Below are positions 1 to 54,681 of a stretch of 54,681 bases of DNA, piece by piece. A program made the position numbers and the translations under genes. Numbering within the stretch: position 1 is the stretch's first letter; every line of letters starts with the position of its first letter. Source of the stretch: Desulfovibrio sp. TomC (GTDB lineage Bacteria > Desulfobacterota > Desulfovibrionia > Desulfovibrionales > Desulfovibrionaceae); NCBI RefSeq assembly GCF_000801335.2, contig NZ_JSEH01000030.1, positions 1-54,681 on the forward strand. Direction: 5' to 3'. The notes below the pieces were generated by a model. That model ran no database searches and was not told the origin of the DNA. It saw only the letters and a program-made list of their open reading frames with translations.

Positions 1-66
1 ATCTCTGATGTTAAACCTCTCAAACAGCGCAGCCGAACTAAAACTGGAGTTCCCCCCCCAAAGAAA

Positions 67-92
67 AGGGAGCACCCCTCAGGACGCTCCCT
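67..92 (-). terminator. Hairpin, probable leftward terminator of the island operon
   Basis: A 7-bp perfect inverted repeat (AGGGAGC at 67-73, GCTCCCT at 86-92) is followed on the minus strand by a T-rich tract (61-67). It lies about 235 bases beyond the stop of the leftward hypothetical gene, so it could end that transcript. The stem is short and the T tract is interrupted by one C, so this is a moderate call. Confidence 0.45.
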
Positions 93-117
93 AATTGCAT
101 GCCCTAAGATCGATTGA

Positions 118-151
118 CTACGACACCTTTTAGGCACAAAGCGTGTCGCAG
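118..151. other. Imperfect inverted repeat of unknown role
   Basis: CTACGACAC (118-126) and GTGTCGCAG (143-151) pair at eight of nine positions around a 16-base loop. No T run follows on either strand, so it is not an obvious terminator. It could be a protein-binding site or part of a non-coding RNA. The rest of 1-326 is AT-rich apart from the patch described in the next entry. Confidence 0.3.
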
Positions 152-205
152 TATCATCACAGGCTTCATAAAAAATATAAGACCTTAATATTTAATACTT
201 TTTAA

Positions 206-337
206 GCCGAAAACCTCTCAGATGGGGCGAAGAAAAAGCTCAGTTCACTGACGATTGACGAGGCACACACGGCGGAGCGGGAGCAGATTGCTCAGACAAT
301 CGACCCCAATCCCAGTTCACCGCAATCTATGATTTAA
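206..337 (+). pseudogene. Possible C-terminal remnant of a lost gene
   Basis: A 43-codon open stretch begins right after a TAA (203-205) and ends at TAA 335-337. It has no start codon near its beginning. It translates to a plausible hydrophilic, helical-looking tail (includes KKKLSSLTIDEAHTAEREQ) and is more GC-rich than its flanks. Its 3' end overlaps the end of the convergent hypothetical gene. It could be the tail of a gene truncated by rearrangement inside the island, or chance. The family is not recognised. Confidence 0.25.
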
Positions 338-1379
338 ATTTTGGATTCAACGCCAACACCTGTCCTTTAGCTATGCATTCCTTTGCATTTTTAAAAATTC
401 GTTCCAATGTCCTCTTTTGACTAGATGTATGTTCGATGTCTAATCCAAGTTTTTTAAGTTTATCAATTGCTTTCGAGCCAGAACAAACATGTTTGATCAC
501 ATAGTCATAAACCCACAAGCCGATTGCTCTTGCGCTGGCATACGTGACGCCATATTCGCCCAAGGCCATCCGCTCATACATGTCAACCACAGCTTTTTCT
601 TCTGCGTCGGTCAACTTTATGTTTTTTTTAGTTTTTTCTTCATAAATTACCCAAGCGATATGATCTTTTATTTCTTTGACAGCAATTTCAAAATCAAAAT
701 TTTCAGATAGAGCTTGTCCAGATATTATAAAATCAGGATACAATGTCATTCCACAAATTTTTGCAAAATGCCCATGTTCGTAATATTTGTTTTGTTCTTT
801 ATGGCATTGAAGCCAAAGATTTTCTTGTATGAAAATTTTTTTATTGTTTGAATTCGGATTGGCTCTTAATAATGTCAAAGCCTTCTCGTCCAGTTCGCAG
901 TGATAATTCTTGTTTACATGAAAAAGAGGAGGATCTGGAAGTTCAACTCCATCTCTTATTTTTTCTATAATCTTTGTCATATCCCAACAGGACAAAAGGT
1001 CTTCGACAAAATAACCATACTCCATCGATATATACATGATCTCTTTCATTTTGGCCGAAACTGACTTCGAGAAATTTTCTACACAAAACAAATCTCGAAC
1101 GTTCAATGTGTTAATGAACAATGGAGTACCTGTATCACCAAAATACTCCATGCAAAAACACGTCTGGAAATACTGCAAGGACCTATCCCAAACTATCTTC
1201 TTACCCTCAGGATATTTACAAAAAAAAGAATCCAACTCATCAAGTATGCCGTCAACATCTGACTGGATGCTTTCTATTCGATGCGCATTTTCTTTGAAAA
1301 ACTTCCTCTTGCAATATTCAGCCATCCAAAACTGTTTTTGAGTTGCAGCCTTAGACGCATTTTCAAGATTCTTAATCAT
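327..1379 (-). CDS. Hypothetical protein, 350 aa, island cargo
   Basis: I do not recognise this protein. It is 350 residues, has no signal peptide or clear membrane segment, and is rich in Lys, Glu, Asn and aromatic residues, so it is probably cytosolic. The ATG at 1379 is preceded by GGAGG at good spacing, which supports the start. The gene is strikingly AT-rich compared with both the chromosome and the ERF-VWA genes upstream, a sign of recent transfer. It is the last gene of the leftward island transcript, downstream of three tiny frames. An 8-bp-stem hairpin (1412-1439) lies just before its ribosome binding site and could control its expression. No catalytic motif stands out. Confidence 0.8.
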   Translation of the reverse strand: MIKNLENASKAATQKQFWMAEYCKRKFFKENAHRIESIQSDVDGILDELDSFFCKYPEGKKIVWDRSLQYFQTCFCMEYFGDTGTPLFINTLNVRDLFCVENFSKSVSAKMKEIMYISMEYGYFVEDLLSCWDMTKIIEKIRDGVELPDPPLFHVNKNYHCELDEKALTLLRANPNSNNKKIFIQENLWLQCHKEQNKYYEHGHFAKICGMTLYPDFIISGQALSENFDFEIAVKEIKDHIAWVIYEEKTKKNIKLTDAEEKAVVDMYERMALGEYGVTYASARAIGLWVYDYVIKHVCSGSKAIDKLKKLGLDIEHTSSQKRTLERIFKNAKECIAKGQVLALNPKFKS

Positions 1380-1411
1380 CCACGTCCTCCAAAACTAAAA
1401 CCTATTCCCTC

Positions 1412-1439
1412 GGCGGGAGCTTTGCTTAGAACTCCCGCC
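1412..1439 (-). promoter_or_regulatory. Hairpin just upstream of the 350-aa gene
   Basis: GGCGGGAG (1412-1419) and CTCCCGCC (1432-1439) form a perfect 8-bp GC-rich stem with a 12-base loop. On the minus strand it ends about 33 bases before the ATG at 1379, between the 51-codon frame and the 350-aa gene. There is no T run, so it is more likely an mRNA processing, stabilising or translation-control element, or an operator, than a terminator. Confidence 0.4.
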
Positions 1440-1464
1440 CTCCACTACATAGAGATCTTTTCTC

Positions 1465-1620
1465 CTAGTTCGAATGATCTTCTATCTCAACCTCCCTATT
1501 GCCTTCATCTTCCCCCAAAAATGTGTCAGACTGTTCCATTGCATCCGCAATGAGAGCGGCCGTGACCACCGTTGCCGCCCCAGCCAACCAGCCCACAGTA
1601 AAGTATCCTATTTTGCTCAT
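1465..1620 (-). CDS. Small membrane protein, 51 aa
   Basis: ATG at 1620 is preceded by a good ribosome binding site (GGAAGGAGAG). The 51-residue product starts MSKIGYFTVGWLAGAATVV and has one hydrophobic segment (about residues 8-27) followed by a very acidic tail rich in Glu and Asp (about residues 29-50). This predicts a single-pass inner-membrane protein with a charged cytoplasmic or periplasmic tail. It lies between the 23-codon frame and the 350-aa gene on the same strand, so it probably belongs to the island operon. No family is recognised. The strong ribosome binding site and coherent hydrophobic-plus-acidic architecture argue against a chance frame. Confidence 0.6.
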   Translation of the reverse strand: MSKIGYFTVGWLAGAATVVTAALIADAMEQSDTFLGEDEGNREVEIEDHSN

Positions 1621-1695
1621 CTTTCTCTCCTTCCAGGTTTAAAAGCAAGCCGAACTTCCCGCCTTAGCCTTTCCACACACGATCTCGGTGCACCC

Positions 1696-1767
1696 CTAAT
1701 CCTCCATTTGATTTTTGACAATTTCAAGCAACGCAATGACGACAGGCAGCCACGGCAAATAATTCAT
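1696..1767 (-). CDS. Tiny hydrophobic peptide, 23 aa
   Basis: ATG at 1767 is preceded by a near-ideal AGGAGG at about 6-base spacing. The product is 23 residues, starts MNYLPWLPVVIALLEIV and ends in Lys, Asn, Gln and acidic residues. It could be a single short transmembrane peptide, for example a small regulator, a toxin-like peptide or a holin-like peptide. It lies between the Cys-rich 38-codon frame and the 51-codon frame. The evidence is only the ribosome binding site, the hydrophobicity and the shared strand. Confidence 0.45.
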   Translation of the reverse strand: MNYLPWLPVVIALLEIVKNQMED

Positions 1768-1827
1768 ATTCAACCTCCTTTACTTAATAACAAAACTGAA
1801 GGTTTATTCCGCAACGAACGGAACAGC

Positions 1828-1944
1828 TCATTTCAGAATTGAATCACGACTCCACCTACAGCTTCTTACAAACCAACATGGCACCACAAAACTACCATTA
1901 CATCTCATATACACACATCCATGACAGGCTAGCCGATGGTTCAT
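1828..1944 (-). CDS. Cysteine-rich small protein, 38 aa
   Basis: The ATG at 1944 lies only 11 bases after the stop of the VWA gene and is preceded by GGAGAGGAG, so translation is likely coupled. The 38-residue product has five cysteines (positions 7, 10, 15, 23, 29), including CxxC near the N-terminus, and is basic at its C-terminus. It could bind a metal ion or cluster. The family is not recognised. Without homologues a spurious frame cannot be excluded. Confidence 0.45.
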   Translation of the reverse strand: MNHRLACHGCVYMRCNGSFVVPCWFVRSCRWSRDSILK

Positions 1945-1955
1945 ACTCCTCTCCT

Positions 1956-3668
1956 TTAGCCTTTACTGATCAAAGCCTGTTGCAACAGATCAAACATGAC
2001 CGGAGCCAACTCGCCCAACGTGCTGATGGTCTTACTTGATGTCGGCAACAAGGAGGCGATGGCCGTTGACTGGATGCCCACCGCGTAGATTTCAAAACTT
2101 TGATCCTGGGCGGTTTTCAGGACGTTTTGTGCGGCAGGAACGGAATCCGGTTCACCGTCAGTCAGGAGCAGGATGATCTTTCGCCTCTCCGGCAAGAGGA
2201 CCATGCGTTGAAGCACCCACCACAGCGCCTGCGCCAATGGCGTATACCCTTCGGCCTGGATATCGAGATTGCCGTTAACCCGCTGCCCATGCTCAATGAG
2301 CGGGGCCACGGTGACGCCATCATGCGCTGTCCCGGCTGGAAAGGCTGAGACTGCCACATTGACCCCTTTGATCCGTTCCAAGGCCGTCGCTACGGCGTAG
2401 CAGGCCTGTGATGCCAGTCTGATCGGCGCTCCGGACATGGACCCGCTGCTATCGACGAGAATATGCACAACTGTGCTGATGGCCGTTTTCTGGCTGAGCT
2501 TGAGAAACACCCGTGCATCGCCCACCGCCAGACCGTGCAATCGCTTGGTATCCAACCTGCCGCGCCGGCCTAGCTGACTGCGCACCAGCTGACTGGACTG
2601 GAGCAACCGATACAAGCGCGTGCGCAGGGCAACCGACGCCTCACCACATATCTTTCGCTCCGCTGCCCCTAACGCTCGTGCTGGCTTGTGGCCAAGACGA
2701 GCCACGGTCAGACCGTGGTCCGCTGGCACGGTCGGATGCTCACGAAGCGATTGCGACAACCGCTCCCCCAGGTGCTGTGGCCAATCCGTCGGTACAGAAG
2801 CCTCCAGCAACTCTGTCAGCGAATCCCTAGCCGCTGCCGTCACACACTCAGTCGCATTGCGCGCAGACGCACTGTCAGACTCGACTCCACCTTCCTGCTG
2901 CCCTGATTGCCCTTGCTTATCGGTCTGGTCCGCTTCCGCTTGGGATGCTCTTTGTTCCTCCTCCGCTGCCAATTCGGGTTGGCCTTCTGATTCGCACGAT
3001 GGATCACACCTCCCCTCCTCCTCACGGCAACCGGTCCCCTGTTGCCGGGTCCTTTCTTGCTCCACCAGGGTGACGATTGCCTCCGCCAACCGGATGGCAT
3101 CCTGGGTGCTGCGGCACTCAGCCCCAGCCTTTTCCAGGACGGCCTGGATGCGCGGCCAAAGCCCTGGAAAGGCACGGTCGACCTCCTTGATTTCCGCGTC
3201 CCGGTTGGCCTGGACGCCAGGGCCGTCCCAAGCGCGTACCGTGAGCAGGATGGCGTTTAAAATGGATAGGGCCGGGTTTGTGTCCCCGGCCCTGGCTGCT
3301 GTCCCTGTGAAGTAATGTTCGATGAGCCACCTGAAATTCTGGCGACACCCTGGGAAGAGATCGGCCAGTCGTTTTTCCACCCGCCAATCCTCCAGCGAAT
3401 TCCAGATGTGATGGGCAAACGGCGTCGAACGCCAATGGCGCAAGGCCTCGAAATCCGTCTCCCGAATGTGGGCGGCCTCGTGATCCAGAAGCCCCCGGGC
3501 CAAGGCCAGCGCTGTCGCGTCACCCTCCAGAGGCAGGGCCGGCAGATGGATGGTTTTCCCATCGGTGTGGGCCGAATCGCCGCCGATGACGACTTCGACG
3601 CCATACGCATCACCGAGCACAGCGGCCAAAAGCGGCAGAGACCGCATGACATGGCGGATGGGCAGCAT
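1956..3668 (-). CDS. CobT-like VWA-domain protein with HExxH motif
   Basis: Predicted cytosolic protein of 570 residues. The N-terminal third has a metalloprotease-like DHEAAHIRETDF motif (about residues 60-71). A Gln/Glu/Ser-rich acidic linker follows, about residues 200-275. The C-terminal third is a von Willebrand A domain with an intact MIDAS: DSSGSMSG, the conserved Thr of YTPLAQAL and LLTDGEPD. This is the layout of CobT/NorD-type partners of MoxR/CobS ATPases. The ATG at 3668 was chosen because it follows the DUF3150 stop by 5 bases with GGTGAG before it; the frame stays open upstream into the neighbour. It is the fifth gene of the ERF-nuclease-AAA-DUF3150-VWA series. Its client is unknown, and there is no cobalamin context nearby, so cobaltochelatase activity is not implied. 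Confidence 0.88.
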   Translation of the reverse strand: MLPIRHVMRSLPLLAAVLGDAYGVEVVIGGDSAHTDGKTIHLPALPLEGDATALALARGLLDHEAAHIRETDFEALRHWRSTPFAHHIWNSLEDWRVEKRLADLFPGCRQNFRWLIEHYFTGTAARAGDTNPALSILNAILLTVRAWDGPGVQANRDAEIKEVDRAFPGLWPRIQAVLEKAGAECRSTQDAIRLAEAIVTLVEQERTRQQGTGCREEEGRCDPSCESEGQPELAAEEEQRASQAEADQTDKQGQSGQQEGGVESDSASARNATECVTAAARDSLTELLEASVPTDWPQHLGERLSQSLREHPTVPADHGLTVARLGHKPARALGAAERKICGEASVALRTRLYRLLQSSQLVRSQLGRRGRLDTKRLHGLAVGDARVFLKLSQKTAISTVVHILVDSSGSMSGAPIRLASQACYAVATALERIKGVNVAVSAFPAGTAHDGVTVAPLIEHGQRVNGNLDIQAEGYTPLAQALWWVLQRMVLLPERRKIILLLTDGEPDSVPAAQNVLKTAQDQSFEIYAVGIQSTAIASLLPTSSKTISTLGELAPVMFDLLQQALISKG

Positions 3669-3673
3669 GGCGC

Positions 3674-4723
3674 TCACCACAGCCCCATGCTGGGGATCTG
3701 CACGCGCGGCCCAGGGCACGGACGCGCCGTGGGATCCGTAATCTCCGCCAGTTCCGGATCATCACCCTCGTCCACGTCCAGGAGCCCGGTGATCTCGACC
3801 GGACCGTGTTCAGCAAACGTAGGAGCCATGGGCGCACGCAGGATCGAATCGAGCACCGTGGCCGGGCCGTAGCCCTCGATCACCTGCTGGCTGTGCTCAA
3901 TCAGGGCATCAGGATCCCGCAGGAGGCAGACCAAGCCTTGGAGCATGAGGAGGTCGGTCCCCACGATGGTGCCCTTCTTGGGCAGACGCGAAAGCGCCAT
4001 TTGGAGGATCTCCGTCACCGGAGCCACGTGGGGCTCGACAAAGGTCAGGCCCATGAGCTTGTGGTACATGGTGCGAAGCGGCGACAGCGCCTTGTGGGTC
4101 ACTTCGGTCTTGCCCGCGTACACTTTGCGCCAAGTCTCATCGGCAAACTTGGCGATCTCGGTGAAAAGCGTACCGGCTAATCCCTCCACTTCCTCATATA
4201 AACCGGACTCGACCATGGTCTCGGCATCGGGATGAGCCATGAGCGGAGCCACCTTGTACAGCTGCCAGGAAAACCCCAGGCGGGCGCGGACATAGTCGCT
4301 CCCCACCGTGGAATTGGCGATCAGATTGGCCCAATCCGCGTGCTTGGCGATCCAGGCCTGAATAAGCGCATCGTACTCCGCGAGGAACGCTTCCTTTTGG
4401 GCAGCGAATTCATCGCGCAGGGCACAAAGTTCTTGGATGATGTCCGTGGCCTTGTCTTCGGGGATGGCCCAGCCCCCCAGAAAACGGATGCCATGCCGGT
4501 CCAGGAAATTGAAAGCCCTGGCCTTGAGCGTGCCGAAGATGCGCAGGCTTTCCGGCGGCGCGATGCGCTTGCTGCCAAGGGTCGCCAGGTCTTCCGGCGG
4601 CAAATCCACGTGGCCGAAGTCTTCGAGCGTCAGCTTTTTGCGGGCAGACCACAGGGTGATGTTGAGGTTGACGGCCAAGAGGTTGTCCAGCACCCGGATG
4701 TCGGAGAGAATCGGAGTATCCAT
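3674..4723 (-). CDS. DUF3150-family protein
   Basis: A 349-residue soluble protein whose N-terminus (LNITLWSARKKLTLEDF, about residues 19-35) and overall pattern match the DUF3150 family. That family is found in phages, plasmids and integrative elements next to CobS-like ATPase and VWA genes. No catalytic motif is visible and the function is unknown. It is predicted to be mostly alpha-helical with a central amphipathic segment. ATG 4723 has GGGAGAT before it. It sits between the AAA ATPase (26-base gap) and the VWA protein (5-base gap), so the three proteins are probably made together and may form one complex. Confidence 0.85.
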   Translation of the reverse strand: MDTPILSDIRVLDNLLAVNLNITLWSARKKLTLEDFGHVDLPPEDLATLGSKRIAPPESLRIFGTLKARAFNFLDRHGIRFLGGWAIPEDKATDIIQELCALRDEFAAQKEAFLAEYDALIQAWIAKHADWANLIANSTVGSDYVRARLGFSWQLYKVAPLMAHPDAETMVESGLYEEVEGLAGTLFTEIAKFADETWRKVYAGKTEVTHKALSPLRTMYHKLMGLTFVEPHVAPVTEILQMALSRLPKKGTIVGTDLLMLQGLVCLLRDPDALIEHSQQVIEGYGPATVLDSILRAPMAPTFAEHGPVEITGLLDVDEGDDPELAEITDPTARPCPGPRVQIPSMGLW

Positions 4724-4749
4724 CGCTATCTCCCATTGGTTGTTTGAAT

Positions 4750-5727
4750 TTATACAGTCAGCGGAAAGATTCGCTGAGCCAGTTCGTGCAGCAAGGCCCG
4801 GGTTTCCCGGCTGGCCCGGTAGCCGAGGGCTCGATCCAGGGCATAGGTCACCGGCTGGATGCCTTGGTTGGCCAGGGGCTGGAAGCGCACGGTCAGATCG
4901 GCCCAGCGCAGCAAGGTGCGGGTGGAGAAGGTCACTTCAATGGTCTTGGTGATTTCGCCGGCCGCCTCGCCCACGAAAAGCCGGCGGACTTCATTGGCAA
5001 AGTTCACCATGCGGGTTCGGACATCACCCGGCAGAATAGCTGCCCTGCCTTCAAGCAGGGTCAATTCCGCTTGGGAATCGGGGTAGCCGACTTCGCACAG
5101 CCAGAAACGGTCCATGAAGGCCAGGTTCTGCTGGAGGGTTCCCTGGTAGAGACCGGTTTCGTCAAACGAGCCGTTGGTATTGGCCGTGGCCACGAACCGA
5201 AAGAGCGGATGCGGCGTAATGAGTTCCCCGCTGTTCTCAGCCAGGCACAAAGGCTGGCCATCCAGGATGCCGTTGCAGCCGGCCGCCACGTCCGGACTGA
5301 CCAGGTCGATTTCGTTGAGCAGAAAAAGCCCGCCATGACGCATGGCTAGGGTCAGGGGACCATAGGCGTATTCCATGTTGCCCTGGCGCACTGCCAAATG
5401 GCCGGCCAAATCGGCAAACTCCAACCGCCCGTGGCCGGTCACCTCGAAGACTGGATAATTGAGCCGGGCTGCCAGTTCCTTAATCAGCGAGGTCTTGCCG
5501 GAACCGGTTGGGCCAAACACGTAGAGCGGGTCGCTGCGTTCCAAAAACCAGACAATGATGTCCCGGCTGGATTCGTGAAAGATGTAGTCCGGGGACGGTG
5601 TGGGCGTGTAGGCGCACGGCGCGGCAAATCCCTGGACGGGTTTACCGGACGGCGTACCGCTAAACACCTGGCCGGCGTCCAGCTCGGTTGGCGCAAGGAG
5701 GCTCAGTTCAGACAGGCTATCGTGCAT
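4750..5727 (-). CDS. CobS/MoxR-like AAA+ ATPase
   Basis: A 325-residue AAA+ ATPase. Walker A is GPTGSGKTS (about residues 72-80), the Walker B region is GLFLLNEIDL (about 133-142) and sensor 1 is FVATANTNG. The Walker B aspartate is replaced by Asn (LLNEID), while the catalytic Glu is kept. Domain order and length match CobS/NirQ/NorQ-type MoxR ATPases, which remodel client proteins together with a VWA partner. That partner is encoded two genes downstream. ATG 5727 has GGAGA at correct spacing and follows the nuclease stop by 12 bases. The client in this element is unknown; the neighbours suggest DNA recombination or replication of the element. Confidence 0.9.
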   Translation of the reverse strand: MHDSLSELSLLAPTELDAGQVFSGTPSGKPVQGFAAPCAYTPTPSPDYIFHESSRDIIVWFLERSDPLYVFGPTGSGKTSLIKELAARLNYPVFEVTGHGRLEFADLAGHLAVRQGNMEYAYGPLTLAMRHGGLFLLNEIDLVSPDVAAGCNGILDGQPLCLAENSGELITPHPLFRFVATANTNGSFDETGLYQGTLQQNLAFMDRFWLCEVGYPDSQAELTLLEGRAAILPGDVRTRMVNFANEVRRLFVGEAAGEITKTIEVTFSTRTLLRWADLTVRFQPLANQGIQPVTYALDRALGYRASRETRALLHELAQRIFPLTV

Positions 5728-5739
5728 GGGCTGTCTCCA

Positions 5740-6993
5740 TCATTTCGGGGTTTGAAACGAAGCGGCCACCCGTTGCGGGGTGGCCGTGCGTTTTTGGTTG
5801 ATCGGACTGATAGTTAGGCGGTCAAAGGGCTGGCCCTGTGATTCGCACCGAGCGAGCAGTTGGTCCGCGTCGTCATGCGAACCGGTGAGGCCGATGAGTT
5901 CCAGCCGGAGCTTGTCCTTATCCAAGGTGCGGCGTCCGGCTTGTTGGGCGACTTTAAAGCGATAGGTCCCGGCATGGATCCAGCCCCCCTTGGTCGGTGT
6001 GCGAGCGTAAGCAGCCTTGATGGCCGCTTCCTTTTCCTGAATGGCTTCCTCCAGGGTGCTTCGGCTGGCCTTGAGTGAAACCAGTTCTTGAAGATCCACC
6101 TCCCAGCCAGGTTGATCAGGGCCGTCGAATTTCGGGCAATCGGCATTCCAGTCACAAAAGGCACAGAGCGGATGGCAACCGGTGGCTGTCGGCAGGCTGT
6201 CGATGACGCTCTTGCCTGTCAGGCAATCCTGAAGCTGCTGCCAGATCGTGCCTGCCGTCTTGAGGCAGAGGCTCAGCATGGCTTGGTGGGGTCGGTAGGG
6301 GCCAAAGACCTTGGCGTCTGTCATGGACAGGCACAGCACCCAGGCTTTCAGGTCGACCTGATTGGAGTTGGTCGGCAGGGTGATGCCGAATTGCGCCTGG
6401 CACAATTCCGGGAAGGTTAACCCAGCGTGGAGGACCGTGCCGGTCGGATCCCGCAGATGAAACGCCGGGGTATTCCAGGCCGCCTTGAGTAAGCCGACCT
6501 GGCCATAGACTTGGGATTCGTAGTAAGCATAGAGCGTTTCCGGCAGCCGTTTGGTGCTTTTGCATTCCAGGATGCGCACTGTGGGCACAGGGGCATCGCT
6601 CACCAGGACAAAATCGAGATGGGCTTTGATGGGTGTGCCCTGGTGCACAACGTCAATTTCGAGTTGGTGGAGCGTATTGAGCCGGTGCGCCGCCAGGGCT
6701 TGGCCGACCAGGCTTTCAAAGCAATGTCCCCGTTGCAGGGTCAGTTGCCGGGAAAGGGTGGCAGCCTGGGCAAGGTTCGACTGTGGGAAAGGAGAATTGG
6801 CGGCAGGGAGTTTGCCCGCCACGGTGGCCCTGAGGCAATCCAGGCCACGGCCGATGTCGCTGAGGCCAATGTAGCGACTGCGGTCACCGAGTGTCGCCGC
6901 CGTGGCGCTCTTGGCGTGTCGCTGCAAGCCTTGGGCGAGGACGGACAACAAGGCCGTGGCTGGGTCCGGACTAAGTGATGCGGTTTGGGACAT
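5740..6993 (-). CDS. PD-(D/E)XK nuclease, Cas4/RecB-like with Fe-S cysteines
   Basis: A 417-residue nuclease of the Cas4/RecB fold. Core residues are Asp127 in AHLDFVL, Glu143 and Lys145 in ILECKS, and Gln161 downstream. Cys53 plus a C-terminal group (Cys273, 277, 280, 286 in CHPLCAFCDWNADCPKF) resembles the iron-staple layout of Cas4 and AddB, so a 4Fe-4S cluster is likely. The start has GGAGG before the ATG. It probably resects DNA ends so that the ERF annealing protein upstream can act, a lambda Red-like exonuclease/annealase pair. No CRISPR array or other cas gene is visible, so it is not called Cas4. Confidence 0.85.
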   Translation of the reverse strand: MSQTASLSPDPATALLSVLAQGLQRHAKSATAATLGDRSRYIGLSDIGRGLDCLRATVAGKLPAANSPFPQSNLAQAATLSRQLTLQRGHCFESLVGQALAAHRLNTLHQLEIDVVHQGTPIKAHLDFVLVSDAPVPTVRILECKSTKRLPETLYAYYESQVYGQVGLLKAAWNTPAFHLRDPTGTVLHAGLTFPELCQAQFGITLPTNSNQVDLKAWVLCLSMTDAKVFGPYRPHQAMLSLCLKTAGTIWQQLQDCLTGKSVIDSLPTATGCHPLCAFCDWNADCPKFDGPDQPGWEVDLQELVSLKASRSTLEEAIQEKEAAIKAAYARTPTKGGWIHAGTYRFKVAQQAGRRTLDKDKLRLELIGLTGSHDDADQLLARCESQGQPFDRLTISPINQKRTATPQRVAASFQTPK

Positions 6994-7012
6994 GGGGTAG
7001 CCTCCACAAATG

Positions 7013-7043
7013 AAGAGGGCTACCCTTTTGGGGCAGCCCTCTT
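7013..7043. other. Intercistronic hairpin between ERF and nuclease genes
   Basis: AAGAGGGCT (7013-7021) and AGCCCTCTT (7035-7043) form a perfect 9-bp stem, with further CCC/GGG pairing possible inside. It lies in the 73-base gap between the ERF stop and the nuclease start. No downstream T run is present, so it may set mRNA stability or partial attenuation and change the ratio of annealase to nuclease. Confidence 0.4.
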
Positions 7044-7066
7044 AAGTACGGATTTGCAGTGCGAAA

Positions 7067-7786
7067 TCAGGATACATCGGCATACATCCACCACATTTTG
7101 CGTTGCGGGTTCCACTTGAAACCAGCCCCGGAAAGGAGTTCTTTTTTGGCAGCCGTATTGCCCGTAGCCACGACGCAGGGCCGGCCATCCTGGGCAGACA
7201 CGGTCTGGTAGGTGATGCCATCGATCCGGGGCAGGGTCAGCTCAGCGTTCGGCAATGGGGTCGAAACGGCGTGCTTCGGTTTTGAGGCGTTTTTATCGAC
7301 CTGGCCAGGGCGAACATCGGAAGGTGTGCCTTTGTGCGCCAGAGGGGCATTTTGCGGGCTTCTGGAAGGACTGGCCGTTTTCGTGGACATTTTTGCATCT
7401 TCGCCATCATCATCGTCCGTGACGATGCCTAACATGGCGCTTAGCGCGTACCGCCGAGCATACGTCATGGCACTGCCCATGCCTTGCGGATCTGCCTTGG
7501 GTAATGGAACCACCGCCAACGAAGATTGCCATTGGCCGGATTCGGCGTGGGTCAGCTTCGTGACCAACCCCAGATACCCAGGTTCGGCCGGGACCGGGAA
7601 TTGCGTCATCCAAATGCTGTTGCCCAGAAGCGCTTCGCGGCAGGAATCCATAACACTGTTGAGTGTCGCGTACCGATTGTGAACAAAAGGATTGGTAGCA
7701 TCCTTGATCGCAGGCTGAATTGTTCGTTGCACATTAATGAGGGCCTTGGCCAATTCTGAAATTTCTGTTGATTGATAGCTTTCCAT
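7067..7786 (-). CDS. ERF-family single-strand annealing protein
   Basis: A 239-residue ERF-superfamily recombinase, the class of phage and plasmid proteins that anneal complementary single strands. The family core spans about residues 8-130 and ends with the characteristic GMGSAMTYARRYALSAMLGI segment, followed by acidic DDDDGEDA. A variable linker leads to a C-terminal motif (residues 195-239) resembling a small DNA-binding module. The ATG at 7786 is preceded by AGGTG. It is the first gene of the leftward island operon and partner of the nuclease next to it. Direct repeats and a palindrome in its leader suggest it is controlled by an element-encoded regulator. Confidence 0.88.
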   Translation of the reverse strand: MESYQSTEISELAKALINVQRTIQPAIKDATNPFVHNRYATLNSVMDSCREALLGNSIWMTQFPVPAEPGYLGLVTKLTHAESGQWQSSLAVVPLPKADPQGMGSAMTYARRYALSAMLGIVTDDDDGEDAKMSTKTASPSRSPQNAPLAHKGTPSDVRPGQVDKNASKPKHAVSTPLPNAELTLPRIDGITYQTVSAQDGRPCVVATGNTAAKKELLSGAGFKWNPQRKMWWMYADVS

Positions 7787-7797
7787 TGAGCACCTAT

Positions 7798-7840
7798 GGG
7801 CTTAAAAGTTCTCTATGTTGGCTTAAATGAGCGTTTGCTC
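7798..7840 (-). promoter_or_regulatory. Operator-like repeats in the ERF operon leader
   Basis: Two direct copies of GGCTTAAA (7799-7806 and 7820-7827) start 21 bases apart, two helical turns. They are followed by the palindrome GAGCGTTTGCTC (7829-7840). All lie within 55 bases upstream of the ERF start, in a very AT-rich leader (7787-7940). This arrangement suits a dimeric or paired regulator. No convincing -35/-10 pair could be fixed, so the promoter itself is not assigned. Confidence 0.4.
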
Positions 7841-7940
7841 GGATAAAAATGCATCCTTCAAATCAATAATATATATTTAAAACAATTTGAACGACACACA
7901 TCAATCAACAGATATACGCATGATAACAAAAAAAATCACG

Positions 7941-9908
7941 CTAGACAGAACCTTTTAAATATGGCTTGGAATTAACCTCAGAGATGTCAATGCCGTAGTC
8001 TATTTTTGACACAATTTCGCTATAACACGTCAAGGCATCAAATTTTGAACCATACTGCCTTCCGGCCAGACCCGGTATTTCGTGCCCGAATATCTGTCGA
8101 AAGATATCATTATGCAGCCCTTTCACTTTAAAGAAATCACTGAAGGAATGCCTTAGCGAATGGAAGGTCTTGTTCCCACCAAGCGCCAATGACCTGACCA
8201 ATTTCCCAAATGACTTTCCGGGTTGCTTTCCATACTTCGGTGACGACTCTGTCTTTTGCAATTCCGAAAACAATCTTTCATCTCCGCGCTTCTTGAGATT
8301 GCCTCGGTATTCAAGTAGCCCAATCTGAATCAAGTCTTGATGAACAGGAATGATGCGCGCTGAATTCTTATTCTTCAACAATTTATGAACTTTTTCATCA
8401 CGAGATGGTTTGACATTGATATCTATGACCCAGACCCCTGCTGTCTCGGACTCATATATGTCGTCGCACTCAAGTTGGCACACCTCTTCAAGACGCATAC
8501 CCGTGTAGACACCTATAAGCGGAGCCCAAAAAAATGAAGGGTGCTTAAAATTTCCCTTCACATAATTGTCGCTTGCAAAAATCTTTTGAAGATCCTCTGG
8601 TGAAAAAGCATCACGCAGACCAATTTCTTGCCTATCATCTTTAATGGAAAGCCCTTTCGCTGGATTCTGGGACAAAAGACTTTCCCTCACACCCCAATCA
8701 AACATGCTGGACGCTGTTTCAACGATCACATTCACTGTCTTGACACTGAGTGCGCGTGTCGGGTTCATTTCCAGAATATCGTTGATTGTTTTGCCCTTAT
8801 ATTCCTTTAGCTTTGTCCTATTCGGGGGCAACTTACGCAAGACATCCCGAAAATGGCGCATATCATCTCGTGAAACATCAGAGACAACCTTGTCCCCCAG
8901 GATTTCTACCAAGTTAACGAGCCTCCCCCTATGATCTGCAACACCGTGATCTTTCCAGGCTCCATCAGAAAGTTTTGTTTGAATGTACTTTTCAATAAAT
9001 TCAGACAATAATTCCTTCCTAACGATATCAGACTGGTCCTTCTGAACAACTGCTTCATCAACAACGGGAGGATACGGCTCATAAGGCGCAGCAAAAATTG
9101 CTTGCTCCGTGAGGTAGTCTCCATTGGCTCGCGCCGCCTGCACCTTATGATTCGTAACTTGAATTTTCATATGTGCTTTGGATATTTGCAAAATATTTTC
9201 AGCAGAAATTTCCTCTGGCTTAAAAACTCCTTCATCTATCAGATGCGGGATGCAATCCACCGCACTATCAACCAATGACTCTGGGTTATCAACGAGACGA
9301 GTCAGCATATTAGCATAACAAGCCGAGAGTTGTCCGCTCGTCAAGTTAATCCCAGGCCCACTCACACCTTTCCGAGGATGAATTTGGATATCATCTTTCT
9401 CAAGCAGAGCCCGAAGATAGCCATTCAGTCTTTCTCGAATTACCTTTTGAGAAATTGGCTTCTTATCAGGTTCGTCCAGCAATTCTGCCAACCATTGTGC
9501 AAGCTGCGCTCGAAGTTCTTGATAGTCCAACACTCCACCCCCAATGAGCTTTAGCAACATGGCATATAAGCCAGAAGCTCGATGCCGAGCCTCCCGGACA
9601 TACCCCGTCTGCAAGCTGATGCGAATTTCAGCATGACCCAGCAGATCACGACATGCCTTTGGAAAAGCATATCGAAAATAGTAAAGATTTCCTTTGAGGT
9701 AAAGGTAGGTCGGCGATGAACGTCGGATGGATCGCCCTTCCGGCAGGGAATCGGCGCGGGATGCTCGTGAAGCTGGCCGTGGGGGTGAGAGTGCTTCCCT
9801 TCGGCTCTGAAGTGATGCGCTGGCTTGTGACATGGCTGCGGCCCACGCCGCTATGCGGCATGTTTGACCCCGCGCTTTGACCCCTTTTGGTGAACAGGGG
9901 GAAAACAC
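7941..9908 (-). CDS. int: Tyrosine recombinase/integrase of the island
   Basis: Site-specific integrase of 655 residues if the GTG at 9908 is used. A start at ATG 9833 (residue 26) is equally possible, since neither has a clear ribosome binding site. The N-terminal region YLYLKGNLYYFRYAFP (about 68-83) is typical of large integrases of tRNA-targeting islands. Catalytic residues are visible: Arg472 in GMRLEEV, His583 and Arg586 in HSLRH, His609 in FGHE, and Tyr619 in GRQYG as the likely nucleophile. The gene is AT-rich and lies about 80 bases from the 3' end of tRNA-Leu, with its 5' end facing the tRNA, the standard integrase-att layout. It should recombine the tRNA 3' end with the element's attP. 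Confidence 0.9.
   Translation of the reverse strand: MFSPCSPKGVKARGQTCRIAAWAAAMSQASASLQSRREALSPPRPASRASRADSLPEGRSIRRSSPTYLYLKGNLYYFRYAFPKACRDLLGHAEIRISLQTGYVREARHRASGLYAMLLKLIGGGVLDYQELRAQLAQWLAELLDEPDKKPISQKVIRERLNGYLRALLEKDDIQIHPRKGVSGPGINLTSGQLSACYANMLTRLVDNPESLVDSAVDCIPHLIDEGVFKPEEISAENILQISKAHMKIQVTNHKVQAARANGDYLTEQAIFAAPYEPYPPVVDEAVVQKDQSDIVRKELLSEFIEKYIQTKLSDGAWKDHGVADHRGRLVNLVEILGDKVVSDVSRDDMRHFRDVLRKLPPNRTKLKEYKGKTINDILEMNPTRALSVKTVNVIVETASSMFDWGVRESLLSQNPAKGLSIKDDRQEIGLRDAFSPEDLQKIFASDNYVKGNFKHPSFFWAPLIGVYTGMRLEEVCQLECDDIYESETAGVWVIDINVKPSRDEKVHKLLKNKNSARIIPVHQDLIQIGLLEYRGNLKKRGDERLFSELQKTESSPKYGKQPGKSFGKLVRSLALGGNKTFHSLRHSFSDFFKVKGLHNDIFRQIFGHEIPGLAGRQYGSKFDALTCYSEIVSKIDYGIDISEVNSKPYLKGSV
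9863..9884. repeat. Paired 9-bp direct repeats beside the attachment end
   Basis: TTTGACCCC occurs at 9863-9871 and again at 9876-9884, a 13-base period. The pair sits between the integrase reading frame and the tRNA-Leu 3' end, where arm-type integrase or excisionase sites are expected. It overlaps the first codons of the integrase if the GTG start is real, which could allow autoregulation. Confidence 0.4.
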
Positions 9909-9943
9909 AGAGCTTTTTGAAGCCTAGCCACAACCTGTAGGAC

Positions 9944-9981
9944 AAAAAAAGAAGGGGTTGCAGCCGGTTAGCTGCAACCCC
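9944..9981 (-). terminator. Rho-independent terminator after tRNA-Leu
   Basis: A perfect 11-bp stem (GGGGTTGCAGC at 9954-9964, GCTGCAACCCC at 9971-9981) with a 6-base loop is followed on the minus strand by TTC and seven T residues (9944-9950). It lies 7 bases past the encoded CCA end of the tRNA. It ends the pgk-tpiA-secG-tRNA transcript or a tRNA-only transcript. Confidence 0.85.
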
Positions 9982-9988
9982 CTCAAAA

Positions 9989-10074
9989 TGGTGCCGAAGG
10001 GGGGACTCGAACCCCCACGAGCATAGCCCACCACCCCCTCAAGATGGCGTGTCTACCAGTTCCACCACTTCGGC
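9989..10074 (-). tRNA. tRNA-Leu(GAG), island integration site
   Basis: An 86-nt class II tRNA read on the minus strand. The acceptor stem pairs GCCGAAG (10068-10074) with CTTCGGC (9993-9999), with discriminator A at 9992 and encoded CCA (9989-9991). The anticodon stem CCATC/GGTGG encloses a loop with GAG, and a variable arm and an intact T arm (GGTTCGAGTCCC region) are present. Anticodon GAG reads CUU/CUC leucine codons. It lies 10 bases after secG, the same secG-tRNA-Leu(GAG) order seen in Escherichia coli (secG-leuU). Its 3' end borders the integrase, so it is the likely attachment site. The tRNA is intact, so integration regenerated it. Confidence 0.95.
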
Positions 10075-10084
10075 AAATATGGAC

Positions 10085-10477
10085 TTACTGCTTCGCTGCC
10101 CCACCGGCCGGAGCATTCGCTCCCGGCGCGGGAACCTCTTCGAAGGTGACGCCCTTCTTGGGTTCCGCATCCTTGCCTGCGCCATCCACAGCCGCCGGAA
10201 TCTGTACCGGCGCGCCGCTCGCATCCATCATGACCGATTTGGCCTGACGGCGGTGCGAACTGGAATGGACGTTAAAGACAAGCGAAGTAATAATAAAGAT
10301 CGCTCCAAAAAGCGCGGTCAACTTGACCAGCAACCCGCCGGCACCTGTGCTGCCGAAGACGGATTGGCTGCCGCCGCCGAAGATCACCCCCATGCCTTCC
10401 TTGCCAGACTGAAGCAGGACCAGGATGATGACCGCCACGCAGGCGAGTACATGTACAGTAATGATGAGAGTTGTCAA
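10085..10477 (-). CDS. secG: Protein translocase subunit SecG
   Basis: A 130-residue SecG, the small auxiliary subunit of the SecYEG channel in the inner membrane. Two transmembrane helices (about residues 4-24 and 50-70) flank the conserved polar loop QSGKEGMGVIFGGGSQSVFG. The C-terminal Ala/Pro/Gly-rich tail is longer than in E. coli SecG. The frame starts at TTG 10477; no better ATG is in frame. It is third in pgk-tpiA-secG, and the tRNA-Leu gene follows directly. Adjacency of tpiA and secG is common in bacteria. Confidence 0.93.
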   Translation of the reverse strand: MTTLIITVHVLACVAVIILVLLQSGKEGMGVIFGGGSQSVFGSTGAGGLLVKLTALFGAIFIITSLVFNVHSSSHRRQAKSVMMDASGAPVQIPAAVDGAGKDAEPKKGVTFEEVPAPGANAPAGGAAKQ

Positions 10478-10519
10478 CTGTTTTTTCCCGTTATTTTCAC
10501 GGACATGGCCGCGAGTTCT

Positions 10520-11275
10520 TTAAGCTGTCACAATCGCCGCAAAGCTCTCAGCGTCAAGGCTTGCGCCACCTACCAGCACTCCGTCGACATTGTCAATCCC
10601 TAAAATCTGACCGGCATTGCCCGGCTTCACGCTGCCGCCATACAGAATGCGGATTTTCTCCCCCACCACCCCGAAGCGTCGGACCAGAAAACCTCGCACC
10701 GCCGCGTGCGCGCCAGCTACTTCTTCAGGCCCGGCCGTAAGACCCGTGCCAATGGCCCACACCGGCTCATAGGCGACAGCCAGGGCCTCGGGCGCAACAT
10801 CGTCCGGCACCTCGGCCAGTCCGGCCGTCAGCTGGCGCTCCAGCACCGCTTCAAGCTCCCCGGCCTGGCGTTCCTCAACCTTTTCGCCGACACACAGAAT
10901 CATGGACAAGCCCGAGGTCAGCCCGAAGGCGACCTTGCGCCCAACCATGGCGTCGTCTTCACCCAGAATATGACGCCGCTCGCTGTGCCCGGCCAGGGCA
11001 TAGCGACAGCCGGCGTCAGTAAGCATTTCCGGCGCGATCTCGCCGGTAAAGGCCCCCTGCTTCGACGGATAGAAGTTCTGCGCCCCAAGCGCAAAGCCTG
11101 CCGCTTGGGCAATGACCCCAGCCACACCGCAAAGCGCGGTATAAGGCGGGATGAGCAGCACCTCGCGATCCGCCGGAAGCTTGCCGGCCAGACGCGCCGC
11201 CAGATCGGCAGCCGTGGTCGCGGCCTCCCCCTGAAGCTTGTACATCTTCCAGTTGGCTGCCATCAGCTTTTTCAT
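10520..11275 (-). CDS. tpiA: Triosephosphate isomerase
   Basis: Interconverts dihydroxyacetone phosphate and glyceraldehyde 3-phosphate in glycolysis and gluconeogenesis. It is 251 residues, the usual length. Hallmarks are AANWKMYK at the N-terminus (catalytic Lys), AGHSERR (electrophilic His), AYEPVWAIGTG (catalytic Glu and loop 6) and ILYGGSVKPGN (phosphate-binding loop). The ATG at 11275 overlaps the pgk stop by 4 bases (ATGA), which indicates translational coupling. A longer frame upstream lies inside pgk and is unlikely. Confidence 0.97.
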   Translation of the reverse strand: MKKLMAANWKMYKLQGEAATTAADLAARLAGKLPADREVLLIPPYTALCGVAGVIAQAAGFALGAQNFYPSKQGAFTGEIAPEMLTDAGCRYALAGHSERRHILGEDDAMVGRKVAFGLTSGLSMILCVGEKVEERQAGELEAVLERQLTAGLAEVPDDVAPEALAVAYEPVWAIGTGLTAGPEEVAGAHAAVRGFLVRRFGVVGEKIRILYGGSVKPGNAGQILGIDNVDGVLVGGASLDAESFAAIVTA

Positions 11276-12474
11276 GATTGGCACTCCTTGAGGGCTTTAA
11301 AGGCAGGGAGTTCCTTGCCTTCGAGAAATTCCAGGGACGCGCCGCCGCCAGTGGATATAAAGGCCATCTTATCCGCCAGCCCGGCCTGGTGTACCACCAC
11401 GTCGGTATCGCCGCCGCCGACGATGGAAAGGCCCCGCACCCCGGCCACGATGTGGGCCACGGTATAGGAACCCTGGGCAAAGGCGGGATTTTCAAACGCA
11501 CCCATGGGGCCATTCCAAACCACAGTCTTGGCCGGGTCCAGGACCAGGGCAAACAGGCCGGCCGTTACCGGGCCGATGTCCAGGACCACGGCGTCCTCGG
11601 GAATGGCGGCAAAGGGGACCTGCCCGGCCGGCTGCATCTCATTGATGGGCTTGCCGGCGTCCTTGGAAATAATGAAGTCCACGGGCAGATAGAAGCCCAC
11701 ACCGCGTTTTTTGGCCTCGTCCATGATTTCCAGGGCCGCGCCGTAGAGCTCCGGCTCAACCAGGGACTTGCCCACGCCGTAGCCCATGGCCGCCAGGAAG
11801 GTGTTGGCCATGGCCCCGCCGATGCACATGGCGTCGACCTTGGACAAGAGATTCTTGAGCACCCCGAGTTTGGACGACACCTTGGCCCCGCCGGAAACGG
11901 CCACAAAGGGGCGCGTCGGGGATTCCACGGCCTCGCCCAGGAACTGCCATTCCTTCATGAGCAGGAACCCGGCGCAACATTTGGAAGCCACCTGGGCAAA
12001 GGCCACCATGGAGGCATGGGGCCGGTGGGCCGTGCCAAAGGCGTCGCAGACGTAGATTTCGGCCATGGACATGACTTCCTTGGCAAAGTCCATGTCACCG
12101 GCGGTCTCCCCCGGATGGAAGCGCAGATTCTCAAGCATGAGGATCTCGCCGGGCTTGAGCGCGGCGGCCATGGCCCGGGTGGCCTCGCCCAGGCAATCCG
12201 GGGCCATGCCCACCTTACGCTCAAGGAGTTCCGAAAGGCGCTTGGCCGTCGGGGCCAGGGAGTACTTGGGATCAGGCGCGCCCTTGGCCTTGCCGAGGTG
12301 GGAGCACAAAATAAGCGAGCAACCCTTGGACAGGGCATATTCGATGGTCGGCAGGCTCGCCCGGATGCGCAGATCGTCGGTGATGACGTCGCCCTGCAGC
12401 GGCACGTTGTAATCCACGCGGATCAGCAATTTTTTGCCAGCGATGTCGATCGTATCGATGCGGGTAAGGGCCAT
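11272..12474 (-). CDS. pgk: Phosphoglycerate kinase
   Basis: Transfers phosphate between 1,3-bisphosphoglycerate and ADP in glycolysis. It is 400 residues, normal length. The N-terminal substrate domain has RVDYNVPL, and [18 protein letters not shown] carries the conserved Arg/His region. The C-terminal nucleotide domain has [11 protein letters not shown] and the glycine-rich [15 protein letters not shown] 12474 follows AAGGAGCACCC. First gene of pgk-tpiA-secG; rimI lies 18 bases upstream on the same strand and may share the transcript. Confidence 0.97.
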
Positions 12475-12492
12475 GGGTGCTCCTTGGCGCTT

Positions 12493-12984
12493 TCAGTAAT
12501 GGGTTGGCGAACTGACGGCCTGTTCCTGCCCGGCGAACCGGACCATGATCAGGGCATCCTCCCCGTTGTCGGCATAATAGCGTTTTCGCACGCCGACCAC
12601 GGCAAAGCCGTGGCGAAGGTACAATTTTTTGGCCGGGACATTGCCGGCGCGCACTTCCAGATACCCCTGATTCATGCCTGCTTTATCGGTATGTTGCAAG
12701 ACATGGCCGAGGAGACGTGAAGCCATTCCCCGCCCGCGCAGCCCGGGATCGGTAGCGATATTGACGACTTCAAATTCCTCACCCAGAAAATGAAAGGTGG
12801 CGTAGGCGGCAAGACCGTTCTCCTGGCGGATGCCGAAGGCAGCAAAGACCGGGCGGGCCAGGGCGGCGACAAAGGCGGCCTCGTCCCAGGCATCGGGAAA
12901 GGCGCGGGCTTCGAGTCCGGCCAGGAGAGCGGCGTCAGCCGGCCCAAGGCGCACCGGATCGGAAAAAGGCGGCTGCGGTTGCAT
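12493..12984 (-). CDS. rimI: GNAT acetyltransferase, RimI-like
   Basis: A 163-residue GNAT-fold N-acetyltransferase resembling RimI, which acetylates the N-terminal alanine of ribosomal protein S18. The acetyl-CoA binding motif is ATDPGLRGRGMASRLL, followed by YLEVRAGNVPAKKLYLRHGF, which matches the RimI-type C-terminal pattern. ATG 12984 was chosen because GAGGAA precedes it; the frame stays open 21 codons further into the leader of the divergent Nudix gene. It is upstream of pgk on the same strand. Substrate assignment is by family only; other GNAT roles are possible. Confidence 0.8.
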   Translation of the reverse strand: MQPQPPFSDPVRLGPADAALLAGLEARAFPDAWDEAAFVAALARPVFAAFGIRQENGLAAYATFHFLGEEFEVVNIATDPGLRGRGMASRLLGHVLQHTDKAGMNQGYLEVRAGNVPAKKLYLRHGFAVVGVRKRYYADNGEDALIMVRFAGQEQAVSSPTHY

Positions 12985-13031
12985 TTCCTCGATCCCCTGG
13001 CAATATGGCCGCCTGCAGGAGGTGGCGGCAG

Positions 13032-13568
13032 ATGGTGAAAAAGACACAGACAGCGCCTCAGGTCGAGTACGTGGACGTCGTTGACCAAAACGACCGCCCG
13101 CTCATGGTCATGCCCTTAACCGAGGTCCATCGCCAAGGACTTTTCCACCGCTCGGTCATGGTGCTGGTCTTTGATCCCGAGGGACGGCTCTACCTGCAAA
13201 AGCGTGGAGCAAACAAGAGTCTCTATCCGGGACGCTTCGACCTCTCGGCCACCGGCCATGTCCGGGCCGGCGAAGCCCGAACCGAGGCCGCCGCCCGGGA
13301 ATTGGCCGAGGAGCTGGGACTGGCCGCGTCCTCCCTGACCCTCCTCGACGCCGCCCCGGCCAGCCGGGAGACGGCTTATGAATTCGTCACGCTCTACAAC
13401 GCCGGGCGCACCAGCGAACAACCCCGCCCCAACCCCGACGAGGTGGCCGGCGGCATGTTCGTGGACACAGCCGAGCTGGCCGCCCTGGTGCGGGACTACC
13501 GCGATTGGCTGACGCCGGCCGTGGTGCATTTCTACGAGAAACGGACGTTGTTTCCACACGCTTTGTAG
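13032..13568 (+). CDS. Nudix hydrolase
   Basis: A 178-residue Nudix-fold hydrolase. The Nudix box is complete at about residues 75-97: Gly75, Glu81, Arg89-Glu90, Glu93-Glu94 and Gly96 in the GX5EX7REUXEEXGU pattern. The N-terminal VDVVDQNDRPLMVMPLTEVH and the following RSVMVLVFDPEGRLYLQKR resemble the YfcD/isopentenyl-diphosphate-isomerase-like subgroup. The substrate cannot be read from sequence. The ATG at 13032 is preceded by AGGAGG with about 9-base spacing; an in-frame upstream start is less likely. It is divergent from rimI with a 47-base gap, so the two promoters must overlap. Confidence 0.88.
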   Translation: MVKKTQTAPQVEYVDVVDQNDRPLMVMPLTEVHRQGLFHRSVMVLVFDPEGRLYLQKRGANKSLYPGRFDLSATGHVRAGEARTEAAARELAEELGLAASSLTLLDAAPASRETAYEFVTLYNAGRTSEQPRPNPDEVAGGMFVDTAELAALVRDYRDWLTPAVVHFYEKRTLFPHAL

Positions 13569-13589
13569 CCACAGAGAAAGGAGGAAGAG

Positions 13590-13700
13590 GCCTCCGGCGG
13601 CCAAAGGGGTGACCCCTTTGGAATCCCACCTGGGGTTCGTTTGTTATGACCGGGGGGCGTTGCCAAGTCGATGGGCGGAAGTTGCGCACGAAAAGATGGG
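13590..13700 (+). repeat. Dispersed intergenic repeat, copy 1
   Basis: Begins with CCTCCGGCGGCCAAAGGGG, then a hairpin (AAAGGGG, TGA, CCCCTTT) and GGAATCCC. A second block runs GGCGTTGCCAAG to GTTGCGCACGAAAAG. The same two blocks in the same order occur at 30304-30420, and the hairpin block occurs in reverse near 20981-21019. The rest of the gap (13569-13874) shows no gene. Confidence 0.75.
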
Positions 13701-13874
13701 CCTGGATCTACAGTCGCAACGGGCGGTTGCCGGGGATCAAGGTTGCCCCGATGTGCGAGGCGATGGTTCCCACGGTCCCCTGGCAAGAAAAGCGCGTTCT
13801 TCGCTGGCTGGGAAACGCCAGCCTGTTGGCAGGACTCTGGCGGGCGGAGAAACCCCGGGCGCAAAGGGAAAAGA

Positions 13875-14657
13875 TCAGTCGAATAGGGCCAGCATGGCCT
13901 CGTGCAAAACCCCATTGCTGGCCAGGATGCGGAAATCCCCCAGGGCGTAGGGGCCAGCCGGCCGATAGCTCCCCACCCGGCCGCCGGCCTCGGTCACCAG
14001 CAACACTCCGGCGGCCACATCCCAGGGATTGAGCGCCACCTCGTAGAAAGCCTCAAAGCCCCCGGCCGCCACATAGGCCAGATCCAGGGCCGCCGAACCA
14101 GGCCGCCGGAAGCCCTGGGTTGCGTCCAGCACCCCCCGCATATCGGCCATGATCTCATCGAGATTTTCACGAATGGCATACGGAAACCCCGTGGCCACCA
14201 GGGCCGCCTCAAGGCTGTCCGTGGCGGAAACATGGATGGGGGCATCGTTTAAATAAGCCCCAAGTCCCTGGCCGGCCGTGAAGCACTGGCCAAGCATCGG
14301 GGCGTTGACGCAGCCGACAAGCGGGGTTTGTCCGTCATAGAGAGCCACCGAGGTGCAGACAAAGGGAAAGCCGTGGGCGAAGTTGGTGGTGCCGTCCAGG
14401 GGATCGATAATCCAGGTGAGGCCGGACAGGACAGTACCGGCGGCAGTTTCCTCGGCCAGGAAAGCCGCTTCGGGCACAAGGCGGGCAAGCGACTCCTTGA
14501 GCATGTCTTCCACAGCCAGATCCGTGGCCGTGACCAGATCGATGCGCCCCTTGCGGCGCACGTCCCGGGGCATACCGAAATCGGCCCGGATGCGCTCTCC
14601 GGCCAGGGCGACGGCGGCCCGGGTCCGGTCCAAAAGTTCCTGTGTCGCCTGGGTCAT
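13875..14657 (-). CDS. suhB: Inositol monophosphatase family protein
   Basis: A 260-residue Mg2+-dependent phosphatase of the inositol monophosphatase/SuhB family. The metal-binding motifs are present: the Glu pair in FLAEETAAG, DPLDGTTNFAHGFPF, and WDVAAGVLLVTEAGG near the C-terminus. Members dephosphorylate inositol-1-phosphate or related sugars; the true substrate here is unknown. ATG 14657 is preceded by GAGGGAG. It lies 20 bases downstream of mreB on the same strand, so the two may be cotranscribed. Confidence 0.9.
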   Translation of the reverse strand: MTQATQELLDRTRAAVALAGERIRADFGMPRDVRRKGRIDLVTATDLAVEDMLKESLARLVPEAAFLAEETAAGTVLSGLTWIIDPLDGTTNFAHGFPFVCTSVALYDGQTPLVGCVNAPMLGQCFTAGQGLGAYLNDAPIHVSATDSLEAALVATGFPYAIRENLDEIMADMRGVLDATQGFRRPGSAALDLAYVAAGGFEAFYEVALNPWDVAAGVLLVTEAGGRVGSYRPAGPYALGDFRILASNGVLHEAMLALFD

Positions 14658-14677
14658 GGCTCCCTCGTGCGCGCCGA

Positions 14678-15703
14678 TCAGTTGATAAAAACGTCTTTGA
14701 AGCGCACTCGGTCGCTCATGGCCCGGCCGGTGCCGCGCACGACCGTCGTCAGGGGATCGTCATCCAGGAGCACGGACAGGTTGGTGTCCTGGCTGATGCG
14801 CTCGTCAAGGCCGGCCAAAAGCGCCCCGCCGCCGGCCAGCAGCAGGCCGTTTCGGGCGATGTCGGCCACAAGCTCGGGCGGCGTCTTTTCCAGAGCCTTC
14901 CTGACGGCGCTGACAATGATGTTGACCGGTTCGCGGATGGCCTCGCGCACGAGGGCGTCGGTGACGGTGACGGTGGTCGGCGTGCCGTCGATCAGCGACT
15001 TGCCGGCAACTTCCATGGAGCGCGGTTCAGGCAGGGGCATGGCCGAGCCGATGCGGATCTTGATCTCTTCGGCCATGTTCTCGCCGATGAGCACCTGAAA
15101 TTCATCCTGCACAAAACGCTGGATGGTTTCGTTGAGTTCGTCGCCGGCCACCCGCACGGATTCGGCATAGGCAATGGCCGAGAGGGAGATGACGGCCACT
15201 TCGGTGGTGCCGCCGCCGATGTCCACGACCATGTTTCCCGAAGGCCGGTCGATGGGCAGCCCGGCCCCGATGGCCGCGGCCATGGGTTCCTCCACGAGCT
15301 TGACGTCGCGCGCCCCAGCCAGCTGGGCCGACTCGATAACGGCGCGTTTTTCCACCTGGGTGATGCCGGTGGGCACACAGATGACCATCTTGGGCTTGGC
15401 AAACCGGAAGCCGGCCAGGACCTTGCGCACGAAAAAGGCGATCATGGCCCGGGTGACGTCGAAGTCGGCAATGACGCCGTCTTTCATAGGCCGGATGGCC
15501 CGGATGCGTTCCGGGGTGCGGCCAAGGTATTCCTTGGCTTCGGCGCCGACGGCAATCAGTTCGCCGCTGCGGGTGTCGATGGCCACCACCGACGGTTCGG
15601 CCAGGACAATGCCGTCGGCCGAGGTGTACAGCAAGGTATTGGCCGTACCGAGGTCCATGGCCAGGTCTTTGCCGAGAAAACGAAAGAAATTCTTGAAAAG
15701 CAT
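14678..15703 (-). CDS. mreB: Rod shape-determining protein MreB
   Basis: Bacterial actin that forms filaments under the inner membrane and directs lateral wall synthesis. It is 341 residues, as expected. It has an N-terminal membrane-binding amphipathic segment (MLFKNFFRFLG), phosphate 1 motif MDLGTANTLLY, phosphate 2 motif VVDIGGGTTEVAVISL and adenosine motif LLAGGGALLAGLDERIS. ATG 15703 matches the family's normal N-terminus. mreC and mreD are not adjacent, so this may be one of several paralogues or a split cluster. The upstream leftward gene encodes a tandem GAF protein, 87 bases away. Confidence 0.95.
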   Translation of the reverse strand: MLFKNFFRFLGKDLAMDLGTANTLLYTSADGIVLAEPSVVAIDTRSGELIAVGAEAKEYLGRTPERIRAIRPMKDGVIADFDVTRAMIAFFVRKVLAGFRFAKPKMVICVPTGITQVEKRAVIESAQLAGARDVKLVEEPMAAAIGAGLPIDRPSGNMVVDIGGGTTEVAVISLSAIAYAESVRVAGDELNETIQRFVQDEFQVLIGENMAEEIKIRIGSAMPLPEPRSMEVAGKSLIDGTPTTVTVTDALVREAIREPVNIIVSAVRKALEKTPPELVADIARNGLLLAGGGALLAGLDERISQDTNLSVLLDDDPLTTVVRGTGRAMSDRVRFKDVFIN

Positions 15704-15790
15704 GCCCACACTCGCGTTGGCGTTCGAAACCCAGGATAATGGCCCACTTCCCGACAATTGGGCCATCGTAGATGGCTGCGACGAAAAAGT

Positions 15791-16771
15791 CTACGCCGAA
15801 GGGCTGCCAAGACGAGTGCGCAGATGCAGGTTTTCCAGAAAAAGCGCCAAGCTTTCCGACACCATGCCGACAAAGGACTTCAGTTCCTCGGTGATGGGCA
15901 GGGGCCTGGGGTCGGCCAGGGTGAGCACGCCCCGGGTCTTTTTGGAAAAATGGATGGGCAGGCAGATGACACTTTTGCAATCAATGGTGGGCACGTCGAG
16001 CCCGAAAAGCGGCAGCCGGCTGGCCTCGTCCTTCTCCCCGGTATAGACCGGCGTCTGGTTTTTAAACACCCAGCCCACCAGACCCTGGCCGACGGAAAAC
16101 CGTGTCGGAACCTCGCGGCTGCCGTTAAACGGGCTTTCGTTGGCTCCTTCCAGAAAATAGGAACGGCCCGATTCGTCGCGCACGGTCAGGATGGCGTGAC
16201 GAAACCCGGTGGCTTCGGACAACATCGCCAACAAACCCGAACGGAAGGCCGACCATTTGGGATAGGTCTTGTGCAGAGTGGCGATGCGGCGCTGGGCCTG
16301 ATAGAATCCGTGTTCGACTAGGCTTTGGGCCACTTCCCGGGATCGGGCCAGATGGTTCCCGGCCAGTTCGGCGAACTGGGACAGGATTTTAAGGTCCTTT
16401 TCCCCGAAGGTATAGGTCTTGCGGCTGTCCAGGCAAAGCGCCCCCCCGGTTGCCGCCACGGGAAAGCCCATAAAGGCCCGGATGCGTTCCTCTTCGCCGC
16501 CCCGGTAATAGCCAAGGACGCCGCGGTGCTGGTCAAAGTTGCTGATGAGTAGCGGTTTTTTCTCCCGAATGATCCAGCCCACCAGCCCCTGGCCCGGAGC
16601 GATGGCGGCCTCGCGGTTAAGCGCTTCGCCCAGGCTGAAGGCTGCCGCCGCCCGGCAGACTTCAGAATCGGCCTCGGGCAGGAAAAGGACAGCGGAATAG
16701 GCATCGAAAACATTGCCGACAATGGCCAGCAACTGCTCGTAAAAGGGAGTATCCGGCATCTGGGTCAACAT
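15791..16771 (-). CDS. Tandem GAF-domain sensor protein
   Basis: A 326-residue soluble protein with two GAF domains (about residues 5-140 and 165-310) and no attached kinase, cyclase or DNA-binding output. Both halves carry the same motif, GQGLVGWIIREKKPLLI in the first and GQGLVGWVFKNQTPVYT in the second, which shows internal duplication. GAF domains bind cyclic nucleotides or small ligands, or mediate dimers. The ATG at 16771 is the best of several weak starts (16759 is possible). The gene precedes mreB and may act as a stand-alone sensor that modulates partners; no partner can be named. Confidence 0.75.
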   Translation of the reverse strand: MLTQMPDTPFYEQLLAIVGNVFDAYSAVLFLPEADSEVCRAAAAFSLGEALNREAAIAPGQGLVGWIIREKKPLLISNFDQHRGVLGYYRGGEEERIRAFMGFPVAATGGALCLDSRKTYTFGEKDLKILSQFAELAGNHLARSREVAQSLVEHGFYQAQRRIATLHKTYPKWSAFRSGLLAMLSEATGFRHAILTVRDESGRSYFLEGANESPFNGSREVPTRFSVGQGLVGWVFKNQTPVYTGEKDEASRLPLFGLDVPTIDCKSVICLPIHFSKKTRGVLTLADPRPLPITEELKSFVGMVSESLALFLENLHLRTRLGSPSA

Positions 16772-17112
16772 ATCCGGCCCAGGGTGGCGTCGACGACAAC
16801 GCTGCTCCAATCTCCGGTCACGGCCACATGGACCGGGGGCAGGACGACGCGCTCCCCCGCAAGGGGGCCTGTCGGACAGGCATGGTCCATGATCATACTC
16901 CCTCTCTCGGCAACGGCTTTAAAACTGCTGTCCATCTTACGAGGCAAGGCCTCTGCCGTCAAACCGGACCGGACAGGGGGCCGAGCAGAGGGGAAAGGCC
17001 TCTGGGCGGGAAGACCCGGAAGGACTTTATCATAAATTGATATTAGGCTATAGAGTGGTTTTCGGCGGTGGAAGTTGCCGCCCGCCCCCTGCAACCCGCC
17101 CATGGAGCGGCC
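16772..17112 (+). promoter_or_regulatory. Divergent intergenic region with a candidate promoter
   Basis: This 341-base gap separates the leftward GAF gene from a rightward unknown gene. TATAGA at 17049-17054 with TTTATC at 17026-17031 (17-base spacer) is a plausible sigma70-like promoter for the rightward gene, ending about 59 bases before its start. No RNA gene or convincing small coding frame is seen. Confidence 0.35.
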
Positions 17113-18870
17113 ATGACGTTTGACTGGACGACCGCCTTTTCCCAGGTTCCCGAGACTGCATTCCTTCAGGGCGAACACCGCCCCCGGGAAGGCGAGATTC
17201 TGCGCGTCCAGACCCTGCCCGATCTGCGCCGTTTTCTCGACTGGGTCCATATCAAGCAATGCCTGCTCAAACCCTATTTTGAACATGCCAACTATCCGGT
17301 CGTGGATTTCCGCGAACTGTTGCCGTCTTTTGAAGCCGATGCATACGAATACAAGGAACTCCCTGGATTTTCCATGGTGGCCGTGGCCAGGCCGCTGAAA
17401 TACTTCCAGGAAATTTTCCAGTACGACATCCTGCACTGCCTGCTCGACTACACCGACGAGACCTACCGCGATCAGTGCCCGCTTGAGAGTTCCATTTTCG
17501 GCCAAAACATGCGCACGTTTTGCGCCCGCCTGGCCAAATCCAGCCAGGACGCCTTCAGGCACGAATTTTCCGAGACCGACGTGACGAGTCTGGAAAACTA
17601 CGCCGCGCTCCTGCCCACCATCCTCCAGATGGACCGGGCCCATGTCCTGTCCATGGACAGCCAGAGCGACTTCTATCTCTCCGGCGTCTACTGCTCGTTC
17701 CCGTCCTACCTCGACACCGAACTCAAGCGGTTTGGCCTGAATATCAAGAAATTCGTGGTGGGCGACGACCGCCGCTACGAGCGCCACCGGAGTTTTGTCT
17801 ATCAGTTTCTGATGGAGCTCTACGGCTTCCCCATCGTGTCCGAACGGCGCACCTCCTCGGCCCTTTTCGCACGGCGGCTTTTCCGCATGGGCGAGAAGTT
17901 CATGGTGCGGGTGCTCGGCCAGACCGATCGCACCATCACCACACTGTATTCCCATCCCGAGGCACGCTTTTATCCCCGGGTCGAGAAAATCGCCCTGGTC
18001 GCCGTGGACAAGACCCAGACCGAAGCGGTCAAGGCCCTGCACGAAGCCGGCTTTTTCATTGACCCCGACCGCCGGGTGGCCATCACCCGGGTGGTCTACC
18101 GCCAGCACAAGTTCGACCCCAACAACGTGCGCCAGGACCGGGCCTTGTCCGTGGCCTCCCAGGAAGTCATCCACCCCGTGACCGGCAAAAGCTATTACAG
18201 GCTCAATCTGGTCAAGGACACCTACAGCCTCTTCTTGCGCTTAAACGACATCGTGCGCGGCGAATATTCCGGCCGCATCGTCTACAAACGCAACGAGATC
18301 GTGGAAAATACCGACACCCACGAGAAAAAGCTCAAATTTCTCTACGCCTGGCTGTCCAAGCATCAACGCCGCATCATCGGCTATTCCGACGAGTTCTATT
18401 CCAATGTCGTCAAGGTGCTCGACAACTACCTGCTTTCCGCAGACCACTACGACGACTTCAGCAATATGCGCGACATCTATCAGGAAGTCTGGAGTAAATA
18501 CAGTTACATCCAGCAGGCCCGCAAGGTGAAGCTGCTCGAAGACCTCCAGGATCGCAACTACAAGGGCGAACGGCTGTCCTACCTCCGGATGCTGACGCTT
18601 TTTACCGAGATATTAAACGACCTCAAATTCGAGATCGTCAACTACTTTGACGCCCTGGTGGAACGCGTCCTGTCCCTTGGCGACATGATTTTAAACGACA
18701 GCTATCTGCTTCGCCATTACATCCGCAAAAAGGATCTGGATCTGTCCCCCTACGGTTTGTCCGTGAAAAAAACCTACAGCCGGCTCGTGGCCCTGCTCGA
18801 CGAGTTCCGGTCCATCCGCAAGGCTAAAAAGGAACAGGGCATCGTCCTGCCGCTGGTGGCGCAAAGCTGA
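17113..18870 (+). CDS. Conserved-looking unknown protein, 585 aa
   Basis: A 585-residue soluble protein I do not recognise. It is rich in Tyr, Phe, Arg and Asp, has no signal peptide or membrane segment, and reads as a well-formed core gene (codon use like its neighbours, no frame breaks). Features include a Cys at residue 58 in HIKQCLL, a DDRRYERHR basic patch (about residue 215) and a C-terminal helical region rich in Asp/Tyr/Lys (about 430-570). ATG 17113 was chosen because GGAG precedes it at usable spacing; an earlier in-frame start at 17068 is possible. It is followed 71 bases later by gcvT on the same strand, but no functional link is evident. Confidence 0.8.
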   Translation: MTFDWTTAFSQVPETAFLQGEHRPREGEILRVQTLPDLRRFLDWVHIKQCLLKPYFEHANYPVVDFRELLPSFEADAYEYKELPGFSMVAVARPLKYFQEIFQYDILHCLLDYTDETYRDQCPLESSIFGQNMRTFCARLAKSSQDAFRHEFSETDVTSLENYAALLPTILQMDRAHVLSMDSQSDFYLSGVYCSFPSYLDTELKRFGLNIKKFVVGDDRRYERHRSFVYQFLMELYGFPIVSERRTSSALFARRLFRMGEKFMVRVLGQTDRTITTLYSHPEARFYPRVEKIALVAVDKTQTEAVKALHEAGFFIDPDRRVAITRVVYRQHKFDPNNVRQDRALSVASQEVIHPVTGKSYYRLNLVKDTYSLFLRLNDIVRGEYSGRIVYKRNEIVENTDTHEKKLKFLYAWLSKHQRRIIGYSDEFYSNVVKVLDNYLLSADHYDDFSNMRDIYQEVWSKYSYIQQARKVKLLEDLQDRNYKGERLSYLRMLTLFTEILNDLKFEIVNYFDALVERVLSLGDMILNDSYLLRHYIRKKDLDLSPYGLSVKKTYSRLVALLDEFRSIRKAKKEQGIVLPLVAQS

Positions 18871-18941
18871 CCTGACGGCCGGGTGTATCGCCGCCGTACC
18901 ACCCCTGACATCGGAAGCCCGCTTCCGACTACCCGGAGCAT

Positions 18942-20033
18942 GTGACCGTGGAAAACCCCACCCCCACTCCCCTCACCGATTGGAACCGCAGCCACGGAGC
19001 CAAAATGGTTCCCTTCGCCGGCTTTGACATGCCGGTGCAATATGTCTCCATCCTGGCCGAGCACGAACAGACCCGCGCCAAGGCCGCCATTTTCGACATC
19101 TGCCACATGGGCGAATTCCTTCTGGCCGGAGCCGGCGCAGCCGAGGCGCTGGGCAAGGCGGTGACCCATGATCTGGCCACCCTGGCCCCGGGGAAATGCC
19201 GCTACGGCTTCCTGTTAAACGAAGCCGGCGGGGTCATCGACGATCTCATCATCTATTGCCTGGGCGTGGATGAGTACATGCTGGTGGTCAACGGCTCGCG
19301 CATCGCCATTGATTTTGAGACGATCAAAAGCCGCCTGCCGGCCGGATCGGATTTCAAGGACATCTCGCCCCAGACCGCGAAGATCGACCTGCAGGGCCCT
19401 CTCGCCTTTGAGGTGCTGCGCGACCGGGTGCCGGGCGACTTTGCCGGACTCAAATATTTCAACTTCATCTGGACGGAGTTCCAGGGGGCAAAGCTCATGG
19501 TCAGCCGCACCGGCTATACCGGCGAGCTTGGCTATGAACTGTTCCTGCCGGCCGAGCAGGCCGTGGCCCTGTGGGAGGCGTTGGCCGCCGATCCGCGCGT
19601 GGCCCCGGCTGGCCTTGGCGCGCGCGACACCATCCGCCTGGAGATGGGCTATCCCCTCTATGGCCAGGACCTCGACGAGGAGCACACCCCGGCCGAGGCC
19701 GGCTACGGTTGGCTGCTCACCTCACCGGCCGAGTACGTCGGCAAGGGCAAGGCGGCCGGCCTTCGCCAGAAGCTGATCGGCCTGGAGATTCCCGGCCGGC
19801 GCAGCGCCCGGCATGGCGACGTGGTCCTGGACAAGGCCGGCAAGACCGTCGGCGTGGTGACCAGCGCATCCTTCGCCCCGAGCCTGGGCCATGCCGTGGC
19901 CCTGGCCTATGTGGACGCCGCCGCAGCCGAGGCCAAGGACTTTGTGGTCAAGGCCGCCCGCACCGAACTGCCGGCCAGCAAGCGCCCCCTGCCCTTTTAC
20001 AAAAACGGCACGGCCAGAAAGGCTGTGGTCTAA
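18942..20033 (+). CDS. gcvT: Glycine cleavage system T protein (aminomethyltransferase)
   Basis: Transfers the methylene group from aminomethyl-lipoyl H protein to tetrahydrofolate and releases ammonia. It is 363 residues, normal length. Family landmarks are HMGEFLLAGAGA near residue 60, the folate-site region TGYTGELGYELFLP, ARDTIRLEMGYPLYGQDL and the C-terminal barrel domain with SASFAPSLGHAVALAYVD. The start is GTG 18942 with CCGGAG before it; GTG 18948 is an alternative. gcvH and gcvP are not adjacent, unlike most gcv operons. Confidence 0.92.
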   Translation: MTVENPTPTPLTDWNRSHGAKMVPFAGFDMPVQYVSILAEHEQTRAKAAIFDICHMGEFLLAGAGAAEALGKAVTHDLATLAPGKCRYGFLLNEAGGVIDDLIIYCLGVDEYMLVVNGSRIAIDFETIKSRLPAGSDFKDISPQTAKIDLQGPLAFEVLRDRVPGDFAGLKYFNFIWTEFQGAKLMVSRTGYTGELGYELFLPAEQAVALWEALAADPRVAPAGLGARDTIRLEMGYPLYGQDLDEEHTPAEAGYGWLLTSPAEYVGKGKAAGLRQKLIGLEIPGRRSARHGDVVLDKAGKTVGVVTSASFAPSLGHAVALAYVDAAAAEAKDFVVKAARTELPASKRPLPFYKNGTARKAVV

Positions 20034-20141
20034 ACGCCGCGCAGCGATCACACGGCCGGGGGGACGGCATATCCTCCCGGCTTTTTCCCTGCTCCCGGCG
20101 CACACCGCCAACCGCTGCACCAAGCCAAGGACCATTCGATC

Positions 20142-20876
20142 ATGGGCCGACCCGACGCCTTTTTCCTCCCGCCCGAGGCCTTTGCCGCGCCTTTTGCCCT
20201 GACCGGCGGCGAGGCCAACCACTGCGCCAAGGTGCTGCGCAAGCGGCCCGGCGAGGTAGTGCGCGCCTTTGACGGCCTGGGACGCGACGGGCTTTTCACC
20301 ATCACGGCCATCTCCCGCAGCTGCGTCGATCTTGAGCCCATTTCCATTGACGAAACCCCGCGGCCAGAGCGTCGCCTGCATCTGGCTGCCGGCTTTTCCC
20401 GCTCGGCCCGGCGCGACTTTTTCCTGGAAAAGGCCGTGGAACTGGGGGCCGCCGGCATTGTCTTCTGGCAGGCCGAACACTCCCAGGGCAAAATGCCGGA
20501 CGCCCCCAAGGAGGCCTGGACCGCCACGCTCATTGCCGCCGCCAAGCAGTGCGGCGCAGCCCGGCTGCCCGGCATAGCCCTTTTCCCAGGCGGAGCCGCC
20601 GCCCTGGCCGTCGCCCCGGAACCAGCCTGGGTTCGGCGCTTCCTGTTGTGGGAAGACCCGGCCGTGTCGCGCCCCCTGCTCCCGGCTGATCTGGCCGAAC
20701 CGGGCGACACCCTGTGCGTAGTTGGTCCCGAAGGCGGCCTGACCGATGCCGAGGCCAGCCTGTTTGTAAACGCCGGCTTTGTGCCGGCAACCCTTGGAAG
20801 CCGCGTGCTGCGCTGGGAGACCGCCGCCCTGGCCGTTTTGGCCATTGGCTTGGTCGCCCGCCCTGACCGTGGCTGA
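20142..20876 (+). CDS. rsmE: 16S rRNA m3U1498 methyltransferase RsmE
   Basis: A 244-residue SPOUT-fold methyltransferase that N3-methylates U1498 of 16S rRNA using S-adenosylmethionine. The N-terminal PUA-like part has FALTGGEANHCAKVLRKRPG. The C-terminal knot has VVGPEGGLTDAEASLFVNAG and LGSRVLRWETAALAVLAI, the diagnostic SAM-binding signatures. ATG 20142 fits family length. It sits between gcvT and rarA on the same strand, with gaps of about 110 and 176 bases, so shared transcription is possible but not shown. Confidence 0.94.
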   Translation: MGRPDAFFLPPEAFAAPFALTGGEANHCAKVLRKRPGEVVRAFDGLGRDGLFTITAISRSCVDLEPISIDETPRPERRLHLAAGFSRSARRDFFLEKAVELGAAGIVFWQAEHSQGKMPDAPKEAWTATLIAAAKQCGAARLPGIALFPGGAAALAVAPEPAWVRRFLLWEDPAVSRPLLPADLAEPGDTLCVVGPEGGLTDAEASLFVNAGFVPATLGSRVLRWETAALAVLAIGLVARPDRG

Positions 20877-20980
20877 CGGTCACGCAAGGTCTTCTCAGGG
20901 ACTGAAACGGGCGTTGCCAAGAATGCACTCCTGTGACGACCAACCTCAGGATTGAGGCCGATCTTCCGAAATTAGATCAA

Positions 20981-21019
20981 AATTCCAGAGGGTCATCACC
21001 CCTTTTGGCCGCCGGAGGC
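20981..21019 (-). repeat. Dispersed intergenic repeat, copy 3 (inverted, partial)
   Basis: Read on the minus strand this is GCCTCCGGCGGCCAAAAGGG followed by GTGATGACCCTCTGGAATT, matching the first block of the copies at 13590 and 30304 with a decayed hairpin. Its position in front of rarA supports taking the rarA start downstream at 21053 rather than a frame that would translate the repeat. Confidence 0.6.
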
Positions 21020-21052
21020 TTCTCCCCGGCGAAAACTGCACAGGCAGGTTCC

Positions 21053-22279
21053 ATGGATTTGCTCGGAAACGAAAAACGCCCCCTGGCCGAGCGCATCCGC
21101 CCGGCCACCCTTGATGAGTTCGTGGGCCAAGCCCACGTCATCTCGCGCCTCAACACCATGCTGGCCGGCCCCCGGCTGCCGAGCCTGCTCCTTTTTGGCC
21201 CGCCGGGCTGCGGCAAGTCCACGCTCGCCCTTATCCTGGCCCGGACCAAGGGCCGGCCGTACGTGCGGGTGAGCGCCCCGGAAGCCGGGCTGGCTGCCCT
21301 GCGTGAACTGATAAAGGGCAAGGAAATCCTTATCCTGGACGAACTGCACCGGTTTTCCAAAGCGCAGCAGGACTTTTTTCTGCCAATCCTTGAGACTGGC
21401 GAGATCGTGCTGCTCGCCACCACCACGGAAAATCCGTCCTTTTCCATCACCCGCCAGCTCCTGTCCCGGCTCCACGTCCTGCGCCTGGGACCGCTCACCC
21501 ATCCCCAGCTCATGGTCCTGGCCGAGCGCGGGGCCAGAGAGGCCGGCATGGAGTTGCCCCGGGAGAGCCTGGAATCCATAGCCATGCTGTCGTCCGGGGA
21601 CGGGCGCACGCTCTTAAATCTGGTGGAATTCACCGCCGCCCTGCCCGAGGACAAGCGCGCCCCGGACGAACTGCGCAAGCACCTGCCCGAGGCCATGGCC
21701 CGGGGCGACCGCGACGGCGATTCCCACTATGAGCTGGCATCGGCCATGATCAAATCCATCCGGGGCAGCGACCCGGATGCGGCGCTCTACTATCTGGCCT
21801 GTATGCTGGAATCCGGCGAGGACCCGCGCTTTTGCTGTCGCCGGCTGATGATCTCGGCCTCGGAGGATATTGGCCTGGCCGATCCCATGGCCCTGCCCCT
21901 GGCCGTCTCGGCGGCCGAGGCCGTGGAGCGCATCGGGATGCCCGAGGGCTTTATTCCCCTGGCCCAGACCGTGGTCTATCTGGCCCTGGCTCCCAAAAGC
22001 AATTCCACCTACGCCGCCTATCTGGCCGCCAAAAAAGACATCATGCAGTCCGGAGTCAAGCCGGTGCCGCTCCATCTGCGCAACCCCTCCACCCGGATGC
22101 AGAAGGAATGGGGGTTCGGCAAAGGGTACAAGTATCCCCACGCCTATCCCGACGCCTGGGTGGAACAGGACTATCTGCCCGAAGAGCTGGCCGGCCGTCA
22201 GTTCTACACGGCCAAGGACCAGGGCCTGGAACCCCGTTTGGCCGCCCGGCTGGCCCGGCTGCGACGACGCCAGTCCTGA
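21053..22279 (+). CDS. rarA: Replication-associated recombination protein A (RarA/MgsA)
   Basis: AAA+ ATPase of the clamp-loader family, which acts at stalled replication forks. It is 408 residues from the ATG at 21053. Walker A is FGPPGCGKSTLA, Walker B ILDELHRFSKAQQDFFLP, and the sensor/family signature is TTTENPSFSITRQLLSR. The C-terminal tetramerisation region includes GFIPLAQTVVYLALAPKSNS and HLRNPSTRMQKEWGFGKGYK. A longer in-frame extension to 20933 would translate a dispersed repeat and lacks family similarity, so it is rejected. Confidence 0.94.
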   Translation: MDLLGNEKRPLAERIRPATLDEFVGQAHVISRLNTMLAGPRLPSLLLFGPPGCGKSTLALILARTKGRPYVRVSAPEAGLAALRELIKGKEILILDELHRFSKAQQDFFLPILETGEIVLLATTTENPSFSITRQLLSRLHVLRLGPLTHPQLMVLAERGAREAGMELPRESLESIAMLSSGDGRTLLNLVEFTAALPEDKRAPDELRKHLPEAMARGDRDGDSHYELASAMIKSIRGSDPDAALYYLACMLESGEDPRFCCRRLMISASEDIGLADPMALPLAVSAAEAVERIGMPEGFIPLAQTVVYLALAPKSNSTYAAYLAAKKDIMQSGVKPVPLHLRNPSTRMQKEWGFGKGYKYPHAYPDAWVEQDYLPEELAGRQFYTAKDQGLEPRLAARLARLRRRQS

Positions 22280-22553
22280 CCCCTGTCCGGGGAACTGCCC
22301 CCAAATCGGCCGGATTGCCCGGCAAAGGGAACATGTGGGACACAAAAGCCCCCCTGACAGGTCAAAAGTCACCACTGCCCGCGCTTGTCCCGATTGCCAA
22401 AAAAAACTATTGTTTTCGCGGCGGCACGGTTGAACAACCGGCCAACGCTCCCGGAAAGGCCGACAGCGCCCAGGCGCAACGCCGGCCCTTCCCCCACCCG
22501 GCCAAGCCAGCGGCCCCCGCCGGCCCGGCCCCTACCGACGGAGACGGTGGTCC

Positions 22554-23450
22554 ATGCCCGATCCACGCTTCGAACGCTTCTTTACCGGCAAGGCCCGGGA
22601 CTTTCTCATCCGGGCCATTGATCTGGCCTTGGAAGAGGATGGCCCGGATCTCACCTCCATGGCGATCTTCGCTCCGACCGACCGGCTGACCGCCTCCATC
22701 GTGGCCAAGGAAGAGGGCATTGTGGCGGCCGGGCTGCCCATCGCCAATCTGGTCATCGACCGTATGGGCCAGACCGGCGTCTGCGACCTGACCTTCCACG
22801 CCGCCGACGGCGACCGCATCCCCGACCGCATGGTAGTGGCCACCCTGATCGGTCCGGCCGTGACACTGCTCAAGGCCGAGCGCGTCATCCTCAATTTCCT
22901 GTGCCACCTCTCGGGCATCGCCACCATGGTCGCCCGGGCCGTGGCCGCTTTGGCCGGCACCAAAACCCGGCTGCTCGACACCCGAAAGACGTTGCCCGGC
23001 CTGCGCTACCCGGAAAAATACGCGGTCCTGTGCGGCGGCGGCGTCAACCACCGCATCGATCTGGCCGAGATGCTCATGTTCAAGGACAACCACATCGACC
23101 GGGCCGGCGGCATTCCCCAGGCCATGGCCGCCTTGCGCAAAGCATACCATGGCCGTATGAAAACCATGCCGCCCGTTGAAATCGAATGCCGTACCCTGGC
23201 CGAAGTAGCCCAGGCTGTTGCCGAGTCGCCCAAGCGTCTCATGCTCGACAACATGGACCGGGAAACCATGGCCCAGGCCCTGGCCCTGGTGCCGGCCGGC
23301 ATCGAGACGGAAGTCAGCGGGGGCGTGGACCTGGACGCTCTGGCCGGCATCGGCGCGCTCGGCCCGGATTTCGTGTCTGTCGGGCGCATCACCCATTCCG
23401 CCAAAAGCGCCGACTTCAGCATGCTGCTCAAGGAGACGGTGGCCTCATGA
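22554..23450 (+). CDS. nadC: Nicotinate-nucleotide diphosphorylase (quinolinate phosphoribosyltransferase)
   Basis: Converts quinolinate and PRPP to nicotinate mononucleotide, the third step of de novo NAD synthesis. It is 298 residues. Signatures are ALEEDGPDLTS near the N-terminus, LNFLCHLSGIATMVA, LLDTRKTLPGLRYPEKYAV with the active-site Arg/Lys, and LMFKDNHI. The C-terminal phosphate loop is ETEVSGGVDLDALAGIG. First gene of nadC-nadA-nadB; its stop overlaps the nadA start by 4 bases. A 274-base gap upstream should hold the promoter, but no clear element was identified. Confidence 0.96.
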   Translation: MPDPRFERFFTGKARDFLIRAIDLALEEDGPDLTSMAIFAPTDRLTASIVAKEEGIVAAGLPIANLVIDRMGQTGVCDLTFHAADGDRIPDRMVVATLIGPAVTLLKAERVILNFLCHLSGIATMVARAVAALAGTKTRLLDTRKTLPGLRYPEKYAVLCGGGVNHRIDLAEMLMFKDNHIDRAGGIPQAMAALRKAYHGRMKTMPPVEIECRTLAEVAQAVAESPKRLMLDNMDRETMAQALALVPAGIETEVSGGVDLDALAGIGALGPDFVSVGRITHSAKSADFSMLLKETVAS

Positions 23451-24478
23451 ACCCTACTTTATCAAAAAAGATCACGGCCATACGCCAGGAACGCGGCCGC
23501 AATCTGGCCATCCTGGCCCACCACTACCAGTGCGACGACGTGGTCGGCCATGCCGACATCCTGGGTGATTCCCTGGAGCTGTCGCGCAAAATCGCCGCCC
23601 TTGACGCCAAGGACATCATGTTCTGCGGCGTGTTTTTCATGGCCGAGACGGCGGCCATGCTGGCCGCGCCCGGCCAACGCATCCACATTCCGGTGCGCGA
23701 GGCCGCCTGCGTCATGTCCGAGATGGCCCCGGCTCCGCTCCTGACCACGGTGCTGGCCCGGCTGCGGGAAGCCGGCCGCGACGTGTTGCCGCTGACCTAC
23801 GTCAATTCCTCGGCGGCCATCAAAGCCGTGGTCGGGGCCTGTGGCGGAGCGGTCTGCACCTCGGCCAACGCGCCCAAAATGCTGCGCTGGGCCATGGACC
23901 AGGGGCGCGGCGTGCTGTTCCTGCCGGATAAGATGCTCGGGCAAAACACCTGCAACACGCTTGGCGTCCCTGCCTCCGCCCGCCACATCCTGGACATCCG
24001 GGCCGGCGGCACGCGCCTGAACCTGGGCGCCGCCCAAAAGGCCGAAGTGCTTTTCTGGCCCGGCCAGTGCGTCATCCATGCCCGGTTCAAGGCGGCCGAC
24101 ATCGCCGCCCTTCGGGCCAAGGCTCCAGGGGTGCGGGTGGTGGTCCATCCCGAATGCTCGCCCGAGACCGTGGCCGCGGCCGACGCCGCCGGGTCCACTT
24201 CGTTTATCATCAAATACGTGGCCGAGGCCCCGGCCGGGGCGGATATCGTCATCGGCACGGAAATCAATCTGGTCAACCGGCTGGCGACCCAGTACCAGGG
24301 CCAAAAGACCATCCGGCCGCTGTGCCAAAGCGCCTGTTCCAACATGGCCAAGGGCACCGAGGCCAACCTGCTCGCCGCTCTGGAGGCCCTGGACACGGCC
24401 GAGCCGGTGACCGTGCCCGAGGATGTGCGCGCCCCGGCCACCGCCGCCGTGGTGCGCATGCTCGAAGTTTCCGCCTGA
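23447..24478 (+). CDS. nadA: Quinolinate synthase
   Basis: Condenses iminoaspartate with dihydroxyacetone phosphate to quinolinate using an oxygen-sensitive 4Fe-4S cluster, the second step of de novo NAD synthesis. It is 343 residues. Motifs include LAILAHHYQCDDVVGHADILGD, YVNSSAAIKA, VHPECSPE, GSTSFIIKYV and GTEINLVNRL. Likely cluster cysteines are in FCGVFF or GACGGAVC, in VHPEC and in LCQSACSNM. The ATG at 23447 overlaps the nadC stop (ATGA), which decides this start over a longer frame running through nadC. Confidence 0.96.
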   Translation: MNPTLSKKITAIRQERGRNLAILAHHYQCDDVVGHADILGDSLELSRKIAALDAKDIMFCGVFFMAETAAMLAAPGQRIHIPVREAACVMSEMAPAPLLTTVLARLREAGRDVLPLTYVNSSAAIKAVVGACGGAVCTSANAPKMLRWAMDQGRGVLFLPDKMLGQNTCNTLGVPASARHILDIRAGGTRLNLGAAQKAEVLFWPGQCVIHARFKAADIAALRAKAPGVRVVVHPECSPETVAAADAAGSTSFIIKYVAEAPAGADIVIGTEINLVNRLATQYQGQKTIRPLCQSACSNMAKGTEANLLAALEALDTAEPVTVPEDVRAPATAAVVRMLEVSA

Positions 24479-24551
24479 CCGCTGCGGCCGGGCCATTTCG
24501 CTTGCGCTGCGCCGCCGGGGGCCGTGGCCGGCGACAAAGAGGGAGAACATC

Positions 24552-26132
24552 ATGGTCTACCGTATGCACGCCAATGCCCTGGTCATCGGTTCCGGGCTGG
24601 CCGGTCTGACCGCCGCCCTGTCCATGGCCGACGCCGGCCTTGAAGTGATCGTGCTGACCTCGGGCGAGGAGCTCGACGACGGCAACAGCGCCCTGGCCCA
24701 GGGGGGCATCGTCTATCGCGGCCCGGACGACTCGCCCCAGCTCCTCGAACGCGACATTTTGACCTGCGGCTGGCGGCACAATTCCGTGCGGGCCGTCAAG
24801 TATCTGGCCCGGCGCGGCCCGCAGGTGGTCAAGGACGTGCTTATCGACCGGCTGGAGCTGCCCTTTGACCACAAAGGCACCAGCGACGACTACCACCTCG
24901 GCAAGGAAGGCGGCCATAGCGTGGCCCGCATCCTCCACATGGCCGACCGGACCGGCCGGGCCATCATGGAAGGGCTCATGGCCGCGGTCAAAGCCAATCC
25001 CAACATCAAGGTGCTCACCCGCCGCACGGCCGTCGATCTGCTGACCTCCAACCACCACGCCACGCTCCTGGAATTCAAATACCAGCTCCAGGGCCAATGC
25101 CTGGGGGCGTATGTCTTAAACGAAGTGTCGGGACAGGTGGAAACGATTCTGGCCGACTTCACCGTCCTGGCCACGGGCGGATGCGGCCGGCTGTTCCTGC
25201 ACACCTCCAATACCCGCTCGGCCATTGGTTCGGCCCTGGCCATGGCCTCGCGCGCCTTTGCCAAAGTCATGAATGTGGAATACGTCCAGTTCCACCCAAC
25301 GACCCTTTTTCACCGGGCCGAGCGCCGCTTGCTGGTCACCGAGGCCCTTCGCGGCGAAGGAGCGCGCCTGGTCAACGCCTCCGGCGAACCCTTCATGCAA
25401 CGCTACGATCCCCGGGCCGATCTGGCCCCACGCGACATCGTCACCCGGGCCATCCTGGCCGAGATGCTCAAGACCGACCAGGACTGCGTCTATCTCGACG
25501 TCGCCACCTACGTCAAAGACCTGGAGAAACACTTCCCGACCGTCTATACGGGCTGTTTGCAGCTTGGCATCGACGTCACCAAGCAGTCCATCCCGGTCGT
25601 GCCGGCCGCCCACTATTTCTGCGGCGGCGTATTGACCGACAACACCGGCCGCACCACGCTTGAGCGCCTGTATGCTGCCGGCGAATGCGCCTGCACGGGT
25701 CTGCACGGGGCCAACCGTCTGGCCAGCACCTCGCTGCTCGAATGTCTGGTCTGGGGCTGGAGCGCCGGCCAGGACATCGGCAAGCGGGCCGGGTCCAAGA
25801 CGGCCATCGGACGGCGGTTGCTCGACAGCATCCCGGACTGGGTCAGCCCCGGGTCCAATCGCAACGAAGACCCGGCCCTCATTGCCCAGGACTGGGCCAC
25901 CATCCGTAATACCATGTGGAACTATGTGGGCATCAACCGGTCAAGTTCGCGGCTCAAACGCGCCTTCGAGGATTTGCGGGAGCTTAACAAGCACATCCAT
26001 GACTTTTACCGCGAAACGCCCTTGAGCAAAGCCATCGTGGATCTCTTCCACGGCTGCCAGGCCGCCTATACCATCACCATCGCAGCCATGCAGAACCGGC
26101 GTTCACTCGGCTGCCACTACCGGGTGGACTAA
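24552..26132 (+). CDS. nadB: L-aspartate oxidase
   Basis: FAD enzyme that oxidises L-aspartate to iminoaspartate, the first step of de novo NAD synthesis; in anaerobes fumarate serves as electron acceptor. It is 526 residues. The dinucleotide motif is GSGLAGLTAALSMADAG, the substrate region EGGHSVARILHMADRTGRAI, the FAD region LATGGCGRLF, and the signature HGANRLASTSLLECLVWG. The C-terminal helical domain matches the fumarate reductase/NadB fold. ATG 24552 has GAGGGAG before it. Gene order and motifs favour NadB over a fumarate reductase flavoprotein. A strong terminator follows. Confidence 0.95.
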   Translation: MVYRMHANALVIGSGLAGLTAALSMADAGLEVIVLTSGEELDDGNSALAQGGIVYRGPDDSPQLLERDILTCGWRHNSVRAVKYLARRGPQVVKDVLIDRLELPFDHKGTSDDYHLGKEGGHSVARILHMADRTGRAIMEGLMAAVKANPNIKVLTRRTAVDLLTSNHHATLLEFKYQLQGQCLGAYVLNEVSGQVETILADFTVLATGGCGRLFLHTSNTRSAIGSALAMASRAFAKVMNVEYVQFHPTTLFHRAERRLLVTEALRGEGARLVNASGEPFMQRYDPRADLAPRDIVTRAILAEMLKTDQDCVYLDVATYVKDLEKHFPTVYTGCLQLGIDVTKQSIPVVPAAHYFCGGVLTDNTGRTTLERLYAAGECACTGLHGANRLASTSLLECLVWGWSAGQDIGKRAGSKTAIGRRLLDSIPDWVSPGSNRNEDPALIAQDWATIRNTMWNYVGINRSSSRLKRAFEDLRELNKHIHDFYRETPLSKAIVDLFHGCQAAYTITIAAMQNRRSLGCHYRVD

Positions 26133-26155
26133 CCACCAAGGCCGTCCCTACCCAT

Positions 26156-26185
26156 AAAAAAGGGCCGCGTTTGCGGCCCTTTTTT
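26156..26185. terminator. Bidirectional rho-independent terminator
   Basis: A perfect 7-bp stem (GGGCCGC 26162-26168, GCGGCCC 26173-26179) with a GTTT loop is flanked by six A residues on the left and six T residues on the right, so it can stop transcription from both sides. It lies between convergent nadB and the Gln/Gly-rich gene. Confidence 0.92.
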
Positions 26186-26204
26186 ATGCGATACGGTGAG
26201 CTGT

Positions 26205-26567
26205 CTAGCTGCCGCCGCCCTGTTGCTGCTGGCACACGGCATACCCGATATTACAGTTGTTGACGCAGTTTCCAACGCCGGCACACATCATGACGCAACG
26301 CTGATAGCTCTGGACGCAGGAATTGTTGCCGCCCTGCTGCCCTTGCGGCATTCCGCCCTGCTGTTGCTGCTGCTGGCCGCCCTGTTTCTGTCCACCCTGT
26401 TTCTGCCCGCCCTGCATCTGCCCGCCCTGCATCTGGCCGCCTTGTTGGTACTGAGCCACCTGCCAAGTATTCTCACCGGCAGCCACTGCCGGCCCGGCCA
26501 GCCAGACGGAGCAGGCCAGCAACGAGCCCAGAGCCAAGGCACTGAACCATAATTTTTCAAAACGCAT
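26205..26567 (-). CDS. Small secreted Gln/Gly-repeat protein with C-terminal cysteines
   Basis: A 120-residue protein with a Sec signal peptide (about residues 1-30, cleavage near AVAAGE). Then comes a low-complexity stretch of QMQGG and QKQGG pentapeptides plus a run of six glutamines (about 40-80). The C-terminal region has six cysteines, with CVQSYQRC, CAGVGNC and CNIGYAVC spacing. It is probably periplasmic or surface-exposed and disulfide-stabilised; the family is unrecognised. ATG 26567 has AGGAGG immediately upstream. A long inverted repeat lies between this gene and the TPR gene upstream. The repeat tract could change length by slippage. Confidence 0.8.
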   Translation of the reverse strand: MRFEKLWFSALALGSLLACSVWLAGPAVAAGENTWQVAQYQQGGQMQGGQMQGGQKQGGQKQGGQQQQQQGGMPQGQQGGNNSCVQSYQRCVMMCAGVGNCVNNCNIGYAVCQQQQGGGS

Positions 26568-26612
26568 AGGAGACCTCCTCCTGGAATCGGTTTTTCCACC
26601 TCTACACAGAAG

Positions 26613-26665
26613 CATGCACACGCACCCCAGTCAAGAAGGTTTTTCCGGACTGGGGCGCGTGCATG
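26613..26665. promoter_or_regulatory. Long inverted repeat upstream of the Gln/Gly-rich gene
   Basis: The left arm (26613-26632, CATGCACACGCACCCCAGTC) and right arm (26648-26665) are complementary over 18-20 bases with one small bulge, around a 15-base loop. It lies between the TPR gene stop (26724) and the Gln/Gly-rich gene start (26567). No T run follows on the minus strand, so an RNA structural element, processing site or operator is more likely than a terminator. Confidence 0.5.
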
Positions 26666-26723
26666 ATCCGATCCCCTAGCCAAGGGCTGCCTGCCCTGTC
26701 TTTGGGGACACGGCAGCAGGGAA

Positions 26724-27359
26724 TCAATCGAGAGGGGTTTTGGCCGACGGGTCGAGCTTTTTCACCTGCAAAAAATCCTCCCGGGCCTTGTCCGCCTCGC
26801 CCAGGGCCTCATAGACCTTGCCGCGATTGAGAAACAGGTCGGGGTCATCCGGAGCCGCTTCGATGGCCATGGAATAGTTGGCCATGGAGCTTTGCAGATT
26901 GCCTTTTTTAAACCACGCGGCCCCGCGATTGTTCAGAACCCGGGCGTCTTTGACATCGAACTCAAGGGCCTTGGTGTAGTCGTTTATCGCCAGATCGTAA
27001 TGATGGAGCGCAAAATAGGCATTGCCCCGATTGTAAAGGGCTGCGACATAGCCCTTTTTTTGGTCCAAGGCCTTGGAATAGTCTTCAATGGCTGCGTTAT
27101 ATTCGCCAAGCGCAGCCTTGGCGTAGCCCCGGGCGACCAGAAACAGGTGCACCTGTTCGCCGGGCAACTCATTGGAATCCATGGCCTCGGTCAACTGGGC
27201 CACGGCCTCGTGGTAATCCTCGGCAGAAAGGGCCGTAAGGGCGGCCTTGGCCTGATCCAGGCCGCCGGCGGTTGCGGGGCCTGGACCGACAGCGCCGCAC
27301 AGAGCCGCCATGACCGCAAGCCCGGCCAGACGACAGGCCAAAAAGCGAAGGCCCCTCAA
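26724..27359 (-). CDS. Periplasmic TPR-repeat protein
   Basis: A 211-residue protein with a Sec signal peptide (about residues 1-31, cleavage near ATAGG) and four to five tetratricopeptide repeats filling the rest. Examples are YNRGNAYFALHHYDLAINDY and NNRGAAWFKKGNLQSSMANY. TPR arrays are protein-protein scaffolds. The start is TTG 27359, overlapping the PilZ gene stop by 4 bases with AAGGGGG upstream, so the two are translationally coupled. The partner is unknown; coupling to a c-di-GMP receptor suggests envelope, motility or secretion functions. Confidence 0.85.
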   Translation of the reverse strand: MRGLRFLACRLAGLAVMAALCGAVGPGPATAGGLDQAKAALTALSAEDYHEAVAQLTEAMDSNELPGEQVHLFLVARGYAKAALGEYNAAIEDYSKALDQKKGYVAALYNRGNAYFALHHYDLAINDYTKALEFDVKDARVLNNRGAAWFKKGNLQSSMANYSMAIEAAPDDPDLFLNRGKVYEALGEADKAREDFLQVKKLDPSAKTPLD

Positions 27360-27733
27360 GACGCGCCCCCTTCGGTATCCAGATCAAAGGCCGGCACTTC
27401 CAATTCCTTGTCGATAAGGTCCGCATCCTCGGAGGAATAGCGCACCATGTTGCGCAGATGGAAAAAAGCGCTCTCGTCCATACTCTCGAAATCAATGGCC
27501 ACGCCTTCATCGCTGGAGCGGACAATGGTGGCCTTGAGGCGCACCTTGATGTCCTTGGCCAACCCGAACACCAGCGTACAATCCCGACCGGCGGCAAGAC
27601 GCGGTTCGGGACAGAAAAGCGCGCCCTTGAGGCTGATATTCTGGGTACTGACCGGAATTTTCTCACCGTCGATATACACATAAGCGTCGAACTGGGCGCA
27701 CACCCGGCTGCGACGACGTTTTTCTGCTCCCAT
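27356..27733 (-). CDS. PilZ-domain protein, putative c-di-GMP receptor
   Basis: A 125-residue stand-alone PilZ domain. The c-di-GMP binding signatures are present: EKRRRSRV near the N-terminus (RxxxR type) and STQNISLKGALF (the D/NxSxxG motif). It is likely cytosolic. The ATG at 27733 has GAGGA at good spacing; an in-frame ATG at 27781 is a weaker alternative. It lies 112 bases downstream of a diadenylate cyclase gene and overlaps the TPR gene, so second-messenger control is indicated for this group. Confidence 0.88.
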   Translation of the reverse strand: MGAEKRRRSRVCAQFDAYVYIDGEKIPVSTQNISLKGALFCPEPRLAAGRDCTLVFGLAKDIKVRLKATIVRSSDEGVAIDFESMDESAFFHLRNMVRYSSEDADLIDKELEVPAFDLDTEGGAS

Positions 27734-27845
27734 GCCATTCCTCACTTCGTCGAGACAGGAGTTCCTGTCCGGCATCGTCATCAATACCTGGTCAACGTAT
27801 CTGCTATAGCCGCATCCCGGACATTTATAAAGCGACAAAAAATCG

Positions 27846-29036
27846 TCAGGCCACGGGAGCGGAAACGGACATGGGGACGAGCGGCCCGCACACCCCCACC
27901 CGGCCGTCGGGAAGTCGGACAAACTCCCGCATCTCGCCGTCCTGGGACACCACCACGGCCACGGCTCCCGGCAACCGGGCGCAGAATCGGGCCGCCGAAC
28001 GATGCCGCGTCCCGAAAACGGCCATGTCCACCGCACCCGTTACCGCAGGTTCGCAGGACTCCGGCGACAGGGAGACGCACACCGGCAGGGCGTCCTCGTC
28101 ACGGGCCAACAACTCGATGCGAAAACCAAGCACGGACAAAGCCGCATCCAGAATCACCGCTCCGTCCACGCAGGAGGCGTGGGCCGTCACCCGGGTGGCC
28201 GTGTCCCACTGCTCCAGATGCACGGCCTGATTGCCCCCGGCTGCGGCCAGATTCTGGGCCACCCGGCCAAGGTTGGGCCAGGCAACCCCCACGCCGGGGG
28301 AGAGCAGCCCGTCTGTGAGGCAGGCGCCTTGGTGGCCGGGCGGCAGAAAGACGAACATGCCGCCGTGCCCGGCAGCCACGGCCAGGGAAAAAACCCGGGC
28401 CAAGGTGGCCTTGACCAGACTCGGCAAAGCCCCGGGATCGTCCTGGCCGTTGGCCAAAACCATGGCGGCTTGACGGCAAAGGGGCAAAAAGACAGGGGAA
28501 AAAGCGTTATCGTGGCAACTTGTCAGCTGGCCTTCCCGCAGTTCCAGGTAGACCGCCGGATTGTCCTTGGACAACAGCACCGCCCGCATCCGGGCCGGCG
28601 CGCAAACATACAGGGACAACCCAGGAAACAGCGTGCCGCCGTGGTAGTCGATGCGTCCGCGAAGCGCGCCAAAGCCGGAATATTCCACCCGGGCCACGCC
28701 CTCGGTGCGAAGTCCCTCCGGCCCTTCCTTGACCACAAAGGCGTAGGGGCCGGGGGGGATGCCGGGGCTTAGGCGGTGCAGGGTATTGAGGCAATAGGGC
28801 TGGGGCGGGGAAAAGCGCAGGTCGAGCACCGGTTCCGGGCCGCCGGCCAGGGGGGAAAACAGCTGAAACGACGGATAGCGTCCCTCCTCCCGCTTGAGGC
28901 TGGCCCGGTAGGCGGTTTCGATCAACGTGACCAGACCCGGCTCGGAAAGCATGGTGGAATTGGGGCAAAGCCGGGCCGCCAGATCAAGGGGGCCGGCGGG
29001 TCCGGGATCTGGTGCGGGGACTGTGGATACCTGCAT
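27846..29036 (-). CDS. DisA_N-type diadenylate cyclase with N-terminal sensor region
   Basis: A 396-residue protein whose C-terminal domain carries the two diadenylate cyclase signatures, DGA (residues 291-293, SCVDGAVILD) and RHR (GTRHRSAARF, 342-350), followed by AVAVVVSQDGEMREF. It should condense two ATP into c-di-AMP. It lacks the transmembrane N-terminus of CdaA and the C-terminal DNA-binding part of DisA. Instead about 280 residues precede the catalytic domain, probably one of the DACN-type sensor regions. The ATG at 29036 has AAGG before it. PilZ and TPR genes follow on the same strand. Catalytic competence is inferred from the motifs. Confidence 0.82.
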   Translation of the reverse strand: MQVSTVPAPDPGPAGPLDLAARLCPNSTMLSEPGLVTLIETAYRASLKREEGRYPSFQLFSPLAGGPEPVLDLRFSPPQPYCLNTLHRLSPGIPPGPYAFVVKEGPEGLRTEGVARVEYSGFGALRGRIDYHGGTLFPGLSLYVCAPARMRAVLLSKDNPAVYLELREGQLTSCHDNAFSPVFLPLCRQAAMVLANGQDDPGALPSLVKATLARVFSLAVAAGHGGMFVFLPPGHQGACLTDGLLSPGVGVAWPNLGRVAQNLAAAGGNQAVHLEQWDTATRVTAHASCVDGAVILDAALSVLGFRIELLARDEDALPVCVSLSPESCEPAVTGAVDMAVFGTRHRSAARFCARLPGAVAVVVSQDGEMREFVRLPDGRVGVCGPLVPMSVSAPVA

Positions 29037-29191
29037 TCGGGCCTTGTAGGACCGCTCCCGGCAGCTGTCAAACCCGGCCGGGAGATTGGCTCGACAATCG
29101 TCGCCCAAACGTCGTTGATCGGTTATGCTGTTGCCCGGGACCTGGGTCGTATTCCCGACGCTGCGCCAACCCGCTTCCAAAGGAGATCGCC

Positions 29192-30259
29192 ATGCCTGTC
29201 ACGCTGCCCCGGCTTGTTGTGGCCGCCGCCCTGATCCTGACCGTTTTTGGCGTTCTGGTCGGGGAGGCCCTGGCCCAGTCCCGTGCTGTCGTCCCCATCA
29301 TTATCGGCCACCGGGGAGCCTGCGGCCATCGGCCCGAACACACGTTGGCCTCCTACGAGCTGGGTATCGACCTGGGAGCCGACTTCATCGAACCGGACCT
29401 GGTGGCCACCAAAGACGGCATCCTGATCGCCCGCCATGAAAACGACATTTCCGGCACCACGGACGTGGCCACAAAATTTCCGGATCGCAAAACCCAAAAG
29501 TCCATTGATGGCAGGGAAATCGAAGGATTTTTCACCGAAGACTTCACCCTGGCCGAGATCAAGACCCTGCGGGCCAAGGAACGGCTTGATTTTCGGGACC
29601 ACAGCTACGACGGCCAATTCACCATCCCCACCTTCGAAGAAATCATCGCCCTGGTCAAACGCAAGGAAGCTGCAACCGGCCGGGTCATCGGCCTCTATCC
29701 CGAGACCAAGCACCCCACCTACTTTCGCGGCATTGGTCTGCCCCTGGAAGGTCGGCTGGTGGAAATTCTCGATAAAAACGGCTACGACAAGGCTGACTCA
29801 CCGGTTTTCATCCAGTCCTTCGAGATACAAAACCTCAAGGATCTGCACCAGATGACCAAGGTCCGTCTGGTCTTTCTGTACGACGAACCGGACATGCGGC
29901 CCTATGATTTCGTCGCGGCCAATGACAAGCGCACCTACGCCGATCTGCTTGCCCCCACGGCCCTGGCTGAAATCGCCGGGTTCGCCCAGGGCATCGGTCC
30001 CTGGAAGCGGCTTATCCTCAAGGAAAACCCGGACAAGACCTTGGCGGCCCCAAACTCGGTTGTGGCCGATGCCCACGCCGCCGGACTCACCGTCCACCCC
30101 TACACCTTCCGCAACGAAACCCGGTATCTGGCCCCGGACTATGCCGGCGATCCCGTCAAGGAATACGTGCAGTTTTTTACGCTCGGCGTGGACGGGGTCT
30201 TCTCCGATTTCCCGGATACCGCCGTGGCCGCCCGCGAAGCGTTTCTAAGCCGTCAATAA
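29192..30259 (+). CDS. glpQ: Periplasmic glycerophosphodiester phosphodiesterase
   Basis: A 355-residue enzyme that hydrolyses glycerophosphodiesters to glycerol 3-phosphate and an alcohol. It has a Sec signal peptide (residues 1-28, cleavage after ALA). The GDPD core is GHRGACGHRPEHTLASYELG, FIEPDLVATKDG, ARHEND (Glu/Asp metal ligands) and YPETKHP. The C-terminal HPYTFRNE and GVDGVFSDFPDTA complete the GlpQ pattern. The ATG at 29192 follows AAAGGAG. It is transcribed away from the diadenylate cyclase gene. A possible role is phosphate or glycerol scavenging; no glpT is adjacent. Confidence 0.92.
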   Translation: MPVTLPRLVVAAALILTVFGVLVGEALAQSRAVVPIIIGHRGACGHRPEHTLASYELGIDLGADFIEPDLVATKDGILIARHENDISGTTDVATKFPDRKTQKSIDGREIEGFFTEDFTLAEIKTLRAKERLDFRDHSYDGQFTIPTFEEIIALVKRKEAATGRVIGLYPETKHPTYFRGIGLPLEGRLVEILDKNGYDKADSPVFIQSFEIQNLKDLHQMTKVRLVFLYDEPDMRPYDFVAANDKRTYADLLAPTALAEIAGFAQGIGPWKRLILKENPDKTLAAPNSVVADAHAAGLTVHPYTFRNETRYLAPDYAGDPVKEYVQFFTLGVDGVFSDFPDTAVAAREAFLSRQ

Positions 30260-30303
30260 CGAGAGCCTCCGGCGGCCGGGGGAGTGAGAGAAGCGAGGGG
30301 AAT

Positions 30304-30420
30304 GCCTCCGGCGGCCAAAGGGACTGAGTCCCTTTGGAATCCCCTCCGGGGGGGAGTTTGCTTTGACTGGGGGCGTTGCCGAGCCGGCGAGTGGCTGTTG
30401 CGCAGGAAAAGCGGCGAGGG
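30304..30420 (+). repeat. Dispersed intergenic repeat, copy 2
   Basis: Same two-block structure as at 13590: GCCTCCGGCGGCCAAAGGG, hairpin AAAGGGACTGAGTCCCTTT, GGAATCCC, then TTGACTGGGGGCGTTGCC and GTTGCGCAGGAAAAG. A truncated extra head (GCCTCCGGCGGCC at 30265-30277) precedes it. It lies between convergent glpQ and the 209-aa gene. Confidence 0.75.
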
Positions 30421-30490
30421 GATCGTGCCTGTAGGTGCTTGTGCTTGACGGGAATCATCGTTGCTCCGGCTCCCCCCGGGCCCGGGCCAA

Positions 30491-31120
30491 TCACCGGACG
30501 TCTTCAGCGTCGGCCGGGCCGGGGGAACCCTCGCCCGGCCCGTTGCCGGCCTCCCGGGGCAGGGCCGCAGCCACGGCGGCCGTAGTCGGCCCATGGCGGA
30601 CCATCAGCCGGGCCGCACCGCCTGGGCGGCCTTCCAAAACCATCTCGACCGCACCGGCCTGCCACAGGCAGGTCTTTTGCCCGGTGCTCTCCCGGCAATG
30701 CGGCGGCCCGAAATCCCGGGTCAGCCGCGTTTCCAGTCCCGAAACCCCGGTCGCGTCGCTGAGGGCGGCATCGACTGAGAAAAAGCGCCCCTCATAAAAG
30801 GCCAGGACCGGTTCGACCAGGACAGTGTCCCAGAGGGTGGCCGGCCGGTCCGGAGCAGTGAAATAAACGAGTTTTTTGGACACGGCCTCCGGTAACGGGA
30901 CGGATTGGCGCAGCAGATCGGCGGGGGGGGCATCGCCAAAAGCCAATCCGAAATACCGCTGTGGCAGTTCGGGCACCCTGGAGCAGGCGGCCAGGGCCAG
31001 CCAGCCCACAGTCAGAAAGCAGACGACACCGGCAACCACCCATCCCGACCGCCGCCTGAGGCTGTTGGCGGCGACTGAACCCGGGCTTGGCCTCGCACCG
31101 AAGAGATTCTGAGCTGTCAT
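30491..31120 (-). CDS. Unknown membrane-anchored or lipoprotein-like protein
   Basis: A 209-residue protein with a hydrophobic N-terminal segment (about residues 27-46) ending in LALAACS, which could be either a lipobox or a signal anchor. The rest is soluble, with two cysteines (GPPHCRE, KTCLWQ) and an Ala/Gly/Pro-rich tail. The ATG at 31120 has GGAG before it. No family is recognised. It is transcribed leftward, away from the M23 peptidase gene across a long AT-rich gap. An envelope location is inferred; the function is unknown. Confidence 0.65.
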   Translation of the reverse strand: MTAQNLFGARPSPGSVAANSLRRRSGWVVAGVVCFLTVGWLALAACSRVPELPQRYFGLAFGDAPPADLLRQSVPLPEAVSKKLVYFTAPDRPATLWDTVLVEPVLAFYEGRFFSVDAALSDATGVSGLETRLTRDFGPPHCRESTGQKTCLWQAGAVEMVLEGRPGGAARLMVRHGPTTAAVAAALPREAGNGPGEGSPGPADAEDVR

Positions 31121-31204
31121 GTCGGTCTCCTGGGCAGCAGGGCTTCCTGACGGCAGAACAGTCCGCTCAAACGCCTCTGCATGGCCGTCGCGGCATTCTT
31201 GCAA

Positions 31205-31612
31205 AGATTGTGGGAAAATAACAGTCCGAACAGGATGCCGACATAGAATCTCAAGGCTGTATAATCAGATACTAAATTAAATACTATACAGTTTAAACAA
31301 ATATTCTCAATCTATCACTAGACAACTGCATAGAATTGTCAACAAACTATACACAAAAGACAAGCAAATAATCGCACTTGACCGCTTCGATAAAACTGCT
31401 ACCCTCTCGAAACAAGCGACGAAACGAACCATTTTTTTTCACGGCCACAGTGCTGCATGAATTAATTTTCATTATCTGTTTACCACCAAGCCCGTCACAG
31501 GATGCAAGAGCAGCGTTGCCCAACTCCCAAGCTGCCAGTAGACGCGGCCGGGTTACGACATCTCACCGGCAAGCCACGCCGCTGCCAAACCGCCACCGCG
31601 AGCAAATAGGAA
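31205..31612. other. AT-rich divergent intergenic region
   Basis: About 400 bases, far more AT-rich than the flanks, separate the leftward 209-aa gene and the rightward M23 gene. It contains an inverted repeat CTGTATA (31257-31263) / TATACAG (31285-31291) and several A/T-rich stretches that could hold promoters. No coding frame with a ribosome binding site was found. It could hold promoters for both neighbours or a small RNA. Confidence 0.45.
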
Positions 31613-31621
31613 ATGTTGCCT

Positions 31622-33010
31622 ATGCCCTATCCGCCGCTGCGAAACCCAGGCCGTCCGCTGTTTTTCAAACCCAGACGCCGTCCCTGGCGGGCCGCCCTGG
31701 TGCTGCTCTTCCTGGCCGCCGCAGCAGCGGCAGTCGTGACCTTGCTCCGAGACCTCCCCTCCCAGACCGTCCTCGTGGGGCCGCCCAACCCTCTGGCTCT
31801 CGCCCCGACTCTGCCGGCCGAACAATTCGATCCCACAGACAACCTGTTTACGCGAAAACCCGAAGTCTCACAAAACGGCCAGGACACGGACAAGGAAACC
31901 CTCACCGGCCAGGTCCGGCCCGGCCAGACCTTAAGCGCCCTCCTGGGCCGGCATCTCGCAGCGGACAAACTGGCATCGCTTAACGACCCTGAAGACTTTT
32001 CCTTCTCCGAACTGCGCTCGGGCCAGCCCTATCGTCTGACTCTTCGTGACCGGGAACTGGTTTCTTTTGAATACGATATCAGCCCGAGTGAATTGCTGGT
32101 CATTGATGAGACCGATGGCGAGCTGGCGGCCCGGGTGGAAACCCGCCAGTGCGAAGTGCGCCCGATACTGTTGCGAGCCACCATCAGCACCAATCTGTCC
32201 GAGGCTGTCACCAAAGCCGGGGGCGATATTTCCACAGCCCTGGCCCTGGCCGATGTCTTTGCATCGGATCTCGATTGCAGCCGGGATCTCCAGCCTGGAG
32301 ACGCCTTCGAGGCCGTGGTGGAAGAACGCTACGTGGAAAACAAGTTTGCCGGACTCGGCCGGGTCCTGGCGGCCCGCTACGTGGGCGAGGGGCGGACACT
32401 GGAGGGCTTTGGCCTCCTTGGCGACAAGGGAAAGCTCGACTATTACGATGCCGGGGGCCAGCCCCTTCGCAAGGCGTTTTTGCGGGCGCCTCTGTCGTTT
32501 CTGCGCGTCACCTCAGGCTTCACCGGTTCCCGGCTGCACCCCATCCTCAAGGTACGAAAAGCGCACTACGGCGTGGACTACGCCGCTCCGACCGGCACTC
32601 CGGTCTGGACCGTTGGCGACGGCGAGGTCATTGAACGCGGCCGCAACCCCGCCGCCGGCAACTACGTCACCGTGCGCCACGGCAAGACCTACGTCACCCG
32701 CTATAACCATTTAAGCCGCTTCGCCAAAGGCCTTGCCCCCGGGGCCAGGGTGGTTCAGGGACAGGTCATCGGCTATGTCGGCGAAACCGGTTACGCCACA
32801 GGACCGCATCTGGATTTTCGGATGTATGCCAATGGCCGGCCGGTCAACACCCTGGCTGACAACGAAGCCATGGCCGAGGCCCTGCCGCCCGCCCGGCTGG
32901 CGGAGTTGCGTGAGGATATCCTGATCCTGGCCGCCGTTCTTGACGGGCACAAGCCGCCGACCGCCCTGGCCGACAACCTGCCCCCGGCCGCCCCGGCCAG
33001 GAATCAATAG
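31622..33010 (+). CDS. M23-family murein endopeptidase, MepM-like
   Basis: A 462-residue single-pass inner-membrane protein with its bulk in the periplasm (transmembrane helix about residues 25-45). A LysM/OapA-like region (GQVRPGQTLSALLGRHL) is followed by a mixed domain and a C-terminal LytM peptidase. HYGVDYAAPTGTPV holds the first zinc ligands and YNHLSRFA a catalytic His. The final motif is GPHLDFRM, so the usual HxH is HxD. The enzyme should cut peptide cross-links in peptidoglycan. ATG 31622 is favoured because AGGAA lies 9 bases before it, whereas ATG 31613 would abut it. The 3' end overlaps hemW by 7 bases, convergently. Confidence 0.88.
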   Translation: MPYPPLRNPGRPLFFKPRRRPWRAALVLLFLAAAAAAVVTLLRDLPSQTVLVGPPNPLALAPTLPAEQFDPTDNLFTRKPEVSQNGQDTDKETLTGQVRPGQTLSALLGRHLAADKLASLNDPEDFSFSELRSGQPYRLTLRDRELVSFEYDISPSELLVIDETDGELAARVETRQCEVRPILLRATISTNLSEAVTKAGGDISTALALADVFASDLDCSRDLQPGDAFEAVVEERYVENKFAGLGRVLAARYVGEGRTLEGFGLLGDKGKLDYYDAGGQPLRKAFLRAPLSFLRVTSGFTGSRLHPILKVRKAHYGVDYAAPTGTPVWTVGDGEVIERGRNPAAGNYVTVRHGKTYVTRYNHLSRFAKGLAPGARVVQGQVIGYVGETGYATGPHLDFRMYANGRPVNTLADNEAMAEALPPARLAELREDILILAAVLDGHKPPTALADNLPPAAPARNQ

Positions 33011-34131
33011 CGCAGACGTTCGAGGATGAGGTTGCTGACCAGAAAGCCGTTCTTGGTCAACCGCAGATGGCCGGCGCTGATGCGAATCAGCTCGTTTTGC
33101 CGCAAAGCGGTAATGAGCCCTTCGTTTTCCTTGAGAAAATCAATTCCCGTCAACCGCCGGTAGAGCGACAGACGAAGCCCCTTGGCCGTTCGCAGGGCGA
33201 GCATGACAAATTCGCGCACCCGTTCCTCCCGGGTCAGCGCCACGCCCCCGATCCCGCACCGCCCGGTCTTGGCCAAGGCAGCCCACTCGCGCACGTCGCG
33301 GGGATTTTCATGGCGCACGCCGCCAAGCGTCGACACCGCTCCCGGTCCAAGCCCGAGATAATCCCGGCCTTCCCAATAGCCGCTGTTGTGGCGGCTTTGA
33401 AAGCCCATGCGGGCAAAGCTTGAAATCTCGTATTGCAGGTAGCCCTGCTCCTCCAGATATTCGGCCCCGTGCACGTACATGCGGCCCTGCTCGATTTCCA
33501 GAGGCAATTCCAGCTCCCCGGCCGCGGCCAGGGCGGCCAGCGGCGTCTCCGGTTCGACGGTCAGGCCGTAGCAGGACAGGTGTTCCGGACGCAGGCGGAC
33601 TGCGGTCTTGAGATTTTCCAGCCAGGTGGCTTCGCGCTGACCGGGCAGGCCCCAGATAAAATCCAGGCTGATATTGGCAAAGCCTGCCTGCCGGGCGGCG
33701 CCAAACGCGGCCATGGCGGCCTTGGCCTTGTGGGGACGGCCGAGAAACTGCAGGTCGGCGTCGGCAAAGCTTTGCACCCCAAGACTCAGGCGATTGACCC
33801 CGTAGCCGATCAGGGCGCGCAGATAGTCCACATCCAGGGCCGAATCGGGATTGGCCTCAAAAGTCCACTCCACGGCCGGATGGATATCGAAGTGCTTGAC
33901 GAGTTCCGGGATAATGCGGCTTAACGCCCAGGGCGGCAGCAGGCTTGGGGTGCCGCCGCCGAAATAGATGGTCTCGACCTTGGGGCGGCCGAGTTTCTTG
34001 CCGAAAGCGCGGATTTCCAGCGGCAGGGACGTGGCATAGACCTCCACCTCAGCCATGTCGAGGGGCCTGGAGACGAAAGCGCAATACCGGCATTTGCTCC
34101 GGCAAAAGGGCACGTGAATATAGAGCAGCAT
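33004..34131 (-). CDS. hemW: Radical SAM heme chaperone HemW
   Basis: A 375-residue HemW, formerly annotated as oxygen-independent coproporphyrinogen oxidase-like. The N-terminus YIHVPFCRSKCRYCAF holds the CxxxCxxC radical-SAM cluster motif. IYFGGGTPSLLPP and EANPDSALD match the SAM-binding region. The C-terminal winged-helix region ends the protein. HemW lacks the extra HemN residues and inserts heme into respiratory proteins. The start at ATG 34131 matches the family; the upstream in-frame start is a TTG and unlikely. Cytochrome-rich metabolism, such as Qrc in this window, would need heme trafficking. Confidence 0.9.
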   Translation of the reverse strand: MLLYIHVPFCRSKCRYCAFVSRPLDMAEVEVYATSLPLEIRAFGKKLGRPKVETIYFGGGTPSLLPPWALSRIIPELVKHFDIHPAVEWTFEANPDSALDVDYLRALIGYGVNRLSLGVQSFADADLQFLGRPHKAKAAMAAFGAARQAGFANISLDFIWGLPGQREATWLENLKTAVRLRPEHLSCYGLTVEPETPLAALAAAGELELPLEIEQGRMYVHGAEYLEEQGYLQYEISSFARMGFQSRHNSGYWEGRDYLGLGPGAVSTLGGVRHENPRDVREWAALAKTGRCGIGGVALTREERVREFVMLALRTAKGLRLSLYRRLTGIDFLKENEGLITALRQNELIRISAGHLRLTKNGFLVSNLILERLRY

Positions 34132-34244
34132 GGGATGACCGGACGTTGGGATCGTTGCCGGCCTGATGGCCGACAACGGTCTTTAGGCCCAAACGCCGCC
34201 CCCGGCAAGCCCGGGGCCACGGCGCTCGGGCGTACTACCCCGCC

Positions 34245-35696
34245 TCAGGCCAGCCGGGAGAAGAGAAAAAAGAGTCCGGCCCCAAGCAGCATGGCCGCCG
34301 GCAGCGTGAACACCCAGGCCATGGCAATGGAGCGCAGGGTGCGCATCTGGAGTCCGCTTTTGTGGGCCGCCATGGTGCCGGCCACCCCGGAGGCCAGGAC
34401 ATGGGTGGTGGACACCGGCAGCCCCAGGCCGTCGGCCAGACCGATGGTGACCATGGCCACAATCTGGGCCGAGGCCCCCTGGGCGTAGCTCAGCCGGGTT
34501 TTGCCGATTTTTTCGCCAATGGTCACCACAATGCGCTTCCAGCCGACCATGGTGCCCAGGCCAAGGGCCAGGGACACAGCCAGAATCACCCAGTCCGGGG
34601 CGTATTCCGTGGGCCGGCGCAGGGTTTTGCGCAATTCACCGATATTGGGCTGCTCGGTTTTGTTGCCCGGCAGCCCTTCCATGATGCGGGCCGCATCGTC
34701 GAGGCACAGGATGTCGGTGCGCAGCGTCCAGCGTTCGGCCGGGGGTACGGCCGCAATGGAATCGTACAGAGCCAGACGCTGCTGGATGGCTTCCGAGGCG
34801 GCCACGGCCCGACGGACATCACAGGAGACGGCCGAGGACTTCTGGGGCAAGGCAACGATCTGGCCTGTCTGGTAGGCCGTGGCGATCTCCAGGCGATGAG
34901 CGTCGAAATAATCGGTGAACGTGGCCGCAGCGCGGCGCACCGCAGCCATTTCCTCGGCCGGGGTGTCCACATCAAGGGCATAGATACCGGGCAGAATGCC
35001 GATCAAAATGAGCATGATCAGACCAACGCCCTTCTGCCCGTCGTTGGAACCATGGGCCAGACTCACGCCCAGGCCGGACAGGATGAGGGCCAGACGCATG
35101 CCAAAAGGCGGCGGCGCGTCGCCCACCGGCGGCTGGTGCAGGGCCGGATTTTTGAGCAGCCGGTGCAGGAGAAGCAGCAGCCCGCCGGCCAGGAGGAAGC
35201 CGATAACCGGGGAAATAAGCAGGGACAGGCCGACCTCGACGGCCATGTGCCAGTTGACGCCGGACCCGGCCGGCAATCCCTCGCGCACGGCATTGGCCAC
35301 CCCGACGCCCAGGATGGAGCCGATGAGCGTATGGGAGCTTGAGGCCGGCAGTCCCAGGTACCAGGTGCCAAAATTCCACAGGATGGCCGAAACGAGCAGG
35401 GAGAAGACCATGGCCAGACCGAGGTTGGTGTTGACCGAAACAAGCAGATCAACCGGAAGGAGATGGACGATGGCATAGGCCACGGCGATGCCGCCAAGCG
35501 ACACGCCGAAGAAATTGCAGATACCGGAGAGAACCACGGCCGTGCGGGCGCTTAAGGATTTTGTGTAAATAACGGTGGCCACGGCATTGGCCGTATCGTG
35601 AAAGCCATTGACGAATTCAAAGGTCAGGGCGATTCCCAGGGACACGGCCAACAGCAGCAGCGTATGACCATCAATACTCGAGAATAGTTGAATCAT
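34245..35696 (-). CDS. pit: Pit-family low-affinity phosphate transporter
   Basis: A 483-residue polytopic inner-membrane phosphate:proton (metal-phosphate) symporter. The two family repeats are clear: VNGFHDTANAVATVIYTKS near the N-terminus and SLAHGSNDGQKGVGLIML in the middle, plus TTHVLASGVAGTM at the C-terminus. About ten membrane helices are expected, with a central hydrophilic loop (about residues 225-365). ATG 35696 follows directly on the family start; no strong ribosome binding site is visible. A Nif11-like gene lies upstream on the same strand, and a PhoU-containing operon is divergent, which indicates a phosphate-related neighbourhood. Confidence 0.93.
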   Translation of the reverse strand: MIQLFSSIDGHTLLLLAVSLGIALTFEFVNGFHDTANAVATVIYTKSLSARTAVVLSGICNFFGVSLGGIAVAYAIVHLLPVDLLVSVNTNLGLAMVFSLLVSAILWNFGTWYLGLPASSSHTLIGSILGVGVANAVREGLPAGSGVNWHMAVEVGLSLLISPVIGFLLAGGLLLLLHRLLKNPALHQPPVGDAPPPFGMRLALILSGLGVSLAHGSNDGQKGVGLIMLILIGILPGIYALDVDTPAEEMAAVRRAAATFTDYFDAHRLEIATAYQTGQIVALPQKSSAVSCDVRRAVAASEAIQQRLALYDSIAAVPPAERWTLRTDILCLDDAARIMEGLPGNKTEQPNIGELRKTLRRPTEYAPDWVILAVSLALGLGTMVGWKRIVVTIGEKIGKTRLSYAQGASAQIVAMVTIGLADGLGLPVSTTHVLASGVAGTMAAHKSGLQMRTLRSIAMAWVFTLPAAMLLGAGLFFLFSRLA

Positions 35697-35768
35697 GCTA
35701 TACCAGCGCCCCTTCTCCCAAAAAAATCGTAACCATTGTCGCAATACTGTCATAGAGAAACATTCAAT

Positions 35769-35951
35769 TTAGGTCCCTTCAACCAAATGCACCAAAGCCT
35801 GCCGGGCCTTGAGTTCCTCAACGGTGAACACAAACCCCTGGGCCGCGGCATGGGCCACCAGTTCCTTGACCGGCATTCCGCCGACCAAGAGCAGCCGGTC
35901 TTTGTCGGCCTGCAACCACAAAAGAAAACGATCAATCGCTTCCTGGCTCAT
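35769..35951 (-). CDS. Nif11-like small protein
   Basis: A 60-residue protein matching the Nif11 pattern: helix with FLLWLQADKDRLL, then PVKELVAHAAAQGFVFTVEEL. In other bacteria this domain forms the leader of modified peptides or occurs alone in nitrogen-fixation loci. Here the domain fills the whole protein, with no GG-type cleavage site or core peptide after it. ATG 35951 has GGAGG at ideal spacing. It lies 72 bases upstream of the Pit transporter on the same strand. No peptide-modifying enzyme is nearby, so a regulatory or adaptor role is as likely as a leader role. Confidence 0.72.
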   Translation of the reverse strand: MSQEAIDRFLLWLQADKDRLLLVGGMPVKELVAHAAAQGFVFTVEELKARQALVHLVEGT

Positions 35952-36067
35952 AGGATCCTCCATAGAGCGACCCTAGCCCATCGCCCTGGCCCGGTACAGG
36001 GTTCGCCTGTGAAATTTGCGTCATTGCCGTATGACGAACCGGTGATGCCGGCCACGCCTGGACGAGT

Positions 36068-36085
36068 GTGTCAAACGGTGTCAAA
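36068..36085 (+). promoter_or_regulatory. Pho-box-like direct repeat
   Basis: GTGTCAAAC-G and GTGTCAAA repeat with a 10-base period (TGTCAAA at 36069-36075 and 36079-36085). PhoB sites are 7-base direct repeats with an 11-base period, so this is only similar. It lies about 100 bases before the amphi-Trp gene and about 115 bases before the divergent Nif11-pit genes, so it could serve either. Confidence 0.35.
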
Positions 36086-36183
36086 AATAACAGCCCAAGC
36101 TTCACCTTTTCTTCATATTCGGATGCTAGAGGCTTTGTCGCTGTCCCGGATAGTGCGCCCGGGCCAGCCCAAGGAGGATGCGC

Positions 36184-36459
36184 GTGAACAAGCTTTTCAA
36201 ATATGACGGCTTACAACAGCCCGATACCATCGCCGCCTATCTCGAGGCGGTGCGCGACGGTTTTGCCTCCGGCGAGATCACCCTGACCCAGGGCGAGGAC
36301 GTGCTGACCCTGGCTCCCAAGGGGCTGGTGGCCGTCACCGTCGAGGGCAAACTCAAGGGCGAGGACCGCAAGCTCAAGCTGACCTTTCGCTGGAAGGAAC
36401 GCGAGCAGGAATGTAATGCCCCGCTCCTCATCACGGCCCGGGACGACGGCGATGCATGA
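36184..36459 (+). CDS. Amphi-Trp domain protein (GAK system)
   Basis: A 91-residue protein whose C-terminal half has the amphi-Trp pattern of alternating charged and hydrophobic beta strands around a Trp (KLKLTFRWKEREQE). AAGGAGG ends at 36177, so the ATG at 36178 would have no spacing; GTG 36184 is the likely true start. The function is unknown; the family recurs with an ATP-grasp enzyme and HprK-like kinase in what has been called the GAK grouping. It is the first gene of that cluster here, and its stop overlaps the next start. Confidence 0.8.
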   Translation: MNKLFKYDGLQQPDTIAAYLEAVRDGFASGEITLTQGEDVLTLAPKGLVAVTVEGKLKGEDRKLKLTFRWKEREQECNAPLLITARDDGDA

Positions 36460-38083
36460 GATCGAGCGCAATTTCAAATTCCTGCTTGTCGAGATCGAAC
36501 GTCAGATCGAAGGCACGATTGCCGTTTTGGAACACCGTGACGAGAAGGCCATCGCCAAGATCGAGGCCCGCGACGACTATATCGACAACCTGAAAAGCGT
36601 CATCGAAAACGCCTGCTTTGCCACGCTGCACGGCGAGACCCGGCCAAGCGCGCCGGAAGTCGCCCGCATCCGGGCCTTTCACATCATCGGCAGCAACCTT
36701 GAGCGGGTGGGCGACCATGCCGTCAACGTGGTGCGCCAGACCCGGCACTACGACGACCCGGAATGCGTCAAACGCTATGCTTACAAGCCGTTTTTCCAGG
36801 AAATCCAGAATGCCCTGGCCTGGATGCCAAAGGCGGTGCTTGAGCGGGACATGGCGACGGCCCTCAAAATCTGCCGCTGCGAGCTGCATCTCGACCGCCT
36901 GTACAAGCAGGAGTTCGACCGCATCCGCGATGAACTGCGTTCGGGATTCGGCACCGGCGATCTGCTGACCACGCTTTTTATCTTCCGCTACCTGGAACGC
37001 ATGGGCGATGCCCTGTTAAATGTCGGCGAGGCCGCCATCTTCGGCATCACCGGCGACAAGTTCAAAATTCGCCAGTTCACGGCCCTAAGCGACATCCTGG
37101 CCGAGTCCGGCCATGAAAACCCGCTGTCCGACCTGGAATTCGAGTCCATCTGGGGGACGCGCTCGGGCTGCCGCATCGGCCGGGTGCTGGAGCGCGGCGG
37201 CGAGGATGACTGCCACAAGGAAGTGATCTTCAAAGACGGCGACAGCGCCAAGCTGCGCCAGGAAGCAGCCAACTTTGCCCGCTGGGAAGCCCTCATGCCC
37301 GGCCTGGCCCCGCGACTGGAGGCCTTTCGGGAGGGCAAAAAGACCAGTTCCATGCTGATCGAACTGCTGCCCGGCCAGACCATCCAGGACCTGGCCCTGT
37401 CAAGCGACCTCGATCTCCTGGGCCGGGCGCTGGCCGCCCAATGCCGCACGGCCAGGACCCTGTGGGAAAAAACCCTGACCGCGACCCCGGTGGCCGCCGG
37501 CTGCGTCAAACAATTGCGGGCCCGCCTGCCCGAAATCCTCACCGTCCATCCCGGCTTCCGTCTCAAGCGCCGGGCCATCGGCTCGTTTGTCCTGCCGTCT
37601 CTGGACGCGCTCCTCGACGCGGCCGAAGCCGTCGAGACCAACCTGGCCGCGCCCTACTCGGTGCTCATCCACGGCGACTACAACACCAACAACATCCTCT
37701 ACGACCAGACCGAAGACCGTATCCACTACATCGACCTGCACCGCTCGACCGATACGGATCTGGTCCAGGATGTGTCGGTCTACATGGTTTCCAACTTCCG
37801 CCTGCCGGTCTTCGACAAGGCCCGACGACGGGTGCTCACCGCCGTTATCCTGGATTTTTACCGCTTTGCCGCGGCTTTTGCCGCAAGCAAAAATGATACG
37901 ACCTTCGATATCCGTCTGGCGCTCGGCCTTGGGCGGTCGCTTATCACCTCAACGCGCTTTGAACTCAGTGAGCGCTTTTCCAAACTGATGTTTCATCGCG
38001 GCATCTTTCTGCTCGAACGCGTGATCGGCCATACCGGCGATCCGGCGACGTTCCGGCTGCCGCTTGCCGCCCTGTGCTACTAG
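36452..38083 (+). CDS. PhoU-domain/aminoglycoside-phosphotransferase-like fusion
   Basis: A 543-residue two-part protein. Residues 1-210 are PhoU-like with both three-helix repeats carrying the metal motif: ERVGDHAVN (84-92) and ERMGDALLN (182-190). Residues 230-543 are an APH/choline-kinase-like phosphotransferase, with a candidate ATP lysine in CHKEVIFKDG (254-263), Brenner-type catalytic loop HGDYNTNN (407-414) and metal Asp in YIDLHRS (426-432). PhoU normally damps phosphate uptake through PhoR/Pst; fused to a kinase it may sense phosphate and phosphorylate a small molecule or protein. ATG 36452 overlaps the amphi-Trp stop by 8 bases. The substrate is unknown. Confidence 0.85.
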   Translation: MHEIERNFKFLLVEIERQIEGTIAVLEHRDEKAIAKIEARDDYIDNLKSVIENACFATLHGETRPSAPEVARIRAFHIIGSNLERVGDHAVNVVRQTRHYDDPECVKRYAYKPFFQEIQNALAWMPKAVLERDMATALKICRCELHLDRLYKQEFDRIRDELRSGFGTGDLLTTLFIFRYLERMGDALLNVGEAAIFGITGDKFKIRQFTALSDILAESGHENPLSDLEFESIWGTRSGCRIGRVLERGGEDDCHKEVIFKDGDSAKLRQEAANFARWEALMPGLAPRLEAFREGKKTSSMLIELLPGQTIQDLALSSDLDLLGRALAAQCRTARTLWEKTLTATPVAAGCVKQLRARLPEILTVHPGFRLKRRAIGSFVLPSLDALLDAAEAVETNLAAPYSVLIHGDYNTNNILYDQTEDRIHYIDLHRSTDTDLVQDVSVYMVSNFRLPVFDKARRRVLTAVILDFYRFAAAFAASKNDTTFDIRLALGLGRSLITSTRFELSERFSKLMFHRGIFLLERVIGHTGDPATFRLPLAALCY

Positions 38084-38220
38084 TGCAGCGTTCGGGAAAT
38101 GTCGTGACACTTTTCGACGCAGCAATAGGCAGTAATCATTATTTTTATTCGCAAAAAAGCATAACTGTTTTTTTGTGAACGCCACACGAGACATCTGCGC
38201 AACGCACCATGGAGGATAGA
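38084..38220 (+). promoter_or_regulatory. AT-rich gap inside the GAK cluster
   Basis: A 137-base AT-rich gap between the PhoU-kinase and ATP-grasp genes contains A/T-rich tracts at about 38136-38175. It may hold a second promoter so that the ATP-grasp, HprK-like and MgtA genes can be expressed separately. No specific -35/-10 pair stands out and no RNA gene is visible. Confidence 0.3.
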
Positions 38221-39105
38221 ATGAAAAAAATTGGCGTGGTGGGCATCCCCGGCGGCTGGTCCACCTTGCGGCTCTTGGACGCCCTGGAATCCCGCACTGG
38301 CTATCGCCTGTGCATCGACATGGCCGAAGTGCGCCTTGATCTGGAAACGGGCAAAGCCTTTTACCAGGGCACGGACCTGACCAGCCTCGATGGGCTCATC
38401 GTCAAGAAAATAGCCCCGTCCTACACCCCCGACGCCCTGGACCGCATGGAAATCCTGCGGTTCCTGCGTTCCGGCGGGCTGCCGGTCTTTTCCGATCCCG
38501 ACAGCATGTTTCGCCTGATTGACCGGTTAAGCGGCACAGCCGTCCTTCGTCGGGGCGGCATCCCCATGCCGCCGACGGAAATCACCGAGGACATCGACGA
38601 GGCCGCGGCCGTGGTAACCCGTTTCGGCCGGGCCGTGTTCAAGCCACTTTACAGTTCCAAGGCCCGGGGCATGACCGTTATCGAGGACGGCCCGGAAATC
38701 CATGAGGAAATCGCCGACTATCAGGCGGCCGGCAACCGGGTCATGTACATCCAGAAGATGGTCTCCCATGCCGGTGGACATCATGATCTGGGTGTCTCGT
38801 TTCTCGGCGGCGAATATCTGGCAACCTATGCCCGGCAAGGCAGCGGCAACTCCTGGGACACCACCACCCGCACCGGCGGACGCTATGTGCCCCATACCCC
38901 GTCCACGGAAATCATCGCTCTGGCCCACAAGGCCCAAAGCCTCTTTCCGGGCATGGCCTTTACCTGCGTCGACGTCGTGGAAACACCCTCCGGGGCGGCC
39001 ATCTACGAAGTCTCGGCCTTTGGCGGCTTCCGTGGCCTGCTTGATGCCTGCGGCATTGACGCCGCTGCCGTCTATGCCGATTACGTCCTGGAGCATATCC
39101 GATGA
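38221..39105 (+). CDS. GAK-type ATP-grasp enzyme
   Basis: A 294-residue ATP-grasp protein, RimK/glutathione-synthetase-like in outline. Features are FSDPDSMFRLIDRL, the ATP-binding lysine region GRAVFKPLYSSKARGM (about 140-155), YIQKMV for the adenine region, and metal ligands in FTCVDVVE and YEVSAFGGFRG. ATP-grasp enzymes join a carboxylate to an amine through an acyl-phosphate. The ATG at 38221 is fixed by GGAGG six bases upstream. Its stop overlaps the HprK-like start (ATGA). The family is a component of the GAK grouping; the substrate is unknown. Confidence 0.85.
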   Translation: MKKIGVVGIPGGWSTLRLLDALESRTGYRLCIDMAEVRLDLETGKAFYQGTDLTSLDGLIVKKIAPSYTPDALDRMEILRFLRSGGLPVFSDPDSMFRLIDRLSGTAVLRRGGIPMPPTEITEDIDEAAAVVTRFGRAVFKPLYSSKARGMTVIEDGPEIHEEIADYQAAGNRVMYIQKMVSHAGGHHDLGVSFLGGEYLATYARQGSGNSWDTTTRTGGRYVPHTPSTEIIALAHKAQSLFPGMAFTCVDVVETPSGAAIYEVSAFGGFRGLLDACGIDAAAVYADYVLEHIR

Positions 39106-40184
39106 GCACGCCCACCATAGCCGGACTCATGGCCCCGATTCTGGCCGAGGCCCCTCTTGCCCACCGCCTGGAGGTGACCTTTGCCGACGTCACCGTCGTT
39201 CTCTCCACCAATTCCCAGGCGCTGACCAACAAGCTTGGCGACTATTTCCGCGACTTCCTCGGCAGCGGCGGGACCACCACCATCGAGATGACAGCCATTG
39301 AGGCCGGACCGCCGGCCTTCGACCTGCCGCTGGCCGTCCATGCCCGGGAGCCCGGCAAGACCAAGCTCAAGGAAGCCTCCGTCGACCTGCCCGACGGGCG
39401 TGTGGTGCGAAAACTCACCACCGGGCTGGTCTTTCTGTTTGGTCAGGGCAAAAACTACGCCGTCGGCCCGTGCATCGAAAACGACAACCAGATCGTCAAC
39501 TTCATCAACAACCGCTTCATTGAATGGCGTCTCAAGCACGGCGCCCTGCTCTTCCACGCCGCCGGCGTTGCCCAGGCCGGCGCAGGGCTGGTCATCGCCG
39601 GGTTTTCCGGAGCCGGCAAATCCACCCTGGCCCTTGAAATCATGCGCCATGGCACGGATTTCATCAGCAACGACCGGGTCATGGTGTCCCGGGAGGGGAA
39701 CTCCCTGACCATGGCCGGGGTGGCCAAGATGCCCCGGGTCAACCCCGGCACGGTGCTCAACAACCCGGCGCTGGCCTCGGTCATGAACGCCGAAGACCGC
39801 GCCCGCTTTGCCGCCCTGCCCCAGTCCGAATTGTGGGATCTCGAACACAAGTACGACGCCTTCATCGATACATGCTTCGGCCCGGGCCGATTCAAACTGG
39901 CCTGCCCCATGGCCGGACTGGTCATCCTGCGCTGGAAGCGCGACGCCTCGCCGCTGACCACCGCCCGCGTTGACTTAAACCAGCGCCGCGATCTGATGCC
40001 GGCCTTCATGAAGGACGTGGGGCTTTTTTACGAATTCGAAGACCCGTCCGAGCCGTCCATGGCCAGCCAGAAGGCCTACCTCGAGCTGCTTGGCGATCTG
40101 CCGGTCTTGGAAATCGACGGCGGCGTGGATTTCCCTAAGGCGGCCCGGGAATGTCTCACCTTTCTGGAATCTGTGCGCCGCTAA
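39102..40184 (+). CDS. HprK-related kinase (GAK system)
   Basis: A 360-residue kinase related to HPr kinase/phosphorylase. The P-loop is GFSGAGKS (residues 167-174), preceded by GALLFHAAGVA (a conserved His) and followed by FISNDRVMV (Asp191), the general HprK layout. The N-terminal 130 residues are a family-specific region. HprK phosphorylates a serine of HPr; no HPr gene is adjacent, so the acceptor here is unknown and might be the amphi-Trp protein or the ATP-grasp product. Start ATG overlaps the ATP-grasp stop, so the two are translationally coupled. Confidence 0.85.
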   Translation: MSTPTIAGLMAPILAEAPLAHRLEVTFADVTVVLSTNSQALTNKLGDYFRDFLGSGGTTTIEMTAIEAGPPAFDLPLAVHAREPGKTKLKEASVDLPDGRVVRKLTTGLVFLFGQGKNYAVGPCIENDNQIVNFINNRFIEWRLKHGALLFHAAGVAQAGAGLVIAGFSGAGKSTLALEIMRHGTDFISNDRVMVSREGNSLTMAGVAKMPRVNPGTVLNNPALASVMNAEDRARFAALPQSELWDLEHKYDAFIDTCFGPGRFKLACPMAGLVILRWKRDASPLTTARVDLNQRRDLMPAFMKDVGLFYEFEDPSEPSMASQKAYLELLGDLPVLEIDGGVDFPKAARECLTFLESVRR

Positions 40185-40238
40185 CGGCAGCGGCGACCGG
40201 ATGCTTTGGACCGACAGTCCAACAGTGATGGAGTCTTC

Positions 40239-43016
40239 ATGACTGATCCGACGCAACAGGCCGCCCTTGAGGCGGCCCGGCATCCGACCGTCTCCCCGGA
40301 GGTCGAGGTCCAAAGCCTCGCTCCGGAGGAGGAATTCCTCAAGCACCTCGAACATTTTTCCCAGAAAGCCAACGTCTTCGCCACGCTGGCGGCCAAGAAC
40401 AAGATCGCGCCCTACGAGGCGTTTACCCATCTCCACGCCCTTTGGGCCGAGGTCGAGCGCACCGGAGCCCGTCTGACGGAGCCGGTCCCCATGGGAAAGC
40501 CGGCTGTGGCCGGCCTGACCTCGGCCCAGGCCCGGGAACGCCTGCGCCAGTATGGGCTCAATCAGGCCGGAACGTCCAAACGCATCACCCTGTCCAGCCG
40601 CATTGTCGATGCCGTAAAAAATCCCCTGGTGCTCCTGCTCTTTGTCCTGGGCGGCATCTCCTATGCGACCAATGACGTGCGTTCGGCCGTAGTCATCATC
40701 GGCATGGCCGTGCTCGGCGTGACGCTCAAAGTCATCCAGGAGGCCAAGGCCGACACGGCTGCCGAGCAGCTTAAAAAGATGGTCCACACCACGGCCACCG
40801 TCCTGCGTGACGGCGAGCAGCAGGAAATCCCCATGACCGAGGTGGTCCCTGGCGACATGGTCCTGTTGTCGGCCGGCGACATGGTCCCGGCCGATGTCCA
40901 GCTGGTGCGGGCCAAGGACCTCCACGTCAACCAGGCCATGCTGACCGGCGAGGCTCTGCCGGTGGAAAAAGTCGCCCGCGCCCCTGGCCAACCCCCGATC
41001 GAGGGGGAGACCGGCCTGGGCGATCTGGCCATGTGTTTCATGGGCACCAACGTGGTCTCGGGTTCGGCCACGGCCCTGGTCATGGCCACCGGGACGCGGA
41101 CCTATTTCGGCGGCATCGCGGCCAAGCTCTCGGAAAAGCGGCCTGAGACGGATTTCGACAAGGGCATCAAGAAGTTTACCATGCTCATGCTGCGGTTCAT
41201 GATGGTCATGGTGCCCTTTGTGTTTGTCATAAACGGGGCTACCACCGGCGACTGGATGGGCGCGTTCATGTTCGCCCTGGCCGTGGCCGTGGGGCTGACC
41301 CCGGAAATGTTGCCCATGGTGGTGACGGTGTGCCTGTCCAAGGGCGCGCTGGCCATGGCCAAGCACAAGGTTATCGTCAAACGCTTGGACGCCATCCAGA
41401 ACTTCGGGGCCATCGACATCCTTTGCACCGACAAGACCGGCACCCTCACCCAGGACAAGATCATCCTGGAAAAATACCTCGACGTCACCGGCGAAGAGGA
41501 CAATTCGGTGCTGGAATACGCCTACGTCAACAGCAAGCTGCAAACCGGCCTGCGAAATGCCCTGGACATGGCGGTCATCTCTTCCGGCGACCAGGTCGGA
41601 GCCCACATCGACCCTTCCCGCTACGAGCTGCTGGATGAAATCCCCTTTGACTTCATGCGCCGCCGCCTGAGCGTCATCGTCCGGGACACCCAAACCGGCA
41701 GGGCGATCCTCATCTGCAAGGGCGCAGCCGAAGAAGTCTTCGCCCAATGCCGCGACTGCCTGCACGACGGGGTCATATCCCCGCTCGACGACGTGCATCG
41801 GGAAACCATGCAGGAGCTGGTCCACGAACTCAATGACGACGGCTTCCGGGTGGTGGCCCTGGCCTTTGCGGAGGTTGACGGCTCGCGCCATGACTTTGCC
41901 GTGGCCGACGAGTGCAACCTGACGCTCATGGGCTACCTCGCCTTCCTCGATCCGCCCAAGGACACGGCGGCCGACGCCCTGGCCGCCATGCTGGCCCTGG
42001 GTATCCAGCCCAAGATCCTTACCGGCGACAACGCCGTCATTACCGCCAAAATCTGCCGTGAAGTCCGCTTCGACGCCGGCGACCATCTCATCACCGGCGA
42101 GGCCGTGGCCGCCATGACCGAGGCCGAACTGGCCGAGGCCGTGGAAATCTGCCATGTGTTTGCCAAGCTCGACCCCATGCAGAAGGAGGCCATCGTCAAG
42201 GCGCTGCGGGCGCGCGGCCATGTGGTGGGATTTATGGGCGACGGCATCAACGACGCCCCGGCCCTGCGGGCGGCCGACATCGGCATTTCCGTGGATTCGG
42301 CGGTGGACGTGGCCAAGGAATCGGCCGACATCATCCTGCTGGAAAAGAGTCTGGCCGTCCTTGAGCACGGCGTGGCCGAGGGGCGCAAGATCTTTTTCAA
42401 CATCACCAAGTACATCCGCATGGGCGCCAGCTCGAATTTCGGCAACATGTTCAGCGTGCTTGGGGCCAGCGCCTTCCTGCCCTATCTCCCGATGCTGCCC
42501 ATCCAGATCCTGGTGAACAATCTCATGTACGACTTCTCCCAGACGGCCATCCCCACCGACAACGTGGACGCCGAAATAGCCAAGCAGCCCAAGCGCTGGC
42601 GCATCGACGACATTCGGCGCTACATCCTGTATCTTGGCCCGGTCAGTTCGCTGTTTGACTACGTCACCTTCTTTATCCTGCTCCATGTCTTCGGGGCCTG
42701 GGACAATGCCGCTTTGTTTCAGACCGGCTGGTTCATTGAGTCCTTGCTGTCCCAGACCCTTATTGTCCACGTCATTCGCACGGACAAGATACCCTTCCTG
42801 CAAAGCCGCTCCAGTTTCATGCTCGGCTTTACCACCGTGGCCATCTGCGCTGTGGGCGTGTGGTTGCCGTTTTCCCCCCTGGCCGACTATTTCGGCCTGG
42901 TGGTCCCGCCCGCGAGCTATTGGGGCCTCATTGCCCTGGTCATTTTCTGCTACATGTGTCTGGCCCAGATCGTTAAAACCTGGGTGGTCAGGCGTATCGC
43001 CTCCTGCTCCAGCTAG
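40239..43016 (+). CDS. mgtA: MgtA/MgtB-type P-type ATPase (Mg2+ import)
   Basis: A 925-residue P3B-type ATPase in the inner membrane that uses ATP to import Mg2+. The phosphorylation site DKTGTLT is at 398-404, the actuator loop TGEALP at 236-241, and the hinge MGDGINDAPALR is about residue 670. The M4 motif AVGLTPEMLPM is typical of MgtA/B. About ten membrane helices are expected. ATG 40239 has GGAG before it. It lies 54 bases after the HprK-like gene on the same strand, so it is likely the last gene of this operon; a terminator follows. Mg2+ and phosphate pools are linked through ATP, which may explain the grouping. Confidence 0.93.
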   Translation: MTDPTQQAALEAARHPTVSPEVEVQSLAPEEEFLKHLEHFSQKANVFATLAAKNKIAPYEAFTHLHALWAEVERTGARLTEPVPMGKPAVAGLTSAQARERLRQYGLNQAGTSKRITLSSRIVDAVKNPLVLLLFVLGGISYATNDVRSAVVIIGMAVLGVTLKVIQEAKADTAAEQLKKMVHTTATVLRDGEQQEIPMTEVVPGDMVLLSAGDMVPADVQLVRAKDLHVNQAMLTGEALPVEKVARAPGQPPIEGETGLGDLAMCFMGTNVVSGSATALVMATGTRTYFGGIAAKLSEKRPETDFDKGIKKFTMLMLRFMMVMVPFVFVINGATTGDWMGAFMFALAVAVGLTPEMLPMVVTVCLSKGALAMAKHKVIVKRLDAIQNFGAIDILCTDKTGTLTQDKIILEKYLDVTGEEDNSVLEYAYVNSKLQTGLRNALDMAVISSGDQVGAHIDPSRYELLDEIPFDFMRRRLSVIVRDTQTGRAILICKGAAEEVFAQCRDCLHDGVISPLDDVHRETMQELVHELNDDGFRVVALAFAEVDGSRHDFAVADECNLTLMGYLAFLDPPKDTAADALAAMLALGIQPKILTGDNAVITAKICREVRFDAGDHLITGEAVAAMTEAELAEAVEICHVFAKLDPMQKEAIVKALRARGHVVGFMGDGINDAPALRAADIGISVDSAVDVAKESADIILLEKSLAVLEHGVAEGRKIFFNITKYIRMGASSNFGNMFSVLGASAFLPYLPMLPIQILVNNLMYDFSQTAIPTDNVDAEIAKQPKRWRIDDIRRYILYLGPVSSLFDYVTFFILLHVFGAWDNAALFQTGWFIESLLSQTLIVHVIRTDKIPFLQSRSSFMLGFTTVAICAVGVWLPFSPLADYFGLVVPPASYWGLIALVIFCYMCLAQIVKTWVVRRIASCSS

Positions 43017-43053
43017 CGTGGTCCAAGGGACCTCCTGGCCATTCGGTCACAAC

Positions 43054-43095
43054 ACGCCGGGATCGTCCGTACCAAGGACGCTTCCCGGCGTTTTT
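43054..43095 (+). terminator. Terminator after mgtA
   Basis: A 9-bp perfect outer stem (ACGCCGGGA 43054-43062, TCCCGGCGT 43083-43091) with inner GTCC/GGAC pairing is followed by TTTT (43092-43095) and CGG. It lies 37 bases after the mgtA stop. The following stretch to 43275 shows no gene; it contains a 12-bp palindrome GCAGTGCACTGC at 43225-43236. Confidence 0.8.
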
Positions 43096-43275
43096 CGGTT
43101 GCCGCAACGGTCGTGACCGATGCGCCGGATGACCCACCGCACGACTAGCCACCACGACACCTGCAGACGCGCGCCGCATACCGGTCAGACCATTCGGCCA
43201 AACAAAAACGCGGTCCGACCAAGCGCAGTGCACTGCCAGGCCAGCCTCCGGAGAGTGGCCAACCCTCGGCGATTA

Positions 43276-43311
43276 AAATAAAAAAGCCCGGCTGCTTGCG
43301 CAACCGGGCTT
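43276..43311 (-). terminator. Terminator of the qrc operon
   Basis: An 8-bp stem (AAGCCCGG 43284-43291, CCGGGCTT 43304-43311) is followed on the minus strand by a T-rich tract (TTTTTTATTTT, complement of about 43274-43285). It lies 23 bases after the qrcD stop. Confidence 0.85.
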
Positions 43312-43333
43312 GGTCGTTTCGGGGGAAACGGTC

Positions 43334-44578
43334 CTACTTCTTGTTGAGGCCGACTTCCTGGGGGAAGATCGGCAGGTAGCGGTAGGACAGGCTCATGATG
43401 ATGAAACCGTAGGCGATGACCATGAGCGAAGTGGCCCACTCCGCCCAGTTGGGACTGTAGATCTCCCACTTGGTAAACGGCAGCACCGGTTGGGCCAGAG
43501 CCTGGACGGTGAAGACGTAGCGGTTGATCACCACGCCGGCGCAGGCCAGAATGGCTCCCGAGTACATGAAAAACGGCTTCTTGCGCAGGGGAGTCAGCAG
43601 GAAGATCACCGGCACGAGCAGGCAGATGACCAGTTCGGTGAAGAACAGCCAGCGGCCGTAGACCAGACCGTAGAACATCTGGTCAAAGGTCAGGCCGGCC
43701 CGGGGCAGGATGTCGTTAATCCAGGCCCAGGTGTCGAGGTACTTAAAGACCATGTAGATCAGCAGCATGGTGCCGCCGATTTTGCACATGAGCGACTTGA
43801 TGCGGTAGGTGGTGAGCTTGCGGCCGGTCACTTTTTCCATGAAGCCGCAAATCAGCACCGTCATGCACGGGCCGGTAGAGATGGCCGACAGGACGAACAG
43901 GAAGAACGTCCAGGGCCAGATGAAGAACCCGTCGCGGAAGGCGTACGGGCGGGCGAACATGACGCCGTACATGCCGCCGAGCGATCCCTGGTGGAAAGTC
44001 GACAGGAAGGCGCCGATACCGGCAAACAGCGGCATGACCACATGCATCTGGTGGGCCAGATTGTGCAGGAACGGGATCTTGTTGATCTGCTTCTGCTCAA
44101 GGATCAGCGGCACGTACTCAATGATGAGCACCATCAAGTAGCAGGTGATGCAGAAGATAACTTCTGTCAGCATCGAGTGGACGTTGGGGTGCCAGTACCC
44201 GAACCACGACCGGATGGGCTGACCGACGTCCAGGGACAGGATGAGCATGGCCCCGGAGTAGCAGATAAAGCCCTTGATGACGGTCAGGTTGATGATGTTT
44301 TTCAGTTCGTCAATGCGGATGATGTAGCGCAAAAGCCCGGTAAAAAAGGCTCCGGCGCCCAGCGCAATGACGGCGAGGTCAAAGGTGATCCACAGGCCGA
44401 ACCCGAAGTAGTTGTCCAGACCCGTGACGCCAAGGCCGTAGGTGAAGCACACGAGCATGGCGAAGAAGCCGTAGAGAGCGACGACGCCCAGCACGGCCAA
44501 CCACTTCATGAATTTCCCAAGGGAGCAACGCTCGACTCCTTCGGGATACCAGTTTTTTTCTATTTCACTAAAGCTCAT
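43334..44578 (-). CDS. qrcD: Qrc complex integral membrane subunit QrcD (NrfD-like)
   Basis: A 414-residue NrfD/PsrC-family membrane protein with about ten transmembrane helices. In Qrc it carries the menaquinone site and anchors the periplasmic subunits. It contains conserved Trp/Tyr/Phe-rich helices and HMVV-type polar residues (HQMHVVMPLFAG); no heme-binding motif is expected. ATG 44578 follows the QrcC stop by 14 bases. Last gene of qrcABCD; the terminator at 43276-43311 ends the operon. Qrc moves electrons from periplasmic hydrogenases and formate dehydrogenases, via cytochrome c3, to menaquinone for sulfate reduction. Confidence 0.93.
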   Translation of the reverse strand: MSFSEIEKNWYPEGVERCSLGKFMKWLAVLGVVALYGFFAMLVCFTYGLGVTGLDNYFGFGLWITFDLAVIALGAGAFFTGLLRYIIRIDELKNIINLTVIKGFICYSGAMLILSLDVGQPIRSWFGYWHPNVHSMLTEVIFCITCYLMVLIIEYVPLILEQKQINKIPFLHNLAHQMHVVMPLFAGIGAFLSTFHQGSLGGMYGVMFARPYAFRDGFFIWPWTFFLFVLSAISTGPCMTVLICGFMEKVTGRKLTTYRIKSLMCKIGGTMLLIYMVFKYLDTWAWINDILPRAGLTFDQMFYGLVYGRWLFFTELVICLLVPVIFLLTPLRKKPFFMYSGAILACAGVVINRYVFTVQALAQPVLPFTKWEIYSPNWAEWATSLMVIAYGFIIMSLSYRYLPIFPQEVGLNKK

Positions 44579-44592
44579 TGCATCCCCCCCGA

Positions 44593-45351
44593 TTACTCGC
44601 TTTTAAGGTAGTTGTCGCCGAGCTTGCGCACCCATTCCCGCCGGCTGATGTAATAGACCTGGGTGTCGGTGCCCAGGCGTTCGAGCAGGCGGTAGGCGTA
44701 GGGGCTTTTGATCAGCTCATGCACCTTATGCTTGGGGTTTTTCAGGTCCCCGAAAGCGAGGGCCCCGGAAGGGCAATTCTGCACGCACGAGGTGACGTAG
44801 GCCCCATCAGCGAGATCCTCGGGATCCTTGCCGGCGGCGCGGGCAGCGTCCTTGGCCAGGGTCCAACGGTGGTGGCAAAACGAGCACTTTTCGACGACGC
44901 CGCGCGGCCGTACCGAAGTCAACGGCGACAGGGTCTTTTCCATGCCTTCGGGCCATACCGGGTCAAACCAGCCGAAGTACCGGACGTGGTAGGGGCAGGC
45001 GGCCACACAGTACCGGCATCCGATGCAACGGGGGTAGACCTGGCTGACGATCCCGCCGTTCTCGTTTTTTTCCGTGGCAATGACCGGGCACACGGACACG
45101 CAGGGCGGGTTGCCGCACTGCTGGCAGGGCCGGGGCAGATAGGCAATGTCGTGGTCCGGGTAGGACTTGCCGTTGGTCAGCTCGTAGACGGTCATCCACG
45201 AGGTGGAACGGAGTTTGTTGGAGGCGTCGCGTTGCGGTTCGACGTTATTTTCCGTCTGGCAGGAGGCCATGCAGGCCCCGCAGCCGGTGCATTTGTCAAT
45301 GTCGATCACCATGCCCCAGGTGATCGGGAATTCCTTTTTCTGTCCGGACAT
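44593..45351 (-). CDS. qrcC: Qrc complex iron-sulfur subunit QrcC
   Basis: A 252-residue ferredoxin-like subunit that wires QrcA/QrcB to the membrane subunit. Four cysteine groups are visible: CTGCGACMASCQ, CQQCGNPPCVSVCP, CIGCRYCVAACP and the split CSFC ... CVQNCP. Most should bind 4Fe-4S clusters; isolated Qrc is reported to hold a 3Fe-4S cluster too. No signal peptide is present, so export would ride with the Tat-signal-bearing QrcB. ATG 45351 follows the qrcB stop by 22 bases. Confidence 0.93.
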   Translation of the reverse strand: MSGQKKEFPITWGMVIDIDKCTGCGACMASCQTENNVEPQRDASNKLRSTSWMTVYELTNGKSYPDHDIAYLPRPCQQCGNPPCVSVCPVIATEKNENGGIVSQVYPRCIGCRYCVAACPYHVRYFGWFDPVWPEGMEKTLSPLTSVRPRGVVEKCSFCHHRWTLAKDAARAAGKDPEDLADGAYVTSCVQNCPSGALAFGDLKNPKHKVHELIKSPYAYRLLERLGTDTQVYYISRREWVRKLGDNYLKSE

Positions 45352-45373
45352 GACGGCTTCCCTTTACCTTGCG

Positions 45374-47524
45374 TTAGGCGATTTTGACTTCCGAAGCGAT
45401 CCACATGGACATGCCGGAGCCCGGCTCCTCGGCCACGGCCATGAGGGAGAGGTAGTTGGCTCCCTTGCCCTGGCTGAAGTAGTCGAAGGCTGTATGGCCA
45501 AAGCCCAGCGGGGCCGAGACCATGCCGGTCATGACGCTTTCGAAGATGTGGACCTTGGCCTGGCAGTCGACGCCGGCAGCGGAGAGCTTGACCATCTGCC
45601 CTTTTTTGAGGCCGAGGGTTTTGGCGGTTTCGCTGTTGAGGCGCACCAGGGTGTTCTCGCCGAGCAGCTCGGTATCAGGCACGGTGGTCAGATCCTGACA
45701 GGGAATGCCCGTGGCCGGGGTGCCGGTGCGCAGCTGGGCGTAGGGAGCCAGCGTGGCGCCGGCCGCAGGCTTGCCGGCCTTGGCGGCCTTGGCCACCACT
45801 TCAGCGGCAAAGCCCATGCCGGTCTGGGCCACCTGTCCGACCATGGTCCAGGCATAGCCTGCTTCCAGGGCCTTCCAGAGATCGCCGCCGACCAGGGCGG
45901 GGGCGGGCTTTCCGGCCGCCACCTGCCAGGGCATGACGTCCTTGGCCACAAATCCGCCGCTGGCCTTGGACAGGCTGGCGACTTTTTCCTTGAGCACCTG
46001 CTGGAAATTATCGAACTTGAGATCGATACTCAGCTTGCGGGCCAGGGCCAACAGGACATCGGCCGAGGTTTTGGTGTCGTAGATGGGCTTCTGGATGGGC
46101 CGCACCAGACTGTAAACGCAAAAGCCGGAACCGTAAGGCGTGGCCACGTCGTCGTAGCGCTCAAGAGGCAACGAGTTGGGCAGAACCAGATCACACAGGG
46201 CCGCAGTCTCGTCCATGAAGGAGGAGAAGCTGACCTTAAACGGGATCTTTTCCAGAGCCTTGGCCATAGTCGCCGCTTCGGGCAGGCCGTAGGCCGGGTT
46301 GGCATCGTACACAAGCAGGGCCTTGGGAGCCGGAGTCTTGTCGGACGCAACGCCCTTGAGGAAGGCCGGCAGATCGCCGTCGAGCATGGCCGCCCGGGAC
46401 AACGCGCCCGGGACCACCGAAGCCAGTTCCGGCAACATGTACACGCCGCCGGGTTTGTTGATGCGGCCAAGGAGCATATTAAGCGACATGCCGGCGATAA
46501 CCGGCGCAGCGCCCATGCCCTGGCCAAACGGGGAACCGGTGACCACCAGGGCGGCCTTGGAAGCCATCAGGGACTTGGCAATGCCGGCCAGGACGTCGCC
46601 GCCGATGCCGGTGGCGCGCTTGACGTCTTCGGGACCGAAGCCGCCGTTGACCACGGCCTTGAAGGTGTCAAAGCCGGGGGCGTTGCTGGTCGCGCCAGCC
46701 TTGAGCAGGTGCCAGGCAATGCCCATGGCCACCACGCCAAGTTCGGCGGCGGCAGCGGGAATCCACTGGTCGCACACGGCCGCAGTATTGTTGCGGGTCG
46801 GTCCGACGTAGATGTAATTGGAAGCGGGTTTGGCCCCGGCGGGACGGGTCGCGCCAAAGGCCTTGCGGTTTCTGGTGGACGTGCCCCAGGTTTCGAAGAT
46901 GTCGGCGCCAAGCACGAGCACGGTATCGGCATTTTCGAAGTCGTAGCCGGCCTGGCCCTGCGCGCCCATGAGTTTGAGCGCCTTGGCGGCCGAGGTGGCT
47001 TCGCCGGGCATCATGAAGGCGCCGGCGCTGCCGAGCTTGCCGACGAGGGCGGTGAGCACCTCGTTGACAGTGCCGGTGGCGTCGCCGGAGATGCTGGCCA
47101 CCGAGCCTTTGGCCGCACCAAGCTTTTCAGACATCTCGATAAGCGCCTGCTCCCAGGTGATGGGGGCAAAGGTTTTGCCGTTGCGCTTCATCGGCGATTT
47201 GATGCGGGCCGGACTGTAGAGCATGTACACTTCGGACCGGGCCAGGGCGGACACGCCGCCACGGGACAACGGATGGTCCGGATTGCCGGCTGCACTGACA
47301 GGATTGCCAGCCACGCGCATGATTTTAAGGCCTTCACTGGCCGGACACAACTTGCTGGTCGTGGCCACGTAATCGATCTGGCCCTTGGGAACCTTGGGAA
47401 TCCAAGACCAGTTCTGTGTCCAGATGGCAGCGTCATCAATTAATTTCCACGGAATGGGGGTGAACATGGTGCCCACGGCGCCACCCGCCACGAGGCCGAG
47501 GAAAGCTCTGCGATCAAGTCCCAT
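45374..47524 (-). CDS. qrcB: Qrc complex molybdopterin-oxidoreductase-like subunit QrcB
   Basis: A 716-residue protein of the molybdopterin oxidoreductase superfamily with a twin-arginine signal, MGLDRRAFLGLVAGGAVGT, so it is exported folded. Qrc QrcB subunits are reported to lack molybdenum cofactor and to serve a structural/electron-wiring role like the ActB part of alternative complex III. No N-terminal Cys cluster motif of formate dehydrogenase type is visible, consistent with that. ATG 47524 follows GGGGGAGAA and lies 10 bases after the qrcA stop. It should sit in the periplasm with QrcA and QrcC. Confidence 0.93.
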   Translation of the reverse strand: MGLDRRAFLGLVAGGAVGTMFTPIPWKLIDDAAIWTQNWSWIPKVPKGQIDYVATTSKLCPASEGLKIMRVAGNPVSAAGNPDHPLSRGGVSALARSEVYMLYSPARIKSPMKRNGKTFAPITWEQALIEMSEKLGAAKGSVASISGDATGTVNEVLTALVGKLGSAGAFMMPGEATSAAKALKLMGAQGQAGYDFENADTVLVLGADIFETWGTSTRNRKAFGATRPAGAKPASNYIYVGPTRNNTAAVCDQWIPAAAAELGVVAMGIAWHLLKAGATSNAPGFDTFKAVVNGGFGPEDVKRATGIGGDVLAGIAKSLMASKAALVVTGSPFGQGMGAAPVIAGMSLNMLLGRINKPGGVYMLPELASVVPGALSRAAMLDGDLPAFLKGVASDKTPAPKALLVYDANPAYGLPEAATMAKALEKIPFKVSFSSFMDETAALCDLVLPNSLPLERYDDVATPYGSGFCVYSLVRPIQKPIYDTKTSADVLLALARKLSIDLKFDNFQQVLKEKVASLSKASGGFVAKDVMPWQVAAGKPAPALVGGDLWKALEAGYAWTMVGQVAQTGMGFAAEVVAKAAKAGKPAAGATLAPYAQLRTGTPATGIPCQDLTTVPDTELLGENTLVRLNSETAKTLGLKKGQMVKLSAAGVDCQAKVHIFESVMTGMVSAPLGFGHTAFDYFSQGKGANYLSLMAVAEEPGSGMSMWIASEVKIA

Positions 47525-47534
47525 TTCTCCCCCC

Positions 47535-48104
47535 TTATTTATGACAGACGTAGCAGGCGTTGCTGGTGCCCATAGAGGCATGGCAGCGTTCGCATTCCCA
47601 CATCTTCATCGTGTCTTTGCTGTAGCCGCTCAGACGATTCTGGTAGTACGCCGGCGGATTCTCCATCTTGGCGACGTCGAGATGGCACTTGGTGCACTCG
47701 AAGCCACGGTGGGCGGCGTGCGAGAAGAACACGTTGTCGGGCTGGTACTGGTACACGAGCCAGGGGACCTGAACGCCAGTCTTGACGTAATCTTTGACGA
47801 ACTTGTCGATTTCCTTGCCATTGGCCGAGGTATCGCCGGTTTCTTCGCCATGACATTCGGCACAGGACTCGGTCGTGGGCAGGCCGGCAAATCGGCCGTC
47901 CGGACCCAGATGGTGGCATTGCTCACAGTCAATGCCAAGCTGTGCGTGGACAGTGTGACTGAAACGAATGGGTTGTGTTTTTTCACTAAATAGGATCTTC
48001 GGAAAGATGACCCATCCCACCACGAGGGCGCCGACGAAGCCGATCAAGGTGCAAAGCACCATGCCGCCCACGCCGCCGGCCGAAGTCGATCTCTTCTCCT
48101 CCAT
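47535..48104 (-). CDS. qrcA: Qrc complex multiheme cytochrome c QrcA
   Basis: A 189-residue membrane-anchored periplasmic cytochrome with one N-terminal transmembrane helix (about residues 12-34). Five canonical CxxCH motifs are present: CEQCH, CAECH, CTKCH, CERCH and CYVCH. Published Qrc preparations contain six hemes c, so a sixth would need a non-canonical site. It is the electron entry from type I cytochrome c3. ATG 48104 is chosen because AGGGGAAG precedes it; a longer frame upstream lies in the promoter/leader. First gene of qrcABCD, about 155 bases after its promoter. Confidence 0.93.
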   Translation of the reverse strand: MEEKRSTSAGGVGGMVLCTLIGFVGALVVGWVIFPKILFSEKTQPIRFSHTVHAQLGIDCEQCHHLGPDGRFAGLPTTESCAECHGEETGDTSANGKEIDKFVKDYVKTGVQVPWLVYQYQPDNVFFSHAAHRGFECTKCHLDVAKMENPPAYYQNRLSGYSKDTMKMWECERCHASMGTSNACYVCHK

Positions 48105-48267
48105 ACTTCCCCTGCCCATGCCGTTGCTGGTTTTCCACCGCGCGCGATGGCACACGGCGGCCGCTTCTCCCCGTGGAAAAGACGGATAAGGTAATGACGT
48201 GTCTCCACGTCGCAAATCCCTCCGGGGGTTTGTCCCCTCACCCCGGCGCAGATTATCGCACCGCACT

Positions 48268-48296
48268 TTTTATCGAAGCGACAACTGTCGTGTCAA
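48268..48296 (-). promoter_or_regulatory. Promoter of the qrc operon with dyad operator
   Basis: Read on the minus strand: TTGACA (48291-48296), a 17-base spacer, then ATAAAA (48268-48273). The -35 is perfect and the -10 is moderate. The spacer holds the dyad CGACA-GT-TGTCG (48279-48290), a candidate operator. The predicted leader is about 155 bases long. Confidence 0.6.
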
Positions 48297-48312
48297 GGCC
48301 TTATGAAAATTT

Positions 48313-49773
48313 TCACGAATCCCCAGCCTCTGGCTGACTCTGGCCCGGCGCCTTGCCCTCGCGGCCGTAGATGTCATCGAACCGCACGATATCATCTTCT
48401 TCAAGATACGGCCCAGACTGGATTTCTATGATTTCCACCGGCACTTTTCCAGGGTTGGACAACCGGTGCAGACTGGTCTTCGGAATGTCCACGGACTGGT
48501 TGTCGGAAAGAAGAATTTCTTTTTCCCCAACCTGCACCAGGGCCGTGCCGGACACCACAACCCAGTGCTCGGCCCGATGGTGGTGCATCTGCAGCGACAG
48601 CCGCGCTCCGGGCAGCACGACAATACGCTTGATTTTAAACCCCGGCCCGTCCTCAAGGACGGTATAACTGCCCCAGGGGCGACGCACCGTCACGTGGGCT
48701 TCCACCAGCTTGCTGCCCTGGGATTTGAGCGCCCCAACCACGTCCTTGACCCGCTGGGCTTCGGACACCGGGCACACCAGGGTGGCGTCGCGGGTCTGGA
48801 TGACAATAAGGTCTTTGACCCCGGCTGCGGCCAGGGTGCTTCCTTGTGAAAAAAAGAGCGAGTTCGAGCAATCCAGGGCCAGCACGTCGCCCTTGATCAC
48901 GCAGCCGTTGGCGTCCCGCTTGCCCAAGCGATAAAGAGCCTCCCAGCTGCCCAGGTCGTCCCAGTCAAAGCCCGCCTCGACCATGGCAATGCGGTCGAGC
49001 TTTTCCACCACGCCGTAGTCCACGGATACGTCCGGAATACCGGCATAGCCTGCAGCCAGAGGACGCTCGGCCCGCGACTGCCACCAGTCGTACAGGGCCG
49101 GGGCATGGGCGGCCACGGCCTCGAGAAACATGTCGGCCCGAAACACGAACATGCCGCTGTTCCAGAAATAGTGCCCACTGGACAGCAACTGCTCGGCCGT
49201 TTCCCGGTCAGGCTTTTCGGTAAAGCCGAGCACGGCGTAGCTGCCTGTTCCCAGGACATTGCCACGGTGGATATAACCGTAGCCGGTCTCCGGGGCCTGG
49301 GGGGGGATGCCAAAGGTGACAAACCAGCCCTGGCGGGCCAGTTCGGTTGCCTGATCCATAGCCCGGACCCATGACGCGGCATCATCGATGCGGTGGTCCG
49401 CCGGAAACACCCCGACCACGGCCTGGGAATCGGCAGCGACAATGCGTTCAAGGCCAAGCAGTATGGCGGGCAGCGTATTTCTGCCCACCGGTTCGGCCAG
49501 AACTGCCCCGGCCACGTCGGGGAGCAGGCCGCGCAACTGGGCGCGGACCTCGAACACATGCTCCTCGTTGGTCACCACGGCAATCTGGACCGGGGAAAAG
49601 GCCTGGGCCACCCGATGGACCGTGGTCTGCAGCAAGGTCTCGTCGCCGCCAAGGGCCAGGAGCTGTTTGGGCAGCAAAGTCCGGGACAAGGGCCAAAGTC
49701 GGGTGCCGGAACCGCCGGCCAGAATCAAAGCATGGCGGGTCGTGTCCGTAGCTACGGAATCGTTGCAGGTCAT
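48313..49773 (-). CDS. manC: Mannose-1-phosphate guanylyltransferase/mannose-6-phosphate isomerase
   Basis: A 486-residue type II bifunctional enzyme. The N-terminal nucleotidyltransferase makes GDP-mannose (LILAGGSGTRLWPLSRTLLP signature, FTEKPDRETAEQLL for the sugar phosphate). The C-terminal cupin is the isomerase (RPWGSYTVLEDG, QMHHHRAEHWVVVSG zinc histidines). It supplies GDP-mannose for exopolysaccharide, O-antigen or capsule. ATG 49773 follows AAGGAGG. It lies 24 bases after rfbC on the same strand, so the pair is probably cotranscribed; no other sugar genes are adjacent. Confidence 0.94.
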   Translation of the reverse strand: MTCNDSVATDTTRHALILAGGSGTRLWPLSRTLLPKQLLALGGDETLLQTTVHRVAQAFSPVQIAVVTNEEHVFEVRAQLRGLLPDVAGAVLAEPVGRNTLPAILLGLERIVAADSQAVVGVFPADHRIDDAASWVRAMDQATELARQGWFVTFGIPPQAPETGYGYIHRGNVLGTGSYAVLGFTEKPDRETAEQLLSSGHYFWNSGMFVFRADMFLEAVAAHAPALYDWWQSRAERPLAAGYAGIPDVSVDYGVVEKLDRIAMVEAGFDWDDLGSWEALYRLGKRDANGCVIKGDVLALDCSNSLFFSQGSTLAAAGVKDLIVIQTRDATLVCPVSEAQRVKDVVGALKSQGSKLVEAHVTVRRPWGSYTVLEDGPGFKIKRIVVLPGARLSLQMHHHRAEHWVVVSGTALVQVGEKEILLSDNQSVDIPKTSLHRLSNPGKVPVEIIEIQSGPYLEEDDIVRFDDIYGREGKAPGQSQPEAGDS

Positions 49774-49797
49774 GCCGCCTCCTTGTCCAGACTGCGG

Positions 49798-50355
49798 TCA
49801 GGGAGCATAGGTGAAGGGAGAACCGACGTCGGCCAGTCGGGGTTGGACGGCATCTTTTTCAGACAAGATGGGGGTCGTCACCGGCCAGGATATGCCGATT
49901 TCTGGATCGTTCCAGGCAATGCCGGCATCCTGGGCCGGGGTGTAGGGAGCATCCACCTTGTACATGAATTCCGCATCTTCCGTCAGGGTGACGTACCCAT
50001 GGGCGAAGCCCCGGGGAACCATGAGCCGCAAGAAATTGTCCGCCGACAACTCAATGCCGTACCATTTTTTGTATGTTGGCGATCCCACCCGCAAGTCGAC
50101 CACCGCATCGAAAACAGCGCCCCGCGTCACCCAGACAAGTTTGGCCTGGGTGGCCGGCGGCAACTGGAAATGCAGCCCGCGCAACACCCCTTTGGGGCCG
50201 GAACGGGCGTGGTTGTCCTGGACAAAATCATAGCCCAACCCAGCCCGGGCATAGGCCTCACGACTGTACGTCTCCAGAAAAAAACCCCGATGATCGCCGA
50301 AAACCTTGGGTTTGACGACGACAAGCCCCGGGATGTCGGTTTGCGACACCTCCAC
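49798..50355 (-). CDS. rfbC: dTDP-4-dehydrorhamnose 3,5-epimerase
   Basis: A 185-residue cupin-fold epimerase, the third step of dTDP-L-rhamnose synthesis. Landmarks are GDHRGFFLETYS, VQDNHARS, GVLRGLHFQ (catalytic His region), GAVFDAVVDLR, and PRGFAHGYVTL. Start is GTG 50355 with AGGAGGT at ideal spacing. rfbA, rfbB and rfbD are not nearby, so rhamnose synthesis genes must be split. It precedes manC on the same strand. The 216-base gap upstream (50356-50571) shows no gene or clear promoter. Confidence 0.95.
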   Translation of the reverse strand: MEVSQTDIPGLVVVKPKVFGDHRGFFLETYSREAYARAGLGYDFVQDNHARSGPKGVLRGLHFQLPPATQAKLVWVTRGAVFDAVVDLRVGSPTYKKWYGIELSADNFLRLMVPRGFAHGYVTLTEDAEFMYKVDAPYTPAQDAGIAWNDPEIGISWPVTTPILSEKDAVQPRLADVGSPFTYAP

Positions 50356-50571
50356 GCGGGACCTCCTTTTGCTTCATTGCTGACTGATTCGTCCGTGCAG
50401 CCGGATGCCGCACTCATTAACATATTTCACGCCTTTGGACAACAACTCTCCTGGCCGGCAGACTCTGTGCCGCCGCAACACTACAGCTGTGTGTCGTTGC
50501 CGGACGGCTTGTCGTGACACAATCCAGGCAAATGGCGTTGCCTCGGCGTCCCCCGGTCTTTGCCCGCCCTG

Positions 50572-52002
50572 TTATCCCGTCCGACGAGGCTGCCGTTTGG
50601 CTTTGATTTTGGATTTGTTGCGAGCCCGAAAGGTCGGTTTTGTCCCAGTCCCGCCTGGTCGGGATTTTCCTTCGTTCCGGTCGCGGCCGGCAGCGTCCCC
50701 TCCCACCCGCCCGGGCTTTCCTGCTCCCCGGGGCCGGGCCGACGGGCGCGGTTTGGCCGGCGCGCCTGCTTGCTCTGAACGCTCCGACTGGGGTCTGGCC
50801 GGAGCCGGCGCATCCGGATCGACCGGCAGCGTAACCCGGGGCGCGCCGCTTTTGGCGTCAAGCGGGGCATTGGGCGGGATGGCCACGGCCAGGAGGTCGC
50901 CGGGAAACGGCGGTCGGCGGTCCGGAGCCACCAGCACGGTCAAACCACTCTCGCTGCAGCCGTAAACGGCGCTGCCTGGGACATCGGCCAGGGCAAAGGC
51001 CCCGGACACGATCCGGACCGCCTTGGGATCCACGGTCGGCCGGGTCTTCCGGGCCAGCAGAAAGGACAGGCTGAGCCGCTCTTTGCCCAGGTTGGCCCGA
51101 TCGGAGAACGTTGTCAGCCATTTGGGCGCGCCCTTGGACGACATGTTGAAATGGCACCAAGCCCGGGTGCGGCCCCCGACCAGCACACACTCCTCCCGGT
51201 GGGGACACGGCGCGGAGATGTCCATATCCAGTTCGATAAAGGCCTCGCGCATCCCGAGCAGGCAGCGCCAGCCAAGCCGGGTCCCGGGTTCAACGATCAA
51301 GGCCCGGCCGCCCGGGGCCAGGGCGTCGGTCAGCTGGGCCGCCACCCGCTCCATGCGTGAATCCAGGGGGTCGCGACTGGTGCCGGCCAGTTCGTTGGCC
51401 ACATTGACCATGGCGATCAGGTCCGCCCCCCCGGTCAGGCCCTGCCAGTATTCGCCCCTGGTCACCCGGATGCTCCATGGCGCGTCCGGGGCGGTCGGAT
51501 CGAAGCCGGCCAGTTCGGTAAAAAGCCCAAGCCCCAGGTCCAGGGCTCGTTTGGAGCGGTCCAGGCAGGAAATGCGCAGCTTTTTGCGGCGCAGATCCGG
51601 CCGCGACAGCCACAAGGCCTGGACAAAGGTCAAGGGGCCGCTGCCCAGATCGCACACCAGCCCGCCGTCCGGGAGATTGAGGTCAAGGCCCGGCAGCAGG
51701 CGCGACAGGCGCATGAGGTTCCAGGGCAGATAATACCAGGCATAGGCCGAGAGAGTGCGGGGTTCGCTTAAATAGCCGGGCCGCGGGCCGCCCTCGCGCT
51801 CGGCCGTCAGTGACATGGACAGCTCGCGCACCAGACGCGGCAACTCCCGAATCATGGCCGGACGCAGCGGCAGCACCCGGCGCAGCATCTCCGGGTAAGC
51901 CGAAAGCCGGGCTGAGACCTCCGGGGGGATGGCCGCAAACAGGTGGCGCGCGGCTCCAATCGGGCCGGAGCGGGGCAATAAATCGTCGGCATCACGGGAC
52001 AT
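50572..52002 (-). CDS. Rsm22-like ribosomal RNA methyltransferase
   Basis: A 476-residue class I SAM methyltransferase of the Rsm22 family (small ribosomal subunit associated). The SAM motif is VCDLGSGPLTF (116-126), and NVANEL (200-205) follows. The Cys signature (Cys266, Cys272, Cys283 in CPHREECVLVGG ... WCHF) is the putative Fe-S site of this family. The C-terminal 75 residues are a disordered basic Pro/Arg/Lys/Gly-rich tail, likely RNA-binding. ATG 52002 overlaps the end of the upstream ASKHA gene by 11 bases, so translation is coupled. The substrate nucleotide is unknown. Confidence 0.85.
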   Translation of the reverse strand: MSRDADDLLPRSGPIGAARHLFAAIPPEVSARLSAYPEMLRRVLPLRPAMIRELPRLVRELSMSLTAEREGGPRPGYLSEPRTLSAYAWYYLPWNLMRLSRLLPGLDLNLPDGGLVCDLGSGPLTFVQALWLSRPDLRRKKLRISCLDRSKRALDLGLGLFTELAGFDPTAPDAPWSIRVTRGEYWQGLTGGADLIAMVNVANELAGTSRDPLDSRMERVAAQLTDALAPGGRALIVEPGTRLGWRCLLGMREAFIELDMDISAPCPHREECVLVGGRTRAWCHFNMSSKGAPKWLTTFSDRANLGKERLSLSFLLARKTRPTVDPKAVRIVSGAFALADVPGSAVYGCSESGLTVLVAPDRRPPFPGDLLAVAIPPNAPLDAKSGAPRVTLPVDPDAPAPARPQSERSEQAGAPAKPRPSARPRGAGKPGRVGGDAAGRDRNEGKSRPGGTGTKPTFRARNKSKIKAKRQPRRTG

Positions 52003-53557
52003 AGGAAAAAACCATCCTTTGGATGAAGGCGTAGCCGGCATCGTCGGCAGCGGCCAGGGGGACCACGTCGGTCTTGGCGGCCAGGGCTGCGACCTGCTCG
52101 CGGCTGGCCGGATCGGTGAGAAAAAGTGCGGCCCCTTCCAGGGCAAGATTGCCGGCAACATGGGTTCTGCCGGCCAGACCCGGCGGGAAAAAACCAAGGG
52201 TTTCCAGATCGCCCGGGGAGACGGCCGTGCCGAACGCCCCGGCCAGATGGACTGCGGCGAGGTGGGCCGTTGTCAGTCCGCCGGCGGCAAGCAGGGTCGA
52301 AAAGGCCAGATTACAGGCGGCCTTGACCTTGAGCAGTTCCTCGACATCCGAAGCTGGCAGCAGGCACCCGGCGGTCTCGAAAACCGGTTCACCGTACTGA
52401 CTGCCGATCCCGGCCGCCAGCCGCCGGCCAAGCGGGGTCGCGGCCGGGGTTGTAGCGAATCGGCCGTCCACGTCAAGGACTCCCTGCTCCCGCAACCGGG
52501 CGGCCAGGGACAGATAGCCCGGCCCGGCAATACCTCTGGGTGCGGCCGGGACCGGTCCATCGTCGAAGAAAACCGGGACGAGCCCCCCGGGAGTGAGGTC
52601 AAAGGCCACCACCACCCCCGGTCCGGCCATGGCCCCCTGGGACAGCCCCACGCCCTCCAGGGCCGGGCCAAGCGGGGCGCTGGCGGCCAGGAAACGGTCC
52701 GGCCCCAGGGCCAGGACCATTTCGGCGTTGGTGCCGAGATCAACGAGCATGAACGGATAGGCCGGGTCCTGGCGGGTCAGTACGGCCAGTCCGGCGGCAA
52801 TGTCGGCCCCGACAAACGGGCCGAAAAGCGGCGGCACATAGGCCGGTGGCAGACCGCCGCCCAGATCGACGGTCTCCCCGGCCCGCCAGGCCAGGCCATA
52901 GGGCGCGCGGGCCAGACCGGTCAGGGGCTTGTCACATAAAATCGACACCATGGCCGGGTTGCCGGCCACACACAAAGCGGCCAGCTGCGGTCCGGCCAGG
53001 GCGGCAAGACGGAACAGTTCGTCAATGATAAGCCGGCGCAGATAGGCCCCGCCGCCCGGCTCCAGGGCAAAGGCCAGACGGGAGATCACCTCTGTCCCGG
53101 CCCCGAGTTGGGGGTTGACTCCGCGCCCCTCGGCCGCAACCATGCCGTCGGTCAGGGACACCACCCGCCACGCCAGCCCGGTGGTGCCGCAATCAACCGC
53201 CAATCCCACCGGCCCGGCCACGGCGACAGCCCGGCTGACGACCTGCCGGTCGTAAGCCGGGGCCGGGCCGATGTCGGCCAGGGCGAGGGCTTCGCCGCCC
53301 CGGGCCGGATGCAGGCAGGCCAGCCGCCAGCCGGCCGTCACGGCTTCATCGGATAAGCGGCGGTATTCAGCCGGCAAAGGCAGGGGGGCGTCCCGCAAAA
53401 AACGGACCCGGCACCGGCCGCAACGACCAAGACCGGCGCACAGCGGCACGCCGACGAAAAATCCGGCCCGGAAAAGCGCCCGGGCCAGGGTGTCGCCGGA
53501 AACAGCCGGCACGAGGCCTTCCCTCTCAGGGGTTGTAACGGAAAAAATGATCGCCAT
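51992..53557 (-). CDS. 2Fe-2S/ASKHA protein (DUF4445), RamA-like corrinoid activator
   Basis: A 521-residue protein with an N-terminal 2Fe-2S ferredoxin domain (Cys40, Cys46, Cys49, Cys81 in VPLCAGLGRCGRCRV and LACLHP) and a C-terminal ASKHA ATPase-like domain (AVDCGTTGLAW near 130, LVDLGTNAEMVLAL near 285, AGAFGTAV near 450). These proteins reductively reactivate corrinoid-dependent methyltransferases. No corrinoid protein or methyltransferase gene of that type is adjacent; the partner is the Rsm22-like gene overlapping its 3' end. ATG 53557 fits the family N-terminus; the ribosome binding site is weak. Confidence 0.87.
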   Translation of the reverse strand: MAIIFSVTTPEREGLVPAVSGDTLARALFRAGFFVGVPLCAGLGRCGRCRVRFLRDAPLPLPAEYRRLSDEAVTAGWRLACLHPARGGEALALADIGPAPAYDRQVVSRAVAVAGPVGLAVDCGTTGLAWRVVSLTDGMVAAEGRGVNPQLGAGTEVISRLAFALEPGGGAYLRRLIIDELFRLAALAGPQLAALCVAGNPAMVSILCDKPLTGLARAPYGLAWRAGETVDLGGGLPPAYVPPLFGPFVGADIAAGLAVLTRQDPAYPFMLVDLGTNAEMVLALGPDRFLAASAPLGPALEGVGLSQGAMAGPGVVVAFDLTPGGLVPVFFDDGPVPAAPRGIAGPGYLSLAARLREQGVLDVDGRFATTPAATPLGRRLAAGIGSQYGEPVFETAGCLLPASDVEELLKVKAACNLAFSTLLAAGGLTTAHLAAVHLAGAFGTAVSPGDLETLGFFPPGLAGRTHVAGNLALEGAALFLTDPASREQVAALAAKTDVVPLAAADDAGYAFIQRMVFSYVP

Positions 53558-53648
53558 TTCCACTGATTGTTCCCCATTTTCGCTCCCTGGACAAGGGTCG
53601 CGGCCTGCCCCGGAGAACATTTCAGATTATTAAATTCTCAAAATAACC

Positions 53649-53677
53649 TTGACGGGAATTTTTGAAGCTTTTAAACG
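53649..53677 (+). promoter_or_regulatory. Candidate promoter of the NlpC/P60 gene
   Basis: TTGACG (53649-53654), a 17-base spacer and TAAACG (53672-53677) form a moderate sigma70-like match in an AT-rich stretch about 150 bases before the TTG start. The gap 53558-53824 shows no other gene. Confidence 0.4.
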
Positions 53678-53824
53678 AAATCCTAACTTTTGAAGAAATG
53701 TATCCGGCATGCACAGCACGGTTCATCGCGTCCGCAGGCGATGAATGCCCCCACGGTATCGAAAAGGATTGGACGGATACGTGGATGCGGCCCCGGCCGG
53801 CAACTCCAGCAAGGAGGAATAGTT

Positions 53825-54523
53825 TTGACCGACGCGCGCGCACACGCCAGCACCCTACGCAAGCTCAAACCGTTCGCCTTTGTGACAATCCTGGCCTTGG
53901 CCCTGGCCGGATGTACTTCAAAACCCAAGACCTACTCCTACCAATTCGAAGATTATCAAGGCTTTAACGCCCGCAACGACTTCATCAGCGGCAATGTTCC
54001 TGAGGCGAAACTCATCGCCTCCGCTGAAAACAATCTCATTTCAGGCAATCTTTTCGACCAGGGCCACCCATCGGCCCCCAAGCAGACGGCTGCTTCGCCT
54101 GACAAGCTCATCAGCGACAATCTTTTCGAGCTGGCTGCGGTGCAGCGCAAGGGTGGCGTTTACGACCGCCTGTTGCGCACCGCCTCCACCCAGCTCGGCA
54201 CCCGCTACCGCTCGGGCGGCTGCGATCCCAACTCCGGGTTTGACTGCTCGGGATTTACCACCTGGGTGTTTAACCGTTACGGCGTCAATCTGCCCCGCTC
54301 CTCCCGCGAACAGTACCAGGTGGGCAAGGAAGTGGCGAAAAACAGCCTGCGCAAAGGTGACCTCGTCTTTTTCCGCTCCAAACGGGGCGTTAATCACGTC
54401 GGTATTTATCTGGAAAACGGCAAGTTCATCCACAGCGCGACCTACGGCAAGAACGTGACCATCTCGCACCTCGAAGAAGATTACTGGAGAACGCATTATG
54501 CCGGAGGCCGCCGGGTCTTCTAG
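53825..54523 (+). CDS. NlpC/P60 lipoprotein endopeptidase, Spr-like
   Basis: A 232-residue lipoprotein that should cut peptidoglycan stem peptides. The start is TTG 53825, fixed by AAGGAGG (53811-53817) seven bases upstream; a frame continuing upstream lacks such support. The lipobox is ALALAGC (Cys about residue 30). The NlpC/P60 domain has the catalytic Cys in GFDCSGFTTWVF, and the His in GVNHVGIYLENGKF. The segment between lipobox and domain contains three LISxNL-like repeats (FISGNV, LISGNLF, LISDNLF). The next frame starts within its last codons. Confidence 0.9.
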   Translation: MTDARAHASTLRKLKPFAFVTILALALAGCTSKPKTYSYQFEDYQGFNARNDFISGNVPEAKLIASAENNLISGNLFDQGHPSAPKQTAASPDKLISDNLFELAAVQRKGGVYDRLLRTASTQLGTRYRSGGCDPNSGFDCSGFTTWVFNRYGVNLPRSSREQYQVGKEVAKNSLRKGDLVFFRSKRGVNHVGIYLENGKFIHSATYGKNVTISHLEEDYWRTHYAGGRRVF

Positions 54524-54681
54524 CGTCGCTTCGTGCGCGCCGCGCCACATGGCCAGCCAAGCGGGTTTCCCTCGGTCGGGAGGCCCGCTTTTTCGTCCTG
54601 CCCTGGCCACAGTCTGCCTCATTGCCTTGGCCCTCTCCCTGGCTGCCGGATTGCCCGGTTGCCTGGAAACTGCCCAGGCCG
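54498..54681 (+). CDS. 5' end of an exported protein (partial)
   Basis: An open frame runs off the window edge. It could start at ATG 54498 (overlapping the NlpC/P60 stop) or ATG 54549. It encodes a basic stretch, then a hydrophobic segment (ALATVCLIALALSLAAG) and a possible lipobox (LPGC) or signal cleavage site, so it looks like an exported or lipoprotein gene. Only about 60 codons are visible. A terminator-like hairpin lies inside it, which leaves some doubt. Confidence 0.5.
   Translation, partial: MPEAAGSSSVASCAPRHMASQAGFPRSGGPLFRPALATVCLIALALSLAAGLPGCLETAQA
54560..54593 (+). terminator. Terminator-like hairpin after the NlpC/P60 gene
   Basis: AGCGGG (54560-54565) pairs with CCCGCT (54584-54589), with inner CCC/GGG pairing, followed by TTTT (54590-54593). 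It is 37 bases after the NlpC/P60 stop, but overlaps the start of the partial downstream frame; both cannot easily be fully functional. Confidence 0.45.

Follow-up and report, generated by a model that had tools for sequence, protein, structure and literature searches.

We propose, with about even confidence, that the window (the whole 54,681-nucleotide stretch of Desulfovibrio sp. TomC DNA that was analysed) harbours the core (copy A) of a conserved system made up of seven components, and that this system is most likely part of the PhoB response to phosphate limitation in Desulfobacterota. The seven conserved components are XXXCH, the PHP-fold protein C4, amphi-Trp, a PhoU-kinase fusion (PHOUK), an ATP-grasp enzyme (GRASP), HprK_B (HPRK) and a CofD-like protein. 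The GAK families among them are database names without a function, and the open full-text literature yielded no mention of these family names.

The locus in the window

All five genes of the locus were confirmed: they share a strand, and profile matches above cut-offs place them in the families that the preliminary description had given; the phosphate transporter it had placed just upstream is of the Pit type, on the minus strand. The features are as follows:

34245..35696, minus strand: Pit-type phosphate transporter, divergent neighbour; PF01384, 294 bits; frame open to 35753
35769..35951, minus strand: 60-aa ORF adjoining Pit, kept within the genus (cluster c27, 6 loci)
36100..36116, plus strand: 11-bp-period direct repeat CTTCAC-N5-CTTCAT in the promoter region, from the genus alignment
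36184..36459, plus strand: amphi-Trp protein (AMPHI copy A), 91 aa; TIGR04354, 66.8 bits (cut-off 31)
36452..38083, plus strand: PhoU domain and APH/EcKL-type kinase domain (PHOUK copy A), 543 aa; PF01895, PF01636
38221..39105, plus strand: GAK-system ATP-grasp ligase, RimK/MptN-like; TIGR04356, 424 bits (cut-off 300)
39102..40184, plus strand: HprK-related kinase B, copy A; TIGR04355, 549 bits (cut-off 200)
40239..43016, plus strand: MgtA-type Mg2+ P-type ATPase, genus-specific neighbour, 925 aa; TIGR01524, 1092 bits (cut-off 610.75)

Preferred starts (36184 GTG, 36452, 38221, 39102 and 40239) were chosen by Shine-Dalgarno spacing and family length—the GTG of amphi-Trp lies 6 bp 3' of AAGGAGG, with an in-frame ATG at 36178, and open frames precede the chosen starts of PHOUK (from 36416), the ATP-grasp gene (from 38209) and MgtA (from a TTG at 40206). 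With these starts the junctions measure, from 5' to 3', -8, +137, -4 and +54 bp, and three of the four thus overlap or fall within 60 bases, as had been described. The arrangement is more than chance, because the core gene order is kept in distant bacteria. A scan of 34000-44000 returned no RNA leader or riboswitch at gathering score, and the five proteins gave no PADLOC match to a defence system. The 60-aa ORF beside Pit recurs at the equivalent position in 4/4 additional genus loci.

The MgtA-type protein is the sole match above the TIGR01524 cut-off in the genome, and its gene directly follows HPRK in 11 of the 12 genomes of the window's genus (gaps of 34-214 bp, none overlapping); in the twelfth (L038) a Kdp-like K+ operon, named from gene sizes and from sequence by eye, takes its place. 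From the MGTA cluster (9 loci), the KdpB-like protein of L038 and an opposite-strand gene in L074 were not counted. In 11 of the 12 genus genomes the GAK copy lies between Pit and MgtA, and the genes farther out vary. At the 73 survey loci outside the genus, MgtA adjoins HPRK in none; this rules it out as a general GAK member, and the earlier inclusion of MgtA in the system did not survive the survey.

Members and gene order of the conserved set

The usual operon reads (XXXCH)–C4–amphiTrp–PhoU/kinase–ATP-grasp–HprK_B–CofD; among the matches listed, the same arrangement is seen in other Desulfobacterota and in Planctomycetota, and Myxococcota have it minus C4. Across 81 survey loci, the gene immediately 5' of PHOUK is amphi-Trp in 72/77, the one immediately 5' of GRASP is PHOUK in 77/81 and the one immediately 5' of HPRK is GRASP in 70/72 (median -4 bp). 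Fourteen of 15 loci from other families in the phylum show the PHOUK–GRASP–HPRK order, and the fifteenth contig begins at GRASP. The 80 survey regions were drawn from 71 of 131 over-cut-off genomes and hand-picked for spread, two-copy genomes giving two loci; the 111-locus count used below includes three loci of the window's genome. A further search gave at least 80 loci, of which 22 were analysed, the other 58 being PhoU-only or partial matches. Eleven of these 22 were omitted from the Pho-box and Pho-gene counts, nine as apparent repeats of surveyed contigs, which they equal in length, and L139 and L146 without such proof of being repeats. Trees were built from 56/95 and 55/93 sequences. The names PstB, PhoR, PhoB, PhoU, AroK, AroC, Agt-like and OlsF-like were assigned to gene clusters by eye, with only some copies checked against Pfam.

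Among 297 sampled genomes of the sulphate-reducer class, 131 hold the GAK ATP-grasp enzyme, called when over the TIGR04356 cut-off: 130 encode it together with PHOUK and 1 without; 2 have PHOUK only and 164 neither. The preliminary description had asked for such a survey of the fusion alongside the GAK families, and the co-occurrence is stronger than it had claimed. These counts support the PhoU-kinase fusion as a member of the GAK grouping and not a local oddity.

All five NCBIfam GAK families (TIGR04354, TIGR04355, TIGR04356, TIGR04357 and TIGR04358) are over cut-off in the window's genome, three of them in the window. The CofD-like TIGR04357 and XXXCH TIGR04358, usual in relatives and not obligatory, are absent from the window genes around the locus and match elsewhere in the genome, at C2 (529 bits) and C3 (99.9 bits), respectively. 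Two other loci of this genome together hold XXXCH, C4, a second amphi-Trp/PhoU-kinase pair, a second HprK_B and CofD: an EAL/GGDEF protein, pstB, phoU, HPRK2 and CofD form a single run, and XXXCH–C4–amphiTrp–PHOUK2 lies within ~10 kb of pst-type permeases and phoH. The system had been equated with the five genes of this locus; the core is indeed here as copy A, but the window holds only part of the set.

PHOUK copy A matches PF01895 at 78.1 bits and PF01636 at 35.3 bits (frame from 36416), and its kinase half is above the cut-offs of both PF01636 and PF02958 (31.2 bits for the latter). In 26 aligned sequences the kinase residues K261, E271, H407-G408-D409, N414 and D428 are invariant, as are E84/D88 and E182/D186 of the PhoU half. 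With the predicted catalytic HGD..N and D in place, the kinase half is assigned by sequence to the APH/EcKL kinase superfamily. Its likeness to an aminoglycoside-resistance enzyme ends at the kinase fold (28.9 bits against an APH(3') equivalog cut-off of 205), and that candidate was rejected. The genome encodes a stand-alone PhoU besides the fusion.

The ATP-grasp enzyme is the sole TIGR04356 match in the genome, and the HprK_B P-loop G-x-x-G-x-G-K-S-T and N190-D191-R192 are invariant (26 aligned). Where at least three components are present, amphi-Trp is found in 104/109 loci and XXXCH in 74/109; in 10/10 XXXCH tails inspected, Cys-His stands 5-6 residues from the end. The AF2 model of amphi-Trp (pLDDT 82) has one helix and four strands and finds nothing in the PDB at E 0.001 or below, which leaves an HPr-like identity unsupported; sequence matches to FABP are weak (best E 0.044), and Trp72 (numbering from 36178) is invariant (26 aligned). 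C4, the unnamed PHP-fold protein of the usual operon, lies outside the window and is present in 67/81 survey loci. A predicted model of a relative's protein (pLDDT 89, pTM 0.84) gives Foldseek matches to RNase AM (9etk, E 8.6e-6) and BAD_1165 (3o0f, E 2.4e-5), so that C4 is predicted to have a PHP fold; NCBIfam gave no match for the two copies searched, nor Pfam for the one copy searched.

Pho boxes and Pho genes

With the E. coli Pho-box consensus as the query, neither GAK heads (p 0.29) nor positive-control Pho heads were enriched for matches, and it was replaced by a learnt motif. This clade Pho box was learnt only from 31 Pho promoters (pst/phoB/phoU/agt), with an 11-bp period chosen beforehand and other periods tried for three words only. 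At score 9 it occurs in 34/82 GAK transcription heads versus 36/359 controls (Fisher p 2e-10, too small a value since the genomes are related), leaving 48/82 heads without it; at scores 7 and 11 the counts are 41 versus 68 and 29 versus 24. The motif was learnt before a paper on D. vulgaris (PMC3333781) was consulted, whose passages on PhoB give the half-site (c/t)GT(n)AC in direct repeat with a 4-bp spacer. Searched for as a repeat with a 5-bp spacer and no more than one mismatch, this half-site, as those passages give it, is found in 32/82 GAK heads versus 38/359 controls. With one mismatch and spacers of 3, 4, 6 and 7 bp, the GAK/control counts are 5/7, 6/14, 3/7 and 8/6; specificity for the 5-bp spacer is not perfect.

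The window promoter and seven other genus heads score 1.3-6.9 with the clade box, under the threshold of 9, and the scores of the two copy-B heads are 3.3 and 2.1. The model may misfit this genus, because the window genome's own agt and pstB heads score low too (-0.3 and 6.7). The Pho-box-like repeat first reported upstream, GTGTCAAACGGTGTCAAA, does exist near 36068; however, it repeats every 10 bp, and the genus alignment shows no conservation of it. The repeat GTGTCAAA was ruled out as a Pho box by its period of 10 and lack of conservation. A different repeat, CTTCAY-N5-CTTCAT, sits in the block TTCAYCTTTTCTTCATA, which is identical in 7/7 aligned genus sequences save one C/T, its leading C being kept in 6/7. 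This repeat is a candidate, unproven, for a divergent Pho box; with just 2 exact occurrences across the genome, it was rejected as a genome-wide regulon motif.

PhoU, PstB, PhoB or Agt-like genes lie on the fetched stretch in 25/111 loci (11, 12, 13 and 13 loci, respectively, where a rough estimate expects ~0.5-1.1 each), and L084 and L087 carry one-direction runs of PhoB–PhoR–PstB–PhoU–XXXCH–C4–amphiTrp–PHOUK–GRASP. The phosphate connection made in the preliminary description thus holds in relatives, and these related genomes suggest that the GAK set belongs to the phosphate-shortage response. Table 1 of PMC5193443, on D. alaskensis fitness under phosphate limitation, holds no recognisable GAK gene, its locus tags being unmapped here and its mutants covering 66% of genes.

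Proposed pathway, alternatives and known systems

Our preferred reading is a kinase/ligase module under PhoB control that adds phosphate and an amino acid to a substrate; the module's induction, the order of its steps, its substrates and its magnesium link are what we infer. Low phosphate would act through PhoB to induce the operon, and the PhoU half might sense phosphate-transport status, via PstB/PhoR-type partners or bound metal, thereby gating the kinase half. Phosphorylation would be carried out by this kinase half and HprK_B, an amino acid attached by the RimK/MptN-like ATP-grasp enzyme and a phospho-nucleotide-derived group transferred by the CofD-like enzyme; phosphoester hydrolysis by C4 would close or reset the cycle, and the small amphi-Trp and XXXCH proteins could be carriers, adaptors or targets. 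In Solidesulfovibrio, where the set is divided among three loci, the link of copy A to Pit and MgtA would plausibly match Mg2+ to phosphate uptake. The module may make or modify a small molecule, as first suggested. Somewhat short of even confidence, we propose that GAK is an undescribed seven-component biosynthesis or modification pathway of phosphate limitation, with the PhoU-kinase and PHP-fold families newly linked to it and, as its product, a phosphorylated, amino-acylated molecule or carrier that resembles no known Pho-regulon product.

One alternative is a purely regulatory cascade of protein modification: PHOUK and HprK_B phosphorylate and the ATP-grasp enzyme glutamylates amphi-Trp and XXXCH, C4 reverses the phosphorylation, and the output is Pst/Pho control with no small-molecule product. 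RimK glutamylates S6, and HprK relatives phosphorylate a small protein; here, two small proteins that appear not to be enzymes are common members, HprK_B matches HprK/P structures by profile (E 7.8e-7), XXXCH tails keep their Cys-His, and HprK_B copy B adjoins phoU/pstB in the window's genome. We nevertheless consider the cascade unlikely—the amphi-Trp model is not HPr-like by the fold comparison, the nearest folds of C4 act on nucleotides/RNA or small phosphoesters, and the CofD-like member suggests small-molecule chemistry.

A magnesium/phosphate homeostasis unit of the genus, in which Pit takes in Mg-phosphate and MgtA Mg2+, with the GAK copy keeping the two in balance, would make the phosphate link elsewhere a side effect of neighbourhood. 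The shared flanks of Pit and MgtA amid differing farther genes, and MgtA's standing as the sole over-cut-off match, speak for it; the absence of MgtA after HPRK in every non-genus survey locus, the non-overlapping gaps and the Kdp-like replacement in L038 make this quite improbable. Conservation through shared ancestry alone, of unrelated genes without joint function, seems scarcely credible: many surveyed genomes are related and aroK/aroC neighbours persist too (chiefly in one genus), but gene order is the same in distant phyla amid different surroundings, the genes are jointly present or absent within the class, and the split-off parts are located at Pho loci.

If the favoured module is right, the PhoU-kinase fusion links the state of phosphate transport straight to a catalytic kinase, which bears on how PhoU relays its signal. 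Two core components would be added to the GAK families, and their tie to PhoU, PhoB boxes and a pst/agt/olsF-like neighbourhood makes phosphate limitation a testable condition.

In PHOUK, the N-terminal 200 residues resemble PhoU, by profile as well as against PDB 4q25 (E 3.8e-20), but the score of 81.3 bits is below the PhoU equivalog cut-off of 130.25 and the domain is fused to an APH-type kinase. The ATP-grasp enzyme resembles RimK/MptN-type amino-acid ligases (next best MptN at 121.5 bits, RimK family 84.3), yet it lies far under their cut-offs (350 and 143.4) and in its own family, TIGR04356. The P-loop region of HprK_B matches HPr kinase/phosphorylase (2qmh, E 7.8e-7), whereas its TIGR00679 score is 35.6 bits against a cut-off of 240 and amphi-Trp, the one small GAK partner modelled, is without an HPr-like fold. 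C4 resembles PHP phosphoesterases (RNase AM, BAD_1165, 2yb1) in its predicted fold and in the invariant H65-x-H67, H97, E110, H127, H275, D331 and H333, in that order, in line with the canonical PHP residue pattern; it differs in a long helical stretch at 137-250 of the model. The clade box resembles the D. vulgaris Pho box as given in passages of PMC3333781, but its spacer is 5 bp here and 4 bp there. Like the Pho response of D. alaskensis and D. vulgaris described in passages of PMC5193443 and PMC3333781, relatives' GAK heads carry the same type of box and GAK loci often lie beside agt-like, olsF-like, pst and phoB genes; the main-text passages of these papers, to which the comparison extends, name no recognisable GAK gene. 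The consulted models of the NCBIfam GAK grouping name no PhoU-kinase, no C4 and no function; here, by contrast, both proteins are core members with a link to Pho, and the set is split over three loci in Solidesulfovibrio.

Composition and conservation of the GAK set

The preliminary description had read five co-directional genes as a candidate phosphate- and magnesium-linked system around the GAK families, an NCBIfam grouping. All five genes are present, and family scores bear out the families as named. Gene starts in the window were picked by Shine-Dalgarno spacing and family length.

Co-directional genes of the window, each placed by family score (several scores for the fusion) and chosen start
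36184-36459, co-directional set, amphi-Trp protein
36452-38083, co-directional set, PhoU–APH-type kinase fusion
38221-39105, co-directional set, GAK ATP-grasp ligase
39102-40184, co-directional set, HprK-related kinase B
40239-43016, co-directional set, MgtA-type ATPase

Upstream, and divergent from the set, lie a Pit phosphate transporter and a 60-aa ORF. The nearest named relative among the matches listed is Solidesulfovibrio aerotolerans (89% identity in the fusion). The fusion and ligase genes are separated by a 137-bp AT-rich gap (38084-38220; the gap is 16-79 bp in the 11 remaining members of the genus), for which a small insertion and an internal promoter are candidate readings. MgtA carries an N-terminal extension of ~85-100 residues (40239-40530), in which DUF7219 matches below its threshold (22.8 vs 27 bits).

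The grouping of the fusion with the GAK families is upheld by co-occurrence across 297 sampled genomes of the class Desulfovibrionia. The ATP-grasp family exceeds its cut-off in 131 and the fusion is found in 132 (26-sequence model, E up to 1e-60); 130 genomes carry both and 164 neither. In the single genome with the ligase alone, the ligase match begins at the contig's first base, and one of the two with the fusion alone has, where a contig ends, a partial ligase. The fusion belongs to the core of a widely conserved, functionally unassigned GAK system. Among the open full-text papers searched we found none on the GAK system, the amphi-Trp domain, or the HprK-related kinase, and none on a fusion of PhoU domain and aminoglycoside phosphotransferase in Desulfovibrio; the main text of a D. 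vulgaris RB-TnSeq paper (PMC10102598) gave no hits in a term search for PhoU, CofD, GAK, amphi, or HPr kinase.

Neighbourhoods were compared at 81 loci (the window itself and 80 others drawn from 71 genomes), with genes called by our own script. They contain the ligase (81), amphi-Trp (77), the fusion (77), HprK-related kinase B (72), a protein of predicted PHP fold that we call C4 (67), the small protein XXXCH (61), and a CofD-like protein (58), most commonly in the order XXXCH–C4–amphi-Trp–fusion–ligase–kinase B–CofD-like–second amphi-Trp, with overlapping or short junctions. The order fusion–ligase–kinase B is kept in 14/15 loci from other families of the phylum (one of them, L132, with broken frames), and the fifteenth lies on a contig that begins at the ligase. 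In a sister genus, L135 and L136 run XXXCH–C4–amphi-Trp–fusion–kinase B with no ligase in between; that genus has its ligase at another place. The 22 long fusion matches among those listed include Desulfobacterales, two Phycisphaerae (Planctomycetota), two Myxococcota, and one Bradymonadales; C4 is absent from the Myxococcota and Bradymonadales loci, the last having amphi-Trp and the fusion only.

Some variants stand apart. Nine loci of sister genus g2 (L089, L091, L103, L105, L107, L110, L111, L112, L114) place a GAK copy without CofD between aroK and aroC, and a further GAK locus, this one with CofD, occurs in several of the genomes concerned. In one genome (L067), a 714-aa ORF after the ligase joins two GAK members in one frame, with kinase B matching residues 4-298 and CofD-like 335-714.

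Predicted enzymes

In 26 fusion sequences the kinase residues K261, E271, HGD 407-409, N414, and D428 are invariant, as are the E-x-x-x-D pairs of the PhoU domain; kinase B keeps its P-loop and N-D-R motif, and HprK/P structures match over that region. Such residues are signatures of working enzymes, though they do not reveal the substrates.

C4 (~388 aa) has no NCBIfam match in two copies and no Pfam match in one, and its sequence found nothing among solved structures beyond one chance-level match. Its AlphaFold2 model (pLDDT 89, pTM 0.84) matches PHP-fold phosphoesterases—RNase AM (9etk, E 8.6e-6), BAD_1165 (3o0f, 2.4e-5), and 2yb1 (2.2e-3)—and its invariant His/Asp/Glu residues follow a PHP-like order, judged against the canonical pattern. 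These model matches and this residue order make a metal-dependent phosphoesterase the most likely identity of C4. The amphi-Trp model (pLDDT 82) is one helix and four strands and found no counterpart in the PDB at E ≤ 0.001; by eye, the downstream amphi-Trp of four loci (L146, L157, L158, L069) has a long Ala/Pro/Lys-rich, histone H1-like tail.

A split system and its genus-level companions

The window holds copy A of a GAK system that is split and in part duplicated, since the remaining parts lie on two other contigs (C2, C3), the fusion occurs in two copies in 12/12 genus genomes, and copies A and B (12 and 3 sequences) fall into distinct clades (support 1.0). Contig C2 holds an EAL/GGDEF protein–pstB–phoU–kinase B copy B–CofD-like run, with the CofD-like gene at 98332-99516 and an Agt-like glycosyltransferase nearby. 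On C3, XXXCH–C4–amphi-Trp–fusion copy B lies ~10 kb or less from two permeases (Pfam BPD_transp_1), a substrate-binding protein, and a PhoH-like gene; by eye we read the first three as PstC, PstA, and PstS. The genome has five amphi-Trp genes. The C2 protein directly upstream of pstB (L119:4389-6557) is of CBS/EAL/GGDEF (cyclic-di-GMP) type; Pseudomonas RimK-type ligases are c-di-GMP targets.

MgtA directly follows kinase B in 11/12 genus genomes—a Kdp-like potassium operon takes its place in the twelfth (L038:12124-19260)—but in 0/73 non-genus survey loci. MgtA is a genus-specific companion of GAK rather than part of the system at large. Pit is retained in 11/12 genus genomes and is also seen outside the genus, at one locus (L084); within the genus, a link of phosphate and magnesium transport with GAK is plausible.

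Phosphate context

Relatives, and the genome context here, give the proposed phosphate link good support, but the window's promoter lends it none. We ranked five-letter direct repeats of 11-bp period on the heads (regions upstream of transcription units) of 31 Pho genes vs 359 controls, leaving GAK heads unused. The top repeat, GTAAC/GTTAC (19/31 Pho-gene heads vs 26/359 controls), was then found in 22/82 GAK heads (p 3.5e-6), and a weight matrix built on that training marked, at score 9, 34/82 GAK heads vs 36/359 controls. A DAP-chip/EMSA study gives the D. vulgaris PhoB box as a direct repeat of (c/t)GT(n)AC (PMC3333781); with one mismatch allowed and a spacer of 5 bp it occurs in 32/82 GAK, 21/31 Pho, and 38/359 control heads, against 5, 6, 3, and 8 GAK and 7, 14, 7, and 6 control heads at spacers of 3, 4, 6, and 7. 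No enrichment was seen with the E. coli consensus. The heads of the window and seven other genus members have no Pho box at the matrix threshold (scores 1.3-6.9), and the Pho-box-like repeat first noted in the window is not conserved; these heads have instead a conserved CTTCAY-N5-CTTCAY repeat, perhaps a divergent Pho box or just promoter sequence.

Among 111 loci, PhoU neighbours GAK in 11, PstB in 12, PhoB in 13, and an Agt-like gene in 13 (any of the four in 25), against a rough chance expectation, relatedness not removed, of 0.5-1.1 per neighbour in 17-gene stretches. PhoB, PhoR, PstB, and PhoU run directly into XXXCH–C4–amphi-Trp–fusion–ligase in L084 and L087, and an Agt-like gene precedes fusion–ligase in L050. 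Downstream of its PhoB–PhoU run, the L084 operon has, between ligase and CofD-like genes and in the position of kinase B, a Pit-type transporter (411 aa) and an opposite-strand gene of 224 aa.

Across the class, Agt-like genes and GAK occur together in 104 genomes, GAK only in 27, Agt-like only in 30, and neither in 136, an association that shared ancestry may inflate. By eye, two Agt-like proteins (L119:1318-3795, L088:4012-6468) have PHP-like motifs in an N-terminal region; that of L119 has no Pfam PHP match at E 1e-5. The D. alaskensis fitness table, its locus tags unmapped, has no recognisable GAK gene. In that study, D. alaskensis mutants in agt (Dde_3613), olsF (Dde_3661), pst, and phoR are impaired at low phosphate (PMC5193443); GAK neighbours include Agt-like genes in 11/81 loci and OlsF-like genes in 7/81, labels given by eye that do not imply orthology to Dde_3613 and Dde_3661.
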